Source: Bacteroidia bacterium
GTDB taxonomy: Bacteria; Bacteroidota; Bacteroidia; B-17B0; Aurantibacillaceae
Assembly: GCA_022841465.1 (NCBI GenBank)
Contig: JALHRL010000014.1
Span: 1 to 64,000, forward strand
Length of the DNA stretch: 64,000 bases
Reading direction: 5' to 3'
Both the position numbers and the translations under genes were made by a program. Under the pieces are notes generated by a model. It ran no database searches. It was not told the origin of the DNA and saw only the letters and a program-made list of their open reading frames with translations. Positions 1 to 64,000 of this stretch are shown here, one piece after another (positions within the stretch are counted from its first letter, which is position 1; every line of letters starts with the position of its first letter).

Positions 1-320
1 TTTAAATAAACTATATAGCAATATCCATCACCAGTCCTTGGATATTGAAATCCCCCCCCCGCTAAATTACTAGGCGTACTGCAATTCGAACTCAGAGGAA
101 AGCAACTATGCAGAGGGTATCCGCCACCACCACCACTTTTTAAAGTATCCCAAGGTAGTGCCTCTAAGATAAAGCTGCCACTTATATTGCCGCAGTTTTG
201 CACGAACTCGAATCCTGGATTTGAAACTAAATTTACTTGACTTAGTAAAGGATTACTATTTATTAATAAAATAAATAATAGAATGAATTTAATTTTTATT
301 ATTACTTTTCTATTTTTCAT
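1..320 (-). CDS. Secreted protein with NPGFE-type N-terminus (3' end off window)
   Basis: An uninterrupted frame runs leftward from an ATG at 320 past the window edge, giving 106 codons without a stop. The product begins with a signal peptide (MKNRKVIIKIKF, a hydrophobic core, then a likely cleavage after LLSQ near residue 28). The mature part opens with NLVSNPGFE and later has GFQYPRTGDGY. Surface proteins of Bacteroidota often start this way (N-P-[SG]-F-E, then Cys-containing text, then G-[FY]-Q-x-[AP]-x-[ST]-G), usually followed by OmpA or T9SS sorting domains, but that C-terminal part lies outside the window. It sits 59 bp downstream of sprA on the same strand. Three codons are made from a run of nine G (52-60), so its reading frame may be unstable. 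The family match is by motif memory; the function is unknown. Confidence 0.72.
   Translation of the reverse strand, partial: MKNRKVIIKIKFILLFILLINSNPLLSQVNLVSNPGFEFVQNCGNISGSFILEALPWDTLKSGGGGGYPLHSCFPLSSNCSTPSNLAGGGFQYPRTGDGYCYIVYL
52..60 (-). repeat. G9 homopolymer inside a coding frame
   Basis: Nine consecutive C on the + strand are nine G in the coding sense of the truncated secreted-protein gene, near codon 88. I noticed no comparable G/C run while reading the rest of this AT-rich window. The frame is open as written. Gain or loss of one G would shift the frame and remove the rest of the protein, which is the usual signature of a slipped-strand contingency tract. Phase variation is an inference only; a sequencing miscount is also possible. 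Confidence 0.7.
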
Positions 321-379
321 CAATCTACAAATAACTTATGCAAATCATAAGTTCCATCATTAAAGTATAATTTAACTAT

Positions 380-3300
380 CTACTGAAAATTAATTCTTAA
401 ACTAAATCCGCCTGAGCCGTTGGATGTAGGGAAGCTGGCAGAAGTTTCGGGTTTGGTTCTTATCCAATCGTAAAATACACGCAGGTTAATATTTTGCGTT
501 AATAGGTAATCTAACGACGAACGTAAAGTAATAATATTTGTACCTCCAGTAGGCACACTAATATCATCTGCAATTCTTCTAATAACAGATAAGTTTCTTC
601 TGTAACTAAAATCAACCTTTACGGTTAAATCACTCTTTAAAGGTTTACCTTGAATTTTAATTCCTTTTATGGTTAGTTGCGGGTAGCGGTAACCTAATCC
701 TACAATATACTCCTGCCCTTTTGTTTCTACAATTTGTGGTCCGGTAATATTTAATCCAATGGTTTTATCGCGTTTCATTTCGGCATTTGCTTGCCAGCCC
801 GGTTTATTAAATTGAAAATCGAATTTTAATAAGGGCGTAAATGCTTCAGTAATTGTTACCGCATTAATGGTGTAATAAGGGTTAAAGTTTGACATGCCAG
901 TAACCGGGTCGGCAATTGGCGAACGAGTGGTTTGCTCACCCAATGTATTTCCATATAATAAGTTATTGGAGTATCCTGCAACATTATATGTACTTCTGTA
1001 TGCATGGCGAACCGTAATTGAGCGGAATGTTTTTTTCATAATCGGTATTTTCCCTAATCCATCCCATGTTACTGTCCAGTTTGGCATAGGAATAGTTGGA
1101 AACTGATTTTTAGTGCTGTAATTTTTTATTTTACTACCTGTATACGTTTGGTAGAATGCGCCAATAATAACATCTTGTTGATTATTACTATAACCATCTA
1201 CAACACTTATAGAGCCTGAACTTGTTGGAATAGTTAATACCCCTTGTGAATTAGGGTTGGCTTCTGCTAATTGTTTAGCAATATCAAAACGCACCAATTT
1301 AAATTCATCGTATAAAGAGGATTCTATTCCCGGTTTTGCGTCGCTAAATGCTTTAAAGAAAGTAAAGGAACTAATATTAAAGTTACCGGTTTCGTTTGTA
1401 CTTACATTAAAATCAAAAGCATCGCTCACGGGGTCGTATGTCATAAACTCACTTAAGTTTTTAGATTTTGTGTAATTACCATTCAATTCAATTCTTAAAC
1501 TACCATGCGGCTCAATGTTAGAGCGGTAGGTAATACTTCTGCTTTGCGTTTCTATGTATGGCGTTGTTTGGTTAGGCAATTTTGCCAGCCATCCATTTTT
1601 TGCACTTGTTTCTCTAATAGATGGATCGTATAAACCTGTTGTAAATAAAAAGCCGGGGGCTTGATTATTATTCATGTCCATACCTGCGTACTGGCTTCTA
1701 GGTAAAAAATTTGGTAAAGATTGGCCGCCTGTTTCTTGCCAAGTAGCAGAAACATTTTTAACCATCATTAAAGCACGTGCTAAAAATTCGGCAACATCTT
1801 TAAAATTTTCGTTCTCTTTTTTCTTAGTTTTTGTAGTGTCTTTTGCATCTGGTTTTGCATTAACATCTTTCCCCGGCTTGGGTTTATCTTTTTGCCCTGT
1901 ATTAATTCGTTTAAAATAGGGCACTTTATTGTAAAGCGTTGTCATGTTAAACGTACCGGAAATATTATGCGAATTGGTATTATTAATGGTGTTACCAATA
2001 TTTAAACTATCGGGCACACCAAAAGGCATACGGTTCCAGGTATAGGTTCCGCCAAAGCGGTAGGTAACAGTCATAAAATCTAAAATGGGAATTTTATTTA
2101 AAGGCAGATTTACATTTAAATTCATTTGTTGGCGGTAAGAAAGGTTGGCGCCAAATTTACCTTCGTTAATGGTAGTGTTGCCTACTTTGGTGTCTTTTCC
2201 ATTAAAAAAAGTATTAATGATAGAGTCGCGTTTCTCCGGATTATCTCTGGTAACATCGCCCAATGGTTCTAAAATTCTTCCTTCGTTATTTGCTGTATAA
2301 TCAAAAGTAATTGCCTTGTTTAATGTCCAACGCAAATTATAATTTCTGTTTATTAAGAAATTTTTATTGTATAAACGGGGATTATCAAAAACATCTGAAC
2401 CTGCGTAAAAACTGGTTATATCTCTGTTTTTTAAGAAAGAAAAACTTCTTGTTACATCAACACCCATACCAAAACTATTTGGCATTAATTGTAAATTAAA
2501 ATCTTTTATTAAGGCAAACCATTTATTTTTAAGAGCCTTGCTGTTTGCAAATGGTTTTATAGTAAATGGTTTAGGTATTGAGTACTGGTAATTTAAATTT
2601 CCTCTATATTGTTTTGTTAAGTTGGTATCAATATTAATGTTTCGTTTAAACATTTGAGTAAATGCATAGGTAACAGAAAAATTACTTACGTCCCACGGCA
2701 TAGGTTTTGCGCCTTTTCGTTTTAATCCATCAATACGTACATTGGTTAAATTAAAACCTTTTCGTTCTGTAAAATCTAATACTTGCTTTTTAATGTCGGT
2801 TTTTTTCTCATCAGAAATAGCATCGTTGTTATCAAAATCTTTCATCCTTACATCCGGATCAAGCGGATTAAACAAAGGTGTAATTACTGTTTGTCCGTAG
2901 TTATAGTAAATTGGTAAGGTAACTTTCCATTTGGTGGGGAAAAATTTTCCCATATTTAAATTGGTACTCATATCCCAATTAAAAGTGGTTTCTTTTCTGC
3001 GTTCATTAATTTTTTGCTCAACTCCGCCAAAAAACGGTGTGCTGTAGGTACCTGCTAAAGATGCCATACCTAAATCAGCCAACTTCACTTGTGCTTGGCC
3101 GGTAGCAGCCCAACCGCCTTTATTATTAAAATCGGTTAAACGCAATTCATTTACCCAAACTTCTGCGCAATGTGTTTTTGCACCGGGATCTTTTGGATTT
3201 CTAATTCCCACCATTATACTTTTTACGTTTCCTAAGTTTGGATTACCAACAACGTGAATGGTGTATCCGCTTAATGGATAAGCAAAAGGAGTGCTTAACT

Positions 3301-6300
3301 GATTTAAACTAGAGAAATAACCGTAACTTTTATTCCGTGCATCTTTCGCTAAAGAAATATCACTAAATTTTATGTTTACTTCATTTTCTTTTGGCCAAAC
3401 AATATTTCTATCGCTTGTGCTATTTGGGTCGTACACTCCTTTAGGGGTTAATTTTAAAGGCAATTCATACTCGTAATAGTTATTGTTATAATCGCTACCT
3501 ACTCTAACAAATAAATGTAAATCGCCGTCATTTAAAGGAATGGTGTTTAATGCTTCGGCATGAACATTCATTTTTATGTTTTCAAACATACGTGTATCTA
3601 AATCCACATTTTTAAATATGGCACGGCTATCGCCGTCTTTTAAATTACACACGCGCATTTGCAAAGCTTGCTCGTTTTGTAATACTAAATTGGTTGTTTG
3701 TATGTTTTGCTGTTGTTCAATTTCAGGAGGCATAATATAGTTCACCGGAATTTTTGTTCCGTTTTCTTGTAAGCTAACTGCAGAAACGTCGAATGAGGTG
3801 GAGTTATCATCGCTTTTTATGTACTCACCCGGTTTGGTTAAATCGTACTGATATCTTCTCCAATCACTTCTTACCAATTCAAAACGTGCAAAGCGTAATA
3901 ATACAGGTCGTTCAAAACCCTTCATAAATACGCGCATAAAACGTATAGAGTTAAAGCCTTCTATACCACCTACAACATCTGAAAACTGATTAATTGGAAT
4001 TTTAAATTGATACCACTTTACCGTTTTTTTAATTCCTCCAAAATCGGCTGAACCATCAAAAGCATCAACAATATAATTGGTACCAACAGAGCTTGGATTT
4101 ACATCTTGCTTAGAGATTCTAATTCTATACTGATAATAATTTTCTGTTTCGCTTAAGGTATTATCTCTATTTATATCTTCAATGTTTGGTGCAATATTTA
4201 AATAACCTGTTGGATAATTTCCACCATTAGGATTTGCATTTGCATATTGCGCTTCAGTTGGTGAATTTCCTTCTGGGTTGTTGTATCTAGAATAGCGTTT
4301 TAAAGTTTTTTCCTGTGAAGCGTCATAATCATCATCTCTAAAGAAATTATAATCATCGGAAGAGGGATCGTTTAAAAAAGCCTGCACAGCCGGCGATGCG
4401 CCATTACCAATAGATTGTGCAGCGGTAACAGCATCAGCAAAAATGTCTTTTTCCTTTTCGTTATTCATTCCGTCATATCCAACATCTTGAAAAGGACGAT
4501 CGCTGTTATCTTGCGAAAAGGCGTTAACTGTTGGAGGAATTGAAGGAACTATAGCTACATTGGTTTCAATGGTTGGCAAGTTTGCAGAGTTTGCACTTTG
4601 CCCCGGTAAACCATTCTCGTAACTCATTCTTCCATCCTTTACAATATCTTCAGAAACGTTACCTAGGTTTATATACAAATCGCCTTCCGGATATTTTGTT
4701 TTATCAAAGTCAGGATCTGTTTTTGTATCGTAATCTTCATTAAAAGGATCCATTAACCAAAATTGTATGTACTCAATATTTGCAGCTTGAAAATCATTTG
4801 TTTCTAATCTGCGCATAATACCACCCCATCTGGTTTTAGGATTATTTAAAAAGCCATCGGGGTTCATACCTGCAGAATAAGGTGAAATTGGTAACACATC
4901 ATAATTATACGGACCGCGTTCGGTTGGATAAAAACCTAAATCGAGTAATGGTAAAACTACTTGTTGTCCGTTTGGTGGAGTTTTTCCCGGAAATAATTCC
5001 GTTTCAAAAACCTGACGCCACATATTGTTAGAAAATATTTGATCGTTATAATAACCAGGCGTGGTATTTTGACCCTGTGTACGTGTAAACATAGGATCTA
5101 CAGTATACCAATTAAAACGAGCTCTGTTTATACCAGTGGTAATGGTGTTGCTTAAGCTTGCTTCCGGAAACAAGCTGCTTTGCCCTTGCGGAATACTTGC
5201 CAATACCCAAGCCCCTGGGCTTCGAATATCAATTAAAGAAATAGAACCTTCAAAATCATCAATGTAAGAATTTCCGCTGCGGCCAATAGCTTTTGCATTA
5301 CCCGGAAAAAGTTTTGCAAACTCACCGCGTGTAGTTAAGCTACTCATTTCTTTAGTACTGTATAATGGAAGTTTATCCAGTAAACGGGTTAAAAAAGGTA
5401 AATCTGTTTTATAATTGTAATCTAAACCAATAATGGTATTTCTTACCGGCTCATCGCCCAAGCTTACTTTTTGTGTAATGGGTCTTTCACTAAATCTTAC
5501 AACGGTACTTCCTAAAGTTAAGTTGCGTCCTGCTTTATAATCAAACCTTGCGCCAATTAAACTTTTTTGTTGCACGTTAAACAAAGAATTACTCTCTAGT
5601 GAAACTTTAATTTGCGCTCCCGAGTTTAATAAACTTTCATTAATAATTTTTACGCGGCCTAAAGTGTAATCAACCGTATAATCGGCATTTTCTGTAAGAG
5701 GCACACCGTTGGCGGTAACAATAACAGCGCCTTGAGGTATGTTTAATGCGTTTAAAGAAATTTCGGAACCTGCTGCACTTTTAAGCATTCCTTTTATTTT
5801 ATATCGGTTTTTTTCTTGAATAAAAGTTGCTGCAGTTCTGGTACTATCGTAAAGTTCCTGAAAAATATATTTTTTATAATCGGGGAAATTTTCTGTGTCA
5901 AATTTTCCTTTTAATCCACTGCCAAAGGGCTCTGCCATGGGAAGGTAAATACGGCCGTTAATAGGATTAATTGTAAAATCTTTAATAAAATCAAAAACAC
6001 CATCCGGAACCCTATCTCCGTTAACACTTAACTTATCGCATCCTAATACGCGAATTAATTGTTGCCCATTAATGTTTCCGTAAGGTAAATACGGAATATC
6101 AACACCGGTTTCTATATTATTATAGTAAATTCCTAATTGAAAATCTGTTGGATTAATATTAAACGCGCCAATTGAATAAACGTTTTTCATCATTAATTTC
6201 CAAAGAGGAAAACGCGTATTCACTACAGAGCCTTTTAATAATTTACAAACTAATAATTTGGTATTATCTGGAAACTGCTCACTAAACTCACCAACCTGAT

Positions 6301-7864
6301 ATAGTCTGCCGTTAAATGTGTACTGATAAGAAACTGCTAAAACCTGATCGTTATTTAGTGTTTGATTTAAGGAAATAAAACCTGTACGATTATTTATAAA
6401 AAACTCATTAGGGCTTAATTTTCGTGCATTACCAATTACATCGTAATCTCTTGCCTGCACCATATATTGCTCTGAAGGTTGGTTGTAAGGGTTGGTAGCA
6501 AAGTTGTTTACCGGTAAAACAACAGCAGTTTGACTGGCATCCCTATCTTTTAACAAGCCATCAACGGAATTGGTTATAATTGAATACAAATTATTGGCAC
6601 CGTTATGCGGGTTAACGCCTGCGCTGTCGCGTACTTGATAACTAGATGGAGTTATAAATACACCATCTTTATACGCATTTAACCCTGTAAAAACATCGGC
6701 ACTATCTTCACCTAAATCTTCAAACGCAACCACATTTCTGGTTTGTTCTGCATTTCCGGTTTGATTTAAAATATACACTTCTACTTTTGTAATTACAACA
6801 GGTGTACTAATTACAGGCAGTGTATTCATCCAAGCATCGTAATTTTTTCGGAAGTAATGCCCTAAGAAAAAGTGTTTATTAGCTTCGTAGTTATCGCCAT
6901 TTACCGAAAAAGGAGTTGTTTGTGCTCCGCCTTGCACATTTATTTCTTGCTTTTTACCACGTTGTTGCGAAAAAACGGTTGTTACATCTAATCTGCCAAA
7001 TTGCAATTTTGTTTTAAAACCGAATAATGTTTGACTACCGGTAATTAAAGAACTGTTTAATGGTAAAGTAACATTTCCGGCTTCAATTTTTTTAATAATA
7101 TCATCTTCGTAACCGGTGTAATCTAACTTCACTTGATTTTCCCAGTCAAAAGAAGCTTCGGTATTGTAGTTAGTGGTGATTTTCATTTTGTCTCCAATTT
7201 TACCAATAAGGTTTAATTGGATGCGCATGTTAAAATCGAAATTGGTTATTTTTTGCTGACGCTGAGGAATTGCAGGGTTTAAAGTTTTATTTCTGTTTAA
7301 ACCAAAAATTAATTCGGCGGTACCTGTGGGTTTTATATCTACGGTGTTTCCGCCAAAAATTCTATCAAACAATTCGCTGTTTACTTCCAGTTTTGGAACC
7401 ATGCTTTTGCGTGGCTGATTATTTAACTCATCTGCTGCCACGCGGGAGCGCCAATAATCGCGAATTGCTTTTTTGTAAACGTATGTTTCGTATTCTTTGG
7501 CGTTCATGTAAGTTTCCGGCCTAAAATCCAAATCACCCATTTTTTGAGATACATCATACGTTTTATCTTTTGCATTGTACTCTACTTCTGTTTTAATATT
7601 AGAAGGGTTCTCTAAATACAATTTGGAATTTGGGTTGTATTGAGGCGGCTCTCCTTTGTTATCCTTAAACTTATATTGTAAATCATCGGGATCAACCGCA
7701 GGTGAATCGGGTGGAAAAGCTACTTGTTGTCTTTTTTTAAATTCAAACTCCTCATTACTTAACTCAATATTATTTTTAAGGTCGGGGGAATTAGACATTA
7801 CCCCCATTAAACAAGCAGTAACACTTGTAACAGCAACAAATCCATATATTCCGGTTAACCTCAA
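380..7864 (-). CDS. sprA: SprA, T9SS outer-membrane translocon
   Basis: SprA forms the giant beta-barrel pore through which T9SS cargo crosses the outer membrane. The 2494-residue product has the length expected for the family (about 2300-2500). It has an N-terminal hydrophobic signal (IYGFVAVTSVTACLMGV), then an FDFNMRIQLNLIGKIGDKMKI-like stretch near residue 210 and many aromatic beta-strand repeats, and it ends in RINFQ, a barrel-type C-terminus. The start is a TTG only 2 bp past the ruvA stop. The first in-frame ATG would cut off the signal peptide, so TTG is preferred and translational coupling to ruvA is likely. The order maeB-ruvA-sprA is commonly seen in this phylum. Two T9SS cargo genes (15699 and 51761) and sprE/porW (57047) lie in the same window and would depend on this pore. 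Confidence 0.97.
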   Translation of the reverse strand: MRLTGIYGFVAVTSVTACLMGVMSNSPDLKNNIELSNEEFEFKKRQQVAFPPDSPAVDPDDLQYKFKDNKGEPPQYNPNSKLYLENPSNIKTEVEYNAKDKTYDVSQKMGDLDFRPETYMNAKEYETYVYKKAIRDYWRSRVAADELNNQPRKSMVPKLEVNSELFDRIFGGNTVDIKPTGTAELIFGLNRNKTLNPAIPQRQQKITNFDFNMRIQLNLIGKIGDKMKITTNYNTEASFDWENQVKLDYTGYEDDIIKKIEAGNVTLPLNSSLITGSQTLFGFKTKLQFGRLDVTTVFSQQRGKKQEINVQGGAQTTPFSVNGDNYEANKHFFLGHYFRKNYDAWMNTLPVISTPVVITKVEVYILNQTGNAEQTRNVVAFEDLGEDSADVFTGLNAYKDGVFITPSSYQVRDSAGVNPHNGANNLYSIITNSVDGLLKDRDASQTAVVLPVNNFATNPYNQPSEQYMVQARDYDVIGNARKLSPNEFFINNRTGFISLNQTLNNDQVLAVSYQYTFNGRLYQVGEFSEQFPDNTKLLVCKLLKGSVVNTRFPLWKLMMKNVYSIGAFNINPTDFQLGIYYNNIETGVDIPYLPYGNINGQQLIRVLGCDKLSVNGDRVPDGVFDFIKDFTINPINGRIYLPMAEPFGSGLKGKFDTENFPDYKKYIFQELYDSTRTAATFIQEKNRYKIKGMLKSAAGSEISLNALNIPQGAVIVTANGVPLTENADYTVDYTLGRVKIINESLLNSGAQIKVSLESNSLFNVQQKSLIGARFDYKAGRNLTLGSTVVRFSERPITQKVSLGDEPVRNTIIGLDYNYKTDLPFLTRLLDKLPLYSTKEMSSLTTRGEFAKLFPGNAKAIGRSGNSYIDDFEGSISLIDIRSPGAWVLASIPQGQSSLFPEASLSNTITTGINRARFNWYTVDPMFTRTQGQNTTPGYYNDQIFSNNMWRQVFETELFPGKTPPNGQQVVLPLLDLGFYPTERGPYNYDVLPISPYSAGMNPDGFLNNPKTRWGGIMRRLETNDFQAANIEYIQFWLMDPFNEDYDTKTDPDFDKTKYPEGDLYINLGNVSEDIVKDGRMSYENGLPGQSANSANLPTIETNVAIVPSIPPTVNAFSQDNSDRPFQDVGYDGMNNEKEKDIFADAVTAAQSIGNGASPAVQAFLNDPSSDDYNFFRDDDYDASQEKTLKRYSRYNNPEGNSPTEAQYANANPNGGNYPTGYLNIAPNIEDINRDNTLSETENYYQYRIRISKQDVNPSSVGTNYIVDAFDGSADFGGIKKTVKWYQFKIPINQFSDVVGGIEGFNSIRFMRVFMKGFERPVLLRFARFELVRSDWRRYQYDLTKPGEYIKSDDNSTSFDVSAVSLQENGTKIPVNYIMPPEIEQQQNIQTTNLVLQNEQALQMRVCNLKDGDSRAIFKNVDLDTRMFENIKMNVHAEALNTIPLNDGDLHLFVRVGSDYNNNYYEYELPLKLTPKGVYDPNSTSDRNIVWPKENEVNIKFSDISLAKDARNKSYGYFSSLNQLSTPFAYPLSGYTIHVVGNPNLGNVKSIMVGIRNPKDPGAKTHCAEVWVNELRLTDFNNKGGWAATGQAQVKLADLGMASLAGTYSTPFFGGVEQKINERRKETTFNWDMSTNLNMGKFFPTKWKVTLPIYYNYGQTVITPLFNPLDPDVRMKDFDNNDAISDEKKTDIKKQVLDFTERKGFNLTNVRIDGLKRKGAKPMPWDVSNFSVTYAFTQMFKRNINIDTNLTKQYRGNLNYQYSIPKPFTIKPFANSKALKNKWFALIKDFNLQLMPNSFGMGVDVTRSFSFLKNRDITSFYAGSDVFDNPRLYNKNFLINRNYNLRWTLNKAITFDYTANNEGRILEPLGDVTRDNPEKRDSIINTFFNGKDTKVGNTTINEGKFGANLSYRQQMNLNVNLPLNKIPILDFMTVTYRFGGTYTWNRMPFGVPDSLNIGNTINNTNSHNISGTFNMTTLYNKVPYFKRINTGQKDKPKPGKDVNAKPDAKDTTKTKKKENENFKDVAEFLARALMMVKNVSATWQETGGQSLPNFLPRSQYAGMDMNNNQAPGFLFTTGLYDPSIRETSAKNGWLAKLPNQTTPYIETQSRSITYRSNIEPHGSLRIELNGNYTKSKNLSEFMTYDPVSDAFDFNVSTNETGNFNISSFTFFKAFSDAKPGIESSLYDEFKLVRFDIAKQLAEANPNSQGVLTIPTSSGSISVVDGYSNNQQDVIIGAFYQTYTGSKIKNYSTKNQFPTIPMPNWTVTWDGLGKIPIMKKTFRSITVRHAYRSTYNVAGYSNNLLYGNTLGEQTTRSPIADPVTGMSNFNPYYTINAVTITEAFTPLLKFDFQFNKPGWQANAEMKRDKTIGLNITGPQIVETKGQEYIVGLGYRYPQLTIKGIKIQGKPLKSDLTVKVDFSYRRNLSVIRRIADDISVPTGGTNIITLRSSLDYLLTQNINLRVFYDWIRTKPETSASFPTSNGSGGFSLRINFQ

Positions 7865-7866
7865 GA

Positions 7867-8463
7867 TTAATTAAAGTTTTTTAGAGCTGATTTAATTAAA
7901 AGTTCAACATTATCTGTACTAACGCCTTGTTGTTTAATTGCTTTTTCTAATGCTTTTTCGGCAGCAGCTTTTGGAAAGCCTAGTGTTACCAAAGCCATTA
8001 ACGCCTCATCTTTATTTTTATTGTATGAGGTACTTAGTATTTGAGATATACCGCCTTCGTGTTTTCCTAACTTTCCTTTTAAATCAACTACAATACGTTG
8101 GGCTGTTTTTTCTCCAATACCTTTTATACTTTTTAATGCGGCTACATTTGCCGTGTTTATGGCTCCGGCAATATCTGCAGCGCTCATACTTGATAACATT
8201 AAAATGGCGCTTGAGCCTCCTACACCACTTACCGAAATAATTTTGCGAAACAAATCGCGTTCTTCTTCATCGGCAAAACCATAAAAACGTGGATTATCAT
8301 CACGCACAAAAACAGATTCAACAAACAATTGCGCTTCTTTTAAATCTGAGATTTTAGAGTAGGTGCTTAAAGAAATAAGTAATGAGTATCCAATTCCTCC
8401 GCTTTCAACGGTTATTTGTGCCGGATTTTTAGAAGTAAGATAACCCTTAATGTACGTAATCAT
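7867..8463 (-). CDS. ruvA: Holliday junction DNA helicase subunit RuvA
   Basis: RuvA binds four-way junctions as a tetramer and loads the RuvB motor for branch migration. The 198-residue length is standard. Visible parts are the N-terminal OB-like domain (MITYIKGYLTSKNP), two helix-hairpin-helix elements in the middle (SVSGVGGSSAI near residue 80 and IKGIGEKTAQRIV near 115), and a short C-terminal three-helix domain (EALMALVTLGF) that contacts RuvB. It lies 9 bp after maeB and 2 bp before sprA, so the three are probably one transcript. ruvB and ruvC are not in the window. Confidence 0.97.
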   Translation of the reverse strand: MITYIKGYLTSKNPAQITVESGGIGYSLLISLSTYSKISDLKEAQLFVESVFVRDDNPRFYGFADEEERDLFRKIISVSGVGGSSAILMLSSMSAADIAGAINTANVAALKSIKGIGEKTAQRIVVDLKGKLGKHEGGISQILSTSYNKNKDEALMALVTLGFPKAAAEKALEKAIKQQGVSTDNVELLIKSALKNFN

Positions 8464-8472
8464 TTTGCTCTC

Positions 8473-10740
8473 TTACTTTTTATTTTGTGCATCAATAACT
8501 GCAATTACCACCATGTTTACAATTTCTCTAACACTGCTTCCTAATTGCAAAACATGAACAGGTTTGTTTAATCCCATTAAAACCGGACCAATTGCTTCTG
8601 CTCCACCCAATTCCTGCATTAATTTGTAGGCAATATTACCTGCCGCCAAATTTGGGAAAATAAAAGTATTTACATCTTTATCAGCTAAAGTGCTAAACGG
8701 AAATTGTTCTTTTAATAAATTATTATTGATGGCGAAGTTGGCTTGTATATCGCCATCTACAATTAAACCGGGATAATTTTTGTGTAAAATATTTACAGCC
8801 TTTGAAACTTTTTGTGGCACCGGCCCATCAGCCGAACCAAAATTTGAATACGAAAGCATTGCAATGCGCGGTGTTACATTAAATTGTTTTACCGTATTGG
8901 CAGTAAGCACTGCAATTTCTGCTAACTCCTCTGCCGTTGGATCAACATTCATGGTTGTATCAGCAAAAAAGTACGGACCGCGTTTAGTAATTAATACATA
9001 CAAGCCGGCCACTCTGCAAACGCTAGATTGTACACCTATAACCTCAAGAGCCGGTTTAATTGGCTGACCATATTTTCTGGTTAATCCGCTAATCATGGCA
9101 TCTGCCAAACCTAACTCAACCATGGTAGCGCCGAAATAATTTCTATCGCGCATTAATTTGCGTGCATCGTATTGCGTTAAACCACGGCGCTCGCGTTTTT
9201 TCCAAAGCAAATCACCAAATTCATTTCTTTTTTCTTCCTCTTCTACATAAGGATCTATGATTTGCATATCGGTTAAATCAATGTGATTTTCTTCTGCAAT
9301 TGCATGAATTTTATCCTTTTTCCCTAATAAAATTGGTTTTGCAATTCCTTCATCGCGCACTACCTGCGCCGCTTTTAAAATTTTATAAGTATCTGCCTCC
9401 GAAAACACTACGCGTTTAGGATTGCTTTTTGCTTTATTGGCAAGAGAGCGAATTAGTTTATTATCTTTCCCTAAACGATTTTCTAGTTCAGAAATGTAAG
9501 CATCCCAATTGGTAATTGTTTTACGAGCTACTCCGCTATCAATTGCAGCTTTAGCTACGGCAGAGGATACAGCTGAAATTAAACGGTTATCAATGGGTTT
9601 AGGTATAATGTAATCTGAACCGAAACTTAAATTTTTAGAACCATAAGCTAAGTTTACATAATCGGGCACGGCATCTTTTGCCAAATTTGCAATGGCCAAT
9701 GTTGCTGCCAGTTTCATTTCTTCATTAATGGTTGTTGCTCTCACATCCATGGCACCACGGAAAATAAAAGGAAAACCAAGAACGTTATTTACCTGATTTG
9801 GATTATCGCTTCTTCCGGTTGCAACAATAATATCTTTACGTGCAGCCATTGCGTCTTCGTAAGATATTTCAGGTGTTGGGTTAGCTAAAGCAAAAACAAC
9901 GCAATTTTTTGCCATGCTTTTTACCATTTCTTTATTTAAAATATTTCCTTTAGATAAACCAACAAATACATCGGCACCTTTAATGGCTTCTTCCAGTGTG
10001 TTTATTTTTGTGTTTTCTGAAGCAAAGAAAGATTTATACTGATCTAAATCTGTTCTTCCTTTATGAATTACACCTTTGCTGTCTAACATTAAAATGTTTT
10101 CTTTTTTTACGCCAACAGCAATGTACATTTTAGCGCAAGAGTTGGCAGAAGCACCGGCTCCGTTAATTACCAGTTTTATATCTTTTAATTTTTTTCCTGA
10201 AAGCTCTACTGCGTTAATTAAACCTGCTGCAGAAATAATTGCGGTACCGTGTTGGTCATCGTGCATTAACGGAATATCCAACTCCTCTTTTAACCTGCGT
10301 TCTATTTCAAAACATTCCGGTGCTTTTATATCTTCTAAATTAATTCCGCCAAAAGTGGGTGCAATGTTTTTAACTGTTCTAACAAATTCATCAATATCTG
10401 TTGTGTCTACTTCAATATCAAAAACATCAATGTCTGCATAAATTTTAAACAGCATTCCTTTTCCTTCCATTACCGGTTTAGAAGCAAGGGCGCCAATATT
10501 TCCTAAACCCAATACAGCTGTACCGTTAGAAATTACAGCAACCAAATTTCCTTTTGCCGTGTATTTATAGGCATCTTCCGGATTTTTCTCAATCTCTAAA
10601 CAAGGCTCTGCAACACCCGGAGAATACGCCAATGTTAAATCTCGCTGTGTGCTGTAAGGCTTTGTAGGGATTACTTCAATTTTTCCGGGACGACCTTGGG
10701 TGTGATATTCCAAGGCATCTTCGCGTCTGAATTTGCTCAT
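8473..10740 (-). CDS. maeB: NADP-dependent malic enzyme fused to phosphotransacetylase-like domain
   Basis: Malic enzyme oxidatively decarboxylates malate to pyruvate with NADP. At 755 residues this is the MaeB type: an N-terminal malic domain (SPGVAEPC near residue 40), a Rossmann domain with HDDQHGTAII near 165 and VINGAGASA near 195, and a C-terminal phosphotransacetylase-like half from about residue 430 (FSEADTYKILKAAQ; DGDIQANFA). In MaeB proteins the C-terminal half is thought to be regulatory, sensing acetyl-CoA, rather than a working PTA. It is the first gene of the leftward maeB-ruvA-sprA group. A TATTTTCG box about 20 bp upstream resembles the phylum -7 element with one mismatch. 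Confidence 0.96.
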   Translation of the reverse strand: MSKFRREDALEYHTQGRPGKIEVIPTKPYSTQRDLTLAYSPGVAEPCLEIEKNPEDAYKYTAKGNLVAVISNGTAVLGLGNIGALASKPVMEGKGMLFKIYADIDVFDIEVDTTDIDEFVRTVKNIAPTFGGINLEDIKAPECFEIERRLKEELDIPLMHDDQHGTAIISAAGLINAVELSGKKLKDIKLVINGAGASANSCAKMYIAVGVKKENILMLDSKGVIHKGRTDLDQYKSFFASENTKINTLEEAIKGADVFVGLSKGNILNKEMVKSMAKNCVVFALANPTPEISYEDAMAARKDIIVATGRSDNPNQVNNVLGFPFIFRGAMDVRATTINEEMKLAATLAIANLAKDAVPDYVNLAYGSKNLSFGSDYIIPKPIDNRLISAVSSAVAKAAIDSGVARKTITNWDAYISELENRLGKDNKLIRSLANKAKSNPKRVVFSEADTYKILKAAQVVRDEGIAKPILLGKKDKIHAIAEENHIDLTDMQIIDPYVEEEEKRNEFGDLLWKKRERRGLTQYDARKLMRDRNYFGATMVELGLADAMISGLTRKYGQPIKPALEVIGVQSSVCRVAGLYVLITKRGPYFFADTTMNVDPTAEELAEIAVLTANTVKQFNVTPRIAMLSYSNFGSADGPVPQKVSKAVNILHKNYPGLIVDGDIQANFAINNNLLKEQFPFSTLADKDVNTFIFPNLAAGNIAYKLMQELGGAEAIGPVLMGLNKPVHVLQLGSSVREIVNMVVIAVIDAQNKK

Positions 10741-10860
10741 AAGTTAATTTTAAGGAATAGCGAAAATACGAAAAAAAGGTAGAAAAGATGCTTTTATCAG
10801 TGCATTTATACGCTTGATAGTCAGTCAGATAAACTACACAATAAATTTGGAAAAACGGAG

Positions 10861-11664
10861 TTACTGCTCTTGCAAAAAATCTAGGATTTCTTTACAAACT
10901 GCGGGAACGTGCTCTAGATTTAAGGTATGACCTGCATGTTTTATAACCGTTAATTTAGAATCAGGAATATTTTTTTGTACTTCTCTTGCTAAATGTACCG
11001 GAAGTAGCAAATCTTTTTCACCTTGAATAATCAGTGTTTTTGACTTAATTTTTTTCAATTCATTTCTATAATCCGGCCTATCTTTTGTTGCTTTCATTAA
11101 ATTAAAAATAGACTGAACATTATTGTTTAACTCATCTTTAGAAGCCTTTAACGCTTGTATTGGCACAATGGGGTTATCAAAATACTCATCACTTAAAACA
11201 TAAGGCATCATGGTGTCAAACATTAAACTGTAACCGCCCGTTTCTAAAGAGCGCCACCAACTTAATTCAATGGCTTCAAACATAGGTGTTTTGTGTGCAA
11301 AGGTTGAAAGCAATAATAACTTATTTACCCTTTCAGGATACATAACTGCTAAATTCTGAGCCACTAAACTTCCGTAAGACAATCCAATAACATGTGCGTT
11401 TTTTATATTTTCAACATCAAGAACACTTATAACATCTTGAGCATGTTGATTAAAATCTCGAACCTCCGAATTTTTATCGCTTCTTCCCTGAAAAATAAAA
11501 TCCATTAAAATTATTTTGTATTTCTCTTTAAAAAACGGAACAACAAACAACCAAGATAAAGTAGATTGGGTTAAACCATTTAAAAACACAAGTGTTTCAG
11601 GAGCAGTTGTATTTCCTTGTACTTCGTAATAAATAGTTAATCCGTCTTTTGTTTTACAAATCAT
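10861..11664 (-). CDS. Alpha/beta-fold hydrolase
   Basis: This 267-residue protein has the complete alpha/beta-hydrolase layout: VFLNGLTQS as the oxyanion-loop region near residue 27, the nucleophile elbow GLSYGS with Ser96, the acid in QGEKDLLLP (Asp218) and the catalytic His in KHAGHTL (His246). It has no signal peptide and is probably cytoplasmic. Substrate cannot be told; close families include 3-oxoadipate enol-lactonase-like and lipase-like esterases. It starts 3 bp after the LD-carboxypeptidase gene, so the two are almost certainly co-transcribed. Confidence 0.9.
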   Translation of the reverse strand: MICKTKDGLTIYYEVQGNTTAPETLVFLNGLTQSTLSWLFVVPFFKEKYKIILMDFIFQGRSDKNSEVRDFNQHAQDVISVLDVENIKNAHVIGLSYGSLVAQNLAVMYPERVNKLLLLSTFAHKTPMFEAIELSWWRSLETGGYSLMFDTMMPYVLSDEYFDNPIVPIQALKASKDELNNNVQSIFNLMKATKDRPDYRNELKKIKSKTLIIQGEKDLLLPVHLAREVQKNIPDSKLTVIKHAGHTLNLEHVPAVCKEILDFLQEQ

Positions 11665-11667
11665 TTT

Positions 11668-12561
11668 TTATAAATAATTAAATTCTACTTTACTTTTTGT
11701 AACATTTAAACTTGCTTGCTTGCCAAAAAACAGTGCTAAATTTCTATCAACATGCCCTGCCGGAAAATTAAAACACACCGGGTAATTGTATTCAGCAACT
11801 GCATCTGCAATAATTTGTTCTGCATTTTTGCCAAAAGGTATTATATTATCCTTCATATCACTCATGCCGCCAACAATAAGTGCTTTCAAGTGTTTCAGCT
11901 TACCGCTTCTTTTTAACTGCAACATCATTCTATCTATATGATACAAATACTCGTCTAAATCTTCAATAAATAATATTTTATTTTTTGTTTTTAAATCATC
12001 ATTACTACCACTTAATGCGTAAAGCAAAGATAAATTTCCGCCTACTACTTGCCCCTTTGCTTTTCCTGCTTTATTTAATTTGTTGGACTTAATTTCATAG
12101 GTAGTTCTATTTCCAAATAAAGCATCTTTTAATGATTGCAATGCCTCTTTGTTATTTAAAAAATTTATTGGCATTGTTGCATGTAAACTTTGCAAACCCA
12201 AATTATGTAAACAACTGTGAAGTATAGTAATATCGCTGTATCCAACAATCCATTTGGGTAATTTTTTTAAGGGTTTAAAGTTAACTTTATCTATTATTCT
12301 AACAGTTCCATAACCCCCTCTTGCTATAATAATTGCTTTTGCTTTTTTGTGGTTAATTGCATTTTGTAAATCTTCTGCCCTGTTACTATCACTTCCTGCA
12401 AACTGGTTTTCTGATTTAAAAATATGTTTTCCTAACTCCACTTTTAATCCCCAATTTTCCAAAACTTTAATAGCGGGCTCTAACTCGCTTTTTAAAATTT
12501 TTCGTGCAGTAGCTATAATAACAACTGTATCTCCTTTTTTTAAATAAGCGGGGATTTTCAT
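11668..12561 (-). CDS. ldcA: LD-carboxypeptidase (peptidase family S66)
   Basis: S66 peptidases remove the terminal D-Ala from tetrapeptide stems during murein recycling; relatives include MccF immunity peptidases. The 297-residue length fits. The expected Ser-Glu-His triad is present: Ser109 in VGYSDIT, Glu200 in FIEDLDEYLYHIDRM, and His270 in FPAGHVDRN. RGGYGTVRI near residue 81 is also a family hallmark. No signal peptide is seen, in keeping with cytosolic recycling enzymes. It is the first gene of a two-gene leftward unit with the hydrolase and is divergent from metG across a 154-bp gap. Confidence 0.93.
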   Translation of the reverse strand: MKIPAYLKKGDTVVIIATARKILKSELEPAIKVLENWGLKVELGKHIFKSENQFAGSDSNRAEDLQNAINHKKAKAIIIARGGYGTVRIIDKVNFKPLKKLPKWIVGYSDITILHSCLHNLGLQSLHATMPINFLNNKEALQSLKDALFGNRTTYEIKSNKLNKAGKAKGQVVGGNLSLLYALSGSNDDLKTKNKILFIEDLDEYLYHIDRMMLQLKRSGKLKHLKALIVGGMSDMKDNIIPFGKNAEQIIADAVAEYNYPVCFNFPAGHVDRNLALFFGKQASLNVTKSKVEFNYL

Positions 12562-12685
12562 TTAATTTTTGATGAACTTTAAAGGTAAATTTTACTTAAA
12601 CTAACCTTACGAAGATAAAATTTTTTAATTATAAAGCCCAAAAAGAATAGTTTGTGTTTATCACTAAAATAAGCTTACAATTCGC

Positions 12686-12693
12686 TATCTTTG
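12686..12693 (+). promoter_or_regulatory. Candidate -7 box for metG
   Basis: TATCTTTG matches the Bacteroidota -7 consensus TAnnTTTG, 22 bp before the metG ATG. No well-spaced TTG (-33) is visible at 17-23 bp upstream, so only the -7 part is called. Confidence 0.55.
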
Positions 12694-12715
12694 CTCATTA
12701 ATTAATTTCATTTTT

Positions 12716-14761
12716 ATGTCCACTTCTTTTAAACGTAGTTTAGTAACAGCAGCATTGCCATACGCTAATGGTCCGGTTCACATTGGTCATTTAGCCGGTT
12801 GCTATTTGCCTGCCGATATTTACGTGCGTTACTTAAGAGGCATTGGGCATGATGTAAAATTTATTTGCGGGAGCGATGAGCATGGTGTTCCTATTACCAT
12901 TAAAGCTAAAAAAGAAGGAATAACACCGCAACAAGTGGTAGATAAGTATCACAAAATGATGGGTGATTCTTTTAAAGAATTTGGAATTTCGTTTGATATT
13001 TACTCACGTACAAGTAGTAAAACACATCATCAAACTGCTTCAGATTTTTTTAAAACGTTGTATGACAAAAAAGTTTTTACCGAACAAATTACCGAACAAT
13101 ATTTTGATGAAACAGCGCAACAATTTTTAGCAGACCGATACATTACCGGGCAATGTCCTAAATGCGGAAATGAAAATGCCTATGGCGATCAATGCGAAAA
13201 ATGCGGAAGCTCTCTAAACGCAACAGATTTAATAAACCCAAAATCTACACTAAGCGGAAACAAGCCGGTTTTAAAACAAACAAAAAACTGGTTTTTACCT
13301 TTAGATAAATTACAAGGAAAAATAAAAGATTACATAGAAGCACACAGCAATTGGAAAACAAATGTTTACGGACAATGCAAAAGCTGGTTAGATAGCGGCG
13401 ATGGTCTGCAGCCCAGGGCTATGACCAGAGATTTAGACTGGGGTGTAAAAGTTCCGGTAGAAGGTGCAGATGGGAAAGTATTATACGTTTGGTTTGATGC
13501 CCCCATTGGATACATTAGCGCTACAAAAGAATTACTACCCAATAATTGGGAAGATTACTGGAAAAGTAAAGACAGTAGATTAATTCATTTTATTGGAAAA
13601 GACAATATTGTTTTTCATTGCATTATTTTTCCGGCTATGTTAATGGAACATGGAGAATTTGTTTTAGCAGACAATGTTCCGGCAAACGAATTTTTAAATT
13701 TAGAAGGCGATAAAATTTCTACCTCACGTAATTGGGCCGTTTGGTTGCATGAATATTTAATAGATTTCAAAAATCAACAAGATGTTTTGCGTTATACTTT
13801 ATGCAGCAACGCCCCTGAAACAAAAGATAATGATTTTACGTGGAAAGATTTTCAAACAAAAAACAACAGCGAGTTGGTTGCAATTTTTGGAAATTTTGTA
13901 AACCGTACAGTAGTTTTAACGCATAAATATTATCAAGGTAAAGTTCCGCCTGCAGAAAAATACAGTAAAGAAGATTTATTGGTATTAGAAGAATTGGCAA
14001 AATTTCCACAAAAAATAAGTTCATCAATAGAACAATTTAAATTCAGAGAGGCTATTCAAGAACTAATGAACTTGGCTCGCTTAGGTAATAAATATTTAGC
14101 AGAAACCGAACCTTGGAAATTAATTAAAACAGATGAAGAGCGCGTAAAAACCATTTTAAACATTGCCTTACAAATTACAACCAATTTGGCAATTTTAAGT
14201 GAGCCCTTTTTGCCCTTTACTTCTGCTAAATTATTTTCTATTTTAAATTGCAAACAAATTAATTGGTTAAGCGCAAAACAAACAAATAATTTACCCGCAG
14301 GGCATGTAATTGGTAAAGAAGAATTATTATTTAATAAAATAGAAGACGATCAAATACAAGGGCAGTTAGATAAATTAGATGAAAGTAAAAGTGCTAATGC
14401 CTTAAACATTCAATTAACTGCGGCAAAACCCGAAATAACATTTGATGAGTTTACAAAAATGGATATTAGAGTTGGAACAATATTAGAAGCAGAACGTGTT
14501 CCCAAAACAGATAAACTTTTAAAGTTAAAAATAGATACAGGTATTGATGTAAGAACCGTGGTAAGTGGAATAGCCGCTTTTTATAAACCGGAAGATATTA
14601 TTGGTCAGCAAATAAGTATTTTAGTAAACCTTGCCCCCAGAAACATTAAAGGAATAGAAAGCCGAGGAATGATTTTAATGGCAGAAAATGCCAAGGGTGA
14701 GTTAAGTTTTGTTTCTCCAACCAAACAAGAAGAAAGCCACAATGGTTCAACAATCAAATAA
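12716..14761 (+). CDS. metG: Methionyl-tRNA synthetase
   Basis: Class I synthetase charging tRNA-Met. Visible parts are the HIGH motif at residues 22-25, a zinc knuckle near residue 145 ([18 protein letters not shown]), the KMSKS-equivalent KISTS in [10 protein letters not shown] near residue 335, and a C-terminal EMAP/Trbp111-type tRNA-binding domain from about residue 580 ([14 protein letters not shown]) that drives dimerisation. The 681-residue length is normal for the long form. The stop overlaps the start of the next gene by about 20 bp, so the two may be coupled. Confidence 0.98.
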
Positions 14762-15575
14762 ATATTTTATTGCTTTTGCTTTTTTACTTTGTGCCGTTTC
14801 ATTTTCTGCACAAGAAAAAGAAACAACACACGAACAAGATTATCATAAAAATGATTTTAAAAAATTTAAAAAACGTGCAGATGTTATTGCTTCGTGGCAA
14901 ATTCAAAATTTAAAATTTGGTGCCCTTGTAGTGCGTTTTCAAAATAATCAAAAAAAAATTGATGCCTGCAGAAGAATTGGCGACAAAATGCTAGAAGATA
15001 AAATTATGGCAGAAACACAGTTTTATAATAAACTAATGATGCGTGCCTATAACGAAGAATTTAAATTCTGTAAAGTATATTTTATTTATTCGCAAAGCAG
15101 CGACTCTCTTTTAAAAGGAGTAAAAAAAGGAATATTTATTGATTCAACGCTTGCTGTTAACAACACCATTGAAATGACTGAAAACTTTTACATAGTAGCA
15201 GAAAAAGATTATGTGTACAATTCCTCTATTGGTTTTATAAAAGAAGATTCTGCAAAATATGCTGTTGAATCGGGAAACAAAACCATTGATGTATCTGTAG
15301 TTTTAAAAAACAAATACGGGCATCAATTAAAAACCCCTTTTCCGTTTTATGTTAACCGCTCGTTTTTAAATTCAAGCTCTAAATATGATGTAAAATATTC
15401 GTTTACCGACGCAGAAGGCAAATTAAAAAACATTGTTTTAACCCTAAGTAAAGATATTACTTTACCTAAACAAAAAAATTATATTCAAGAACTAAGCGAA
15501 AATCTTCAGCGATTTTATAACAACAGGCAAGGCGAACAAGTAAATAACCCTTTAATTAAGCCTTTTTTATATTAA
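14742..15575 (+). CDS. Secreted protein of unknown function
   Basis: I do not recognise this family. The start at 14742 ([17 protein letters not shown]) gives a clean signal peptide ending at SFSAQ; a longer frame from 14709 would put 11 extra polar residues ahead of it. The mature part is about 250 residues, rich in Lys and Asn, with no transmembrane segment, no Cys cluster and no sorting domain. It overlaps the end of metG by about 20 bp, so co-expression is likely, but nothing links it to translation. Probably periplasmic. Confidence 0.8.
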
Positions 15576-15645
15576 ATAACTCCTTAGCATTACTAGAATA
15601 ATCTAAATTTTAGGTTCAATTATTCCCTTGTTAACATACCAAACA

Positions 15646-15676
15646 TTGTGTTTACATCACAATTTTAATATATTTG
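15646..15676 (+). promoter_or_regulatory. Promoter for the T9SS metalloprotease
   Basis: TTG at 15646-15648 is followed after 20 bp by TATATTTG at 15669-15676, a full match to TTG-N17-23-TAnnTTTG. The ATG is 22 bp further on. The preceding gap (15576-15645) holds nothing else I can name. Confidence 0.65.
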
Positions 15677-15698
15677 ATATTCTAATAAATACATTGTA

Positions 15699-17972
15699 AT
15701 GAAATTATTATTTACTACACTTGGTTTAGCTTTAAGCTTAAATTGCTTTTCGCAAAATTCTGAAAATGGCTTTTGGAAACTTTCTTCTGAAGATAAAATT
15801 AGTTCAAGAGCTAACAGACAAATTATTCCCGACAAATACCGTGTTTACGAATTACAGTTTGAGAACATTAAAAACGCATTAGTAAGCGCTCCTAATGAAA
15901 AGGCGGTAAATATTAATCAAAGTAATTTTATTATAAGTTTACCTGCACCTAATGGGGAAATGCAATTGTTTAAAGTGGTTGAAGCTCCTGTTATGGCTCC
16001 GGAATTAGCTGCAAGTTTTCCGGAAATAAAAACATTTTCTATTAAAGGAATTACCGATGTGTACGCAAATGGCAAAATAGATTTTACACCATTTGGATTT
16101 CATGCAATGGTAAGAAGTATTAATGGTGATTATTTTATTGACCCATATGCAAATTATAATACAAGTGATTATATTTCTTATTACGTAAAAGATTTTACGA
16201 AGCCTTTAGAGGGTCGCTTACCCGAGGTAGGTGTTGAAGGTGTTTCATCTGCTCCACATGATAAAACCAATGAAGCTTTTGGAAACTTACAAAGCACTAT
16301 GCCACCCGCTGCTTGTGTAGGTGCAAATTTAAGAACCTACCGTTTAGCTATTGCTTGCACTGGCGAATATGCTGTTGCTGTTTGCAGCCCTTCTGTAGCA
16401 ACTGTTCCGCTTACTTTATCTAAAATTGTTACAACAGTTAATCGTGTTGACGGAGTTTATGAAACAGAAGTTGCAGTTAGATTAACATTAGTTCCAACTA
16501 CAACAAACGTAATCTTCCTTGTTGGTGCTTCAGATCCATTTAATAATACAAATGCCGGTACTTTAATCGGTCAAAGTCAAACAGTAATTACAAACACCAT
16601 TGGTTCGGCTAATTACGATATAGGCCATACCTTTAGTACAGGAGCCGGCGGACTTGCAGGCTTGGGTGTAGTTTGCAGTAACAGCAATAAAGCAAGAGGT
16701 GTAACCGGTAGTCCGCAACCTTACGGCGACCCATACGATATTGATTATGTTGCACATGAAATTGGTCATCAGTTTAGCGGCAATCACACTTTCAATGCTC
16801 TTTCCTCTTCGTGTAATGGTAACAGAAACGGAGCAACATCTGTAGAACCGGGAAGTGGAATTACTATCATGGGTTACGCAGGTATTTGCGGAACAAATGA
16901 TTTAGCTTCAAACAGCATTGCTTATTTTCACGCCATTAGTTTTGATGAAATTGCAAATTTTGTTGCAACCGGCGGTGGAGCCTCTTGCGACGTTTCAACG
17001 GCTACGGGCAACGCCCCTCCTGTTGTTTCATCGCCTAACAACTTTGTTGTTCCCGGCAATACACCGTTTATTTTAACCGGAAGTGCAACCGACCCTAACA
17101 GCGATCCTTTAACGTATTCATGGGAAGAAACGGATCCGGGTACATCCGGTGGAAATTGGAATTCAGGAAACAAGCCTTTTTTCCGTTCTTACGTTCCTTC
17201 TACAAATAATTCACGATCATTTCCAATTTTATCTGCAGTATTGGCGAATAGTTTACAGGCAACTAAAGGAGAGTATTTACCTACTACTTCGCAAACTTTA
17301 AATTTCAGGCTAACTGCACGCGATAATAAAATGGGCGGTGGCGGCGTTTGTTATGTTGCAAAAACAATAACTATTAATGCAACAGCCGGTCCTTTTGCAA
17401 TAACATACCCTAATACCACCGGAATAGTTTGGTTAGGCGGATCACAACAAAACATCACTTGGAATGTTAACGGTACCGATGTAGCTCCCATTAATTGTGC
17501 CAATGTAAACATTTTAATTTCTTACAATTCAGGCACAACCTTTACTACCTTATTAGCAAACACACCCAATGATGGTGCACAACAAATTACAGTGCCAACA
17601 TTAAGCACAACCATTAGCACTTGCAGAATTAAAATTGAAGCAGTTGGAAATGTGTTTTATGATATAAATCAACCTAACTTCACTATTACAAATGTAGCTA
17701 CAGGTGTAAATGATTTTATAGAAGAAAATGTTTTCGGATTAAATGTTTACCCAAATCCAAGTAATGGCAAATTATATTACGAGTTTGCTGAAGTATTGGC
17801 TAAAGACACCGAGATATTTATTTTCAGTAACAATGGTAAATTAATTTACAGTACCAAAACAGATAAAGGAAAAGGTGAAATTAATTTAGAAGGGGTTTCA
17901 AAGGGAATTTACATGGTTCAACTAAGAAATACAGCAGGAAAAAGCAGCACCAAAAAAATTGTTATTGAATAA
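15699..17972 (+). CDS. Secreted reprolysin-like metalloprotease with T9SS sorting domain
   Basis: A zinc endopeptidase of the metzincin type. It has a signal peptide (KLLFTTLGLALSLNCFSQ), a pro-region to about residue 200, and then the catalytic domain, whose HEIGHQFSGNH near residue 352 fits HExxHxxGxxH (three His zinc ligands and the catalytic Glu). Downstream IMGYAGICG is the Met-turn. After that come beta-sandwich regions with bacterial Ig/PKD-like text (GSATDPNSDPLTYSWEE). The end is a T9SS type A sorting domain: LNVYPNPSNGKLYYEF, then KGIYMVQLRN and STKKIVIE. The protein should be exported by SprA and either anchored to the surface or released. It is 757 residues and has its own promoter and terminator. 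Confidence 0.95.
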   Translation: MKLLFTTLGLALSLNCFSQNSENGFWKLSSEDKISSRANRQIIPDKYRVYELQFENIKNALVSAPNEKAVNINQSNFIISLPAPNGEMQLFKVVEAPVMAPELAASFPEIKTFSIKGITDVYANGKIDFTPFGFHAMVRSINGDYFIDPYANYNTSDYISYYVKDFTKPLEGRLPEVGVEGVSSAPHDKTNEAFGNLQSTMPPAACVGANLRTYRLAIACTGEYAVAVCSPSVATVPLTLSKIVTTVNRVDGVYETEVAVRLTLVPTTTNVIFLVGASDPFNNTNAGTLIGQSQTVITNTIGSANYDIGHTFSTGAGGLAGLGVVCSNSNKARGVTGSPQPYGDPYDIDYVAHEIGHQFSGNHTFNALSSSCNGNRNGATSVEPGSGITIMGYAGICGTNDLASNSIAYFHAISFDEIANFVATGGGASCDVSTATGNAPPVVSSPNNFVVPGNTPFILTGSATDPNSDPLTYSWEETDPGTSGGNWNSGNKPFFRSYVPSTNNSRSFPILSAVLANSLQATKGEYLPTTSQTLNFRLTARDNKMGGGGVCYVAKTITINATAGPFAITYPNTTGIVWLGGSQQNITWNVNGTDVAPINCANVNILISYNSGTTFTTLLANTPNDGAQQITVPTLSTTISTCRIKIEAVGNVFYDINQPNFTITNVATGVNDFIEENVFGLNVYPNPSNGKLYYEFAEVLAKDTEIFIFSNNGKLIYSTKTDKGKGEINLEGVSKGIYMVQLRNTAGKSSTKKIVIE

Positions 17973-17992
17973 ACTTTAAATAATATTACAAG

Positions 17993-18021
17993 AAGGGCAA
18001 TTTTTAAATTGCCCTTTTTTT
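17993..18021 (+). terminator. Rho-independent terminator after the metalloprotease
   Basis: The arms AAGGGCAATTT and AAATTGCCCTT form a hairpin followed by a run of T, 20 bp after the stop codon. Confidence 0.85.
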
Positions 18022-18060
18022 ATTCTTAAAAGTTCGTATATTGTATTCTACTTACAAATC

Positions 18061-18405
18061 ATGAAATTATTAGGCGTTTTATTTGCATTTACATTCGTGT
18101 TAACGTTGGCATTTTGCACCACCAAACAAAAAGCAATAAAAGAAAAAAAGAATGTGACTTTTGAGAAAGATGTGCTGCCTATTTTAAAAGATAGGTGTAC
18201 ACCTTGTCATTTTCCGGAAACAGGTAAAAAGAAAATGCTGGATACGTACCAAGCCAATAAAGATAATATTGATGAAATTTTGAAAAGAATTCAACTGCCT
18301 AAAGAAGACCCACTGTATATGCCGTTTAAAAGTAAAAAAACACCTTTAAACGACAGCTTAATTGAAGTAATTAAAAATTGGAAGCTACAAGGTTTTATTC
18401 CGTAA
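18061..18405 (+). CDS. Small lipoprotein with one c-type haem motif
   Basis: This 114-residue protein has a lipoprotein signal with Cys near residue 19 (LTLAFCTTK). Then FEKDVLPILKDRCTPCHFPE carries a single CxxCH haem-attachment motif near residue 55 within the context usual for the planctomycete-type cytochrome C domain. It probably lies on the periplasmic face of a membrane as an electron carrier or haem-linked sensor. KKKMLDTYQANKDN and the terminal LIEVIKNWKLQGFIP resemble the end of such domains. The partner is unknown; the next gene is a GNAT only 4 bp away. Confidence 0.82.
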   Translation: MKLLGVLFAFTFVLTLAFCTTKQKAIKEKKNVTFEKDVLPILKDRCTPCHFPETGKKKMLDTYQANKDNIDEILKRIQLPKEDPLYMPFKSKKTPLNDSLIEVIKNWKLQGFIP

Positions 18406-18409
18406 TATT

Positions 18410-18934
18410 ATGATTCTACCGATAATAGAAACAGAGCGACTTATAATTCGGGAAATTTTGCCACAAGATGAGCAAGATTTTTTTGAACTCGATTCTGATC
18501 CTAAAGTTCATAAATTCCTCGGTAAAAATCCTGTCAAAGATGTTCTCCAAATTAAATTAGTAATTGAGTTTGTAAGAAAACAATATATTGAAAATGGTAT
18601 TGGAAGATGGGCCGTTGTTGAGAAGAAAAATAATGAATTTATTGGTTGGGCAGGCTTAAAATTAGTGAAAGATTTAACCAATAATCACATTAATTTTTAC
18701 GATTTAGGTTACCGCTTAAAACAAAAACATTGGGGTAAGGGCTTTGCAACAGAAGCTTCACGCGAAGTTTTAAAATTTGGTTTTGAAAACATGAAATTAA
18801 AAAAAATATTCGCAGCAACCGAAAGTGCAAACTCTGCCTCTAACCATGTACTTGAAAAATTAGGTTTTAATTTAATAGAACAGTATATGGAAGATAATAG
18901 ATTGCATAATTGGTTTAAAATTGAAAACACATAA
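18410..18934 (+). CDS. GNAT-family N-acetyltransferase (RimJ/RimL-like)
   Basis: This 174-residue protein opens with the family signature IIETERLIIREI and has the acetyl-CoA pyrophosphate-binding loop in HWGKGFATEASREVLKFGF near residue 105, followed by ATESANSASNHVLEKLGF. These are typical of the RimJ/RimL group that acetylates protein N-termini or small amines. The actual substrate is not evident. It follows the cytochrome-type lipoprotein after 4 bp and precedes another lipoprotein, so they may share a transcript. Confidence 0.9.
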   Translation: MILPIIETERLIIREILPQDEQDFFELDSDPKVHKFLGKNPVKDVLQIKLVIEFVRKQYIENGIGRWAVVEKKNNEFIGWAGLKLVKDLTNNHINFYDLGYRLKQKHWGKGFATEASREVLKFGFENMKLKKIFAATESANSASNHVLEKLGFNLIEQYMEDNRLHNWFKIENT

Positions 18935-18954
18935 TAACTTTAATGCATAATGAT

Positions 18955-20034
18955 ATGATAAAGCAACTGTTAGTTTTGACAATACCTTTTTTAATGCTTA
19001 ACGCCTGCAAAAACAAAAAAGGAGAAGGTGAGGTAAATGCTAATGCAAACGCTGTTACTAATGAAGCTGACATTAACAATACATTGGGCTTTGGAGTTCT
19101 TAAAAAACTAAGAGGGATTTGGAACGGCCCCGTTAGTTCCACTACTCCATTGGGCGGTTACCCGGAATGGATTGTAGATTTCAGACCCATTTCTGAAAAT
19201 CAAATTGCCGCAAAAAACGAATTAGATACTTTAAACGATATTTTTATGTCGTTTTTTATTGCAAAATACAACAGTCAATACAAAGTTGCCTTTCGAAACG
19301 GCGGCTCTTTTAATAGCATGAAACGTGTTTCCTACTTTTTGGCCGACAGTGTTTCTGAAACAAGCAATAAGTCGTATTACCGCTTCTCAGAAATTCTAAA
19401 AGGAAAAAACAGAGCTTTTACAGAAGTTGTTTTTGTTGCAGATAGTTTATACATTAAATCGTATACCAATAAATACAATACTCAATCTAATTCCACAACA
19501 CATATGATTTGGAGTGCTAAATTAAAAGACACAAGCGCTTGCCTGGCTGCCATAAATAATTTCTCCTTTCCAAAAAAAACAGAAACAAAAGATTTTTCTA
19601 CAAGTTTTACTTCTGTTCCTGAAGCCATATTTTATTCCACCACAGGTAATCCTGCAGGCGATCCATATCCCGAAAATGCACAACCTTACTTAGGAATAAC
19701 TACTGCCGGCTTTTCTTTTTCCGGAACATTAACACCAATGCCCAGTAAAAAAGTTTTTTTAATAATAACTACGCAACCACTTTTTTCAGGGTTTGTTTTT
19801 AATGCCAACAACTTAAATACAAGATCACGCTATGTTATATTAACAACCGCCGATACTAGCTTTACATTTAATTACATGCATCCGGGCACTTACTATTATT
19901 ACGCATTCTATGATAATGATAATAATGGTACAATTAATTCCGGTGATTGGATAAGTATTAATAACACAACACTAAATTTAACTGCGCTTGGCACAACTTC
20001 TGCAAGTACCCAAATTAATTTTGTTATTCCTTAA
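18955..20034 (+). CDS. Lipoprotein of unknown function
   Basis: Not recognised. The start ATG at 18955 gives MIKQLLVLTIPFLMLNAC, a standard lipoprotein signal with lipidated Cys18; the ATG 12 bp upstream (18943) is also possible and adds MHND. The remaining 340 residues contain a middle region with a lipocalin-like feel (KLRGIWNGPVSSTTPLGGYP, then alternating strands) and a C-terminal beta domain with YYAFYDNDNNGTINSGDW, a calcium-loop-like stretch. It overlaps the next gene by one base, so translation is likely coupled. Confidence 0.82.
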   Translation: MIKQLLVLTIPFLMLNACKNKKGEGEVNANANAVTNEADINNTLGFGVLKKLRGIWNGPVSSTTPLGGYPEWIVDFRPISENQIAAKNELDTLNDIFMSFFIAKYNSQYKVAFRNGGSFNSMKRVSYFLADSVSETSNKSYYRFSEILKGKNRAFTEVVFVADSLYIKSYTNKYNTQSNSTTHMIWSAKLKDTSACLAAINNFSFPKKTETKDFSTSFTSVPEAIFYSTTGNPAGDPYPENAQPYLGITTAGFSFSGTLTPMPSKKVFLIITTQPLFSGFVFNANNLNTRSRYVILTTADTSFTFNYMHPGTYYYYAFYDNDNNGTINSGDWISINNTTLNLTALGTTSASTQINFVIP

Positions 20035-20426
20035 TGAAAACAATTCCATTTACTACTATAGTAGAATATATTTCTCTCCAAGAAAAAGAAATTCAACCTG
20101 CACTAAAACAATTATACCAAACAATTAAAAAAGCTGCGCCAAAAGCAGAAGAAGTAATAAGCTATCAAATGCCGGCTTTTAAATTTTATAGTATGTTGGC
20201 ATACTTTGCAGTATTTAAAAATCATTACAGTCTGTTTGTTAGTCCTAACGTATTACTTGCGTACAAAGAAAAACTTTCTAAATATTCGCAAACAAAATCT
20301 GCTATTCACTTTCCTTTAAATCAAAAAACCCCGGTAAAACTTGTAACCGAAATTATTAAACTTGGTGTTGCGCAAAACCTTGAAAAGCAACGACTAAAAG
20401 CCTCTGCTAAAAAGAAAACTAAATAG
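20034..20426 (+). CDS. DUF1801 protein (YdhG/YjbR-type fold)
   Basis: A 130-residue protein with the layout of DUF1801: helical start (LKQLYQTIKKAAPKAEEVISY), the QMPAFKF motif near residue 45, FAVFKNHYSLFVSP and a late SAIHFPLNQKTP segment. Members are small cytoplasmic proteins related in fold to frataxin/YdhG, some studied for stress resistance, with no settled function. The ATG overlaps the stop of the lipoprotein gene by one base (TAATG). Confidence 0.85.
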   Translation: MKTIPFTTIVEYISLQEKEIQPALKQLYQTIKKAAPKAEEVISYQMPAFKFYSMLAYFAVFKNHYSLFVSPNVLLAYKEKLSKYSQTKSAIHFPLNQKTPVKLVTEIIKLGVAQNLEKQRLKASAKKKTK

Positions 20427-20499
20427 TTTTAAAAAGGCTTAACATTTTACTTTGTTACATCTCGCATCTTATTAGTAAATTAGAGTAGAATTTTTTAAG

Positions 20500-21912
20500 A
20501 TGAAAATTGAACAAATTTATACCGGATGTCTTGCACAAGGCGCATACTACATTACTTCCGAAGGAGAAGCTGCCATTATTGATCCGCTCCGAGAAGTTCA
20601 ACCTTATATTGAGCGCGCAGAAAGAGACGGCGTTAAAATAAAATATATTTTTGAAACCCATTTTCATGCTGATTTTGTAAGCGGGCATATTGATCTTGCA
20701 AAAAAAACCGGAGCACCTATTGTATACGGACCAACAGCTCAACCTGAATTTGGTGCACTCATAGCGAAAGACGGCCAAGAATTTAAAATCGGAAAAATTA
20801 CCATTAAAGTTTTACATACTCCGGGGCACACCATGGAAAGCTCGTGCTATTTATTGAAAGATGAAAATGGAAATGATCATTCATTGTTTAGCGGAGACAC
20901 TTTATTTTTAGGAGATGTAGGTCGACCGGATTTAGCTCAAAAAGCTGCGTCTATGACCCAAGAAGAATTAGCGGGAATGTTGTACGATTCGTTATATACC
21001 AAAATTTTACCGCTATCGGATACTATTACCGTTTATCCTGCGCATGGTGCCGGTAGCGCTTGCGGTAAAAACATGATGAAGGAAACAGTGGATAGTTTAG
21101 GAAATCAAAAGAAAATGAATTATGCCCTAAACCAACCTAACAAGCAAGCATTTATTGAAGCGGTAACAGATGGCTTGCTCCCTCCTCCTGCATACTTCCC
21201 ATTAAATGTAGCCATGAACAAAAAAGGGTACACAAGTTTTGATACCGTATTAAACAATGGAATGAAAGCGTTATCGGTTAATGAATTTGAAGCAGCTGCC
21301 GAAACTACCGAAGCAATTATGTTAGACACTCGTTCGGCTTCTGAATTTTCAAAAGGATTTATACCTCGTTCTGTAAATATTGGCATTGGTGGCGATTTTG
21401 CCCCTTGGGTAGGTTCATTAATTCGTGATGTGAAGTTGCCCATTTTATTAATTACAGAACCCGGTAAAGAAGAAGAAACGGTTACCCGATTAAGCAGAGT
21501 TGGTTTTGATAATGTATTGGGGCATTTAAAAGGTAGTTTTAATGAATGGAAAGAAAGCGGTAAAGAAATTGATTCAGTAAATAGAATTTCTGCAGAGCAA
21601 TTTGCTTCAGAAATAAATCCGAAAAAGGATACCGTAATAGATGTTCGAAAAGAATCGGAATACCGTGCAGAACATGTTGACGAAGCTTACAACAAACCAC
21701 TTGATCAAATAAATTCTTGGTTTGCTGAAATGGATACCAGCCAACCATTTTATTTACATTGCGCCGGTGGTTATAGAAGTATGATTGCTGCCAGTATATT
21801 AAAAGCACGTGGAATTCATAATTTTAAAGAAGTAGATGGCGGCTTTAATGCCATTGCAAAAACCAATGTTTCTAAAACCGATTTTGTTTGCCAAAGTAAA
21901 CTTCAAAAATAA
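20500..21912 (+). CDS. MBL-fold hydrolase fused to two rhodanese domains
   Basis: This 470-residue protein resembles the persulfide dioxygenase (ETHE1-like) and rhodanese fusions used in sulfide oxidation and sulfane-sulfur handling. The metallo-beta-lactamase part (1-250) has THFHADFVSGH near residue 58, LHTPGHTMES near 107, FSGDTLFLGDVGRPD near 132 and YPAHGAGS near 180, the usual metal ligands. The first rhodanese domain (about 265-355) has ITEPGKEEET where the active-site loop should be, with no Cys. The second (about 370-465) has YLHCAGGYRS with the catalytic Cys. The signature has Phe where classical MBL proteins have a second His (HxHxDH). No signal peptide, so cytoplasmic. Confidence 0.93.
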   Translation: MKIEQIYTGCLAQGAYYITSEGEAAIIDPLREVQPYIERAERDGVKIKYIFETHFHADFVSGHIDLAKKTGAPIVYGPTAQPEFGALIAKDGQEFKIGKITIKVLHTPGHTMESSCYLLKDENGNDHSLFSGDTLFLGDVGRPDLAQKAASMTQEELAGMLYDSLYTKILPLSDTITVYPAHGAGSACGKNMMKETVDSLGNQKKMNYALNQPNKQAFIEAVTDGLLPPPAYFPLNVAMNKKGYTSFDTVLNNGMKALSVNEFEAAAETTEAIMLDTRSASEFSKGFIPRSVNIGIGGDFAPWVGSLIRDVKLPILLITEPGKEEETVTRLSRVGFDNVLGHLKGSFNEWKESGKEIDSVNRISAEQFASEINPKKDTVIDVRKESEYRAEHVDEAYNKPLDQINSWFAEMDTSQPFYLHCAGGYRSMIAASILKARGIHNFKEVDGGFNAIAKTNVSKTDFVCQSKLQK

Positions 21913-21930
21913 ATTGTACTTATCTCCATT

Positions 21931-23166
21931 ATGAAAATTTCTACTTTAGTTATAACAAGCGTTTTTTTTACATCCAACTTTTTTTCGCAAAATTTTAAAA
22001 CTGCCGATATAAAAAAGCATATAGATTATTTAGCATCCGATAAATTAAAAGGCAGAGGCACCTCAACAGAAGGTGAAAAATTAGCGGCCGCATATATTGC
22101 AGAACAATATAAAAAAATGGGTCTTACTGCTTTTAATAATTCTTACATAAAACCATTTCAATACAAACACAATCCAAATGCAAAACATTCGCACGATACT
22201 TCTACGGTTGGTATAGAAGAAAAAACAGCCCACAATGTAGTAGGCTTTTTAAATAACAAAGCTCCTTATACCATTGTTATTGGAGCACACTACGATCACT
22301 TAGGCGAAGGCCATGATAAAAATAGTTTAGACGCAAATCCAATTGGAAAAATTCACAACGGTGCCGATGATAATGCAAGCGGTACAGCAGGTGTTATAGA
22401 ATTAGCGAAATACTTTGCTTCCAATAAAAAAACAGAGCCCTACAATTTTTTATTTATTTGCTTTAGTGGAGAAGAGTTGGGTTTGTTAGGAAGTAAAAAA
22501 TACGTTGAGAAATCAGATATAGAATTAAGTAAAATGAATTACATGGTAAACATGGATATGATTGGTCGCTTAAACGATTCTACCAACAAATTAATGATTT
22601 ACGGTGTAGGCACTAGTCCTGTTTGGGTTCCCTTATTAGATTCAATTCAATCCAATTTAAAATTAGTGAAAGATAGCAGTGGAATTGGCCCAAGTGACCA
22701 AACATCTTTTTACTTAAAAGATATTCCGGTGTTGCATTATTTTAGCGGTCAACATAGCGATTATCACAAACCAAGCGACGATGAAGAAAAAATTAATTAC
22801 AAAGGCGAAGTAATAATTTTAGATTTTATTGCTGCTGCCATTGAAAAAACATTTCGTTATCCAAAACTTACTTTTACTAAAACACGCAACCCTGATATGG
22901 GAAAATCGAGTTTTAAAGTAAGTATGGGCGTAATGCCTGATTATACCTACGAAGGCGAAGGCATGAGAATTGACGGAGTAAGCGAAGGTAAACCAGCGTT
23001 TAAAGCAGGTTTAAAGGGTGGAGACATTATTATTAAGTTTGGGAACACCGCCGTTAAAAACGTAAAAGATTACATGAAAGCACTGGGCGAATTTAAAAAA
23101 GGAGATTCCACAACAGTTGAAATTTTACGTGATGGTAAAAAAATGAGTTTTCCGGTTAATTTATAA
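21931..23166 (+). CDS. M28-family metallopeptidase with C-terminal PDZ domain
   Basis: An exported zinc aminopeptidase-like enzyme. The signal peptide ends at FFTSNFFSQ. The catalytic domain carries the two-metal ligand set in VIGAHYDHLGEG (near 112), HNGADDNASGTAG (near 140), CFSGEELGLLGS (catalytic Glu near 178) and VNMDMIGRL (near 205), with the last His in HYFSGQHSDYHKPSD. A PDZ domain follows from about residue 325 (GMRIDGVSEGKPAFKAGLKGGDIII). The 411-residue length fits M28 plus PDZ. It starts 18 bp after the MBL-rhodanese gene and ends before a strong terminator. Confidence 0.93.
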   Translation: MKISTLVITSVFFTSNFFSQNFKTADIKKHIDYLASDKLKGRGTSTEGEKLAAAYIAEQYKKMGLTAFNNSYIKPFQYKHNPNAKHSHDTSTVGIEEKTAHNVVGFLNNKAPYTIVIGAHYDHLGEGHDKNSLDANPIGKIHNGADDNASGTAGVIELAKYFASNKKTEPYNFLFICFSGEELGLLGSKKYVEKSDIELSKMNYMVNMDMIGRLNDSTNKLMIYGVGTSPVWVPLLDSIQSNLKLVKDSSGIGPSDQTSFYLKDIPVLHYFSGQHSDYHKPSDDEEKINYKGEVIILDFIAAAIEKTFRYPKLTFTKTRNPDMGKSSFKVSMGVMPDYTYEGEGMRIDGVSEGKPAFKAGLKGGDIIIKFGNTAVKNVKDYMKALGEFKKGDSTTVEILRDGKKMSFPVNL

Positions 23167-23206
23167 ATGGGCAAAAATTTAAGCCCAACACAAAATAATT
23201 TAAAAT

Positions 23207-23239
23207 AAAAAAGGCTCAATCTAAACATTGAGCCTTTTT
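23207..23239. terminator. Bidirectional terminator between the M28 peptidase and tRNA-Arg
   Basis: AAAAAAGGCTCAAT and ATTGAGCCTTTTTA pair across a 6-nt loop, with A- and T-runs on either side, so it can serve both the rightward peptidase gene and the leftward tRNA. Confidence 0.85.
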
Positions 23240-23241
23240 AG

Positions 23242-23315
23242 TAGTCCCAGTTGGACTCGAACCAACGACCTACGGTTTAGAAAACCGTTGCTCTATCCAG
23301 TTGAGCTATGGGACC
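23242..23315 (-). tRNA. tRNA-Arg (anticodon TCT)
   Basis: On the - strand a full cloverleaf can be drawn: acceptor GGTCCCA paired with TGGGACT (one G-T pair), D arm TAGCTCAACTGGATAGAGCA, anticodon stem ACGGT/ACCGT with the loop TTTCTAA (anticodon TCT, reading AGA), and T arm GGTTCGAGTCC. The 3' CCA is not encoded in full; the sequence continues with C after the discriminator A. Its 5' end is duplicated 91 bp upstream (see the repeat entry). Confidence 0.96.
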
Positions 23316-23344
23316 ATTTTCTTTTAATTTCGAAACTATAGATT

Positions 23345-23384
23345 CCTGCCTACCGATACCACATCCTTTGAGATGTTAGGCAGG
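23345..23384. repeat. Palindromic (REP-like) element beside tRNA-Arg
   Basis: CCTGCCTA at 23345-23352 and TAGGCAGG at 23377-23384 form an 8-bp stem. Inside it ACATC (23361-23365) pairs with GATGT (23372-23376), leaving an 8-nt bulge on the left. It abuts the duplicated tRNA 5' end exactly. CCTGCC...GGCAGG palindromes are, from memory, repeated in various Bacteroidota genomes; I see only this copy in the window. Confidence 0.65.
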
Positions 23385-23412
23385 TATCCAGTTGAGCTAT
23401 GGGACCATTTTC
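23385..23412 (-). repeat. Duplicated 5' end of tRNA-Arg (28-bp direct repeat)
   Basis: These 28 bp are identical to 23294-23321 and contain the first 22 nt of tRNA-Arg plus 6 nt of 5' flank. The copy lies upstream of the real tRNA in its direction of transcription, separated by 63 bp that include a palindrome. It cannot fold as a tRNA. It may be a footprint of element insertion or excision at the tRNA, or a target duplication. Confidence 0.85.
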
Positions 23413-23524
23413 GAAAAATATAACTAAACCCTCATGATTTAGCCAAAAATCGCTCGGCAAAGGTAAAAAAATAAATAATTTATACAATTATAATTATTGC
23501 CGGATTTTGGCGTTTTTTGTAAAG

Positions 23525-25477
23525 GTGGAAATTTCTATTATTATAGTTAATTACAATGTAAAGTACTTTATTGAGCAGTGCCTTTACTCGGTTTTTAACG
23601 CCTTAAAGAATACCAAAGCCGAAGTTTTTGTAGTTGATAACAATTCAGTTGACGGCTCGGTAGCGCTTATTAAAAATAAATTTCCTCAGGTAAAACTAAT
23701 TGAAAACCATGTAAACAGTGGTTTTTCAGTTGCCAACAACCAGGCTATAAAATTGGCTACAGGCAAATATGTATTGCTGTTAAACCCCGATACCATTGTT
23801 CAGGAAGATACTTTTGAAAAGGTAATTGCCTTTATGAACCAACACCCCGAAGCCGGTGGATTGGGGATTAAAATGGTTGACGGTAAAGGAAATTTTTTAC
23901 CCGAAAGTAAGCGTGGTTTGCCAACACCTGCCGTAGCTTTTTACAAAATATTCGGCTTGGCAAAACTTTTTCCGAACTCGCAAAAATTCGGGCAATATCA
24001 TTTAACGTTTTTAGACAAAAATAAAAATCACACGGTAGATATTTTAAGCGGTGCTTTTATGTTGATGCGCAAAGAAGTGCTTGATAAAATTGGTTTGCTT
24101 GACGAAACATTTTTTATGTATGGAGAAGATGTTGATTTGAGTTATAGAATAACCCAAGCCGGTTATAAAAATTATTACTTTGCCGATTCCAGCATTATTC
24201 ATTACAAAGGCGAGAGTACTAAAAAAAGCAGTGTAAATTATGTTTTGGTTTTTTATAAAGCCATGGCAATTTTTGCGCGTAAACACTTTAGCAATAAAGG
24301 TGCCGGAATAATGATTTTTTTAATATACTTGGCCATTTACCTGCGTGCGTTTGCCGCAATATGCAGCCGCATTGTAAAACAAACATTTTTTCCGGCAATT
24401 GATTTTACCCTAATACTTTTAAGTTTATACTTCGTAAAAAATATCTACGAATTAAATTTTAAACTGTATCCAAATTTTTATTCCGATACCATTATCAATT
24501 TTGCATTTCCGGTTTACACCTTAATTTGGATGTTTTTTGCATACCTCAGCGGCGGTTACGATACGCCATTAAGGATTACAAAAATTATACGAGGCGTACT
24601 TACCGGATCGGCATTTATTTTAATTGTCTATTCATTACTTCCGGAGTATTACCGTTTTTCAAGAGCCTTAATTTTATTAGGTACCGCTTCTGCAATAGTA
24701 ATATACTGCGGTTTACGTGTAATTTATCATTTTGCCGGAATTAAACGATTTAAATTAACAGAACAATTAACCGATAAACGAATAGCCATAATTGGTGACG
24801 AAGAAGAATTTAATCGCGTAAATACTTTACTAAAACAAACTTCCATTCAGTGGAGTTTTATTGGTTTTGTAAGCAACGAATCTAATGGAATAAAAAACCC
24901 AAATTACATTGGGAATTTTAGTCAGATTGATGAAGTTATTGAAGTGCATCAAATAAACGAAGTAATTTTTTGTGCAAAAAATATCTCATCTCAAAACATC
25001 ATTAATAAAATGCTTTCATTGGTGGCAAAAGATATTGAGTTTAAAATAGCGCCGCCCGAAAGCCTTTCTATTATTGGAAGCAACAGTATTGATACAGCCG
25101 GCGAATTGTATGTAATTGATTTGAATAATATTGCAAAGCCTGAGAATAAACGAAAAAAACGCCTTATAGATATTTCCATTTCATTATTGTTGCTGGCAGG
25201 ATTACCTTTGTTTGCAATACTTCAAAAAAAACCAGTTGGTTTTATTATTAATGTATTTAAAGTATTATTTGGTTTAAATACTTGGGTGGGTTATGGTAAA
25301 GTAGTACGGAAAGATTTACCGGCCATTAAACCTTCTATACTCACGCCGGCAGATTCTTTAAAAGAAAAACCTTTACTTGAAAAATTTAATTTGCTATTAT
25401 TAAACTACTCTAAATCTTATAAAATAGAAAACGATTTGTTTATTATTCTTAAATCTTTCAGAAGCCTTGGCAATTAA
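23525..25477 (+). CDS. GT2 glycosyltransferase fused to a membrane/sugar-transferase-like region
   Basis: The first 230 residues are a GT-A glycosyltransferase of family 2: ISIIIVNYNV at the start, VFVVDNNSVDGS near 45, LLLNPDT (DxD-like metal site) near 90 and FMYGEDVDLSYRI near 205. Five or so hydrophobic helices follow (about 255-410). Then comes a Rossmann-like region (KRIAIIGDEEEFNRV) like the CoA-binding-type domain of WcaJ-type phosphoglycosyltransferases, and a C-terminal segment (KKRLIDISISLLLLAGLPLF, then KPVGFIINVFKVL) resembling the start of a sugar transferase but without its catalytic body. The GTG at 23525 is chosen because it begins exactly at the GT2 core; a TTG at 23507 is the alternative. 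Likely acts in surface polysaccharide synthesis. Confidence 0.85.
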   Translation: MEISIIIVNYNVKYFIEQCLYSVFNALKNTKAEVFVVDNNSVDGSVALIKNKFPQVKLIENHVNSGFSVANNQAIKLATGKYVLLLNPDTIVQEDTFEKVIAFMNQHPEAGGLGIKMVDGKGNFLPESKRGLPTPAVAFYKIFGLAKLFPNSQKFGQYHLTFLDKNKNHTVDILSGAFMLMRKEVLDKIGLLDETFFMYGEDVDLSYRITQAGYKNYYFADSSIIHYKGESTKKSSVNYVLVFYKAMAIFARKHFSNKGAGIMIFLIYLAIYLRAFAAICSRIVKQTFFPAIDFTLILLSLYFVKNIYELNFKLYPNFYSDTIINFAFPVYTLIWMFFAYLSGGYDTPLRITKIIRGVLTGSAFILIVYSLLPEYYRFSRALILLGTASAIVIYCGLRVIYHFAGIKRFKLTEQLTDKRIAIIGDEEEFNRVNTLLKQTSIQWSFIGFVSNESNGIKNPNYIGNFSQIDEVIEVHQINEVIFCAKNISSQNIINKMLSLVAKDIEFKIAPPESLSIIGSNSIDTAGELYVIDLNNIAKPENKRKKRLIDISISLLLLAGLPLFAILQKKPVGFIINVFKVLFGLNTWVGYGKVVRKDLPAIKPSILTPADSLKEKPLLEKFNLLLLNYSKSYKIENDLFIILKSFRSLGN

Positions 25478-25557
25478 GGTATAACGCATTTGTTAATAAA
25501 TGTTTAGTGCATTGTCTTCCTTTAAAATTATTCGGAACTTGTAGTAAAATTCAACAC

Positions 25558-26004
25558 ATGAAATCCCTTTTTAGTTTTTTAATCGTACTGTTTCTTTCAT
25601 TTACTTCTGTTGCACAAGATCCCGTAAAATGGTCGGCAACCTACAAAAGTATTTCTGATACAGAAGGTGAAATTCACATTACTGCAGCGATAGATAAAGG
25701 TTGGCATACCTATTCTCAAAAAGAAACAGCCGATGGGCCAATACCAACTTCTTTTACATTTGAAGAATCTAAAAATTACACTAAGGTTGATTCTACAACC
25801 GAAAGTGAAGCACACGAAGCTTTGGTACCTGCCTTTGGTGCCAGTGTTTTAATGTTTTCAGAAAAAGCAAGCTTTGTGCAAAAAGTTAAACTTAAATCAA
25901 AAGCAGGCTTTCCAATAAAATTTAAAGTGGAGTATATGTGCTGTGATAACACCATGTGTTTACCACCTAAAACTGTTGATTTAATGGTACTTACGAAAAA
26001 ATAA
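25558..26004 (+). CDS. DsbD alpha-like periplasmic protein
   Basis: A 148-residue exported protein (signal KSLFSFLIVLFLSFTSVAQ) made of a single DsbD N-terminal-type domain: KWSATYKSISDTEGEIHI at the start, KGWHTYS near 45, and the redox Cys region YMCCDNTMCLPP near 125. In DsbD this domain passes electrons from the membrane part to periplasmic thioredoxin-like partners. The start ATG at 25558 is chosen over an upstream GTG because it begins the signal peptide. A full DsbD with a similar N-terminal domain starts 60 bp downstream, so this looks like a tandem duplicate of that domain. Confidence 0.9.
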   Translation: MKSLFSFLIVLFLSFTSVAQDPVKWSATYKSISDTEGEIHITAAIDKGWHTYSQKETADGPIPTSFTFEESKNYTKVDSTTESEAHEALVPAFGASVLMFSEKASFVQKVKLKSKAGFPIKFKVEYMCCDNTMCLPPKTVDLMVLTKK

Positions 26005-26063
26005 CGTTTTGTTTTTTATAGATTAAATTAATAGTATCTTTATTGCTAAATCAATTTAAAGTT

Positions 26064-28151
26064 ATGCGTAATCTGCTTGTTGTCCTAACAGTATTTTTGA
26101 GTTTTTTAATGCAATCTCAAGAAAATCCTGTGCATTGGAAAATGGAAACGAAAAAATTAACAGATTGTGAGTACGAGTTAATTTTTAAGGCAAAAATTGA
26201 TGAGCCTTGGCATATTTACTCATTAGTTAAATCGGGCGATGATGGTCCTAATCCCACATCTTTCATTTTTAATAAATCAAAAGATTTTCAACTTATAGGT
26301 AAAGTTATTGAGTCTGCCACCACAAAGGTTTTTGATAAAGTTTTTGAAATGAATGTTGCTTACCATGCCAAAACTGCAACCTTCACTCAAAAAATAAAAA
26401 TATTAACTTCCAATAAATTTAAAATTACGGGTACATACGAGGCACAAGCATGTACAGAAGAAAAATGTATTTTTCCTCCGGCAGATAAGTTTGAATTTGA
26501 ATTACAAGGCACTCCCGCGTGTGCAGGTGAAGCAACAAATGCAATTGACACAACACAAGCTACAGCCGTTGCAACGGCAACAAATTGTGATTGCGACACT
26601 GCCACTATCTTACAATTAAAAGGAGGCTCAATTGTTTCCACTGCTGATATGCAACCCAAAGTTGATAATACAGCAAAAGTAGAAGAAGAAGATAAAAGTT
26701 GGTGGGGAATTTTCTTAGCCGGATTTTTGGGCGGATTTGTTGCATTGTTAACTCCGTGTGTGTTCCCAATGATTCCAATGAACGTTAGTTTCTTTACTAA
26801 AAAAAGTAAAAACAAAAAAGAAGGTGTTAGAAACGCATTAATTTATAGTGGATTTATTATTGTTTTATATGTTGCCTTGGGATTAGGTGTTACCGGAATT
26901 TTTGGCGCCGGCGCATTAAACACATTATCTACCAGCGTACTGTTTAATTTATTCTTTTTTGTTTTATTGCTTGTTTTTGCTGCCTCCTTTTTAGGAGCAT
27001 TTGAAATTGTACTGCCCAGTTCGTGGATTGGTAAAATAGATGCAAAGGCAGATAAGGGTGGTTTAATTGGAATTTTCTTTATGGCCTTTACTTTAGCTTT
27101 GGTTTCTTTTTCGTGTACCGGTCCAATTATTGGAACCTTATTAGTTGAAGCTGCCGGAACCGGAAGTATTGCGGGACCTTTTTGGGGAATGTTTGGTTTT
27201 GCAATTGCATTATCTCTCCCATTTGGTTTATTTGCCGCTTTTCCCGGTTGGTTAAATTCATTACCAAAATCAGGTGGTTGGTTAAATTCTGTAAAAGTTG
27301 TTTTAGGGTTTTTAGAATTAGCGCTTGCATTAAAATTTGCATCAAATGCAGATTTGGTTGTTCAGGCAGGTTACTTAACCAGAGAAGTTTTTGTTAGCTT
27401 ATGGATTGTAATATTTTTATTGCAATCGCTTTACCTTATTGGTGTTTTTAAAACGGCACACGATAGCGATGTGAAATCTATTTCGGTTACCAGAATGTTT
27501 TTTGCCATTGTATCCTTCTTCATCACTATTTATTTAATCCCTGGTTTGTGGGGCGCTCCATTAAAATTATTCAGCGGTATTTTACCTCCATTAGAATATT
27601 CTGAATCACCACATGGTTTTGGCGGTGGAGGAACCAGCAGCGCTGCACTTACACAAAATGTAGACCCTGAATTTGCAAAACACATAGAAGTAAATAAAAA
27701 CGGAATCATTCATTTTAAAAATGATTACGAAAAAGCATTGGCTTATGCAAAAAAAGTAGGCAAGCCATTAATGGTTGATTTTACCGGACATGCGTGTGCA
27801 AACTGTCGTAAAACAGAAGACTATGTCTGGCCCGACGCTTCTATATCTAAAAGATTGAACAATGATGTGGTTTTAGTTTCTTTGTATGTTGATGATAAAC
27901 GCCCACTAGATCCAAAAGATTATATGAATGTGGTTTGGTTTGGGAAAGAAAGACAAATTACAGATATAGGCGATAAATATAAATACATGGAAGAAATGCT
28001 TTACCAGCAAAGCACGCAACCTCTTTATGTTTTGTTAGACCATAATGAAAAACCTTTAAACAAAGTTCGCGGTTATGATCCGGATATTGAAGAATATGCC
28101 AAATGGATGGATGAAGGAATTGAAAAATTCAAATCGTTAAAGAAAAATTAA
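26064..28151 (+). CDS. dsbD: Thiol:disulfide interchange protein DsbD
   Basis: DsbD carries electrons from cytoplasmic thioredoxin to the periplasm. The 695-residue product has a signal peptide (RNLLVVLTVFLSFLM), an alpha domain with YEAQACTEEKCIFPP near residue 130, about eight membrane helices with the beta-domain Cys residues in LLTPCVFPMIPMNV (near 235) and SCTGPIIGTLL (near 350), and a C-terminal thioredoxin-like gamma domain with GHACANCRKTED (CxxC near 575). The ATG at 26064 begins the signal peptide; the TTG 21 bp upstream is unlikely. A TTG-N23-TATCTTTA promoter-like pair lies just ahead (26009-26042). Its end overlaps a leftward gene by 4 bp. Confidence 0.95.
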   Translation: MRNLLVVLTVFLSFLMQSQENPVHWKMETKKLTDCEYELIFKAKIDEPWHIYSLVKSGDDGPNPTSFIFNKSKDFQLIGKVIESATTKVFDKVFEMNVAYHAKTATFTQKIKILTSNKFKITGTYEAQACTEEKCIFPPADKFEFELQGTPACAGEATNAIDTTQATAVATATNCDCDTATILQLKGGSIVSTADMQPKVDNTAKVEEEDKSWWGIFLAGFLGGFVALLTPCVFPMIPMNVSFFTKKSKNKKEGVRNALIYSGFIIVLYVALGLGVTGIFGAGALNTLSTSVLFNLFFFVLLLVFAASFLGAFEIVLPSSWIGKIDAKADKGGLIGIFFMAFTLALVSFSCTGPIIGTLLVEAAGTGSIAGPFWGMFGFAIALSLPFGLFAAFPGWLNSLPKSGGWLNSVKVVLGFLELALALKFASNADLVVQAGYLTREVFVSLWIVIFLLQSLYLIGVFKTAHDSDVKSISVTRMFFAIVSFFITIYLIPGLWGAPLKLFSGILPPLEYSESPHGFGGGGTSSAALTQNVDPEFAKHIEVNKNGIIHFKNDYEKALAYAKKVGKPLMVDFTGHACANCRKTEDYVWPDASISKRLNNDVVLVSLYVDDKRPLDPKDYMNVVWFGKERQITDIGDKYKYMEEMLYQQSTQPLYVLLDHNEKPLNKVRGYDPDIEEYAKWMDEGIEKFKSLKKN

Positions 28152-28738
28152 AATCCTGCAATAAAACCCATTTGAAAATATGGGTTGCTGTATATCGATA
28201 AATTGTGTGGCGTTAAGTTGTACATAATACTTGTAATTAATGCCGATTTATCTCCAATTGCAACTCTGTAGCCGCCACCTACTAAAAAATAATCAACCCA
28301 AACTCTTTCCATTTTAGGATTTGTGCTATAATAATTAGGTTGACTTAATTTGTCGTATTGAACTTGAGCAAATAAATCTTCGGTTAACATATAACGGGCA
28401 AAACTATGCGAGCCATATAAACTTTGACTAAATTTTGCGCCATTTGAATACCGAACGCTTGCATAATTATAAATAACACCAATACCAATTTGCAAATCAT
28501 CTGTTACCCTATACCCTATTGAAGGTGAAAGATTAATAAATGTTGTATTGCCAAACCAAGCTCCAAAATTTCCACCATACAACATATTCTCTTTAATTTT
28601 CTGTAGGCGTTCGTTCTTGTTCTTCGCTTTGGTTTTTACTTGAGGATCTCTTTCACCATAATACACACTATCTGTTTGCGCTAAACCATCTTGCAGTTTA
28701 AACAGTAATAAAATAGCAATGTATTTTTTTAAAGTCAT
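28148..28738 (-). CDS. Outer-membrane beta-barrel-like protein of unknown function
   Basis: This 196-residue protein has a signal peptide (YIAILLLFKLQDGLAQ) and a charged linker (KTKAKNKNERLQKIKEN). The rest is amphipathic strands with GNFGAWFGNTTFINLSPSIGY, RVTDDLQIGIGVIYNY and a terminal YFQMGFIAGF. A C-terminal Phe and alternating strands suggest an 8-strand-type outer-membrane barrel. Proteins of this kind are common in Bacteroidota and usually annotated hypothetical. It converges on dsbD with a 4-bp overlap and shares a short divergent gap with the SDR gene. Confidence 0.78.
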   Translation of the reverse strand: MTLKKYIAILLLFKLQDGLAQTDSVYYGERDPQVKTKAKNKNERLQKIKENMLYGGNFGAWFGNTTFINLSPSIGYRVTDDLQIGIGVIYNYASVRYSNGAKFSQSLYGSHSFARYMLTEDLFAQVQYDKLSQPNYYSTNPKMERVWVDYFLVGGGYRVAIGDKSALITSIMYNLTPHNLSIYSNPYFQMGFIAGF

Positions 28739-28779
28739 TTTGTTATTATGCTTATCTTCGTTAGGTAAATTTACAAAAT

Positions 28780-29475
28780 ATGTTGGTTATTATTACAGGC
28801 GCATCAAAAGGTATAGGATTTGAATTGGTTAAAAAATTTGCAGGTACTAATTATTTAGTAATTGCTGTTTCCAGACAAACCAAAAGTTTAAGCAAACTTA
28901 TAAATGATTCATCTTACACCAATGTATTAGCTGTTTCGGCAGATATATCAACTTCAAAAGGCATAAATTCTGTTTTAACTATTTCTAAAAAATTAAAAAA
29001 GCCTTTGAGCATCCTAATTAACAATGCCGGCATAATTGTAAACAAACCCTACGAAAAAATTTCAGAAAAAGAGCTAAAAGAAGTTTACTCTACCAACGTG
29101 TTTGCTCCATTTTTACTTACTCAAAAATTAACTCCTTTATTTAGTAAAAAAACAAAAGGCCACATTGTAAACATTAGCAGCATGGGTGGTTTTCAGGGAA
29201 GTGCAAAATTTGCCGGACTTAGTGCCTATTCATCCAGTAAAGCTGCCTTAAGTGGTTTAACCGAATGTTTAGCAGAAGAATTAAAAACAAAAAACATTTC
29301 GGTTAATTGTTTAGCCATTGGGGCTGTTCAAACAGAAATGTTAAGCAAAGCATTTCCGGGTTATAAAGCGCCTCTAAAAGCTAATGAAATGGCTGAATAT
29401 GTTTTTGACTTTGCAATTAATGGAAATACATTTTACAACGGAAAAATTTTACCAGTTTCCTCCTCAACTCCATAA
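28780..29475 (+). CDS. Short-chain dehydrogenase/reductase
   Basis: A 231-residue classical SDR. TGASKGIG at residues 6-13 binds the dinucleotide, SILINNAGI near 85 is the NNAG motif, NISSMGG near 133 has the catalytic Ser, and AYSSSKAAL near 150 has the Tyr-x3-Lys pair. Basic residues after strand 2 (VSRQTK) suggest NADP. The substrate is unknown. A TATCTTCG box (28753-28760) lies 20 bp ahead. The next gene begins directly after its stop codon. Confidence 0.92.
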   Translation: MLVIITGASKGIGFELVKKFAGTNYLVIAVSRQTKSLSKLINDSSYTNVLAVSADISTSKGINSVLTISKKLKKPLSILINNAGIIVNKPYEKISEKELKEVYSTNVFAPFLLTQKLTPLFSKKTKGHIVNISSMGGFQGSAKFAGLSAYSSSKAALSGLTECLAEELKTKNISVNCLAIGAVQTEMLSKAFPGYKAPLKANEMAEYVFDFAINGNTFYNGKILPVSSSTP

Positions 29476-29961
29476 ATGATGCGTTATTTCTATTTGATAA
29501 TGGTAATGGCTGTTTGTATAACCAGTAAGGCTCAGTTTAAAAAAACATATTCCGGGCAATATTTTATTACCAAAGCAAACTGTGCGGGTGCTGCAGAAAC
29601 AGAAGGAGCTAAGCTTTATAATGAAACCAACATTGCTTTTGCTAATCAAACTATTTATTTATACAAAAAAAACAAATGTGTAGATAGTATAGTTACAGAT
29701 AAGGAAGGGAAATTTTCTAAAAAATTAAATCATGGTAAATACGCCATGTTTTTGCCTTACAAACATTATAAAACAATTCCTTTTGGTTCAACAAACGACT
29801 TTAAAATGGAGTGTATGGAAAAAGAGTGGTTAATACCCGATGCCATTTTAAAAGTTAGTTGGAAAGGAACGCATCGTATTAATTACCGCATTGCTATTCA
29901 ATTTTGTGAATGGCAATACAATTGTTTAAAAAACATTCGCATCCCTCCTTCGCAAAATTAA
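29476..29961 (+). CDS. Exported protein of unknown function
   Basis: A 161-residue protein with a signal peptide (MVMAVCITSKAQ). The body has a small beta-domain reminiscent of transthyretin/carboxypeptidase-regulatory folds: IYLYKKNKCVDSIVTDKEGKF, then LNHGKYAMFLPYK. A Cys pair near the end (CEWQYNC) may be a disulfide. No certain family. It starts on the base after the SDR stop and is followed 9 bp later by a TonB-dependent receptor, so the three form one unit and it may act with the receptor at the outer membrane. Confidence 0.8.
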   Translation: MMRYFYLIMVMAVCITSKAQFKKTYSGQYFITKANCAGAAETEGAKLYNETNIAFANQTIYLYKKNKCVDSIVTDKEGKFSKKLNHGKYAMFLPYKHYKTIPFGSTNDFKMECMEKEWLIPDAILKVSWKGTHRINYRIAIQFCEWQYNCLKNIRIPPSQN

Positions 29962-29970
29962 AACTGTGGC

Positions 29971-32337
29971 ATGAAACGTATTTTAATTATAGTATTACTT
30001 TTCGTTCAGTATATTTTACCATCTCAAACCTTAACACAAACTGTAAAAGGTAACGTGGTTGACAAACAAAGTCAGAGCCCTTTACCCGGAGTTGTTTTGT
30101 TAATTTCAGGGAACGATCAAAAAAATGCCATTTCAAACGAAAATGGTTTTTATAAAATTCAAGAAATTCCTATTGGCCGTGTTTTGCTTATTGCAACTTA
30201 CACCGGTTATAAACCAAGACAAATTTGGGTGGTTTTAAATTCGGGTAAAGAATCGGTAATTAATATTGAAATGGAAGAAAATGTTTACCAAGGAGAAGAA
30301 GTTGTTGTAATTGCCGAACAAGATAAAACCAAAAGCAATAACAAAATGAGTACTGTTAGTTCTCGTTTGTTTAGTTCAGAAGAAGCCGGAAGATATGCGG
30401 GAAGCAGAAATGATCCGGCACGAATGGCTGCAAATTTCGCCGGCGTAAGCGGAGCTAATGATTCAAGAAATGATATTATTATAAGAGGAAACTCCCCTTT
30501 AGGAATTTTATGGCGCTTAAACGGATTGGATATTCCAAATCCAAATCATTTTGGAAACTCAGGTTCAACCGGTGGGCCTATTAGTATATTAAACAATAAT
30601 ACACTTGATAATTCCGATTTTATGAGCGGCGCATTTGCAGCAGATTATATTAATGCCACTTCCGGTGTTTTTGATTTAAAAATGAGGCAAGGCAATAGCG
30701 AGAAACATGAATTTTTAGGTCAGGTTGGTTTTAATGGATTTGAATTAGGCGCGGAAGGACCTTTAAATAAAAAGCAAAATGCAACTTATTTAATTAATTA
30801 CCGATACTCTACGCTTTCTGTTTTTAAGGCGTTAAATATAAATTTTGGAACAGGAGCAGCAGTACCTCAATACCAAGATTTAAGTTTTAAAACAGATTTT
30901 AATACAACTAAAGCAGGAAAATTTTCGTTTTGGGGAGTTGGAGGAATTAGCCACGTTGCACTTCTTAATAAAGATAAAAAAGTGGGCGAAGATTTATACG
31001 GGTACAGTGCCAGAGATTTGTACTTTATTTCCAATGTTGGCTCTACCGGTTTAAGCCATACTTTACTTTTTAAAAATAATGCCTATTTAAAAACCAATAT
31101 TGGAATTAGCGGAAATTATAATAATATTAAAGCCGATAGAATAGACACTTCCTTTAAAACAGTTGGCAATGTTAAACCCGAATACAGAAGTGTAAGCAAA
31201 AACATTATATACTCTTTCAACTCTATTTATAATAAAAAGGTAAATACTAGAAATTTTTTTAATACAGGTGTATTTGTTGATTTATTTAATAGTGTGTTTG
31301 TAGACAGTACCGATAATTACTTTGGCTACAACACATTTCAAACCTTAAGGGATTATAAAGGAACTTCTACTTTATTAAGAGGATTTTTTCAGTGGCAACA
31401 CAAATTCAGTGAAAATCTTTCTTTTATATCAGGTGTATCGGGGCAATATTTTGTGCTGAATGAAAAACATGCTATTGAACCCAGGTTAGGTTTAAAATAC
31501 CAAGTAAACTCTAAACAAAGTTTTGGATTAGGTGGCGGAATGCATAGTCAGTTGCAACCCGTTTATGTTTACTTTGCCAGTAAAACATACTCAACCGGCG
31601 AGCGGGTAGAAACTAATCGTAATTTAGATTTTACCAGAGCTATACATGCAGTTTTATCATACGATAATAACTTTAGCACCAATTTTAGATTAAAAACAGA
31701 ATTGTATTATCAATACTTATATCAAATACCGGTTAACAATTACCCCTCTGTTTTTGCCACCATTAATTTAGGAGCTAATTTTGAAAGTCCTAATGTTACA
31801 GATTTAGTAAGTAAAGGAGAAGGTTATAACTACGGTTTAGAAATTACCTTAGAGAAATTTTATAGTAAAGGCTACTACTTTTTATTTACCGCAAGCTTAT
31901 TTGAAAGTAAGTATAAGGCAAGTGATAATGTGATAAGAAACACCGCTTTTAATGGTAACTATGTTTTTAATTTATTAGGAGGAAAAGAATTTAAACTGAA
32001 CCAAAAATTAACCTTTGTATTGGATGTTAGAAGCACTTATGCCGGAGGTAAACGATATATTCCTATCGATTTAAATGCAAGTATTGCAGCAGGAGAAGAG
32101 ATAAGAGATGTTTCTAAAGCTTTTGAGTTGCAATATCCGGCTTATTTTAGAACGGATGTAAAACCTGGACTAAAATTAAACACCAAGCGTTTAACGCATG
32201 AATGGAGTGTAGATATACAAAACGTAACTAAACACGAGAATATTTTCCAGGAAAGCTATGATTTAATAAACAAACGAATTCAAACCGACTACCAGCTAAG
32301 GTTTTTTATTATCCCTCAATACAGGATATTATTTTAA
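29971..32337 (+). CDS. TonB-dependent receptor with carboxypeptidase-regulatory-like domain
   Basis: An outer-membrane active transporter of 788 residues. After the signal peptide (RILIIVLLFVQYILPSQ) a CarboxypepD_reg-like domain spans about 25-110 (GNVVDKQSQSPLPGVVLLI; NGFYKIQEIPIG). The plug domain follows (NDIIIRGNSPLGILWRLNG near 170), then a beta-barrel ending in PQYRILF. It lacks a SusC-type partner SusD next door, so it is not a classical glycan-utilisation pair; the substrate is unknown. The terminator directly after it ends the transcript. Confidence 0.93.
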   Translation: MKRILIIVLLFVQYILPSQTLTQTVKGNVVDKQSQSPLPGVVLLISGNDQKNAISNENGFYKIQEIPIGRVLLIATYTGYKPRQIWVVLNSGKESVINIEMEENVYQGEEVVVIAEQDKTKSNNKMSTVSSRLFSSEEAGRYAGSRNDPARMAANFAGVSGANDSRNDIIIRGNSPLGILWRLNGLDIPNPNHFGNSGSTGGPISILNNNTLDNSDFMSGAFAADYINATSGVFDLKMRQGNSEKHEFLGQVGFNGFELGAEGPLNKKQNATYLINYRYSTLSVFKALNINFGTGAAVPQYQDLSFKTDFNTTKAGKFSFWGVGGISHVALLNKDKKVGEDLYGYSARDLYFISNVGSTGLSHTLLFKNNAYLKTNIGISGNYNNIKADRIDTSFKTVGNVKPEYRSVSKNIIYSFNSIYNKKVNTRNFFNTGVFVDLFNSVFVDSTDNYFGYNTFQTLRDYKGTSTLLRGFFQWQHKFSENLSFISGVSGQYFVLNEKHAIEPRLGLKYQVNSKQSFGLGGGMHSQLQPVYVYFASKTYSTGERVETNRNLDFTRAIHAVLSYDNNFSTNFRLKTELYYQYLYQIPVNNYPSVFATINLGANFESPNVTDLVSKGEGYNYGLEITLEKFYSKGYYFLFTASLFESKYKASDNVIRNTAFNGNYVFNLLGGKEFKLNQKLTFVLDVRSTYAGGKRYIPIDLNASIAAGEEIRDVSKAFELQYPAYFRTDVKPGLKLNTKRLTHEWSVDIQNVTKHENIFQESYDLINKRIQTDYQLRFFIIPQYRILF

Positions 32338-32340
32338 ACA

Positions 32341-32367
32341 AAAAAACCGCATTACTGCGGTTTTTTT
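32341..32367. terminator. Bidirectional terminator after the TonB receptor
   Basis: AAAAAACCGCA and TGCGGTTTTTT form an 11-bp stem with a TTAC loop. It sits between the rightward receptor and the leftward lipoprotein gene and can serve both. Confidence 0.88.
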
Positions 32368-32389
32368 GTTTAAACGGTTCTTTATTTAA

Positions 32390-32923
32390 TTATGAAGCAG
32401 GAACTTCTTTTTTAATTTCCTTTATGTTTTTAGCCGAATCAAACATTTTTTGAACTGACTCCTTGTCTAAAGGTTTACCTTCTGTTACTTTAATGTCTTG
32501 AATATTATAATCTGCATCTCCTATTTTTTGGTTTACGATAAAATGAAATTCGGGGGCAGTAATTTCACTTTCCCAAAATATAGCAGTTGGCTCTTCTACT
32601 AAATAGCTTTTTAGCTTATTAATTTCATCGTCTTTAATTTCAGCTTTCTTTTGTTCCAGGTCTTCTGCTAATTCACTAATTGCAATTGCAAAATTAGGTC
32701 CAACAGTAATTTCTAAAGCCCCGTAAGATTGTTCAATAATGGTTAGTTTAGCTTGAACTGTATCAGGAACAAAAACCGCAAATGGTTTTCCATAATTCGT
32801 TAAATCTAATACGCACATGCCTTCAGGTGCAACAATTGGTTCTTGGGCCGGCTTTTTATCGCCACAAGCAGAATTAAAAAATAATCCAACGATTCCGAGT
32901 GTAATAATTAAAGTCTTTTTCAT
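32390..32923 (-). CDS. Lipoprotein of unknown function
   Basis: Not recognised. MKKTLIITLGIVGLFFNSAC gives a lipoprotein signal with Cys20, followed by GDKKPAQEP. The 157-residue mature part starts with MCVLDLTNYGKPFAVFVPD, has a Glu/Lys-rich helical middle (ELAEDLEQKKAEIKDDEIN) and ends in KEIKKEVPAS. It may be a small folded periplasmic domain of mixed alpha/beta type. It is isolated between two terminators, so it is probably expressed alone. Confidence 0.82.
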   Translation of the reverse strand: MKKTLIITLGIVGLFFNSACGDKKPAQEPIVAPEGMCVLDLTNYGKPFAVFVPDTVQAKLTIIEQSYGALEITVGPNFAIAISELAEDLEQKKAEIKDDEINKLKSYLVEEPTAIFWESEITAPEFHFIVNQKIGDADYNIQDIKVTEGKPLDKESVQKMFDSAKNIKEIKKEVPAS

Positions 32924-33013
32924 GAGTTAAGGTTTATGTGGAAGTAAAGATAACTATTTTAATTTTTTATGAAAGTTTATTTGAAGGGGTACAAGAAACG
33001 ATATAAAACAAAA

Positions 33014-33034
33014 AATCCCGGCTGAGCCGGGATT
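33014..33034 (-). terminator. Terminator after the histone-H1-like gene
   Basis: AATCCCGGC and GCCGGGATT form a perfect 9-bp, GC-rich stem with a 3-nt loop, 4 bp past the stop codon; on the - strand a T-run follows. Confidence 0.88.
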
Positions 33035-33038
33035 CTTA

Positions 33039-33182
33039 TTATTTCTTTTTCTTTTTAGCTGCTTTTTTCTTAGCTGCTTTTTTCGCAGGTCTTTTAGCCG
33101 CTTTCTTAGCTGACTTCTTTACTGCTTTTTTCTTAGCAGCTTTCTTAGGAGCTGCTTTTTTAGCTGTTGCTTTTTTTGCCAT
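33039..33182 (-). CDS. Histone H1-like Lys/Ala-rich DNA-binding protein (47 aa)
   Basis: Direct translation from the ATG at 33182 gives 47 residues made almost only of Lys and Ala (MAKKATAKKAAPKKAAKKKA onward) with one Arg-Pro and a Lys5 end, then two stop codons. This resembles the C-terminal tail of eukaryotic H1 and the bacterial Hc1/histone-like proteins that condense DNA. It has its own hairpin terminator and a 288-bp upstream gap, which supports a real, independently expressed gene. Similar Lys/Ala/Pro sequence occurs as N-terminal tails on HemD (36180) and the DksA-type protein (45518). DNA binding is inferred from composition only. Confidence 0.85.
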   Translation of the reverse strand: MAKKATAKKAAPKKAAKKKAVKKSAKKAAKRPAKKAAKKKAAKKKKK

Positions 33183-33258
33183 GGTTTTTGTTTTTTGAGA
33201 TTTATTAATACGAAGTAAACAAATTATTTATTGTTATCTTAAAATAAGGTACTTATTT

Positions 33259-33280
33259 TTTCAACATCAAAATGTTGAAA
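33259..33280. repeat. Short palindrome upstream of the H1-like gene
   Basis: TTTCAACAT and ATGTTGAAA form a perfect 9-bp dyad around a CAAA loop, 77 bp ahead of the H1-like start. No T-run follows on either strand, so it looks more like an operator or RNA hairpin than a terminator. The rest of the 288-bp gap (33183-33470) is very AT-rich and I see no gene in it. Confidence 0.4.
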
Positions 33281-33470
33281 TTGTTAATAGCGCTTTTTGA
33301 ATTGAATTTGATTACGTGATGTTTTTTTACTCTTACAATAAAATTATTTTTTTATGATGTCTCGCGTATATAGTAAAACATAGTGTTACAGAGATTGTAA
33401 AAAAATATTTTTGATTTTATTTCATTCGTTTTTTATACAATTATGCTCTTTTTTGAGTGTGCTTTTTCAA

Positions 33471-35114
33471 TCATTCGCGAATAATAAATTCTTCTTCAAT
33501 TTCCCAATCAGGTATCACTTTTATAGCTTTTTCGAAAATAAATGTGTTTTCAGCCTGATTCTTCAATAAAAAATTTCCTGTGTCCCAAAGTTTATTTGAA
33601 TTATCATCATAAATAACTCTAACCTTATATTGACCTGGAGTTAAATCATTAAACACAAACGGGGTAATATTGGTGCTTGATAAAGAAATTTCTGTAAATG
33701 CTTGCTTCGCCACCCTGTTGTCGGAAGTGAGCAGTTGTATAATGTAAGCTTGTTTTTTATTAAAGGTTACTTTCAAAGATAAACTTCCAAATTCTTTTTT
33801 ACCCAATACATTAAAATTGTATGATAAAGAATCGTTAGTATAACCAATGTAATTTACAAAAACAGAAGTATCCAATTTTATGGTGTAATCTATTTTGGGT
33901 TTAAAGTCGTTTTTAAACACCAATGTATTTTCATCTAACCACTCTGTAATAATTTGTGTTTTACTCATTAAAGTATCCTTTTTACTCACAATAAACACAC
34001 CTTCAGGTCTGAATTTATCTTTGTTAACCCATGTTTGCATTTTAAAGGTGGGTTTATTCCAATAGCTCAACTTTCCATTTTCAAAATTTGAAATGGGTTT
34101 AATTACTCTTCTGTTTCTAAATTTAAATACCGGAACTTTTAGCATTAGGGTGTCGCTTTTTATTTGGTTTTCGTAATTAACCTGTAACCATAATGAATCT
34201 TTAATTTCTTTGTAGTAAAAAATGCAAGTATCTGAGTTGCGTTCTGGCGAAACTTGCGTAAAATTTAAGGATGCTTCTTTAACAACAGGACTTAAGTCGA
34301 TTTTTGATTTTGTATTAAACAGAATCATTCCTTTGCCGTATTCTGTCATTACCACTTTCTTTACAAATACTTTTTCTGCTTTTTCTTTAAACAACTTTAA
34401 TTTGGCACTTGAGTCTGTTCCTATTTTAACTAAATCATTTAAAAAGCCAATTGATTCGGTTTCTTGACCGTTATATAAATAATCTTTGTTTTTATCTGTA
34501 AAGCAAACCAATTTAAACTCTTTAGAGGGCAAGTTCTCCATTTCAAACAATCCTTCTTCATTTGTTCTGGCTAAATAATCGGGAGTTTGTTTGTAAGGAA
34601 AGCTATCGCTTAAATTTTCATTATAGTATAAACCGGCAACTACATCTTTTTCTGCCTCGGCAGTGTATGCATTTACAACCTTCCCTTTAAATTTTAGTGT
34701 ATCAATTTCAGAGCCGGTAGAAAACACATAGGCAAAGTTGTTTATAGAATTTCCTTCGTGCATATCGGCAATAGCCGTTCCGAAATAAATTTTATAGGTA
34801 GTATTTGGCAATAATTCTGAAGCATTCATTTTAATTACTACTTTTTTACCGTTTGCCGTAATTTCCGGTTGATTTTTAATTTTCGGACTAATTAATAATT
34901 GATTATTGAGGTCTTTTAATTTAACAAACTCATCAAACTTTAATACAATGATGTTACTGCTAAAGTTAGTTGATTGCATTAGAGGAAATGCTTCCAATAA
35001 TTTTGGTGGTGTTGTATCTTTTTCACCTCCGTTTAATACACCAATTTGTGCGCAACGATTAAAATTGAGTAAAATCAATAAATAGAGCGTTATTTTAAGT
35101 ACATTAGACTTCAT
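33471..35114 (-). CDS. Ig-like domain lipoprotein
   Basis: A 547-residue lipoprotein: the signal KITLYLLILLNFNRC gives lipidated Cys21. The first domain (KDTTPPKLLEAFPLMQSTNF to about residue 135) is a bacterial Ig-like domain of the SbsA/Big_5 type, recognised by the TPP start, LKFDEFVKL, PNTTYKIYFG and FSTG end. The remainder holds at least one transthyretin-like segment (DTLKFKGKVVNAYTAEAEKD; TNEEGLFEMENLPSKEFKL) and ends in IEEEFIIRE. Widespread in Bacteroidota and presumed outer-membrane-associated, with no assigned function. It is divergent from the radical SAM gene. Confidence 0.9.
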   Translation of the reverse strand: MKSNVLKITLYLLILLNFNRCAQIGVLNGGEKDTTPPKLLEAFPLMQSTNFSSNIIVLKFDEFVKLKDLNNQLLISPKIKNQPEITANGKKVVIKMNASELLPNTTYKIYFGTAIADMHEGNSINNFAYVFSTGSEIDTLKFKGKVVNAYTAEAEKDVVAGLYYNENLSDSFPYKQTPDYLARTNEEGLFEMENLPSKEFKLVCFTDKNKDYLYNGQETESIGFLNDLVKIGTDSSAKLKLFKEKAEKVFVKKVVMTEYGKGMILFNTKSKIDLSPVVKEASLNFTQVSPERNSDTCIFYYKEIKDSLWLQVNYENQIKSDTLMLKVPVFKFRNRRVIKPISNFENGKLSYWNKPTFKMQTWVNKDKFRPEGVFIVSKKDTLMSKTQIITEWLDENTLVFKNDFKPKIDYTIKLDTSVFVNYIGYTNDSLSYNFNVLGKKEFGSLSLKVTFNKKQAYIIQLLTSDNRVAKQAFTEISLSSTNITPFVFNDLTPGQYKVRVIYDDNSNKLWDTGNFLLKNQAENTFIFEKAIKVIPDWEIEEEFIIRE

Positions 35115-35169
35115 TCAGTAAATTTGTGTATAAAAGTAAAGCAAATTACGAATTAAGTTAAAGCAGCAA

Positions 35170-36183
35170 GTGTATTATTATCTTAATATTTTAAAAAAAC
35201 TAAGTGTATTTAAATTAATTAATTATTGCAAACTGCTAATTAGTTACCATGTGTCTAAAAACACGGGTAAAAATTTTCAAAATGCCTTGCCCGCAAGCTT
35301 AAGTGTTGAGCCTACTACCAGTTGTAATTTAAGATGCCCACAATGTCCAAGCGGTTTAAGGCAATTTTCAAGAGAAACAGGTATGTTGGAGATTACTTTT
35401 TTAAAGACTTTAATAAGCCAGGTAAAAAAACATGTGTTTAGTATTAATTTTTACTTTCAGGGAGAACCGTATTTAAATACAAACTTTTTAAAAATGGTAA
35501 AAGAAGCGCATCAGCATAAAATTTATACCATTACCAGTACCAATGCACATTATTTAAATGAAGAAAACTGTGTTGAAACCATTAAAAGCGGTTTAGATGA
35601 AATCATCATCTCCATTGATGGAATAACACAAGAAACATATGAAAAATATCGAATTGGCGGAAATATAGATAAAGTATTTAATGGTGCAGCTACTTTAATT
35701 GAAGCTAAAAGAAAATTAAAAAGTAAAACACCCTTCGTTATCTTTCAATTTGTAGTATTTAAGTTTAATGAAGCTGAAATTGATAAAATAAAATCAATTG
35801 GCACAAAAATGGGGGCAGATAAGGTTACTATAAAAACAGCACAAATTTATGATTTTGAAAAAAGCGAACACTTAATACCTGAAAATACAAAATACGCGCG
35901 TTACAAAAAAAACAAATGGGGCAAATGGGAAATTAAAAACCCATTAAAAAATCAGTGTTGGAGAATGTGGCAAGGGTCGGTAATAACATGGGATGGAAAA
36001 GTTGTGCCTTGTTGTTTTGATAAAGATGCCAAATATAAACTCGGTGATTTAAAAACAAACAGCTTTAAAGAAATTTGGTTTTCTGAGGCATATACCTCCT
36101 TTAGAAAATCAATATTAAAAAGCCGTAAAGAAATTGATATTTGCACTAATTGTACCGAGGGAACAAAAGTTTTCTCAGATTAA
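35170..36183 (+). CDS. Radical SAM protein with SPASM domain
   Basis: The radical SAM Cys motif CNLRCPQC near residue 53 binds the 4Fe-4S cluster that cleaves S-adenosylmethionine, followed by FQGEPYLN and SIDGITQETYEKYR typical of the barrel. The C-terminal part has CWRMWQGSVITWDGKVVPCC and DICTNC, a SPASM-type set of Cys for a further cluster. Such proteins modify peptides or sugars; nothing nearby looks like a precursor peptide, so the substrate is open. The start is a GTG (no ATG before residue 70). The stop overlaps that of hemD by 3 bp on the opposite strand. Confidence 0.9.
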   Translation: MYYYLNILKKLSVFKLINYCKLLISYHVSKNTGKNFQNALPASLSVEPTTSCNLRCPQCPSGLRQFSRETGMLEITFLKTLISQVKKHVFSINFYFQGEPYLNTNFLKMVKEAHQHKIYTITSTNAHYLNEENCVETIKSGLDEIIISIDGITQETYEKYRIGGNIDKVFNGAATLIEAKRKLKSKTPFVIFQFVVFKFNEAEIDKIKSIGTKMGADKVTIKTAQIYDFEKSEHLIPENTKYARYKKNKWGKWEIKNPLKNQCWRMWQGSVITWDGKVVPCCFDKDAKYKLGDLKTNSFKEIWFSEAYTSFRKSILKSRKEIDICTNCTEGTKVFSD

Positions 36184-37292
36184 CGCTTATTCGACTCTTT
36201 AATATAAGCATCAAGCGCACCTGACATACTTGGGTTTTGAGGATTAGGTGCAAAAATATCTAGCCTAAAACCTAACTGTTTTACATTTTGTGCGGTTGCA
36301 TAACCAAAAGCCGCAATTCTAACGTTGTTTTGCTTTAAGTTAGGGAAGTTTTGCTTTAAAGATTTAATACCCATGGGAGTAAAAAACACCACTACATCAT
36401 ATTCGTTCAGCGATTTTATATCACTTAAATCTGCGCAAACAGTCTTGTAAAAAGTTCCTTTGGTATATGTGATTTTTAACTCATCTAAAAAATCAACAAT
36501 TTGCTCCTTATGCACATCACTAACCGGAATTAAAAACTTTTCAGTTTTGTTCTTTTTTATAACGTCTACCAAATCAATAATTGTTCCGTGACCAAAAAAT
36601 ATTTTTCGTTTACGATACTGAATGTACTTTTGAAGGTAATATGCTGTTTGTTCGTTAATGCAAAAGTATTTCATTTCTTCCGGTACTGTAATTCGCATTT
36701 CGTTGCAAATTCTGAAATAATGATCTACGGCCAGTTTGCTTGTCATAATTACAGCACCGTGCGCCAAAATATCTATGCGTTGAGTTCTAAATTCTTGAGC
36801 ATTTAAACCTTCCACTTTAATAAATTGGCGAAAAGTTAAATTAAGTCCGAATTTTTTTGCCAAATCAAAATAAGGATTTCGTTCTGTTTCTATCGGCTTT
36901 GGCTGCGAAATTAAAATATTCTTTACTTTCGTTTTTGGGTGGTTGCTAACTTCAATTTTCGGAGGAGGCGGAAGAGCTATAAAGTTTTTTTTATTGGATT
37001 TCCTTATTCTCTTTTCTTCAGGCTTAGGGCTAACAATATGTACTTCAAGAAAATCCTTTTTTCCACTCTTTTTTGCTTTTACTTCAGCAACAGGCTTTGT
37101 GCTTTTTAAACCTTCTTTAACTGTTGGTTTAATAGTTTTTTTGGGTTTTGTAATTGATTTTTTTTGTGCCTTTTTAGGAGCAGCTTTTTTCTTTGGCGAA
37201 GCTATTGCTTTCTTTACCTTTTTTCCGGATTTTTTAGGAGCCGCTTTACTTGCTGTTTTTTTAGCTTTTTTTACTACTTTTTTTGCCGCCAT
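36180..37292 (-). CDS. hemD: Uroporphyrinogen-III synthase with a histone-H1-like N-terminal tail
   Basis: HemD closes and inverts hydroxymethylbilane to uroporphyrinogen III in haem synthesis. The enzyme part starts near residue 123 (VKNILISQPKPIETERNPYF) and includes AVIMTSKLAVDHYFRIC, KYFCINEQTAYYLQKYIQYR and VVFFTPMGIKSL, matching Bacteroidota HemD. Ahead of it lie about 110 residues of Lys/Ala/Pro-rich sequence (MAAKKVVKKAKKTASKAAP and similar), like histone H1 tails. HemD of other bacteria is about 250 residues, so this 370-residue form has a large extension. The neighbour DUF4271 gene ends 12 bp upstream, an arrangement common in the phylum. Confidence 0.92.
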   Translation of the reverse strand: MAAKKVVKKAKKTASKAAPKKSGKKVKKAIASPKKKAAPKKAQKKSITKPKKTIKPTVKEGLKSTKPVAEVKAKKSGKKDFLEVHIVSPKPEEKRIRKSNKKNFIALPPPPKIEVSNHPKTKVKNILISQPKPIETERNPYFDLAKKFGLNLTFRQFIKVEGLNAQEFRTQRIDILAHGAVIMTSKLAVDHYFRICNEMRITVPEEMKYFCINEQTAYYLQKYIQYRKRKIFFGHGTIIDLVDVIKKNKTEKFLIPVSDVHKEQIVDFLDELKITYTKGTFYKTVCADLSDIKSLNEYDVVVFFTPMGIKSLKQNFPNLKQNNVRIAAFGYATAQNVKQLGFRLDIFAPNPQNPSMSGALDAYIKESNKR

Positions 37293-37304
37293 CCTAAACG
37301 TAAA

Positions 37305-38018
37305 TTAAAAATTTGTAATTATAAATTTTGTAAAAACTAAAAAAGGTAAAATTTCTAAGGCACAAAGATAAATAAAAACTTGTAATAAGCCCACATGATT
37401 TTCAAATAAACTAAAAATTAATCCGCGATAAACCTTTATTATAAACCCAAAAAACAAAATAACCCCTATGCTAATTATAAAATAGGGAGAAGATAAGCCA
37501 CTAAACTCAACAATAACTAATGCCGGCAGCAGTATTAAACCCAAAGCTTGGTTAATTACAAGATTGCTGTAAAATATTTCAGTACCTAATTGGTAGGAGT
37601 TAGTAACAGTAATTACAAGCATTTTTAAAAGGTATTTTAATCCATGAAACACAGTTGTTGCAACAATAAAAAATAAGTATTGCAAAAAGGGCGTTTTACC
37701 TTGTAGAATAATATTAAACTGATAGTTTAGTTTATATATAAAAAATGCAAACATCAGTACAAAAAGAATACTTAGTGCGTAAGAAGTAGGATTGAGCGGA
37801 TTAAATTCTTCTCGCTCCAATTGTCTAATTGCTTGTAGATTATAGGATGAACGAAACGTCATAGCCAACTTATACGGCGTTGCAACTCTTAAATAAATAA
37901 AAATAGAGAAGCAAAAAAGCATTAATAATGATGGCCAAACCGCTGTATAGCTATCGTTAAAAATAGGGTACAAATTAACGGGCTTTAAATTATGATTTGT
38001 AAAAATGTGTTCGTACAC
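37305..38018 (-). CDS. DUF4271 integral membrane protein
   Basis: A 237-residue protein with about six membrane helices (SLLMLFCFSIFIYLRV; ALSILFVLMFAFFIYKL; YLFFIVATTVFHGLKYLL; LILLPALVIVEFSGL; FIISIGVILFFGFII; LLQVFIYLCALEILPF). The family is restricted largely to Bacteroidota and almost always sits next to hemD, as here. Function is unknown; a role tied to haem or envelope is only suggested by context. The start codon is a GTG directly after the previous gene; no in-frame ATG precedes it. Confidence 0.88.
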   Translation of the reverse strand: MYEHIFTNHNLKPVNLYPIFNDSYTAVWPSLLMLFCFSIFIYLRVATPYKLAMTFRSSYNLQAIRQLEREEFNPLNPTSYALSILFVLMFAFFIYKLNYQFNIILQGKTPFLQYLFFIVATTVFHGLKYLLKMLVITVTNSYQLGTEIFYSNLVINQALGLILLPALVIVEFSGLSSPYFIISIGVILFFGFIIKVYRGLIFSLFENHVGLLQVFIYLCALEILPFLVFTKFIITNF

Positions 38019-38023
38019 AATAA

Positions 38024-38962
38024 TTATAATGCAAACGTTCTTGAAATGCAGAATCCAAATTTAACCTGACCTTTTAACCAACTATCTGCAGTATATGTAA
38101 GAAAATTATTCTCAATTAAACCCCCTGCATTGGTAAAGAAGAGGCTAAAAACATGCCCTCCTGTTTCCATTTCAACGCCAAAGGATAGTGGCATTTTTAC
38201 ATCGTCGTTGTTTTGGTAAAATTTATTAAAGTTGTGAAAGTAATCACCAATTAAACTCATTCGTTTGGTTATTTTAATGCGGCCACCTATACCTAACGAA
38301 AATAAACCGTTTTCATCCTCAGCATTGTTATTCGTGTTTATTCTTTGCACAATAAAATTTCTATGAAAATAAGTAGGTAATAGTTGTAAAGAAATTGCTT
38401 TATTGATTTTACTGGCAATAATTAATTGAGCCACATAATTAAAACGATGCAATTCATTTGTTTTAAAATTTTTCTCTACACCGGAGTAAAGCAAAGAAGT
38501 GGGATTATGATTATAGCCTACATCACCAAAAAAAGTTAATGTAACCGGAACCTTAAAATCAGTTGTTTGCTTTAAAAACTTCCATTTTAAACTCCCGTCA
38601 ATTTGCTTATTCATTCGGCTTCTGCCAATTCCTAAGGTAATATCGTCCGTTAAACCATAATCAAAACTAAAACGGATATCATTTACCGCATCAAAACCAA
38701 AAAATGTTTGAAATGTTTGATTAATTGGATTAGGATCGTTGGTGTTGTATATATTCCCAAATCGGTGAGAAATTCTAAAATCTAAGTGTTTTGCCTTCAC
38801 CGTTTCAATGGTTTGAGCATTTCCTATTTTAAATGTTTTAAAAGTTGCGTACACTTTTTTATTTGTTTCTTGGTTGGTATTCACCAAGGCTAACAAATCT
38901 TCTTCCTGCGCTATTAAGGTGCCGGCAAATAACAAAAAAGTTAAGGGCAGGTATTTCTTCAT
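38024..38962 (-). CDS. DUF5777 outer-membrane beta-barrel protein
   Basis: A 312-residue exported protein. The signal is KKYLPLTFLLFAGTLIAQ. The mature part matches DUF5777 as I recall it: VYATFKTFKIGNAQTIE near 40, HLDFRISHRFG, FGFDAVNDIRFSFDYGLTDD, then paired strands to the end (KFGFCISRTFAL). These are predicted barrels commonly next to yceI genes, as here. The ATG at 38962 is used; a TTG two codons earlier is unlikely. It lies 12 bp downstream of yceI and 5 bp upstream of the DUF4271 gene, so one operon. Confidence 0.88.
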   Translation of the reverse strand: MKKYLPLTFLLFAGTLIAQEEDLLALVNTNQETNKKVYATFKTFKIGNAQTIETVKAKHLDFRISHRFGNIYNTNDPNPINQTFQTFFGFDAVNDIRFSFDYGLTDDITLGIGRSRMNKQIDGSLKWKFLKQTTDFKVPVTLTFFGDVGYNHNPTSLLYSGVEKNFKTNELHRFNYVAQLIIASKINKAISLQLLPTYFHRNFIVQRINTNNNAEDENGLFSLGIGGRIKITKRMSLIGDYFHNFNKFYQNNDDVKMPLSFGVEMETGGHVFSLFFTNAGGLIENNFLTYTADSWLKGQVKFGFCISRTFAL

Positions 38963-38974
38963 AAACAAAACGGG

Positions 38975-39532
38975 TTATTTCTTTTGGAATGGTTCTAAAA
39001 CACTGTAAACATCAACATCTACAACTTCTGCAATGTTTTTTACATACATAGATGGTACTTTAATTTTATAATCCACTACACTAATTTTGAATTTAGTTTT
39101 AATGGTTAACTCGTTACCCTTTTTTGTAATGGTGCCTTCGTATGTTTCTTCTTTGGTTTCTCCATGAATTTCCATTTTTCCGGTAACCGTAACCTTTGTT
39201 TCGCCATCTTTCGTTAAATCAACTTGCTCGTTAATTTTTCCTTTAAAAATAGCATTCGGAAATTTTTCAGTTTCCATGTAATTTTCATTAAAATGTTCTT
39301 CCATTAAAGAGTTTTTAAACTTAAACGCAATAACATTTATTATTATTTGAATATTGTTGGTTGAAGGGTTGTAAACAATTACTCCACCGTTATTTGTTGC
39401 CGTAATATCTTCCAGCGGAGCCTTAGAAAAAAAAGAAATTTTAGTGGTTCCTTCTTTTGCCTTATACATTTGGGCATTTACATTTAATGCAAACAAGGCT
39501 GATAAAATTAATGTGAAAAAAGCTTTAAGCAT
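38975..39532 (-). CDS. YceI-family periplasmic lipid-binding-like protein
   Basis: YceI proteins are lipocalin-like barrels that bind isoprenoids such as long-chain quinone precursors. This 185-residue member has a signal peptide (AFFTLILSALFALNVNAQ), then KAKEGTTKISFFSKAPLEDI, AFKFKNSLMEEHFNENYMET, FPNAIFKGKI near 95 and VTGKMEIHGETKEETYEG, the family core. It is first in the leftward run yceI-DUF5777-DUF4271-hemD and has a well-formed promoter directly upstream. Confidence 0.92.
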   Translation of the reverse strand: MLKAFFTLILSALFALNVNAQMYKAKEGTTKISFFSKAPLEDITATNNGGVIVYNPSTNNIQIIINVIAFKFKNSLMEEHFNENYMETEKFPNAIFKGKINEQVDLTKDGETKVTVTGKMEIHGETKEETYEGTITKKGNELTIKTKFKISVVDYKIKVPSMYVKNIAEVVDVDVYSVLEPFQKK

Positions 39533-39548
39533 ATTTCTAAATTTTAAT

Positions 39549-39579
39549 CAAATATACCTTAAATTAAGCTAAAGTGCAA
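39549..39579 (-). promoter_or_regulatory. Promoter for the yceI-hemD operon
   Basis: On the - strand TTG (39579-39577, as TTTG with 39580) is followed after 20 bp by TATATTTG (39556-39549), a full TTG-N17-23-TAnnTTTG match 17 bp before the yceI ATG. The -33 part lies within the end of mutY, so mutY is probably separate from the operon. Confidence 0.65.
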
Positions 39580-40616
39580 ATACTCAAAAACTTATCAATT
39601 AATCGCGGCCAAGCCAGTTGATGCATGTTTGATTGTTTAATTTTACTTGCCTCTTTACTAAAAATAGTATTACACTTTATAATTGTAAACTGAGTAATTA
39701 AATGCTGGTGAGAAAGGATATGCTTTAGCTTATGCTGTTTGTTTTCTATCACATAATGTTTTCCAATGATCTTTAATAAATTTTTATTTTTCAAAAGCTG
39801 ATACAATTCTGTCTCCTCATCGGTTTCTATTAAAAACAATTCGTTTAATCCTTGCCAAATGTCTTTAGCTGTTCTTTTGTTATAGAGCACATCTCCCTTT
39901 TTATCTATCAATAAAAAATAATTAAAATAACGTTTGCGTACTTTCGTTTTCTTTTCTTTAACCGGTAAGGCCGCAACCATCCCTCTTTCAAAAGCAAAGC
40001 ATTTACTTTTTAAAACACAAACGGTACAATTTGGGTTTACCGGTTTACACATTTGTGAACCAAATTCCATAATGGCTTGATTATATAAGGCCGGATTTTT
40101 TTTATTTAAAAGTACTTGCGCCAACTCTTCAAATTGCTTTTTGCCTGATGAACTATCAATAGGTGTTTTTATTCCGTAAACGCGACTTAATACTCTGTAA
40201 ACATTTCCATCTATTACAGCATGCGGCAAATTATAGGCAAAACTTGCTATGGCAGCTGCAGTATATGTTCCAACTCCTTTTAATTCTATTATTTGATTGT
40301 ATGTGCATGGGAAATTGCCATTAAATTTAGTGTTTATCAATTTTGCACTTAAATGTAGGTTACGCGCTCTAGAATAATAACCCAAGCCTTGCCACAATTT
40401 AAGCACCTCCTCTTCCTTGGCTTTGGCTAATTTTTCTACAATTGGGTACTTTTTAACAAATGCTTCATAGTAAGAAAGACCCTGCTCTACCCTGGTTTGT
40501 TGCAATATAATTTCACTTAACCATATAAAATAAGGGTTAGTGGTTTCTCGCCAAGGTAAATTACGCTTGTTTTTCGTGTACCATTGCTCTATTTTTCTTC
40601 CAAATTCGGGGTCCAT
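39564..40616 (-). CDS. mutY: A/G-specific adenine glycosylase MutY
   Basis: MutY removes adenine mispaired with 8-oxoguanine. The 350-residue protein has the N-terminal catalytic helix with IILQQTRVEQ (catalytic Glu near 36), the helix-hairpin-helix LKGVGTYTAAAIAS near 113, HAVIDGNVYRVLSR with catalytic Asp near 135, and the 4Fe-4S Cys cluster CKPVNPNCTVCVLKSKC near 190. The C-terminal part (about 225-350) is the NUDIX-like 8-oxoG recognition domain. It is divergent from the HU gene. Confidence 0.96.
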   Translation of the reverse strand: MDPEFGRKIEQWYTKNKRNLPWRETTNPYFIWLSEIILQQTRVEQGLSYYEAFVKKYPIVEKLAKAKEEEVLKLWQGLGYYSRARNLHLSAKLINTKFNGNFPCTYNQIIELKGVGTYTAAAIASFAYNLPHAVIDGNVYRVLSRVYGIKTPIDSSSGKKQFEELAQVLLNKKNPALYNQAIMEFGSQMCKPVNPNCTVCVLKSKCFAFERGMVAALPVKEKKTKVRKRYFNYFLLIDKKGDVLYNKRTAKDIWQGLNELFLIETDEETELYQLLKNKNLLKIIGKHYVIENKQHKLKHILSHQHLITQFTIIKCNTIFSKEASKIKQSNMHQLAWPRLIDKFLSICTLA

Positions 40617-40672
40617 TAGGGCTATTTTTGGGTAAATGTGAAGATTTTCTCGAATTTTTCAATTTATTTTTT

Positions 40673-40699
40673 TTGGTTTTAATTAAAATACTATCTTTG
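40673..40699 (+). promoter_or_regulatory. Promoter for the HU gene
   Basis: TTG at 40673-40675 (within TTTTGG) and TATCTTTG at 40692-40699 are 16 bp apart, one short of the usual range but with a perfect -7. The ATG lies 48 bp downstream. No other feature is visible in the 131-bp divergent gap. Confidence 0.6.
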
Positions 40700-40747
40700 C
40701 TCCCCTATTTTAAAATTTCAATTAATTGATTTTAAATAATTTGAGAG

Positions 40748-41062
40748 ATGACAAAAGCAGATATTGTAAACGAGATTTCAGAAAAAACAGGTGTTGAGAA
40801 AATTGCGGTTCAAGCTACTGTAGAAGCCTTTATGAAAACCATCCGCAATTCAATGATTGAAGGTAAAAATGTTTACCTACGTGGATTTGGAACATTTGTA
40901 GTAAAGAAAAGAGCTGAGAAAATTGGCCGTAATATTTCTAAAAATACTACAGTTGTTATTCCGGCGCATTTTATTCCGGCATTTAAACCGGCTAAAACTT
41001 TTGCAGAGCGCGTAAAACGCAATGTAAAATCGGCAGAGCCGGAACCAAAAAATGATGATTAA
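40748..41062 (+). CDS. HU-family DNA-binding protein
   Basis: A small nucleoid protein that bends DNA as a dimer. It has KADIVNEISEKTGVEK at the start, the FGTFVVKKRAEKIGRN beta-arm region near 48 and the VVIPAHFIPAFKPAKTF segment in place of the more usual P-A-x-x-x-P-x-F-x-x-G/A-K. The 104-residue length exceeds canonical HU (about 90) by an acidic tail (SAEPEPKNDD). It leads a rightward run with the TPR protein, COX24-like protein and RNase G, a gene order I associate with Bacteroidota. Confidence 0.95.
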   Translation: MTKADIVNEISEKTGVEKIAVQATVEAFMKTIRNSMIEGKNVYLRGFGTFVVKKRAEKIGRNISKNTTVVIPAHFIPAFKPAKTFAERVKRNVKSAEPEPKNDD

Positions 41063-41082
41063 TAATTTTGATGTAAGTTAAA

Positions 41083-41910
41083 GTGAAGCCCATTCAAGTT
41101 AAAATAGCTTTAACTGCAGGTGCGTTTTTACTGTTCGTTCTTTTATTTAATGCAAACCGAATTGCTCCTTCAAAAAAAGAAGCAATGGGATCTAACAACA
41201 AAACTGGCATTACAAATAATGCCAACATTGATGTTTATGCCAACATTGCTGAAAAAAACTTAAATGAGGAACTAAAAACCAAATTTAATTTTTTTAAAAA
41301 AGAGGCGGTAAAAAATGCCAACTACTTTGATAGCCTTGCAACACTTTGGGATAATTTAAAAAAACCAGATGTTGCTTCTTTAAACATGGAAAGGAAGGCC
41401 TTGCAAACAAAAAAGGCAGCAGATTGGTTTATGGCCGGAAACAGGTATTATTACAGTGTTCCGTTTATAAAAGACGAAACTGAACTTCCTGTTTTATACG
41501 AAAGTGCAGTGCGTTGTTTTAAAAAAGGCCTAGAACTTGACCCCAAGGATAACGATGCAAAAATTATGTTGGCCTCTTGTTATGTTGAAGGTACAAACAA
41601 CCCAATGGATGGTATTACCCTTTTAAAAGAAGTTGAAAAGGTAGACAGCAACAATGTAAAATTACAATTAGCTTTTGCCTTCTTTTCCGTTAAAAGTAAC
41701 CAAATGGATAAAGCCATTAAAAGGTTTAATAAGGTTTTAGAAGTTGACCCTAACTATATTGAAGCTTATTTACACTTAGCAGATATATACGAACAAATGA
41801 ATAATACCGATAAAACAATTGAAGCATTAGAAAAATACGCCGCTAAAACCAACGACCCTATGTCGAAGAGCGAAGTGGAGAAATACATAAAACAATTAAA
41901 ATTAAAATAA
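41083..41910 (+). CDS. TPR-repeat membrane-anchored protein
   Basis: A 275-residue protein with one N-terminal membrane helix (IALTAGAFLLFVLLFNA) and no cleavage site, so probably anchored and facing the periplasm. The body holds about three TPR units: YESAVRCFKKGLELDPKDND near 145, KAIKRFNKVLEVDPNYIEAY near 215 and ADIYEQMNNTDKTIEALEKY after it. The start is a GTG; an ATG 12 bp upstream is followed at once by a stop. Function unknown; TPR proteins commonly assemble complexes. It lies between HU and the COX24-like gene. Confidence 0.88.
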   Translation: MKPIQVKIALTAGAFLLFVLLFNANRIAPSKKEAMGSNNKTGITNNANIDVYANIAEKNLNEELKTKFNFFKKEAVKNANYFDSLATLWDNLKKPDVASLNMERKALQTKKAADWFMAGNRYYYSVPFIKDETELPVLYESAVRCFKKGLELDPKDNDAKIMLASCYVEGTNNPMDGITLLKEVEKVDSNNVKLQLAFAFFSVKSNQMDKAIKRFNKVLEVDPNYIEAYLHLADIYEQMNNTDKTIEALEKYAAKTNDPMSKSEVEKYIKQLKLK

Positions 41911-41937
41911 ATAGAATATTAACTTAAAAATTAATTT

Positions 41938-42027
41938 ATGCCAAGCGGAAAGAAAAGAAAAAGACATAAAATGGCAACTCATAAGCGTAAAAAACGCCTA
42001 AGAAAGAATCGCCATAAGAAAAAATAA
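41938..42027 (+). CDS. AURKAIP1/COX24-like small basic protein (29 aa)
   Basis: Translated directly from the ATG at 41938: MPSGKKRKRHKMATHKRKKR and nine more basic residues, then TAA. This short, Lys/Arg-rich sequence is the annotated AURKAIP1/COX24-domain protein of Bacteroidota, related to the mitochondrial ribosomal protein mS38; a ribosomal role is therefore likely. It lies 27 bp after the TPR gene and 145 bp before the RNase G gene. Confidence 0.92.
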   Translation: MPSGKKRKRHKMATHKRKKRLRKNRHKKK

Positions 42028-42096
42028 CCTTAGGTTATTTAATCTATAATTAGCAATAGCAGAAAATTTTTCTGTTTATACTTCAAACTATTATTA

Positions 42097-42148
42097 AAGA
42101 AAACAGGTAATGGAATTCATTGTTATGTATTCACGTTCCTGCTTTCTT
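42097..42148 (+). promoter_or_regulatory. Hairpin in the leader of the RNase E/G gene
   Basis: AAGAAAACAGG (42097-42107) pairs with CCTGCTTTCTT (42138-42148) with one G-U type mismatch, enclosing a 30-nt loop, 24 bp before the GTG start. The gap also has a smaller dyad CAGAAAA/TTTTCTG near 42060. A transcript leader with such structure could be a site where the RNase controls its own mRNA, as with E. coli rne, but this is inference. Confidence 0.4.
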
Positions 42149-42172
42149 ATTATATAATTAAATTTATTTAGC

Positions 42173-43729
42173 GTGAACCATGAATTAATAATTAATTCAA
42201 CAGCCAACGAAGTGGTAATAGCGCTGTTAAGCGACAAGCGCCTTATTGAGCTTCACCGTGAAAAAAGCAACTCTCGCTTTATGGTGGGTGATATTTATTT
42301 TGGTAAAGCAAAAAAGGTGATGACCGGCCTTAACGCTGCCTTTGTGGATGTTGGATACGATAAAGACGCCTTTTTACATTATTTGGATTTAGGCCCACAA
42401 GCTAACTCTTTAATAAAATTTGTTGACGCCGTAAAATCAGGCAAACAAAATGTTAGCAACCTCATGTATTTTAAAAATGAGGGAGAAATTAAAAAAGACG
42501 GAAAAATTAATGAGGTAATAAAAAGTGGTCAACATGTTTTAGTACAAGTTGCTAAAGAACCTATTAGCGCAAAAGGACCTCGAATTACAACCGAAATTAG
42601 TTTAGCCGGAAGATACTTAGTGCTTATTCCATTCTCCGATAAAATTTCTGTTTCCTCAAAAATCAGAAACTTTGAAGAAAAAAATCGCTTAAAAGAATTA
42701 ATGCAAAGCATAAAGCCCAAAAACTTTGGTGTAATTGTGCGTACTGTTGCAGAAGGTAAAACCGTTGCAGAATTAGAAGCAGATTTAAATGATTTAATTA
42801 AGAAGTGGGACGAGTGTTTTAAGCAATTAAAAACAGCCGAGCCGCCTTTAAGAGTATTGGGCGAAATGGACAGAACCAACTCTATTTTGCGCGATTTTTT
42901 AAATGCTTCTTTTAATGCTATTCATGTAAACGATCAAAAAATATTTGACGATTTAAAAACTTACTTAAAAAGTATTGCCCCTGATAAGGTTGATATTATT
43001 AAACTGTACACCGGTAAAATTCCAATTTTTGATGCATTTAGTGTAGAAAAACAAATTAAAAGTTTGTTTGGAAAAACAGTGCACATGAAAAGCGGAGCGT
43101 ACCTGGTAATTGAACACACGGAAGCTTTACACGTATTTGATGTTAATAGCGGAAACAGAGCAAAAAGTGATAGCAGCCAGGAAGAAAACGCTTTAGAAGT
43201 AAACCTGGAAGCAGCAGTAGAAGTTGCCCGCCAATTACGTTTGCGTGATATGGGTGGTATTATTGTAGTAGATTTTATTGACTTACACAGTTCTGAAAAT
43301 CGTAAATTATTATTTGATAAACTGAAAGAGGAAATGAAGTACGATCGTGCAAAACACAACATACTTCCTCCAAGTAAATTTGGTTTAATTCAAATTACTC
43401 GTCAGCGTTTACGCCCCGAAATTAATGTAGAAGTAACGGAAACTTGTGCAAGTTGCAATGGAACCGGAAAAGCACAACCTAGTTTGTTGTTTGTTGACCA
43501 AATTGAAAATTCTTTGCGCTTTATTATTAAAAACCAAAACCAAAAAAACATTACCCTGCAAGTACACCCTTACATTGAAGCATTTATTACCAAAGGAAGC
43601 TGGTTTAGCAGTAAACAATGGAAATGGTATTTTGAATTTAAACAAAAAATAAAAGTAGTGCCTGTAGAAAGTTATGGTTTTATGGAATACCACTTCTTTA
43701 ATAAAGAAATGGATGAAATAATCATTTAA
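42173..43729 (+). CDS. rng: Rne/Rng-family ribonuclease (RNase G/E)
   Basis: An endoribonuclease for rRNA maturation and mRNA decay. The 518-residue length is the RNase G-like core without the long E. coli RNase E tail. It has an S1 domain near residues 36-130 (MVGDIYFGKAKKVMTGLNAAFVDVG), the DNase I-like catalytic part with VFDVNSGNR near 322 and IVVDFIDL near 365 (metal Asp residues), and the zinc-link Cys pair CASCNGTG near 425. The start is a GTG; the nearby ATG is out of frame. Its stop abuts that of hemH on the other strand with no gap. Confidence 0.95.
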   Translation: MNHELIINSTANEVVIALLSDKRLIELHREKSNSRFMVGDIYFGKAKKVMTGLNAAFVDVGYDKDAFLHYLDLGPQANSLIKFVDAVKSGKQNVSNLMYFKNEGEIKKDGKINEVIKSGQHVLVQVAKEPISAKGPRITTEISLAGRYLVLIPFSDKISVSSKIRNFEEKNRLKELMQSIKPKNFGVIVRTVAEGKTVAELEADLNDLIKKWDECFKQLKTAEPPLRVLGEMDRTNSILRDFLNASFNAIHVNDQKIFDDLKTYLKSIAPDKVDIIKLYTGKIPIFDAFSVEKQIKSLFGKTVHMKSGAYLVIEHTEALHVFDVNSGNRAKSDSSQEENALEVNLEAAVEVARQLRLRDMGGIIVVDFIDLHSSENRKLLFDKLKEEMKYDRAKHNILPPSKFGLIQITRQRLRPEINVEVTETCASCNGTGKAQPSLLFVDQIENSLRFIIKNQNQKNITLQVHPYIEAFITKGSWFSSKQWKWYFEFKQKIKVVPVESYGFMEYHFFNKEMDEIII

Positions 43730-44746
43730 TTATTTCCCTATAACAATTTCTTTTACTGAGTTTACCCAAACATCATTACTGTTTAAGCTATTTACAAGCG
43801 TAACTTTTTCGCCTCCGTGTTCGGTAAATATTTCTTGGTACTCTGTGCCTATTTCATAAATGGTTTCCAAACAATCTGCAACAAATGCAGGCGAGAAAAC
43901 TAAAATATTCTTTGCGCCTTTTTCTGCTAATTCAGCTATTACTTTATCGCTATAAGGTTTAAGCCATTTATTATCTAATCTGCTTTGAAACGAAGAAATA
44001 TATTTTCCTTCCGGAATATTTAAAGCTTTTACTAACTGACGGGTTGTTTCCATTGAATTAGCACGGTAACAGTAGCGGTTATTGGCAGTTATTTTATTAC
44101 AGCATTCGCCCATTTTACATGTGTTGTTTCCGTAATGCACCGAACCTTTTAAAATTTGACGTTCCGGTAACCCGTGGTAACTAAAAACAACATGGTCGTA
44201 ATTATTGATGTTGTAATTTTTTGCTTCGTTAACCAAGGCTTCAATAAATTTAGGGTGATCGTAAAATTTTGCAATTACGTTTAAACTCGGAATTACTTCC
44301 CAACTTTTAATTTGATTTAAAACTTCTTCTAAAGTGCTACCCGTGCTTGATGATGCATACTGTGGATAAAGAGGTATAATATGAATTTTTTCAGGTCTTT
44401 GTTTTCTAATATTTTCTAAAGCTTTGGCAATACTTGGCTTTTGGTATCGCATGGCTAGCTCTACAAAGTGTGTTTCTTTAACCTTTTCTTGTAACTTATT
44501 TTTTAAATCTATGCTGTGTAATAATAATGGAGAGCCTTCTTTGCCCCAAATAGCTTTATATAATTTTGACGAACGAAAACTTCTGAAAGGAACAATAATA
44601 AAATTTACCAAAATAAATCTTCCAATTGGGTTTATATCAATTACCCTTTTGTCATTTAAAAATTGGGTAAGGTATTTTCCCACTTTACCGGGTTCAGGAG
44701 AATCGGGTGTGCCAAGGTTAATTAATAAAATTGCTTCGTTTTGCAT
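43730..44746 (-). CDS. hemH: Ferrochelatase
   Basis: HemH inserts Fe2+ into protoporphyrin IX, the last step of haem synthesis. The 338-residue protein shows AILLINLGTPDSP at the start, VFSYHGLPERQI near 188 with the catalytic His, and SFQSRLDNKWLKPY near 250, all family markers. A Cys-containing insert (NTCKMGECCNKI) is seen near 212, as in many Bacteroidota homologues. It is the last gene of the leftward ileS-dksA-lspA-hemH run, 13 bp after lspA. hemD is also in the window but apart. Confidence 0.96.
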   Translation of the reverse strand: MQNEAILLINLGTPDSPEPGKVGKYLTQFLNDKRVIDINPIGRFILVNFIIVPFRSFRSSKLYKAIWGKEGSPLLLHSIDLKNKLQEKVKETHFVELAMRYQKPSIAKALENIRKQRPEKIHIIPLYPQYASSSTGSTLEEVLNQIKSWEVIPSLNVIAKFYDHPKFIEALVNEAKNYNINNYDHVVFSYHGLPERQILKGSVHYGNNTCKMGECCNKITANNRYCYRANSMETTRQLVKALNIPEGKYISSFQSRLDNKWLKPYSDKVIAELAEKGAKNILVFSPAFVADCLETIYEIGTEYQEIFTEHGGEKVTLVNSLNSNDVWVNSVKEIVIGK

Positions 44747-44759
44747 GATAGATTAACAG

Positions 44760-45458
44760 CTATGGTTGCGTATTGTTTTGCACACCCTTCTCAATTATTG
44801 ATTCCGAATTTGCATCAGCAGAAGATGCCACAACAGCTTCTACTTCAGCTTCCGGTTTTTTACTTAATTTTTTTTGAAAAAGAATTAAAATAGCAACGCC
44901 TGCTGAAATGGCAAAATCGGCAAAATTAAAAATCGGTCTGAAAAACTGAAAATCTTCACCACCCCAAATAGGGAACCATTCCGGGAAATAACCGTTGTAA
45001 ATAGGAAAGTAAAACATATCTACTACATGCCCATGTAAAAAACTGGCATAACCATTACCGGGAGCCACTAATTTAGAAACCATAAACTCATCGCTTTCGG
45101 TAAAAATGCTTCCGTAAAAAACACTATCAAAAATATTTCCCAAAGCACCTGCCAAAATTAAAGCCACACAGAATACAAATAAGGGATGTTCTTTGTGTGT
45201 TACAATGTGTTTAATGTAAAAAAAACCGGCAATGCTTGCTATAATTCTAAATACACTTAAAGCCAATTTACCATAATCGCCACCAAACTCCATTCCAAAA
45301 GCCATTCCGGGATTTTCAGTAAAATGAATAATGCACCAATTTCCCAACCTACCTACTTCACCTAATGGATAATTTAGCTTAATGTAAATTTTAATAAACT
45401 GGTCAATTAACAAAACCAGAAAAATAGTAAGTATAGGTATGCGATAGGTTTTAAACAT
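44760..45458 (-). CDS. lspA: Lipoprotein signal peptidase with C-terminal tail
   Basis: LspA cleaves signal peptides of lipidated prolipoproteins. The 232-residue protein has four membrane helices, the first catalytic Asp in ALGNIFDSVFYG (near 115) and the second in FNFADFAISAGV (near 185), plus the conserved HFTENPGMAFGM near 50. It is longer than E. coli LspA (164) through an extended periplasmic loop and a 35-residue Glu/Ala-rich tail (KKPEAEVEAVVASSADANSE) past the last helix. A terminator stands between it and dksA. Numerous lipoproteins in the window are its presumed substrates. Confidence 0.95.
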   Translation of the reverse strand: MFKTYRIPILTIFLVLLIDQFIKIYIKLNYPLGEVGRLGNWCIIHFTENPGMAFGMEFGGDYGKLALSVFRIIASIAGFFYIKHIVTHKEHPLFVFCVALILAGALGNIFDSVFYGSIFTESDEFMVSKLVAPGNGYASFLHGHVVDMFYFPIYNGYFPEWFPIWGGEDFQFFRPIFNFADFAISAGVAILILFQKKLSKKPEAEVEAVVASSADANSESIIEKGVQNNTQP

Positions 45459-45466
45459 AAATAAAA

Positions 45467-45500
45467 AAAGGCTATTAATGCTGCTGCAAAAATAGCCTTT
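45467..45500 (-). terminator. Terminator between dksA-type gene and lspA
   Basis: On the - strand AAAGGCTATT and AATAGCCTTT pair across a 14-nt loop and are followed by a T-run, 17 bp after the dksA-type stop. It would reduce read-through into lspA and hemH. Confidence 0.8.
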
Positions 45501-45517
45501 AAATATGGGAAATTAAA

Positions 45518-46543
45518 TTAATTGTTTTGATTCAATTTAGCATCAATGCTTAAAGTTGCATGAGGCACACTGCGTAAGCGTTCTTTAGGAATTAGCTTAC
45601 CGGTTGCGCGACAAATACCATAACTTTTATTTTCAATACGAACCAAAGCATTTTTTAAGTTGATAATGTATTTTTCTTGACGAGAAGCAAGTTGAGCTGT
45701 TTCTTCTTTGCTCATTACATCACTTCCATCTTCTAACAGTTTAAAGGTAGGTGAGGTATCATCCGTTCCATGATTATCTTCATTACTTAAAGTTTGTTTT
45801 AGTAAATCGTAGTCGGTTTGTGCTTCTTTTAATTTTTCTAAAATCAACTCTTTAAATTCAGCTAATTCTTTATCTGTATATCTTGAACGGTTATCCTTTG
45901 TGTTTACAAATGGCTTAGGTGCTTTTTCGTTGCTTTTCTTAATTAATGGTTTAGATAAATCAACTTGTAATGGGCGGTTGCGAATATACGCTTCCATACT
46001 TCCTCCGCTTGATTTTCCTTCATTCTTTTTACGGCGACCTCTACCTCTTTTTATAGGCTCTTCATCATCATCATCTATTTCCGGAACATCGGCACCACCA
46101 TCTAAATCCACTAAGCCCGCTTCATCTAACTCTCCTACAATTTCATCATCATCTTCCGGTTTTTCGTAATCGTCCTTTATATCTACATCTTCCTCATCAT
46201 CATCTCCGCCTTTCTTCGATTTTTTTCCACTGGTTTTTGCTTTTACTGAACCCTTATCTTTTTTCTTAATTGCATCAATTGGTTTTCCTACCGGTTTTTT
46301 TGCAATTACTTTAGCAATGGGTTTTGCAGCTTTTTTTACAGCCTTTTTTTCAGGTTTAGTTGCTTTTGCCGGTTTACTTGCTTTTTTTGCAACGGGTTTT
46401 GCCGCTTTTTTTGGCGCAGGCTTTTTTGCAGCCGGCTTTTTTGCAGCAGGTTTTTTTACGGCTGCTTTTTTAGCCGCGGGTTTACTTGCTTTTTTTGGCG
46501 CAGGTTTTTTTGCCTTTGCTTTTTTATTGTCCTTTTTTGCCAT
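45518..46543 (-). CDS. TraR/DksA-type protein with long Lys/Ala/Pro and acidic N-terminal region
   Basis: The C-terminal 130 residues are a DksA-like coiled-coil and globular part (YTDKELAEFKELILEKLKEA, then SYGICRATGKLIPKERLRSV). DksA binds the secondary channel of RNA polymerase. Only one of the four zinc Cys remains, as is usual in Bacteroidota members of this family. The N-terminal 190 residues are low complexity: about 100 residues of Lys/Ala/Pro repeats (MAKKDNKKAKAKKPAPKKAS and on), an acidic block (GGDDDEEDVDIKDDYEKPED), and a basic RGRGRRKK patch. This may add DNA or nucleoid contact; inferred only. It lies 19 bp after ileS. Confidence 0.92.
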   Translation of the reverse strand: MAKKDNKKAKAKKPAPKKASKPAAKKAAVKKPAAKKPAAKKPAPKKAAKPVAKKASKPAKATKPEKKAVKKAAKPIAKVIAKKPVGKPIDAIKKKDKGSVKAKTSGKKSKKGGDDDEEDVDIKDDYEKPEDDDEIVGELDEAGLVDLDGGADVPEIDDDDEEPIKRGRGRRKKNEGKSSGGSMEAYIRNRPLQVDLSKPLIKKSNEKAPKPFVNTKDNRSRYTDKELAEFKELILEKLKEAQTDYDLLKQTLSNEDNHGTDDTSPTFKLLEDGSDVMSKEETAQLASRQEKYIINLKNALVRIENKSYGICRATGKLIPKERLRSVPHATLSIDAKLNQNN

Positions 46544-46562
46544 CTCTATTTACTCTAAATTA

Positions 46563-49500
46563 TCAATTTAATTTTTCTATTGAAATAAATGTAGAAATTC
46601 TTTCATCCACCTCTATTTCATTTGCATTTTTACTGTTTAGTGTTTCTACCAATTGAAGGTCGCCAGTAAGGGTTTCAGAACAAATATAACTTAAATTATT
46701 CTTAATTGCCGAATCTAAATTACTATTTTGCTGTATTCTCACCAATATTTTATCGGTTACATCAAGTCCTTTGTCTTTTCTTATATTTTGAATACGGTTA
46801 ACTAATTCACGCGCAATGCCCTCTTGCTTTAGTCCTTCAGAAAGGGTTATGTCTAAAGCTACTGTTAAAGCGCCGTTATTGGCTACCTTCCAGCCCGGTA
46901 TATCAACAGGTATAATTTCAACATCTTCTGTTTCTAAAACGATTTCAGTATCCTTTAATTGAATATTAAATTTTCCATCTTTCTCAATTCCTTTAATTAT
47001 TTTATTGCCATTTTCTTGAGCAAAACTTTGCACAGCTTTCATTTGTGTACCACACTTTTTACCCAATGTTTTAAAATTTAGCTTCAAGTTTTTTACAATT
47101 TGTGTTTTGCTTTCATCCACAAATTCTATTTCTTTTACATTTACCTCAGCAAGAATTAAATCTTTTACTGCTTCAATTTTACTCTGAATATTTTTATCTA
47201 AAACAGGTATTTGAATTTTTTGTAATGGCTGGCGAACCCTTAAATTCTCCTTTTTACGTATAGAAAGAATCATGGATGAAATTTTTTGTGCCAAATCCAT
47301 TCTTTGCTCTAACTCCGCATCTATAATTGATTTGTTTGATTGAACAAATAAGGTGAGATGAATAGATTCTTGTGATAAACTATTGATGCTTAAACTTTCA
47401 TTATCTTTTAATGGCGCTCTTAAATTTTGATACATCCACTCACCAAAAAATGGTGCAATAGGGCTCATTAACTGCGATACAACAAGCAAACATTCGTGCA
47501 ATGTTTCGTAAGCTGCTTTTTTATCTTCGCTCATACTCCCTTTCCAAAAACGGCGGCGACCCAAGCGTACATACCAATTACTTAAATGTTCATCTACAAA
47601 TTCCTCTATGCTTCGCGCTGCACGGTGCGGTTCAAAGGTTTCAAAATGTTCGGTTACCTCAGCAATTAAACTGTGTAATTTCGATAAAATCCATCTATCT
47701 AATTCGGTACGTTTATTTAACGGTACCTGATTTTTTTCATCAACAACAAATTTATCTACATTGGCGTACAATGCATAAAAACCGTAAGTGTTGTACAAAG
47801 TACCAAATAGTTTTCGTTGTACTTCGCTAATACCATCGGTGTCAAATTTTAAATTATCCCAAGGTGCCGCGTTTGCAATCATATACCAACGTGTTGCATC
47901 TGCTCCAAATTTTTCTATGGTTTCAAACGGATCAATGGCATTACCTAAGCGCTTGCTCATTTTATTTCCATTTTTATCTAACACCAAGCCGTTAGATACA
48001 ACGTTTTTATAAGCAATAGAATCAAAATTCATAGCTGCAATTGCATGCAAGGTAAAAAACCATCCGCGCGTTTGATCAACTCCTTCGGCAATAAAATCGG
48101 CAGGGAAATATTTTCTTTCATCAATTAACTCTTTGTTCTCAAAAGGGTAATGCACCTGAGCGTAAGGCATAGCGCCGCTATCAAACCATACATCAATTAA
48201 ATCGGGCTCACGGAATAATTTTTTTCCATTTTTTTCTAAAACAATTGTATCGGCATAAGGCTTATGAAGATCAAAGGTTTCATAATTCTTATTACTCATA
48301 TCGCTTGGATTAAATTGAGCCAAAGGATTTTCATTCATAACACCTTTTGCACAAGCATTTTCAATTTCCTTTTTTAACTCTTCGGCAGAGCCTATGCAAA
48401 TTTGCTCTAATTTGTCTTCGCTGGTCCAGATTGGTATTGGAATTCCCCAAAAACGCGAGCGTGATAAATTCCAGTCATTTAAATTTTCTAACCAATTTCC
48501 AAAGCGCCCTGTACCTGTAGCTTCCGGCTTCCAATTAATGGTTTTGTTTAATTCAATCATACGGTCTTTAACCGCGGTTGATTTTATAAACCAAGAATCT
48601 AAGGGGTAATACAACACTGGCTTATCGGTTCGCCAGCAATGCGGGTAGCTGTGCTCGTAAGTTTCTTTTTTAAATAATTTACCTTCTTCCTGTAATTTTA
48701 AAACAATGCGTTCATCAACGCTTAGGTAAACTTTTAAATCTTTTATTTTTCCGTTGGCTTCTAAAATTTTCTTCTGCTTTTCAAATTCAATTTTCTTTTC
48801 TTCATCTGTTAAGTATGCTTCTTTTACATATTCCTCACCGTATAAGAAAACACCATCTTGCACTTCCGGTAAAAATTTACCGCGTTTATCAACCAGGGTT
48901 AAAGAACCAATATTGTTTTGTTTAGCAACTCTAAAGTCGTCGGCACCAAAACTAGGGGCAATGTGTACTATACCGGTACCATCGGTTGTAGTAACAAAAT
49001 CGCCAACAATTACTTTAAATGCATCGCCTTCCGGTTGTACAAATGGTAATAGCTGTTCATATGAAATTCCGGCAAGTTCGGAACCTTTGAAGGTGGCAAC
49101 TGGTATACCCAAATTTTGCTTTTCCTTAATTTGTTTTATTAAACCAGAGTCTTTGAGAAATTGCAATTTTTCAATGTGATTTTTAATTTCAGCAAATTTC
49201 TTAAGGTCGGCTGTATATTCGTCACCAACAATTACAAAATTAGAAGTAAAGTATTTTGAAAACAGGTCTTGTGCTAAAACAACTAACTGAATTTCTTGTG
49301 AAAATGGATTAATTGTGGCTACTAAATTATAAAATATTTCAGCTCCGACTGCTAATGCAGTATTTGATGGAAGCGTCCAAGGCGTAGTAGTCCATGCAAG
49401 AAAGAAAATGCTCGTATTAGGAAAAATGTTTCTATTCGAATTTAGGTTTGAAAAAATTGAATTTAACTTTTCATTTTCAATAGCCTTAAACAACACAGTA

Positions 49501-50141
49501 GCCGTTCTATCCTTCACATTTCTATAACAACCCGGTTGATTTAATTCGTGAGAGCTTAAGCCAGTACCCGCTGCAGGAGAATAGGGTTGGATGGTATAAC
49601 CTTTGTATAATAAATTTTTCTTGTAAATATTTTGCAGTAACCACCAAACACTTTCTATGTATTTATTATCATACGTAATGTAAGGGTCTTTCATATCTAC
49701 CCAGTAACCCATCATGCGGGTAACATCTTCCCACTTATCGGTATACTTCATTACTTCTTTTCTACAAGCTTTGTTGTAATCTTCTACCGAAATATATTTT
49801 GCTGAGTTTTTATTTCCAATGTCTTCTTTGGTAATACCCAGTGTTTTTTCTACGCCTAATTCAATTGGTAAACCATGTGTATCCCAGCCTGCCTTACGTT
49901 TTACCTGATAACCTTGCAATGTTTTAAATCGACAAAAAATATCTTTTATGCTTCGGGCCATTACGTGGTGAATACCGGGCATACCATTAGCGCTTGGCGG
50001 TCCTTCGTAAAAAACCCAAGGCGTTTTTCCTTCGCGAGTGGAAACAGATTTTTGAAAAATGCTGTTTTGCTCCCAAAACTTTAAAACGTCTTTACTAATT
50101 TGAGCTAATTGCAGTTGCTTATATTCAGGGTACTTGTTCAT
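46563..50141 (-). CDS. ileS: Isoleucyl-tRNA synthetase
   Basis: A class I synthetase of 1192 residues that charges tRNA-Ile and edits valine. Present are FYEGPPSANGMPGIHHVMAR (the HIGH-equivalent region near 50), WDTHGLPIELGVEK near 88, an editing domain with the TDGTGIVHIAPSFGADDF text near 395, GNKMSKRLGN (KMSKS) near 730, and an anticodon-binding C-terminal half. The overall type is the larger, eukaryote-like (mupirocin-tolerant class) IleRS rather than the E. coli type; the class assignment is from sequence feel and should be confirmed. It heads the leftward ileS-dksA-lspA-hemH group and is divergent from the DUF983 gene. Confidence 0.97.
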   Translation of the reverse strand: MNKYPEYKQLQLAQISKDVLKFWEQNSIFQKSVSTREGKTPWVFYEGPPSANGMPGIHHVMARSIKDIFCRFKTLQGYQVKRKAGWDTHGLPIELGVEKTLGITKEDIGNKNSAKYISVEDYNKACRKEVMKYTDKWEDVTRMMGYWVDMKDPYITYDNKYIESVWWLLQNIYKKNLLYKGYTIQPYSPAAGTGLSSHELNQPGCYRNVKDRTATVLFKAIENEKLNSIFSNLNSNRNIFPNTSIFFLAWTTTPWTLPSNTALAVGAEIFYNLVATINPFSQEIQLVVLAQDLFSKYFTSNFVIVGDEYTADLKKFAEIKNHIEKLQFLKDSGLIKQIKEKQNLGIPVATFKGSELAGISYEQLLPFVQPEGDAFKVIVGDFVTTTDGTGIVHIAPSFGADDFRVAKQNNIGSLTLVDKRGKFLPEVQDGVFLYGEEYVKEAYLTDEEKKIEFEKQKKILEANGKIKDLKVYLSVDERIVLKLQEEGKLFKKETYEHSYPHCWRTDKPVLYYPLDSWFIKSTAVKDRMIELNKTINWKPEATGTGRFGNWLENLNDWNLSRSRFWGIPIPIWTSEDKLEQICIGSAEELKKEIENACAKGVMNENPLAQFNPSDMSNKNYETFDLHKPYADTIVLEKNGKKLFREPDLIDVWFDSGAMPYAQVHYPFENKELIDERKYFPADFIAEGVDQTRGWFFTLHAIAAMNFDSIAYKNVVSNGLVLDKNGNKMSKRLGNAIDPFETIEKFGADATRWYMIANAAPWDNLKFDTDGISEVQRKLFGTLYNTYGFYALYANVDKFVVDEKNQVPLNKRTELDRWILSKLHSLIAEVTEHFETFEPHRAARSIEEFVDEHLSNWYVRLGRRRFWKGSMSEDKKAAYETLHECLLVVSQLMSPIAPFFGEWMYQNLRAPLKDNESLSINSLSQESIHLTLFVQSNKSIIDAELEQRMDLAQKISSMILSIRKKENLRVRQPLQKIQIPVLDKNIQSKIEAVKDLILAEVNVKEIEFVDESKTQIVKNLKLNFKTLGKKCGTQMKAVQSFAQENGNKIIKGIEKDGKFNIQLKDTEIVLETEDVEIIPVDIPGWKVANNGALTVALDITLSEGLKQEGIARELVNRIQNIRKDKGLDVTDKILVRIQQNSNLDSAIKNNLSYICSETLTGDLQLVETLNSKNANEIEVDERISTFISIEKLN

Positions 50142-50272
50142 TTACGGTTTTAAAAAAGAGTCCCGAATTTAGGGATTTCTTGTGAATTATTAGCACTCAT
50201 TTAAGCTAAAAATTGACCAAAATCAGGGATTAGTAAGGCTATTAATGGTAATTTTACTCATTCTTTACAATT

Positions 50273-50650
50273 ATGGCCCTTAAACACGTTTTGTATTCGG
50301 TAATTAACAACAAATGCCCCCAATGTAATAAGGGCAATGTGTTTAAAATAAAAAACCCTTATAGCTTTGGAAATATGTTTAACATGCATAAAAGCTGTAG
50401 CAATTGCCATTTACAATACGAGAAAGAGCCCGGATTTTTTTATGGTGCCATGTATGCCAGTTACGGCCTTTCTGTTGGATGGTTTATTTTGTGGTATGTG
50501 TTTCAAAACTTGTTTTTAAATTTAGATACTTTACAATTTACCATTGGTGTGGTGGTAAGTATTATTGCTTTAAGCCCTTTAAGTTTACGTTGGTCGCGTT
50601 TACTGTGGTTAAACATTTTTTATAAATACAAAGCCGAAAAACCACAATAG
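50273..50650 (+). CDS. DUF983 zinc-ribbon membrane protein
   Basis: A 125-residue protein with a zinc ribbon-like Cys set (NNKCPQCNKGNVF near 15, KSCSNCHLQYEKEPGFFYGA near 42) followed by two membrane helices (SYGLSVGWFILWYVFQNLFL and FTIGVVVSIIALSPLSL). This matches DUF983, small membrane proteins of unknown role, in some bacteria near cytochrome oxidase genes. Here the neighbours are ileS (divergent) and dus. Confidence 0.9.
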   Translation: MALKHVLYSVINNKCPQCNKGNVFKIKNPYSFGNMFNMHKSCSNCHLQYEKEPGFFYGAMYASYGLSVGWFILWYVFQNLFLNLDTLQFTIGVVVSIIALSPLSLRWSRLLWLNIFYKYKAEKPQ

Positions 50651-50700
50651 CCTTACCTTTAGCCCTACTCAAGATTTCATTTCCTTTGCAATAAATTAGC

Positions 50701-50708
50701 TAACTTTG
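50701..50708 (+). promoter_or_regulatory. Candidate -7 box for dus
   Basis: TAACTTTG matches TAnnTTTG and ends only 4 bp before the dus ATG. If used, transcription would start at or next to the start codon, giving a leaderless or nearly leaderless mRNA. No TTG at proper spacing was found. Confidence 0.45.
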
Positions 50709-50712
50709 CTTA

Positions 50713-51702
50713 ATGGTTAAAATTGGCCCTATAGAATTGCCTGAATTCCCTTTGTTGTTAGCGCCTATGGAAGATGTAAGCGACCCTCCCTTTAGATATG
50801 TGTGTAAACAATATGGTGCCGATTTAATGTATACTGAGTTTATTAGCAGTGAGGGATTAATTAGAGATGCCATAAAGAGTCGTAAGAAATTGGATATTTT
50901 TGAATACGAACGCCCAATAGGAATTCAAATATTTGGAGGCGATGAGGAAGCAATGGCTTTATCTGCTAAAATAGTTGACGCCACTAACCCCGATTTGGTG
51001 GATATAAATTTTGGGTGCCCGGTAAAAAAGGTGGTTTGCAAAGGTGCCGGAGCAGGCGTTTTAAAAGATATTGATTTAATGGTTAGGCTAACCAAAGCAG
51101 TAGTAAGAAGCACTAATTTGCCTGTAACAGTAAAAACACGCTTAGGATGGGATGAAAGTAGTATAAATATTTTTGAAGTTGCCGAAAGGCTTCAGGATGT
51201 TGGTGTGCAAGCTTTAACAATACATGGCAGAACAAGAGCACAAATGTATAAAGGCGAAGCCAATTGGAAACACATTGCTGAAGTAAAAAACAATCAAAGA
51301 ATTAAAATTCCAATTTTTGGAAATGGAGATATAACCGGTCCCGAAAAGGCATTAGAGTACAAAAACAAATTTGGGGTTGATGGAATTATGATAGGCAGAG
51401 CAGCCATTGGATACCCTTGGATTTTTAACGAGATAAAACATTTTTTTAAAACTGGGCAGCATTTACCAAAGCCAGAATTAGCAAACAGAGTAGAAGTTTG
51501 TAAAACACACTTGCAAAAATCGGTTGAGTGGAAAGGCGAAAAATTAGGGGTGTTGGAAATGCGAAACCATTATGCCAATTATTTTAGAGGCATTCCTAAT
51601 TTTAAAGAAACCCGAACAAAGTTGGTAACCTTAAATTCATTTAATGAATTAAATGAAGTGCTGGATAGCATTTCCGAGAACCCGGTTTTTACAGCAATTT
51701 AA
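50713..51702 (+). CDS. dus: tRNA-dihydrouridine synthase
   Basis: Dus reduces uridines in the tRNA D-loop with FMN. The 329-residue protein shows LLLAPMEDVSDPPFR near 15, VDINFGCPVKKVVCKGAGAG near 95 with the catalytic Cys in the NFGCP motif, VKTRLGWDE near 140, LTIHGRTRAQMYKGEANW near 165, and IFGNGDITGPEKAL near 200. The start is firm because MVKIGPIELPEFPLLLAPM is the usual beginning of the family in this phylum. It ends at a clear terminator. Confidence 0.96.
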   Translation: MVKIGPIELPEFPLLLAPMEDVSDPPFRYVCKQYGADLMYTEFISSEGLIRDAIKSRKKLDIFEYERPIGIQIFGGDEEAMALSAKIVDATNPDLVDINFGCPVKKVVCKGAGAGVLKDIDLMVRLTKAVVRSTNLPVTVKTRLGWDESSINIFEVAERLQDVGVQALTIHGRTRAQMYKGEANWKHIAEVKNNQRIKIPIFGNGDITGPEKALEYKNKFGVDGIMIGRAAIGYPWIFNEIKHFFKTGQHLPKPELANRVEVCKTHLQKSVEWKGEKLGVLEMRNHYANYFRGIPNFKETRTKLVTLNSFNELNEVLDSISENPVFTAI

Positions 51703-51708
51703 AGAATA

Positions 51709-51738
51709 AAAAAAGGGGGGCCGAAGCCTCCCTTTTTA
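51709..51738. terminator. Terminator between dus and the T9SS cargo gene
   Basis: AAAAGGGGGGC and GCCTCCCTTTT pair with one mismatch around CGAA, flanked by A- and T-runs, between two convergent genes, and can serve both. Confidence 0.8.
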
Positions 51739-51760
51739 TTAAATTAGATAAAGTATTTTA

Positions 51761-53434
51761 TTACTCAACGATGATTTTTTGAGTAGATTTTTTTCCGTTA
51801 TTTTCAATCGTTACAAAGTAAACACCAGCAGCTTGATTAGCTAAGTTAATGCTTACATTATCTTGATTTTTTATGTTTTCAGTTGCAACAGTTGCGCCTA
51901 AAATATTACGTACAGTATATTTAAAGTTGCTTGTTCCATCAGCTAATTTAATATTTAAAGTTCCGCTTGTTGGATTTGGATAAACAGCAAATTTAACATC
52001 AGCAGTTACATCATTAATTCCTGTACAAGTAGCAACTTCAATAACTTGATCAAAAGTTGAAGTAGCCGTACCATTGTTAGCAGTTAAGGTAATGGTGTAT
52101 TGGCCTGCGTTTGTAAAAGTAATTGTTGGAGTAGTTGCTGTTGAACTAGAGAAGGCTGCTGTTGGAGGGAAAGATGTCCAAGTATAAGTATTAGCAGGAT
52201 TACCTGTTGAATAATTATTTACAGTAACAGTTGCAGGAGCACAATCAAAACCACCCATCGTAAATGCAGCATATGCATCATTGTTTTGAGAGGCACCTGA
52301 ATATTTGTAAATACCACCTAACGATGAGTTAGCTTGGTCGCTAAATGAACCAGCCCATCCAACTTCAGGACTAACAAAGTCAACAGTTAAATATTGAATG
52401 TTTGTACTACCCCAGTTATTCCAGGTAACACCGTTGTCGTTTGAATAAGAAATTAATTGATTACCGGTACCGGCACCTGCAGAAGCAAATAAATTTGTGC
52501 CCGGTATACGGCAAATATCGTTTCTACCAGCGTTAGGATCTACAGTAACTATTTGAGTCCATGTTGCACCACCATCAGTAGTGTTATACATTTCAAAAGT
52601 AGCAGGGTTTGTGCTTGAATTAAAAACATAAGCAACGCCATTGTTTGCATCTCTAAAAGAAATATCATTTACGCTTAAACTTGCAGTTGGAGTACCCGGT
52701 AAGGTTGCAACGCTCCAGTTTAAACCTGCATCTGTAGAACGATAAATACGCCCTTTGTTTGTTCCCATCCAATAGAAACTAGGCGCTAATTTTTCATATA
52801 CGTTAACTAAACCATATTCTCCTGAAACTAGGTTAGGCATATTTGCACCCGGAACCATTGTCCAAGTATTTCCACCGTCTGTTGTTCTCCAAATTTCTAA
52901 ATCAACATTTCCTGACGAAGGGTTACCATCACCTTGTGTAATACCCACTTGTGGAGTAACAAAAGCTACTAAATTTAAGAATGAAGTAGTATTGGTATAC
53001 ATAGTTGTAGCACCAACTCTTGTCCAGTTTGTACCACCATCTATTGTTTTAAATAAACCGCCTTTTGAACCACCAGCTGCTTTGGTGTAAGCACTTGTCC
53101 AACATCTGTTGGCATCAATTGCATCCATATTTGCAAATACAAAAGTAGTAGTATCACCAATTGCTGGAGTAACAGTACTTGAAACTACAGGGCTAGCGAA
53201 AAAGTTCGCTCCACCATCAACCGATCTTGCAACCCAATTATAATTTCTACTAGGTGCCATTCCATCATATCCAAATGCCCAAACAACATTTTGGTCAACT
53301 GCATCTAAAAATTTGATACCGGCTGAAACAATAGGGAAATTAGAATTTTGCAAATTGTTCCAAGAAGGACTTGGTTGCGCAACGCTCGTCATTATTGCCG
53401 CTACGCCAAAAATTGAAAGTAAAGTTTTTTTCAT
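51761..53434 (-). CDS. T9SS-secreted protein with BNR/YCF48-like repeats and PKD domain
   Basis: A 557-residue surface or secreted protein. Signal peptide KKTLLSIFGVAAIMTSVAQ. From about residue 30 to 380 it has a beta-propeller-type repeat, seen as multiple S-x-D-G-G-x-x-W units (ARSVDGGANFF, FKTIDGGTNWTRVG, WRTTDGGNTWTMV, YNTTDGGATWTQIV), related to BNR/sialidase and YCF48 repeats. A PKD-like domain follows (about 390-465, ending in FTNAGQYTITLTANNG). The C-terminus is a T9SS type A sorting domain: FAVYPNPTSGTLNIKL, then AAGVYFVTIENNGKKSTQKI. It should be exported via SprA. Upstream TTG-N22-TATCTTTA is a weak promoter candidate. Confidence 0.94.
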   Translation of the reverse strand: MKKTLLSIFGVAAIMTSVAQPSPSWNNLQNSNFPIVSAGIKFLDAVDQNVVWAFGYDGMAPSRNYNWVARSVDGGANFFASPVVSSTVTPAIGDTTTFVFANMDAIDANRCWTSAYTKAAGGSKGGLFKTIDGGTNWTRVGATTMYTNTTSFLNLVAFVTPQVGITQGDGNPSSGNVDLEIWRTTDGGNTWTMVPGANMPNLVSGEYGLVNVYEKLAPSFYWMGTNKGRIYRSTDAGLNWSVATLPGTPTASLSVNDISFRDANNGVAYVFNSSTNPATFEMYNTTDGGATWTQIVTVDPNAGRNDICRIPGTNLFASAGAGTGNQLISYSNDNGVTWNNWGSTNIQYLTVDFVSPEVGWAGSFSDQANSSLGGIYKYSGASQNNDAYAAFTMGGFDCAPATVTVNNYSTGNPANTYTWTSFPPTAAFSSSTATTPTITFTNAGQYTITLTANNGTATSTFDQVIEVATCTGINDVTADVKFAVYPNPTSGTLNIKLADGTSNFKYTVRNILGATVATENIKNQDNVSINLANQAAGVYFVTIENNGKKSTQKIIVE

Positions 53435-53507
53435 CGTTTAAAATTTATAATTAGTAGATAAAGATAGTAAATTTACACCCATTATAAACAATTTTTTAAG
53501 AAAATGG

Positions 53508-53535
53508 TTGGTTTAACAAATTAAAAGTAATTTTG
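53508..53535 (+). promoter_or_regulatory. Promoter for the ferredoxin reductase gene
   Basis: TTG at 53508-53510, 17 bp, then TAATTTTG at 53528-53535 match the phylum consensus; the ATG is 11 bp downstream, giving a very short leader. Confidence 0.6.
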
Positions 53536-53546
53536 CACTCTATTTT

Positions 53547-54560
53547 ATGAAAATTGAAACAGATATAGCCATTGTTGGTGCCGGGCCGGTTGCATTATTT
53601 GCCATTTTTGAAGCAGGTTTGTTAAAAATGCGCTGTCATTTAATTGATTATTTACCTCAACCGGGTGGGCAATTATCTGAAATTTATCCAAAAAAACCAA
53701 TTTATGATATTCCGGGCTTTCCAACTATCGATGCTCAAGAATTAGTGAATAATTTAATGAAACAGGCCGAACCCTTTAAACCGTCATTTACCTTAGGAGA
53801 ACGTGTTGAAACATTAAATAAAATAGATGAAAGAAATTTTATTTTAAAAACAAATTTAGGTACCGAAGTTCATTCAAAAGTGGTTGTAATTGCAGGCGGA
53901 TTAGGTTGCTTTGAACCAAGAAAACCCGAAGTAAGCGGATTAGAAAAATACGAAAACGGAAAAGGAATTAATTACATGATATTAGATCCTGAAAAATACC
54001 GAAATAAAAAAATGGTAATTGCAGGTGGTGGTGATAGTGCTTTAGACTGGACCATTTTTTTAAGTAATGTTTGCAGCGAATTAACTTTGGTACACCGCAG
54101 CGAAAGTTTTAGAGGAGCCCCTGACAGCGTAAATAAAGTAATGAAACTCGCAGAAGATGGAAAAATTAAGTTGCTTTTAAACAGTGCGCTTTCTGAATTA
54201 CAGGGAAATGATTTACTTGAAGGAGTAGAAATAAACAATATTAAAACCAACGAAAAAACTTCTATTAAAACAGATTATTTAATTCCTTTATTTGGCTTAA
54301 GCCCTAAACTTGGACCTATTGAAAATTGGGGATTAAAAATTGATAAGAATGCCATTGAAGTGAATACAGATGATTACAGCACTAACATTGAAGGAGTTTA
54401 CGCCATTGGAGACATTAATACTTATAAAAATAAGTTGAAACTAATTTTATGTGGCTTTCATGAAGCGGCTTTAATGAGTCATAGCGCATACAAATACATG
54501 AACCCCGGGGTTAAGTACACCATGAAATATACAACTGTAAACGGTGTAAATACTTTTTAA
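53547..54560 (+). CDS. Ferredoxin/flavodoxin-NADP reductase (thioredoxin-reductase-like)
   Basis: A 337-residue FAD/NAD(P) enzyme that moves electrons between NADPH and a ferredoxin. IAIVGAGPVALFA at residue 8 is the FAD site, LPQPGGQLSEIYPKKPIYDIP near 44 is typical of the YumC-type FNRs, MVIAGGGDSALDW near 155 binds NADP, and GVYAIGDINTY near 283 is the second FAD motif. There is no CxxC, which excludes thioredoxin reductase itself. The ferredoxin gene 17 bp downstream is the evident partner. Confidence 0.94.
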   Translation: MKIETDIAIVGAGPVALFAIFEAGLLKMRCHLIDYLPQPGGQLSEIYPKKPIYDIPGFPTIDAQELVNNLMKQAEPFKPSFTLGERVETLNKIDERNFILKTNLGTEVHSKVVVIAGGLGCFEPRKPEVSGLEKYENGKGINYMILDPEKYRNKKMVIAGGGDSALDWTIFLSNVCSELTLVHRSESFRGAPDSVNKVMKLAEDGKIKLLLNSALSELQGNDLLEGVEINNIKTNEKTSIKTDYLIPLFGLSPKLGPIENWGLKIDKNAIEVNTDDYSTNIEGVYAIGDINTYKNKLKLILCGFHEAALMSHSAYKYMNPGVKYTMKYTTVNGVNTF

Positions 54561-54577
54561 ATTCTCTTTTTTAATAA

Positions 54578-54904
54578 ATGACCGATATAAAAATAAATGT
54601 GCAAAACCCAGATGGAAGCATAATCACTTTGGAGGCTCCAACCGACATGGGTTTAAGTTTAATGGAGTTTTTAAAAGGAAACGAGTACGATATTTTAGCA
54701 ACTTGTGGAGGCATGGCTTTGTGTGCCACTTGCCATGTTCAGGTAATTTCAGGGATTGAAAAATTAAAAGAAATTTCGGATGATGAGTTTGCAATGCTAG
54801 ATACCTTGCCAAATATTACGGAAACTTCTCGTCTTTCTTGTCAGTTAAAATTAGCGAATGAATTAGATAATATTACAGTAAAAATTATGGGCGACGGCCT
54901 ATAA
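54578..54904 (+). CDS. Adrenodoxin-type 2Fe-2S ferredoxin
   Basis: A 108-residue ferredoxin. The cluster ligands are Cys43, Cys49, Cys52 and Cys88, giving C-x5-C-x2-C-x35-C in LATCGGMALCATCHVQ and SRLSCQL, as in adrenodoxin and Isc Fdx. It follows the FNR gene by 17 bp and is presumably its redox partner. The stop nearly touches that of the LON-domain gene on the other strand. Confidence 0.94.
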   Translation: MTDIKINVQNPDGSIITLEAPTDMGLSLMEFLKGNEYDILATCGGMALCATCHVQVISGIEKLKEISDDEFAMLDTLPNITETSRLSCQLKLANELDNITVKIMGDGL

Positions 54905-54906
54905 TT

Positions 54907-55500
54907 CTAGTTAAACATAAATCTGTTCTTCAATTCTTCCTCGGCATTTATTATGTGCATAATAAATTTTATCTGATTTAATAGTACGTTTTGCTTGTTT
55001 GTACTTGCAATTAATTCTAGTTTTTCTTGAGGCGAAAGTTGCAAAGAAGCGGCTACATTATACACACTTAATTTACTAACGGTATCGTAGTCTATTATTT
55101 TTTTTTGAATAGAACTGAAGTAATGAATAACTGCATCTTGCAATCGTGCATCATTAATGAAGGTGTTCGTGTTTTCAAACTCAACCATAACTGCACCATA
55201 TAATTTAGGGCTAAGCAATTCAGAAAACTCCATTATTTTAAAAACGTTTACACATTCCACTAAAATATCTTTTCTTCCATCTGCGTATTCTTTAATTACA
55301 TTTTTTATTTTTACTTCACAGCCAAACTCTCCTAACTTACCATTTTCAATGTACGGGATTGCAAAAGAAGCATTATTATCAATACAATCTTTTACTAATT
55401 CTTTATAACGTTCTTCAAAAATATGCAGCTTTGTTGCTTCGCCCGGAAGTAAAACATTTTTTAATGGAAATGCGGGTAATGTAAGTTGATTAGATGTCAT
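54907..55500 (-). CDS. LON substrate-binding-domain protein
   Basis: A 197-residue protein matching the N-terminal LON domain without the ATPase or protease: LPAFPLKNVLLPGEATKLHIFEERYKELVK near the start, FGCEVKIKNVI near 55 and a helical end (QLSPQEKLELIAS). Free-standing LON-domain proteins are common; their role is unclear. It is convergent with the ferredoxin gene across 2 bp and separate from the DUF2452 gene by 62 bp. Confidence 0.9.
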   Translation of the reverse strand: MTSNQLTLPAFPLKNVLLPGEATKLHIFEERYKELVKDCIDNNASFAIPYIENGKLGEFGCEVKIKNVIKEYADGRKDILVECVNVFKIMEFSELLSPKLYGAVMVEFENTNTFINDARLQDAVIHYFSSIQKKIIDYDTVSKLSVYNVAASLQLSPQEKLELIASTNKQNVLLNQIKFIMHIINAEEELKNRFMFN

Positions 55501-55562
55501 TTTTTCTTGTTTTTCTTACTATACAATACGTTTAAAGTACCTTAAAAAGGGTTTTAAAAACG

Positions 55563-56012
55563 TTAAAAGTTGCCAAAGTTATTATTAAATGAGTCAATTA
55601 TTTCCCAGGTATGGTCACTTAATAGTTTTACTGAGCAAACAAATTCAATATTATCAGGTTTTGTACGTCCCCATTCTTCCGGCGCAATTAAATAAAGAGA
55701 TACTTTTCCTTCTTTTTCATACATGTGGTACGTGTGTCCTACAAAAGGTTCAAAGGGTAAGTCAGCTAAATAAATTTGTTCACTTACTTCTACTCTCTTT
55801 TTTAAATCATTGGCTTGTTTTGCCAGTAATTCTGCTTGTTTTTGAATTTGGGCTAATTGTTTGTTGGTTTGCTCTCGCATGGCAGATAAGGCACGCGATT
55901 TAAGTTTTCCCTGATCTTCCGGTTTTATTACTGCACTTCCAATATGATGCGGATATTGAATTAAACCGGGATTATCTGCTACTTTATCTTTATCAATTGG
56001 ATTCTCAATCAT
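55563..56012 (-). CDS. DUF2452 protein
   Basis: A 149-residue cytoplasmic protein with an N-terminal NPIDKDKVADNPGLIQYPHH, a coiled-coil middle (NKQLAQIQKQAELLAKQAND, about 50-75) and a C-terminal domain with FVGHTYHMYEKEG and SLYLIAPEEWG. The pattern matches DUF2452 as I recall it, including its relation to GTP-binding-protein annotations in other genomes. Function unknown. It overlaps the start of the next upstream gene by 8 bp, so it is at the end of the leftward AtpZ-bactofilin run. Confidence 0.85.
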   Translation of the reverse strand: MIENPIDKDKVADNPGLIQYPHHIGSAVIKPEDQGKLKSRALSAMREQTNKQLAQIQKQAELLAKQANDLKKRVEVSEQIYLADLPFEPFVGHTYHMYEKEGKVSLYLIAPEEWGRTKPDNIEFVCSVKLLSDHTWEIIDSFNNNFGNF

Positions 56013-56382
56013 TTTGTTTGTTTGTATACTTTACCAAATAAATTACCTCTACTGCACTAAAAGTAAAATAATGAAAAACAAACTGAAGAGCAAAAGGTTT
56101 TAAATTTTCAACACAATAAAATGAATAAACAAAAAATGCAATTGATGAGGCAAGCATACGTGCCATAAACATGCCGGAAATAAGTGAAATAGTATCACCG
56201 GGGTTTCGTTTTTGTAAAAAAAGTAAATTAATAACAAAATGAATACACACAAAAAACAAAATACTGTAAAGCCAATGATCATTATTTAATTGCAAAGAAT
56301 GTGTTTGTTGAAATAAAAAAGAACCCAAATAGCTAATGCAAACTGCGTAAAAAATGGGCAATAGTAACTTACTTACTTTCAT
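56005..56382 (-). CDS. Small integral membrane protein near atpZ
   Basis: A 125-residue protein with about four membrane helices (LLLPIFYAVCISYLGSFLF; WLYSILFFVCIHFVINLLFL; MFMARMLASSIAFFVYSFYC; FALQFVFHYFTFSAVEVIYL). I do not know the family. It sits between atpZ and DUF2452 with overlaps of 14 and 8 bp, and in many Bacteroidota a small membrane gene follows atpZ before the ATP synthase genes. The F1Fo genes are not in the window, so any link to the ATP synthase is inference. Confidence 0.75.
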   Translation of the reverse strand: MKVSKLLLPIFYAVCISYLGSFLFQQTHSLQLNNDHWLYSILFFVCIHFVINLLFLQKRNPGDTISLISGMFMARMLASSIAFFVYSFYCVENLKPFALQFVFHYFTFSAVEVIYLVKYTNKQND

Positions 56383-56590
56383 TTTCTTTGGAAGCTTTTA
56401 TTACTTCTTTAATTGTAAGATAAAGTGAGGCGCCAATACCCAATAAGGATAATACAATTGTAAAATAAGGTTCAGAGGTTTGGTACTTTTCATCCAACTT
56501 AGTGCCTCCCCAAGCGGAAACACCAATAATAACGGCCATTTGAATAGCCAGGTTGCTGTACTTTAAAAAATTATTAGGCTGTTTGTGCAA
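56369..56590 (-). CDS. AtpZ/AtpI-family protein
   Basis: A 73-residue protein with two membrane helices (IQMAVIIGVSAWGGTKLDEK and YFTIVLSLLGIGASLYLTI). The LDEKY after the first helix and the overall length match AtpZ/AtpI, associated with assembly of the ATP synthase c-ring or Mg2+ supply. The start is a TTG inside the end of the bactofilin gene (17-bp overlap); no in-frame ATG precedes it, and the next ATG lies within the first helix. The gene pair with bactofilin and sprE is common in the phylum. Confidence 0.88.
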   Translation of the reverse strand: MHKQPNNFLKYSNLAIQMAVIIGVSAWGGTKLDEKYQTSEPYFTIVLSLLGIGASLYLTIKEVIKASKENESK

Positions 56591-56981
56591 CTGATTTTTG
56601 TTCGTTACGCTCGCTAATGTTTTTTACAATTGCTCCCATATTACATGTACCTGTAAAAACCGCTCCTGCTTCAATGGCTAATTTACCGGTTACAATATCA
56701 CCATTTATTTTAGCCGTGCTTTTTAGAGAAAGTATTTCTTTTATTTTTACAGTACCTTTTACATTTCCACTTAAATCGGCGTTAACGCACTCTATATTTC
56801 CTTCAATATGGCCGGTACTTCCTAAAACCAATTTTCCGGTAATAATAATATTTCCAATAAGGCTGCCATCTATTCTAAAATCTCCGTTAGAAGTAATATC
56901 TCCGGTAATTTTAGTACCAACTCCCAATAAGTTAATAGAACCTGAATCGGCTGTTTGATTTTTTGAACTTTTTCCTAACAT
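56574..56981 (-). CDS. Bactofilin (polymer-forming cytoskeletal protein)
   Basis: A 135-residue protein made of a right-handed beta-helix of short hexapeptide-like repeats: GVGTKITGDITSNGDFRIDG, SLIGNIIITGKLVLGSTGHI, GNIECVNADLSGNVKGTVK and IEAGAVFTGTC. Bactofilins self-assemble into filaments that help shape the cell envelope. N- and C-terminal disordered arms are present. It lies between sprE/porW and atpZ and overlaps atpZ by 17 bp. Confidence 0.94.
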   Translation of the reverse strand: MLGKSSKNQTADSGSINLLGVGTKITGDITSNGDFRIDGSLIGNIIITGKLVLGSTGHIEGNIECVNADLSGNVKGTVKIKEILSLKSTAKINGDIVTGKLAIEAGAVFTGTCNMGAIVKNISERNEQKSVAQTA

Positions 56982-57046
56982 AGTGCATTAATTTTGAGCA
57001 AGATACGAACTTATACCAAAAGTTCCCAAGAATTTAACTTTTTAAG

Positions 57047-59713
57047 CTAATTATTTACCTGATTTGTTTGTTTTGGTATAACCGCCTTGTAATTATCGTT
57101 ATAAAAAAGGGTGTAACCATTTACATTTTGCTTTTTATAAAACATGGGTAAATTTTCAGCAGAAATGCATAATAAATTCACCATCTCCTTTTTTACTTCG
57201 CCGCTAAAAACTTCTACATCTTTTTCTAAATTCTCTTTAAACTTGGCAGCCTCTTTAGCATTTTCAAAACTCTTTATAATTACCAATTGCATTTTTGTGC
57301 CAAATAAGGTACTTGTAATATTAAACGTTTTATTGCTATAATATTTTTTGCTGAAGTTGCCTGTTTTAGTTTTAAATCCGTTTGCAATTTTTGGATCGTC
57401 GGGAACAACCGCCAAAACAAAATGTTCGGCTTCTAAATTAATTTGAAAAGTATCCTTGCCCATTAAATTAACCGAGTTATTTGCCGATTTAAACATTTCC
57501 GGGTTTTTTTGTTTTTTAATAGAGCTTAAAATATCGTTGGCTAAATTCCAAACTTCAGACTGAGGATAAAGAGCAACAATGTTTTTCATTCCATACTCTA
57601 ACGAATCTACTCCATAAATTTTACCTAAACACATTGTTTTAATAAACTCAAACTTTGGCGTTAATTTACTGTTGCCAAATTTACTGTTTGCGTTTATGCA
57701 ATCGCTTATAACTTCCTTGCAGTTTCCTTCGCTGTACTTATTATAAACAATGGTGTATTCTTTTTCTACTTCACTTAATTCTGTATGCTTTTCATCGGCA
57801 TACTTAGGGTTTTTAATTATTTGAGCAAACTCGCTATTAGGGTATTCGCTTAAAATTTTTTCTTTATAAAACTCTGCTTTATCATTTTGCTTTTGCTGTT
57901 CATACATTTTATAAAGTTGGTAATAGGTGTTTAAACGGTACTTATGCTTTTTGTACCTGTTGTTTAATTCATCAAAAGCCGCAATTGCTTTAGCATTATT
58001 GCTTAAATCTTCTTTATAGGTAGTGCCTAATAAATAAAAGGCTTCAATTATTTTTTTGTTGCTTGATTTTAATAACGAGTCGCTGGTTGGAAGCGATTTC
58101 ATATAAAACGCTTGTGTTTTCCTAGGATCAACTTTTGTATCGGTGCTGCCTTTTGCAGTATCAACTATAGCAGCATTAGGATCATCAATAGTTAATGTTT
58201 TATTAGATCTTCGCCAGTTGTCTTCGTTTTTTCTATTCCCCCATTTTTTAAAAAAATCGCTTACACCAAAGCTAATGGTGTTTTGATTATAAAAATAAAA
58301 GGAAGCTTGAGCAGCAGGTTGGTTGGTAGCAATTGGATTGGTTAAATTATTATTAGGATTGTTTAAATTATCATTCATTAATTTTTCTTTTTCTTCTTTT
58401 GCCCTTGCCTCATCCTCTTCCAGCTTCTTAATAATTTTTCCGATATACTCACTTCTTTCGGTATCGCTCATTTTTGCAACACGCTGCAAACTATCTTCTC
58501 TTTTTATTGTATTCAAATAACTCACCAAGTTTATTAAAGTGGTTTGGCGCGCAACAATTTTATTGTAATTAGGATGGTCTTTTGGAAGTGTAACTAAAGT
58601 ACTATCGTAATAGGCCTGTGCCAATTGATAATTGGTATTATCAAAACTAATTTCGCCCAGTTTTAAATACGAAAGTGCTTTTTGATTAGCGTTAACAACA
58701 CTGGTTTGTATAGATTTCTTATAGTACACCACTGCCATGTCTATATTTTTCTCTTTTTCTTCAATTTCGCCCAAGGTGTAAAAAATTACATCAAAATAAT
58801 CAGAGTTTTTAAACTCTTTACTCATTTTAATTAATTCCTTTTTTGTTTTGTCAGAATTGCTTCTCTTCACATCTAACATACGAGCAATTTTTATTTTGCT
58901 GTAAAATATCATTTCGTAATTAGGTTTCAGTTTAATGGTATTTTCATAATATTTCTTAGCACGTTTATAATCCTTTTGTTCTTCTAACAATTGAGCAATA
59001 ATAAATGAATAGCGTGCTCGTTTCTTTTTTGAAACGCCATTAATCCAGTGTTTATTTCTAACCGATTCCATTAGTTTAGCAGAAGCTTCGGTGTATAATC
59101 CTTTTCTAAAAAAATAATCGGCTTGTAGTGCCGGCAATTCTCGCTTTATGTTTTTTGGTAATTCTTTTTCATTTTTTAAAAGTGAAATGATAGGCTCTGA
59201 ACTACTAACCGCTCCTATTTCGTTATACGATTTAACCATCCACAGCATGGCCAAATATTTATCTTTTGATTTTGTATAGGTTCTGGCAACATACTCAAAT
59301 GCCTCTACACCTGAAAATAATTCGCGTTTATAAAAGCGTGCAATGCCAATGTTAATCCAATTATTATCTATCCAATTTCCTGAACTTGGAATATGAGTGC
59401 CTTTATTGTCTTTAATAGCATGGCGCTGTATACATGTGGTTGATTTTTTTATTGCTTTATCAAACTCAGGAAAGGTTGCTTTAACTTTATCGGGACTAGG
59501 ATAAATAAAAACAGGTAAAACTTTATCGTAATTTTCTTTGTTGTTCTGTTCTATTTTAAATTCGCCCTCTCGTATGTTTTCACTAGAGTAGTAATAACCA
59601 TTATAGCGCGCGGTTAAATTGTGAAATGCCCGCGAAACAACAGTGTTTTTTTTTGTAGAACAACTTGTCCATACCAATGCTGCAGTAACAATTATTAAAA
59701 TCCTCAGATTCAC
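57047..59713 (-). CDS. sprE: SprE/PorW, T9SS lipoprotein with TPR repeats
   Basis: SprE (PorW) links the PorK/PorN ring to the rest of the T9SS. The protein begins with a lipoprotein signal and Cys18 (AALVWTSCSTKKNT), followed by RAFHNLTARYNGYYYSSENI, the family's usual first domain. Many TPR-like helices follow (KKYYENTIKLKPNY; VVYYKKSIQTSVVNANQKAL) and a C-terminal domain to IPKQTNQVNN. The GTG start at 59713 (888 residues) is chosen because the longer TTG start (59740) falls within a perfect -7 box and would put the helix after extra charged residues. The neighbours bactofilin and atpZ follow it, as in other Bacteroidota. Confidence 0.92.
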   Translation of the reverse strand: MNLRILIIVTAALVWTSCSTKKNTVVSRAFHNLTARYNGYYYSSENIREGEFKIEQNNKENYDKVLPVFIYPSPDKVKATFPEFDKAIKKSTTCIQRHAIKDNKGTHIPSSGNWIDNNWINIGIARFYKRELFSGVEAFEYVARTYTKSKDKYLAMLWMVKSYNEIGAVSSSEPIISLLKNEKELPKNIKRELPALQADYFFRKGLYTEASAKLMESVRNKHWINGVSKKKRARYSFIIAQLLEEQKDYKRAKKYYENTIKLKPNYEMIFYSKIKIARMLDVKRSNSDKTKKELIKMSKEFKNSDYFDVIFYTLGEIEEKEKNIDMAVVYYKKSIQTSVVNANQKALSYLKLGEISFDNTNYQLAQAYYDSTLVTLPKDHPNYNKIVARQTTLINLVSYLNTIKREDSLQRVAKMSDTERSEYIGKIIKKLEEDEARAKEEKEKLMNDNLNNPNNNLTNPIATNQPAAQASFYFYNQNTISFGVSDFFKKWGNRKNEDNWRRSNKTLTIDDPNAAIVDTAKGSTDTKVDPRKTQAFYMKSLPTSDSLLKSSNKKIIEAFYLLGTTYKEDLSNNAKAIAAFDELNNRYKKHKYRLNTYYQLYKMYEQQKQNDKAEFYKEKILSEYPNSEFAQIIKNPKYADEKHTELSEVEKEYTIVYNKYSEGNCKEVISDCINANSKFGNSKLTPKFEFIKTMCLGKIYGVDSLEYGMKNIVALYPQSEVWNLANDILSSIKKQKNPEMFKSANNSVNLMGKDTFQINLEAEHFVLAVVPDDPKIANGFKTKTGNFSKKYYSNKTFNITSTLFGTKMQLVIIKSFENAKEAAKFKENLEKDVEVFSGEVKKEMVNLLCISAENLPMFYKKQNVNGYTLFYNDNYKAVIPKQTNQVNN

Positions 59714-59737
59714 GCTTTTAAATAAACGAATAAGTGG

Positions 59738-59745
59738 CAAAAATA
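59738..59745 (-). promoter_or_regulatory. Candidate -7 box for sprE
   Basis: On the - strand TATTTTTG fits TAnnTTTG, 24 bp before the GTG start chosen for sprE, and it covers the alternative TTG start. No clear TTG lies at 17-23 bp upstream. Confidence 0.5.
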
Positions 59746-59786
59746 GTATATTTTTTGGAAGTTTTTGGTAATTAAAAGCGCGCGAA

Positions 59787-60992
59787 TTAACTCAACTGCT
59801 TGATGGCCAGATAGGCCATAAGACCGGAGCCTACTTTAAGTGCATTTTCATCAATATTAAAAGTAGCTGTATGCACGCCCGAGGTAATTCCTGCTTTTTT
59901 ATTTCCGGTTCCTAATCTATAAAAGCAGCTGGGTACTTTTTGCGAAATAAATGCAAAATCTTCAGCCGTCATTCGTAAAGGCAATTCTTCCACATTTTCA
60001 CTTCCCAAATATTCTTTTGCCCAGGTTACACAATTGTTGGTTAGATTAATATCGTTTACTAAAAAGGGATATCCTTTTTCTATTCTTAAATCTGATTTTA
60101 CTTTATAGGTATCAGAAACTTTTTTTACAATTTCTTGCAATAAGCCATGTACCATATTTCTCCAATTTTCATCCATGGTTCTAAAGGTTCCCGCAACTTC
60201 CACTTTATCGGGTATTACATTAGTTGCTCCTAATCCTTCTATTTTCCCAAAGGCAACAACCGTTGGAATGTTTTCTCCGTTTGTTGCCTTTAAAGAATTT
60301 TCTATCATAAAGGCTCTATTAACTTCTAAAATAATTTCCGATGCAACTACAAGCGGGTTAATGTATTCTGCAGGCATAGCAGCATGCCCACCTTTTCCGT
60401 TTACAGTTAAGTAAAGTTCATCTGTACTGGCCATATACATTCCGCTTTTAAAACCCACTTTACCTGCTTCCATGCTTGGGAAAACATGTTGTGCTAAGGC
60501 CGTTTCTACTTTAGGGTTTTCTAATATTCCTTCTTTAATCATTAAAGAAGCTCCGCCCGGAAGTAATTCTTCGCCCGGCTGAAAAATTACTTTTATTGTT
60601 CCTTCGAAACTACTTTTTAATTGATTTAAAATAATGGCAGCGCCTAAAGCACTTGCGCTATGAACATCATGGCCGCAAGCATGCATTACGCCGGTATTTT
60701 TTGATGCATATTCCACATTGTTTTTTTCTTCAATAGGCAAGGCATCCATATCTGCCCTTAATAGAATGGTTTTCTTATCGGGGTTTTTTCCTTTAATAAA
60801 TGCAACTATTCCGGTTTCAACAACATTGTTTTGAAAAGGAACATTGTGTTCTTTTAAAATATTTTGAATGTATTTTGAAGTGTTATATTCCTTAAAAGAT
60901 AATTCGGGGTTTTGGTGCAAATATCTTCGGATGGTAAGTAAATCCTGAAAAAGCACTTCTGATTTGCTTTTTATTTCGCTAATTAAATGCAT
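59787..60992 (-). CDS. M20-family metallopeptidase/amidohydrolase
   Basis: A 401-residue enzyme of the M20D type (hippurate hydrolase, N-acyl amino acid amidohydrolase). Motifs are YLHQNPELSFKEYNTS near 25, LLRADMDALPI near 77, MHACGHDVHSASALGA near 103 (metal ligands), VIFQPGEELLPGGASLM near 133 (catalytic Glu) and a late LRMTAEDFAFI and GVHTATFNI. No signal peptide, so cytoplasmic. It ends 46 bp before the sprE promoter and begins 3 bp after the TauE-like gene. Confidence 0.93.
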   Translation of the reverse strand: MHLISEIKSKSEVLFQDLLTIRRYLHQNPELSFKEYNTSKYIQNILKEHNVPFQNNVVETGIVAFIKGKNPDKKTILLRADMDALPIEEKNNVEYASKNTGVMHACGHDVHSASALGAAIILNQLKSSFEGTIKVIFQPGEELLPGGASLMIKEGILENPKVETALAQHVFPSMEAGKVGFKSGMYMASTDELYLTVNGKGGHAAMPAEYINPLVVASEIILEVNRAFMIENSLKATNGENIPTVVAFGKIEGLGATNVIPDKVEVAGTFRTMDENWRNMVHGLLQEIVKKVSDTYKVKSDLRIEKGYPFLVNDINLTNNCVTWAKEYLGSENVEELPLRMTAEDFAFISQKVPSCFYRLGTGNKKAGITSGVHTATFNIDENALKVGSGLMAYLAIKQLS

Positions 60993-60995
60993 CCT

Positions 60996-61358
60996 TTATT
61001 TGTTCAACAACATTTTAAATCCAACTAAAATAATCATGGCGCCAAAAATTTGCTTTACTAATTTTGTATCAATGGTTAATGCTGTTTTGCTACCTAAATA
61101 ACTTCCAATAATAAATGTGGAAGCCATAATTAAAGCACTTTTATAATCTATTTGCCCCTCCTTGTAATAATTATACACTCCTAATAAACCAATAGGCATA
61201 AGAAACATAAACAAGGTTGTGCCTTGTGCCATTTTTTGATTTTGATGTAAAAAATATACCAAAATAGGCACTATAATTACGCCTCCGCCTATTCCTACAA
61301 GGCCACTCATAAAACCGGCAACTAAGCCAACAGCAAGTAAAATAATAATTGTATTCAT
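60996..61358 (-). CDS. TauE/SafE-family half-size membrane protein
   Basis: A 120-residue protein with about four helices and the family loop SGLVGIGGGVIIVPILV near residue 20. It matches one half of a TauE/SafE (formerly DUF81) transporter of sulfite, sulfonates or related anions; such half-size members may dimerise. The ATG at 61358 is used, since the longer start would overlap the preceding gene and begin with TTG. It has no visible partner half beside it. Substrate unknown. Confidence 0.88.
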   Translation of the reverse strand: MNTIIILLAVGLVAGFMSGLVGIGGGVIIVPILVYFLHQNQKMAQGTTLFMFLMPIGLLGVYNYYKEGQIDYKSALIMASTFIIGSYLGSKTALTIDTKLVKQIFGAMIILVGFKMLLNK

Positions 61359-61359
61359 A

Positions 61360-64000
61360 TTAAAAATCAGTGGCAAACGAAAGGCCTATTACTCTTCGTT
61401 GCATTTTCAATCTATCTATTCCGTATCCAATGTCTAATCTAACAAAATAACCGTATAAACGTGAGCGAATTCCCCAACCAATTCCGGCTACCATTGGATC
61501 TTTTTCATTAATTACTTCAATAATAATTGGACTTAAATTACTACCCTGCACGTAAGTATTAATATTTTCAATGTTTTCTTTGCTAAGCGGATTCCATCCG
61601 TACCATGCCGCACCAATATCTCCAAAACCAATAAATTGTAAATTATTTAAGAAATCTGAACGCAAAGGTCTGTCAACAAAATATTTCACAATCGGAAATC
61701 TTAATTCTGAATTAAACACAACAAAATTATTACCATTTCTAATGTTTTGCGAAAAGCCACGCATATTGGTTGCCAGTGTTTGAAATTTATATTCTTGGGG
61801 ATTAACAATATTAATTTCGTTATTAAATTTAGCGTTAAACCAATTATCTACACCCCCCATATAAAATAACAATCTATCCGTTCCTAATGAATTTCCTCCG
61901 GCAATACGGTTACACCAAGTAATTTGGCGATGAACTTTTTGATAATGTCTGAAATCAAAACCGGAAGTTATTAAATCTCTTCTCTCGTTTTTAATTAAAC
62001 GCCAATACTCTACCCAAACCTTACCACGTAAACCATTTAAAATATTCAGCATTACGTTTCGCGTATTATCAAAAATAAATTCTGCTCTTAAACCAAGGTA
62101 ATTATCAAAATCAGGGCGTTTAGGTAAAGTTATATCTCCCAATGAAAAATAATTAAACTTATCATTTCTAACTAAAAAAGATCCGCGTAATGCCATCACT
62201 TCATTAATTGGATATTTCATAGAATAGCGCGCATCATAGGTGTGCACTTTTGCCGGACTTCCTTGAAAATCATCAATTTTTATAAAGCTTTGGCGATGTA
62301 ATACTACTTGATGATCTATTAGTTTCTTTCTGTTTTCATAAGAAACCAACACTTCATTATCAACACCGCCTAAAGTAAATAAATCTGCAATACCTGAAAA
62401 GCGATATGCTCCAACAATTCTATGATCTTCAAACAAATCGCTTATGGCAATTTTAGATAAAAAGTTTAAACCCGGGTTTAGATAAACAGGAGAACCGCCT
62501 CCTGCAAAACGTTGATAATTGGTTCCCATAAAAGAATTATCAAATTGAGTAACTACATAATCTGTGTAAAAAGAAGTGTAATAATTTTGTTGTGTTGGAA
62601 ACTGAAAGGTGTTGCTGGTAATGCCTTTTGCTGTAGTATCTTTTTTAATGGATACATTGTTAGGTTGTTCAGGCTTTTTTGTTTCGCCGCTTAACTGATA
62701 ATTATCAAAATCTATCCCTTCTGTTTTTTTTGAACTTTGGTTAGGTTGTAATGTATAGGTTTCTGTTTGAGATTTTTTATTATAGTAATAAGGATCTAGT
62801 AGCTGCGGCTTAAGTGTCATTTTAAACCATGTATCGTTTATAGAAGGTATGGTTTTAGTAACTAAATCAGGAATTGGTGTTATTGCTAAATAATCTTTCC
62901 CCTTATAATAATATACCTCAGCTGCATGTGTTGCTTTTGTATTAATGTTTTGTTCTAAAATATTTCTATCTAAATTACTTACCAAACTGCTTTTAAAAAA
63001 ATAACGATAATGTTCTGTGGTATCAACAAAAGAAATAGTACTATCAAATTCTGCAATGTATCTGTTATAGATTCCGTTTTTCTCACTTAGATAAGCAATG
63101 TATTGGTTGGTATAGGCCTGTGGCAAGCGCTCGTCGGTTTCGGGAGTATTGGTTACTCTTACCAAAACATTTGTTTTTAAAGGATAAGGAGCCATAAACA
63201 AATCCATGTGCTTGTTGAATTTGTAAAAAAACTGAGCATCGTCTTTTGCCTTTAGTGTATCCAATTGTCTGTTACTTTCAAAAACAATTTGTGAGGTTGA
63301 TTTGATAAATATTGGATTGTTATCGTCCCAAATATCATTTGTAAGTTGTTCTAAGCCCATAGAATTTAAGGTTAAAACAAAAATATCTGCCTGACCTCTT
63401 CCCTTTTTCACAGCACTTAAAACAATTTTTTTGCCATCGTGGCTATACGAAAAGCTATTTATTTTTTCGAAGCCGGTTAAATTGCGAACAGATTTTACTC
63501 CCGTTTCGGTATCATATAAATGAAATAATAGCTGATTTTTTTTCTCGTAAATTAAAGCAATGTTTTTATTGTTAGGATGCCATGAAATGAGCGGGTAGTT
63601 ATAATCTGCCAAGCGTTCTACTTTTGGTCCTAGTTTCAAAATACGTGTAGGTTTTGATTTTTCAGTGTTTTTAAAATAAACTTTTATCTGACTTAATTCG
63701 CTGGTTGCATAGGCAACGTTTTGCGCATCAGGACTAATTTTTAACTGAAAATAATGTTTGTTTTGTTTGTATTTACTTAACACAGAATTATTTTTAACCG
63801 GCGAAGTTCTTAGTGAATCCTTCGTCATAAACAACCTTCTGTTTTGTGCATCTACAAAATCAAAAATTAAATTGTCTAAGGAGGTGCCAATAACAAATAA
63901 AAATGCCAAATCAGGAGAGCGGTTTATACGAGTTTGATAAATTAAATTAGGAATATACGATTCGCCATGCGTATCAACAATATAATGCCACAGCGCATGG
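61360..64000 (-). CDS. TolB-like propeller plus D15-type barrel protein (5' end off window)
   Basis: The frame stays open through the right window edge, so the start lies outside; a TTG at 63909 is not the start. The 5'-most part in view (HALWHYIVDTHGES and YQTRINRSPDLAFLF) looks like the Peptidase_MA-like N-terminal half found in Bacteroidota homologues. A WD40-like PD40 propeller follows (SPDAQNVAYATSELSQIKVY; WHPNNKNIALIYEKKN; SYSHDGKKIVLSAVKKG). The C-terminal half is an outer-membrane barrel of the surface antigen D15 type, ending in GLSFATDF. At least 880 residues. Probably outer-membrane, function unknown. Confidence 0.88.
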   Translation of the reverse strand, partial: HALWHYIVDTHGESYIPNLIYQTRINRSPDLAFLFVIGTSLDNLIFDFVDAQNRRLFMTKDSLRTSPVKNNSVLSKYKQNKHYFQLKISPDAQNVAYATSELSQIKVYFKNTEKSKPTRILKLGPKVERLADYNYPLISWHPNNKNIALIYEKKNQLLFHLYDTETGVKSVRNLTGFEKINSFSYSHDGKKIVLSAVKKGRGQADIFVLTLNSMGLEQLTNDIWDDNNPIFIKSTSQIVFESNRQLDTLKAKDDAQFFYKFNKHMDLFMAPYPLKTNVLVRVTNTPETDERLPQAYTNQYIAYLSEKNGIYNRYIAEFDSTISFVDTTEHYRYFFKSSLVSNLDRNILEQNINTKATHAAEVYYYKGKDYLAITPIPDLVTKTIPSINDTWFKMTLKPQLLDPYYYNKKSQTETYTLQPNQSSKKTEGIDFDNYQLSGETKKPEQPNNVSIKKDTTAKGITSNTFQFPTQQNYYTSFYTDYVVTQFDNSFMGTNYQRFAGGGSPVYLNPGLNFLSKIAISDLFEDHRIVGAYRFSGIADLFTLGGVDNEVLVSYENRKKLIDHQVVLHRQSFIKIDDFQGSPAKVHTYDARYSMKYPINEVMALRGSFLVRNDKFNYFSLGDITLPKRPDFDNYLGLRAEFIFDNTRNVMLNILNGLRGKVWVEYWRLIKNERRDLITSGFDFRHYQKVHRQITWCNRIAGGNSLGTDRLLFYMGGVDNWFNAKFNNEINIVNPQEYKFQTLATNMRGFSQNIRNGNNFVVFNSELRFPIVKYFVDRPLRSDFLNNLQFIGFGDIGAAWYGWNPLSKENIENINTYVQGSNLSPIIIEVINEKDPMVAGIGWGIRSRLYGYFVRLDIGYGIDRLKMQRRVIGLSFATDF

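Follow-up and report, generated by a model that had tools for sequence, protein, structure and literature searches.

A hairpin-marked duplication of the tRNA-Arg(TCT) 5′ end in a Bacteroidota genome, probably the remnant of a small GIY-YIG nuclease cassette

The repeated tRNA 5′ end and its hairpin

The window, by which we mean the whole stretch of 64,000 nucleotides that was analysed, carries an intact tRNA-Arg(TCT) gene whose 5′ end is present twice (Table 1). A repeat search of the window found the two copies to be identical at 28/28 bp, where about 3 × 10−8 exact 28-mer pairs would be expected by chance in 64 kb. The 63 bp between the copies contain a CCTGCCTA/TAGGCAGG hairpin with a second, nested stem (ACATC/GATGT), and this hairpin lies flush with copy 2, exactly at tRNA nt 22. 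Folded as DNA, it outperformed 200/200 shuffled sequences on either strand (z = −5.6 and −5.0). An earlier note on this DNA had described a 28-bp duplication of the tRNA 5′ end with a 63-bp gap and an 8-bp palindrome abutting the second copy, and its coordinates were exact.

Because the tRNA is encoded on the minus strand, the second copy sits between the promoter and the tRNA gene. Read in the tRNA sense, the order is a promoter-like motif, the leader with tRNA nt 1–22, the hairpin, 23 nt, the same leader again, the intact tRNA and a terminator-like repeat. The promoter-like motif is of the TTG-N19-TACCTTTG type, which we take to be the Bacteroidota promoter. In the window, a hairpin interrupts a displaced tRNA piece at a loop, and an intact copy of the same tRNA lies beside the piece on the same strand. 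Neither a GIY-YIG ORF nor an integrase was found in the 63 bp between the copies, and beyond the tRNA an Rfam scan of window positions 22800–24000 returned only matches below the gathering score, with no intron family.

Table 1. Features at the tRNA-Arg(TCT) locus of the window
Feature	Position	Strand	Basis
tRNA-Arg(TCT), intact	23241..23315	−	ARAGORN; Rfam RF00005, 71.2 bits
Copy 1 of 28-bp repeat, within the intact gene: tRNA nt 1–22 (23294–23315) and 6 nt of leader	23294..23321	−	Repeat search, 100%
23-bp spacer separating the hairpin from the intact gene's leader; G029 carries the remainder of its cassette here	23322..23344	−	Comparison with G029 and G001
Hairpin of 40 nt with an 8-bp outer and a 5-bp inner stem, placed where the displaced piece stops (tRNA nt 22|23 junction)	23345..23384	−	DNA folding; same junction in G001, G009 and G029
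Copy 2: displaced tRNA nt 1–22 (23385–23406) and 6 nt of leader	23385..23412	−	Repeat search, 100%
Promoter-like TTG-N19-TACCTTTG, conserved, upstream of the displaced piece	23458..23487	−	Same motif type in 18/21 loci
Terminator-like 13-bp inverted repeat and T run, after the tRNA	23208..23239	−	Repeat search

The tRNA-Arg(TCT) locus in related genomes

The window region was matched in 60/60 genomes, as expected for a tRNA, and 30 loci (L010–L039) were examined. The neighbouring glycosyltransferase gene was present in 23/30. Two of these 23 were set aside: L018, in which the glycosyltransferase gene is not divergent, and L024, in which it lies 484 bp from the tRNA because a full cassette sits there. 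This left 21 comparable loci, the window included, with a divergent glycosyltransferase gene no more than 400 bp from the tRNA. The second tRNA piece and the hairpin were both present in 2/21 loci and both absent in 19/21, and none of the 21 had the duplication without the hairpin. Thus, the joint absence of element and second copy, which the earlier note had proposed to look for by aligning the locus, was borne out. In the window and in G001 the piece matches the tRNA at 22/22 nt and is accompanied by hairpin arms; in the other 19 loci the best upstream match to the piece was 9–12/22, with no CCTGCC or GGCAGG. The distance from gene start to tRNA was 85–133 bp in 18 of the 19 loci lacking the piece and 197 bp in the remaining one, G010; it was 209 bp in the window and 190 bp in G001. 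The G010 locus (L019) has about 90 bp extra between the promoter and tRNA-Arg(TCT), containing neither a tRNA piece nor a CCTGCC hairpin.

At the G001 locus, tRNA nt 1–22 are followed by a 40-nt CCTGCCTGCCG..CGGCAGGCAGG hairpin, tRNA nt 23–43 and then the intact tRNA, with no ORF upstream of the tRNA. The hairpin interior is poorly conserved between the window and G001 (24/40 positions identical), and one outer pair is changed on both sides (G-C versus A-T). The paired change and the promoter upstream of the piece would fit a hairpin-marked piece that is kept as a functional leader RNA controlling expression or processing of the downstream tRNA. We consider such a role, which is compatible with the cassette origin favoured below, very unlikely, as 19/21 loci do without piece and hairpin and the hairpin interior is not conserved.

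The locus set aside as L024 belongs to a genome of the same genus, G029, and has the full cassette at the orthologous tRNA-Arg(TCT), its hairpin again placed at nt 22|23. The order there begins with the promoter, a slightly mutated copy of tRNA nt 1–22, the hairpin and further tRNA sequence, followed by a GIY-YIG frame of 102 aa, a second piece and the intact tRNA; the order in the window is that of G029 minus the ORF. The second piece in G029 (L024 1449–1483), which suggests repeated insertion, is a shorter stretch of the tRNA 5′ end that is interrupted by a further hairpin and lies between the ORF and the intact tRNA. In G001, G009 and G010 a GIY-YIG ORF also lies downstream of the intact tRNA, and in G001 and G009 tRNA pieces with a break at nt 22|23 come after it; no tRNA pieces were detected after the downstream ORF of G010. 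Thus, the empty, full and ORF-less states all exist at one locus in one genus. The D-loop-plus-hairpin pattern was found in only 3/40 genomes of the genus, all at tRNA-Arg(TCT); G029 was missed by this pattern because its piece is mutated.

These comparisons bear on two further readings. Considered alone, the window would permit the view that the tRNA 5′ end was simply duplicated in place beside an unrelated hairpin, but the hairpin lies exactly at the repeat end and the same arrangement recurs in G001 and, with the ORF, in G029, making coincidence highly improbable. Part of a tRNA gene in direct repeat also recalls the attL/attR-type scar of an integrative element using a tRNA gene, which the earlier note had offered as one origin. 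We find that origin barely credible: the 5′ end is repeated rather than the 3′ end, only 63 bp with no integrase separate the copies, the hairpin is flush with one of them, and the full cassette of G029 carries a GIY-YIG frame. The broader suggestion in the earlier note, that a small mobile unit left a scar at the tRNA 5′ end, is supported by the full cassette at the same site in G029, with a different agent from those it had proposed.

Palindromes, nuclease genes and broken tRNA pieces beyond the locus

We searched the 3.77-Mb assembly of the window's own genome (G000) for the hairpin, a check that the earlier note had called for, and found the exact sequence to be unique; the looser pattern CCTGCCT-N(2–30)-AGGCAGG occurred in four places, the window hairpin included, and was dispersed in the genus, which is REP-like in one respect. 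Across six genomes of the genus there were 3 to 31 matches per genome (4 in the window's). The other three palindromes in G000 lie at C1:143398, C5:70630 and C17:54442; such palindromes are also present in G001, G009, G010, G014 and G029. They are about 20 or 39–40 nt long with genome-specific interiors, and several are nested in a larger repeat beginning GGGCGCC. In the genus, same-arm palindromes also occur away from tRNA, so the window hairpin may be a separate element.

Two Y1-type transposase genes are present in the genome (C5:24320 and C33:16431), neither beside the window hairpin. No family palindrome lay within 45 kb of either gene on the listed contigs, the nearest being 46 kb away. 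A CCTGCC..GGCAGG match at C5:24146, 131 bp upstream of the C5 Y1 gene, was discounted, as its arms are 6 bp and it lies inside a reading frame.

The same genome gave five matches to a profile of the GIY-YIG nuclease (A1). Contig C11 has an intact tRNA-Pro(TGG), a GIY-YIG ORF, a hairpin-broken tRNA-Pro 3′ end and a truncated second ORF; read by eye, the tRNA-Pro 3′ end is broken by two hairpins just before TTCGAG. Contig C18 has degenerate ORFs, one open ORF of 91 aa and a hairpin-broken tRNA-Met piece. With these cassettes in the same genome, a nuclease able to act in trans may still exist there.

Relatives of the nuclease were gathered by protein similarity only. A first set of 37 genomes gave matches in 21; named genomes contributed 14 loci, including Saprospiraceae, Flavobacteriaceae, Echinicola, Stahlbacteria/WOR-3, Falkowbacteria and Ignavibacteria MAGs; and a phylum sample gave matches in at least 125/198 genomes, with loci drawn from among the matches listed. 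Among the matches listed, a tRNA lay within 400 bp at 112/133 collected loci, always on the same strand (112/112). With 9 duplicates removed, the count among the matches listed was 104/124 distinct loci (94 within 100 bp), again on the same strand throughout (104/104) and covering 24 anticodons; the ORF was downstream of the tRNA at 65 of these 104 listed loci, upstream at 35 and on both sides at 4. As a control we took the 30 top-scoring Y1_Tnp loci from the same phylum genome sample, of which 0/30 had a tRNA within 400 bp and only one had any tRNA, more than 1 kb away.

Eight of the 20 tRNA-distant loci were read by eye. Five have broken tRNA pieces (L059, L075, L124, L129 and L187), L184 is at RNase P RNA, and nothing was recognised at L085. 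Rfam assigned RNase P RNA to two of the 20, L184 and L185, so tRNA is apparently not the sole RNA gene used; no group I intron, nor any other intron family, was identified by Rfam in the 20 loci. At L184 (250–972) and L185 (192–914) the family GIY-YIG ORF lies directly 5′ of the RNase P RNA on the same strand, and the L184 ORF is flanked by a long inverted repeat. At L155 (about 620–1000), read by eye, the family ORF seems to lie within a tyrosine-recombinase-like frame, breaking it at the catalytic motif. Three to eight cassette units stand in tandem at a single tRNA locus in L129 (929–3824), L130 (734–2492) and L113 (855–1725); the L129 array holds 7.9 copies of a 364-bp unit.

We detected a displaced tRNA piece at 96/104 tRNA-near loci. 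At 67/96, the end of a piece adjoins a strict hairpin, defined as at least 6 perfect pairs, compared with 61/1920 trials at random positions of the same loci. The other 29 loci lack a strict hairpin: in 18 of them, sequence between the pieces has been inserted or replaced, with weak folding in some cases, and in 11 no such stretch was detected; at some other loci, part of a tRNA arm is replaced by the hairpin. Clean insertions defined 41 distinct tRNA-junction pairs, of which 36 are in or bordering loops (D 16, T 15, anticodon 5) against 17.4 expected under uniform placement (0/20,000 simulations as high), although related loci may share junctions by descent and the 41 are therefore not independent events. 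The hairpin sequence differs between lineages, while the junctions recur (GTTC|GA, GGATA|GAGC, CTTG|AAAA).

At tRNA-Ser(GGA) of G009, 10/10 same-genus tRNAs resemble the displaced 3′ part (53 nt) more closely than the working 3′ part, by a margin of 1 to 6 nt (for example 52 versus 47), this being one case in which the ten tRNAs are related. The comparison used tRNAs of equal length and left out L235, which differs in length, and L225, in which no tRNA was called.

All four nuclease proteins scanned matched PF01541 above the cut-off. Two of them, P0001 and P0002, are 85–86 aa long, and the domain covers most of their length (residues 2–69 and 3–73), with no separate DNA-binding part; I-TevI carries such a part. 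Residues Y17, G19, H31, E51, E63 and K67 are invariant in 30 sequences and R27 is conserved in at least 90%; the Y, G, R, H and E columns are presumably the GIY-YIG catalytic residues. NCBIfam gave no match for P0001 or P0002, and two other proteins matched only below the cut-off. A search of plasmid and phage collections with P0001 returned no match at E 1e-5, a single query with which distant relatives may be missed. The predicted structure of the nuclease has a mean pLDDT of 96. In a fold search only UPF0213 (1zg2) passed E 0.001; beyond that cut-off, Slx1 chains reached a TM-score of 0.66–0.72 of the query and I-TevI 0.47–0.54. The protein is a bare catalytic domain like that of a branched-DNA nuclease, and insertions fall at stem-loop borders; together these features suggest that the nuclease may recognise tRNA-gene structure in extruded or single-stranded form.

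The wider survey also bears on the REP/RAYT agency that the earlier note had put forward. A REP-like unit, moved by Y1/RAYT or otherwise independent of GIY-YIG, could have inserted alone into a redundant tRNA piece, the cassette having supplied only that piece. Same-arm palindromes are indeed dispersed in the genus, also without tRNA, and the window's genome has two Y1_Tnp genes. We judge this course unlikely, since distant hosts repeatedly show hairpins of lineage-specific sequence at loop junctions next to GIY-YIG ORFs, the family palindromes keep their distance from both Y1 genes on the listed contigs, and the sampled Y1 loci of the phylum are not near tRNA. The enzyme linked to the hairpin in relatives is a GIY-YIG nuclease, and we did not retain REP/RAYT as the agent.

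A proposed tRNA-restoring cassette and its known parallels

On these sequence comparisons, we consider that the window feature is probably what remains, without the ORF, of a small GIY-YIG nuclease cassette whose insertions target tRNA genes and leave them restored. As the GIY-YIG ORF is absent between the two copies, the feature would be a relic rather than a member with a function. We infer that nucleases of the family cleave and home. The nuclease would cut or nick an unoccupied tRNA gene at a loop, and repair from an occupied copy would bring the cassette in. The tRNA would stay functional because the cassette would supply a substitute for whichever part of the tRNA it splits off, and the hairpin kept at the junction of the separated native part would both remove that part as a target and prevent its folding into a tRNA. 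Transcription from the native promoter may yield a single precursor spanning the displaced piece, hairpin and intact tRNA. The window's copy may have lost its ORF, or the piece may be a non-autonomous copy, with other family members persisting elsewhere in the genome.

Several points count against the cassette explanation. The window lacks the ORF, same-arm palindromes lie away from tRNA, the D-loop-plus-hairpin pattern is rare in the genus, and G010 has a longer upstream sequence without piece or hairpin. A restored tRNA should also still be a target; one possibility is that the target reaches into the changed flank, which could account for the resistance of the restored tRNA.

Parts of such a system are already known, namely a gene-restoring endonuclease cassette in fungal mitochondria and a GIY-YIG nuclease among tRNA genes, SegB of T4. 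As excerpted, the account of the mitochondrial mORF endonuclease elements states that they bring with them a substitute for the end of the gene (Allomyces atp6; Glomus atp6, atp9, cox2 and nad3), that the native part is displaced beyond the ORF and is closer to relatives, and that the Glomus atp9 mORF is a GIY-YIG (PMC3630166). Judged from these excerpts, the cassettes share with mORF elements an endonuclease ORF beside the target gene and may also share an incoming part that makes a working gene and a displaced native part; in one case, tRNA-Ser of G009, the displaced part is closer to relatives (10/10 comparisons). They differ in that the mORF targets are mitochondrial protein genes, whereas here the targets are bacterial tRNA genes and the displaced part bears a hairpin; the excerpts mention no junction hairpins (PMC3630166). 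SegB of T-even phages is described, in the passages available, as a free-standing GIY-YIG gene among tRNA genes (tRNA-Arg/tRNA-Ile in T4) and is said to cut tRNA-containing sequence and promote segmental amplification (PMC2988022, PMC13096335). The present genes are likewise free-standing GIY-YIG genes at tRNA genes, but SegB is a phage gene for which those passages mention no hairpin-marked displaced tRNA piece, and P0001 had no phage match at the threshold given above. Mitochondrial repetitive hairpin-forming or double-hairpin elements have, in the extracts consulted, conserved stems, variable loops and lineage-specific sequence (PMC2800124). These traits are found here too, but the extracts describe no nuclease or rebuilt tRNA gene, and "endonuclease" is a word absent from the main text (PMC2800124).

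Among the matches listed from open-licence PMC papers, none described bacterial GIY-YIG genes at tRNA with hairpin-marked pieces, as judged by title and start of abstract, and a prior description is possible. REP/RAYT systems consist of short GC-rich dispersed palindromes. The genus genomes resemble them in having short dispersed palindromes, but here the hairpins keep to fixed places in the loops of displaced tRNA pieces, a GIY-YIG gene lies alongside, and no Y1 link was found. We tentatively raise the possibility, which we hold with less than even confidence, that these are widespread and apparently undescribed bacterial mobile elements in which catalytic-domain-only GIY-YIG nucleases find stem-loop junctions of structured-RNA genes (tRNA and, apparently, RNase P RNA) as DNA structure, insert, rebuild the target, stamp the displaced piece with a palindrome and spread such palindromes, as a GIY-YIG counterpart of RAYT/REP.

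A cassette of this kind would account for features of Bacteroidota genomes that are easily misread as tRNA pseudogenes or REP scars, namely tRNA pieces, tandem nuclease arrays and some GC-rich hairpins. It raises the testable question of whether a nuclease without a DNA-binding part finds its target by the shape of the tRNA gene, and it would show how a selfish gene can inhabit tRNA genes without destroying them.
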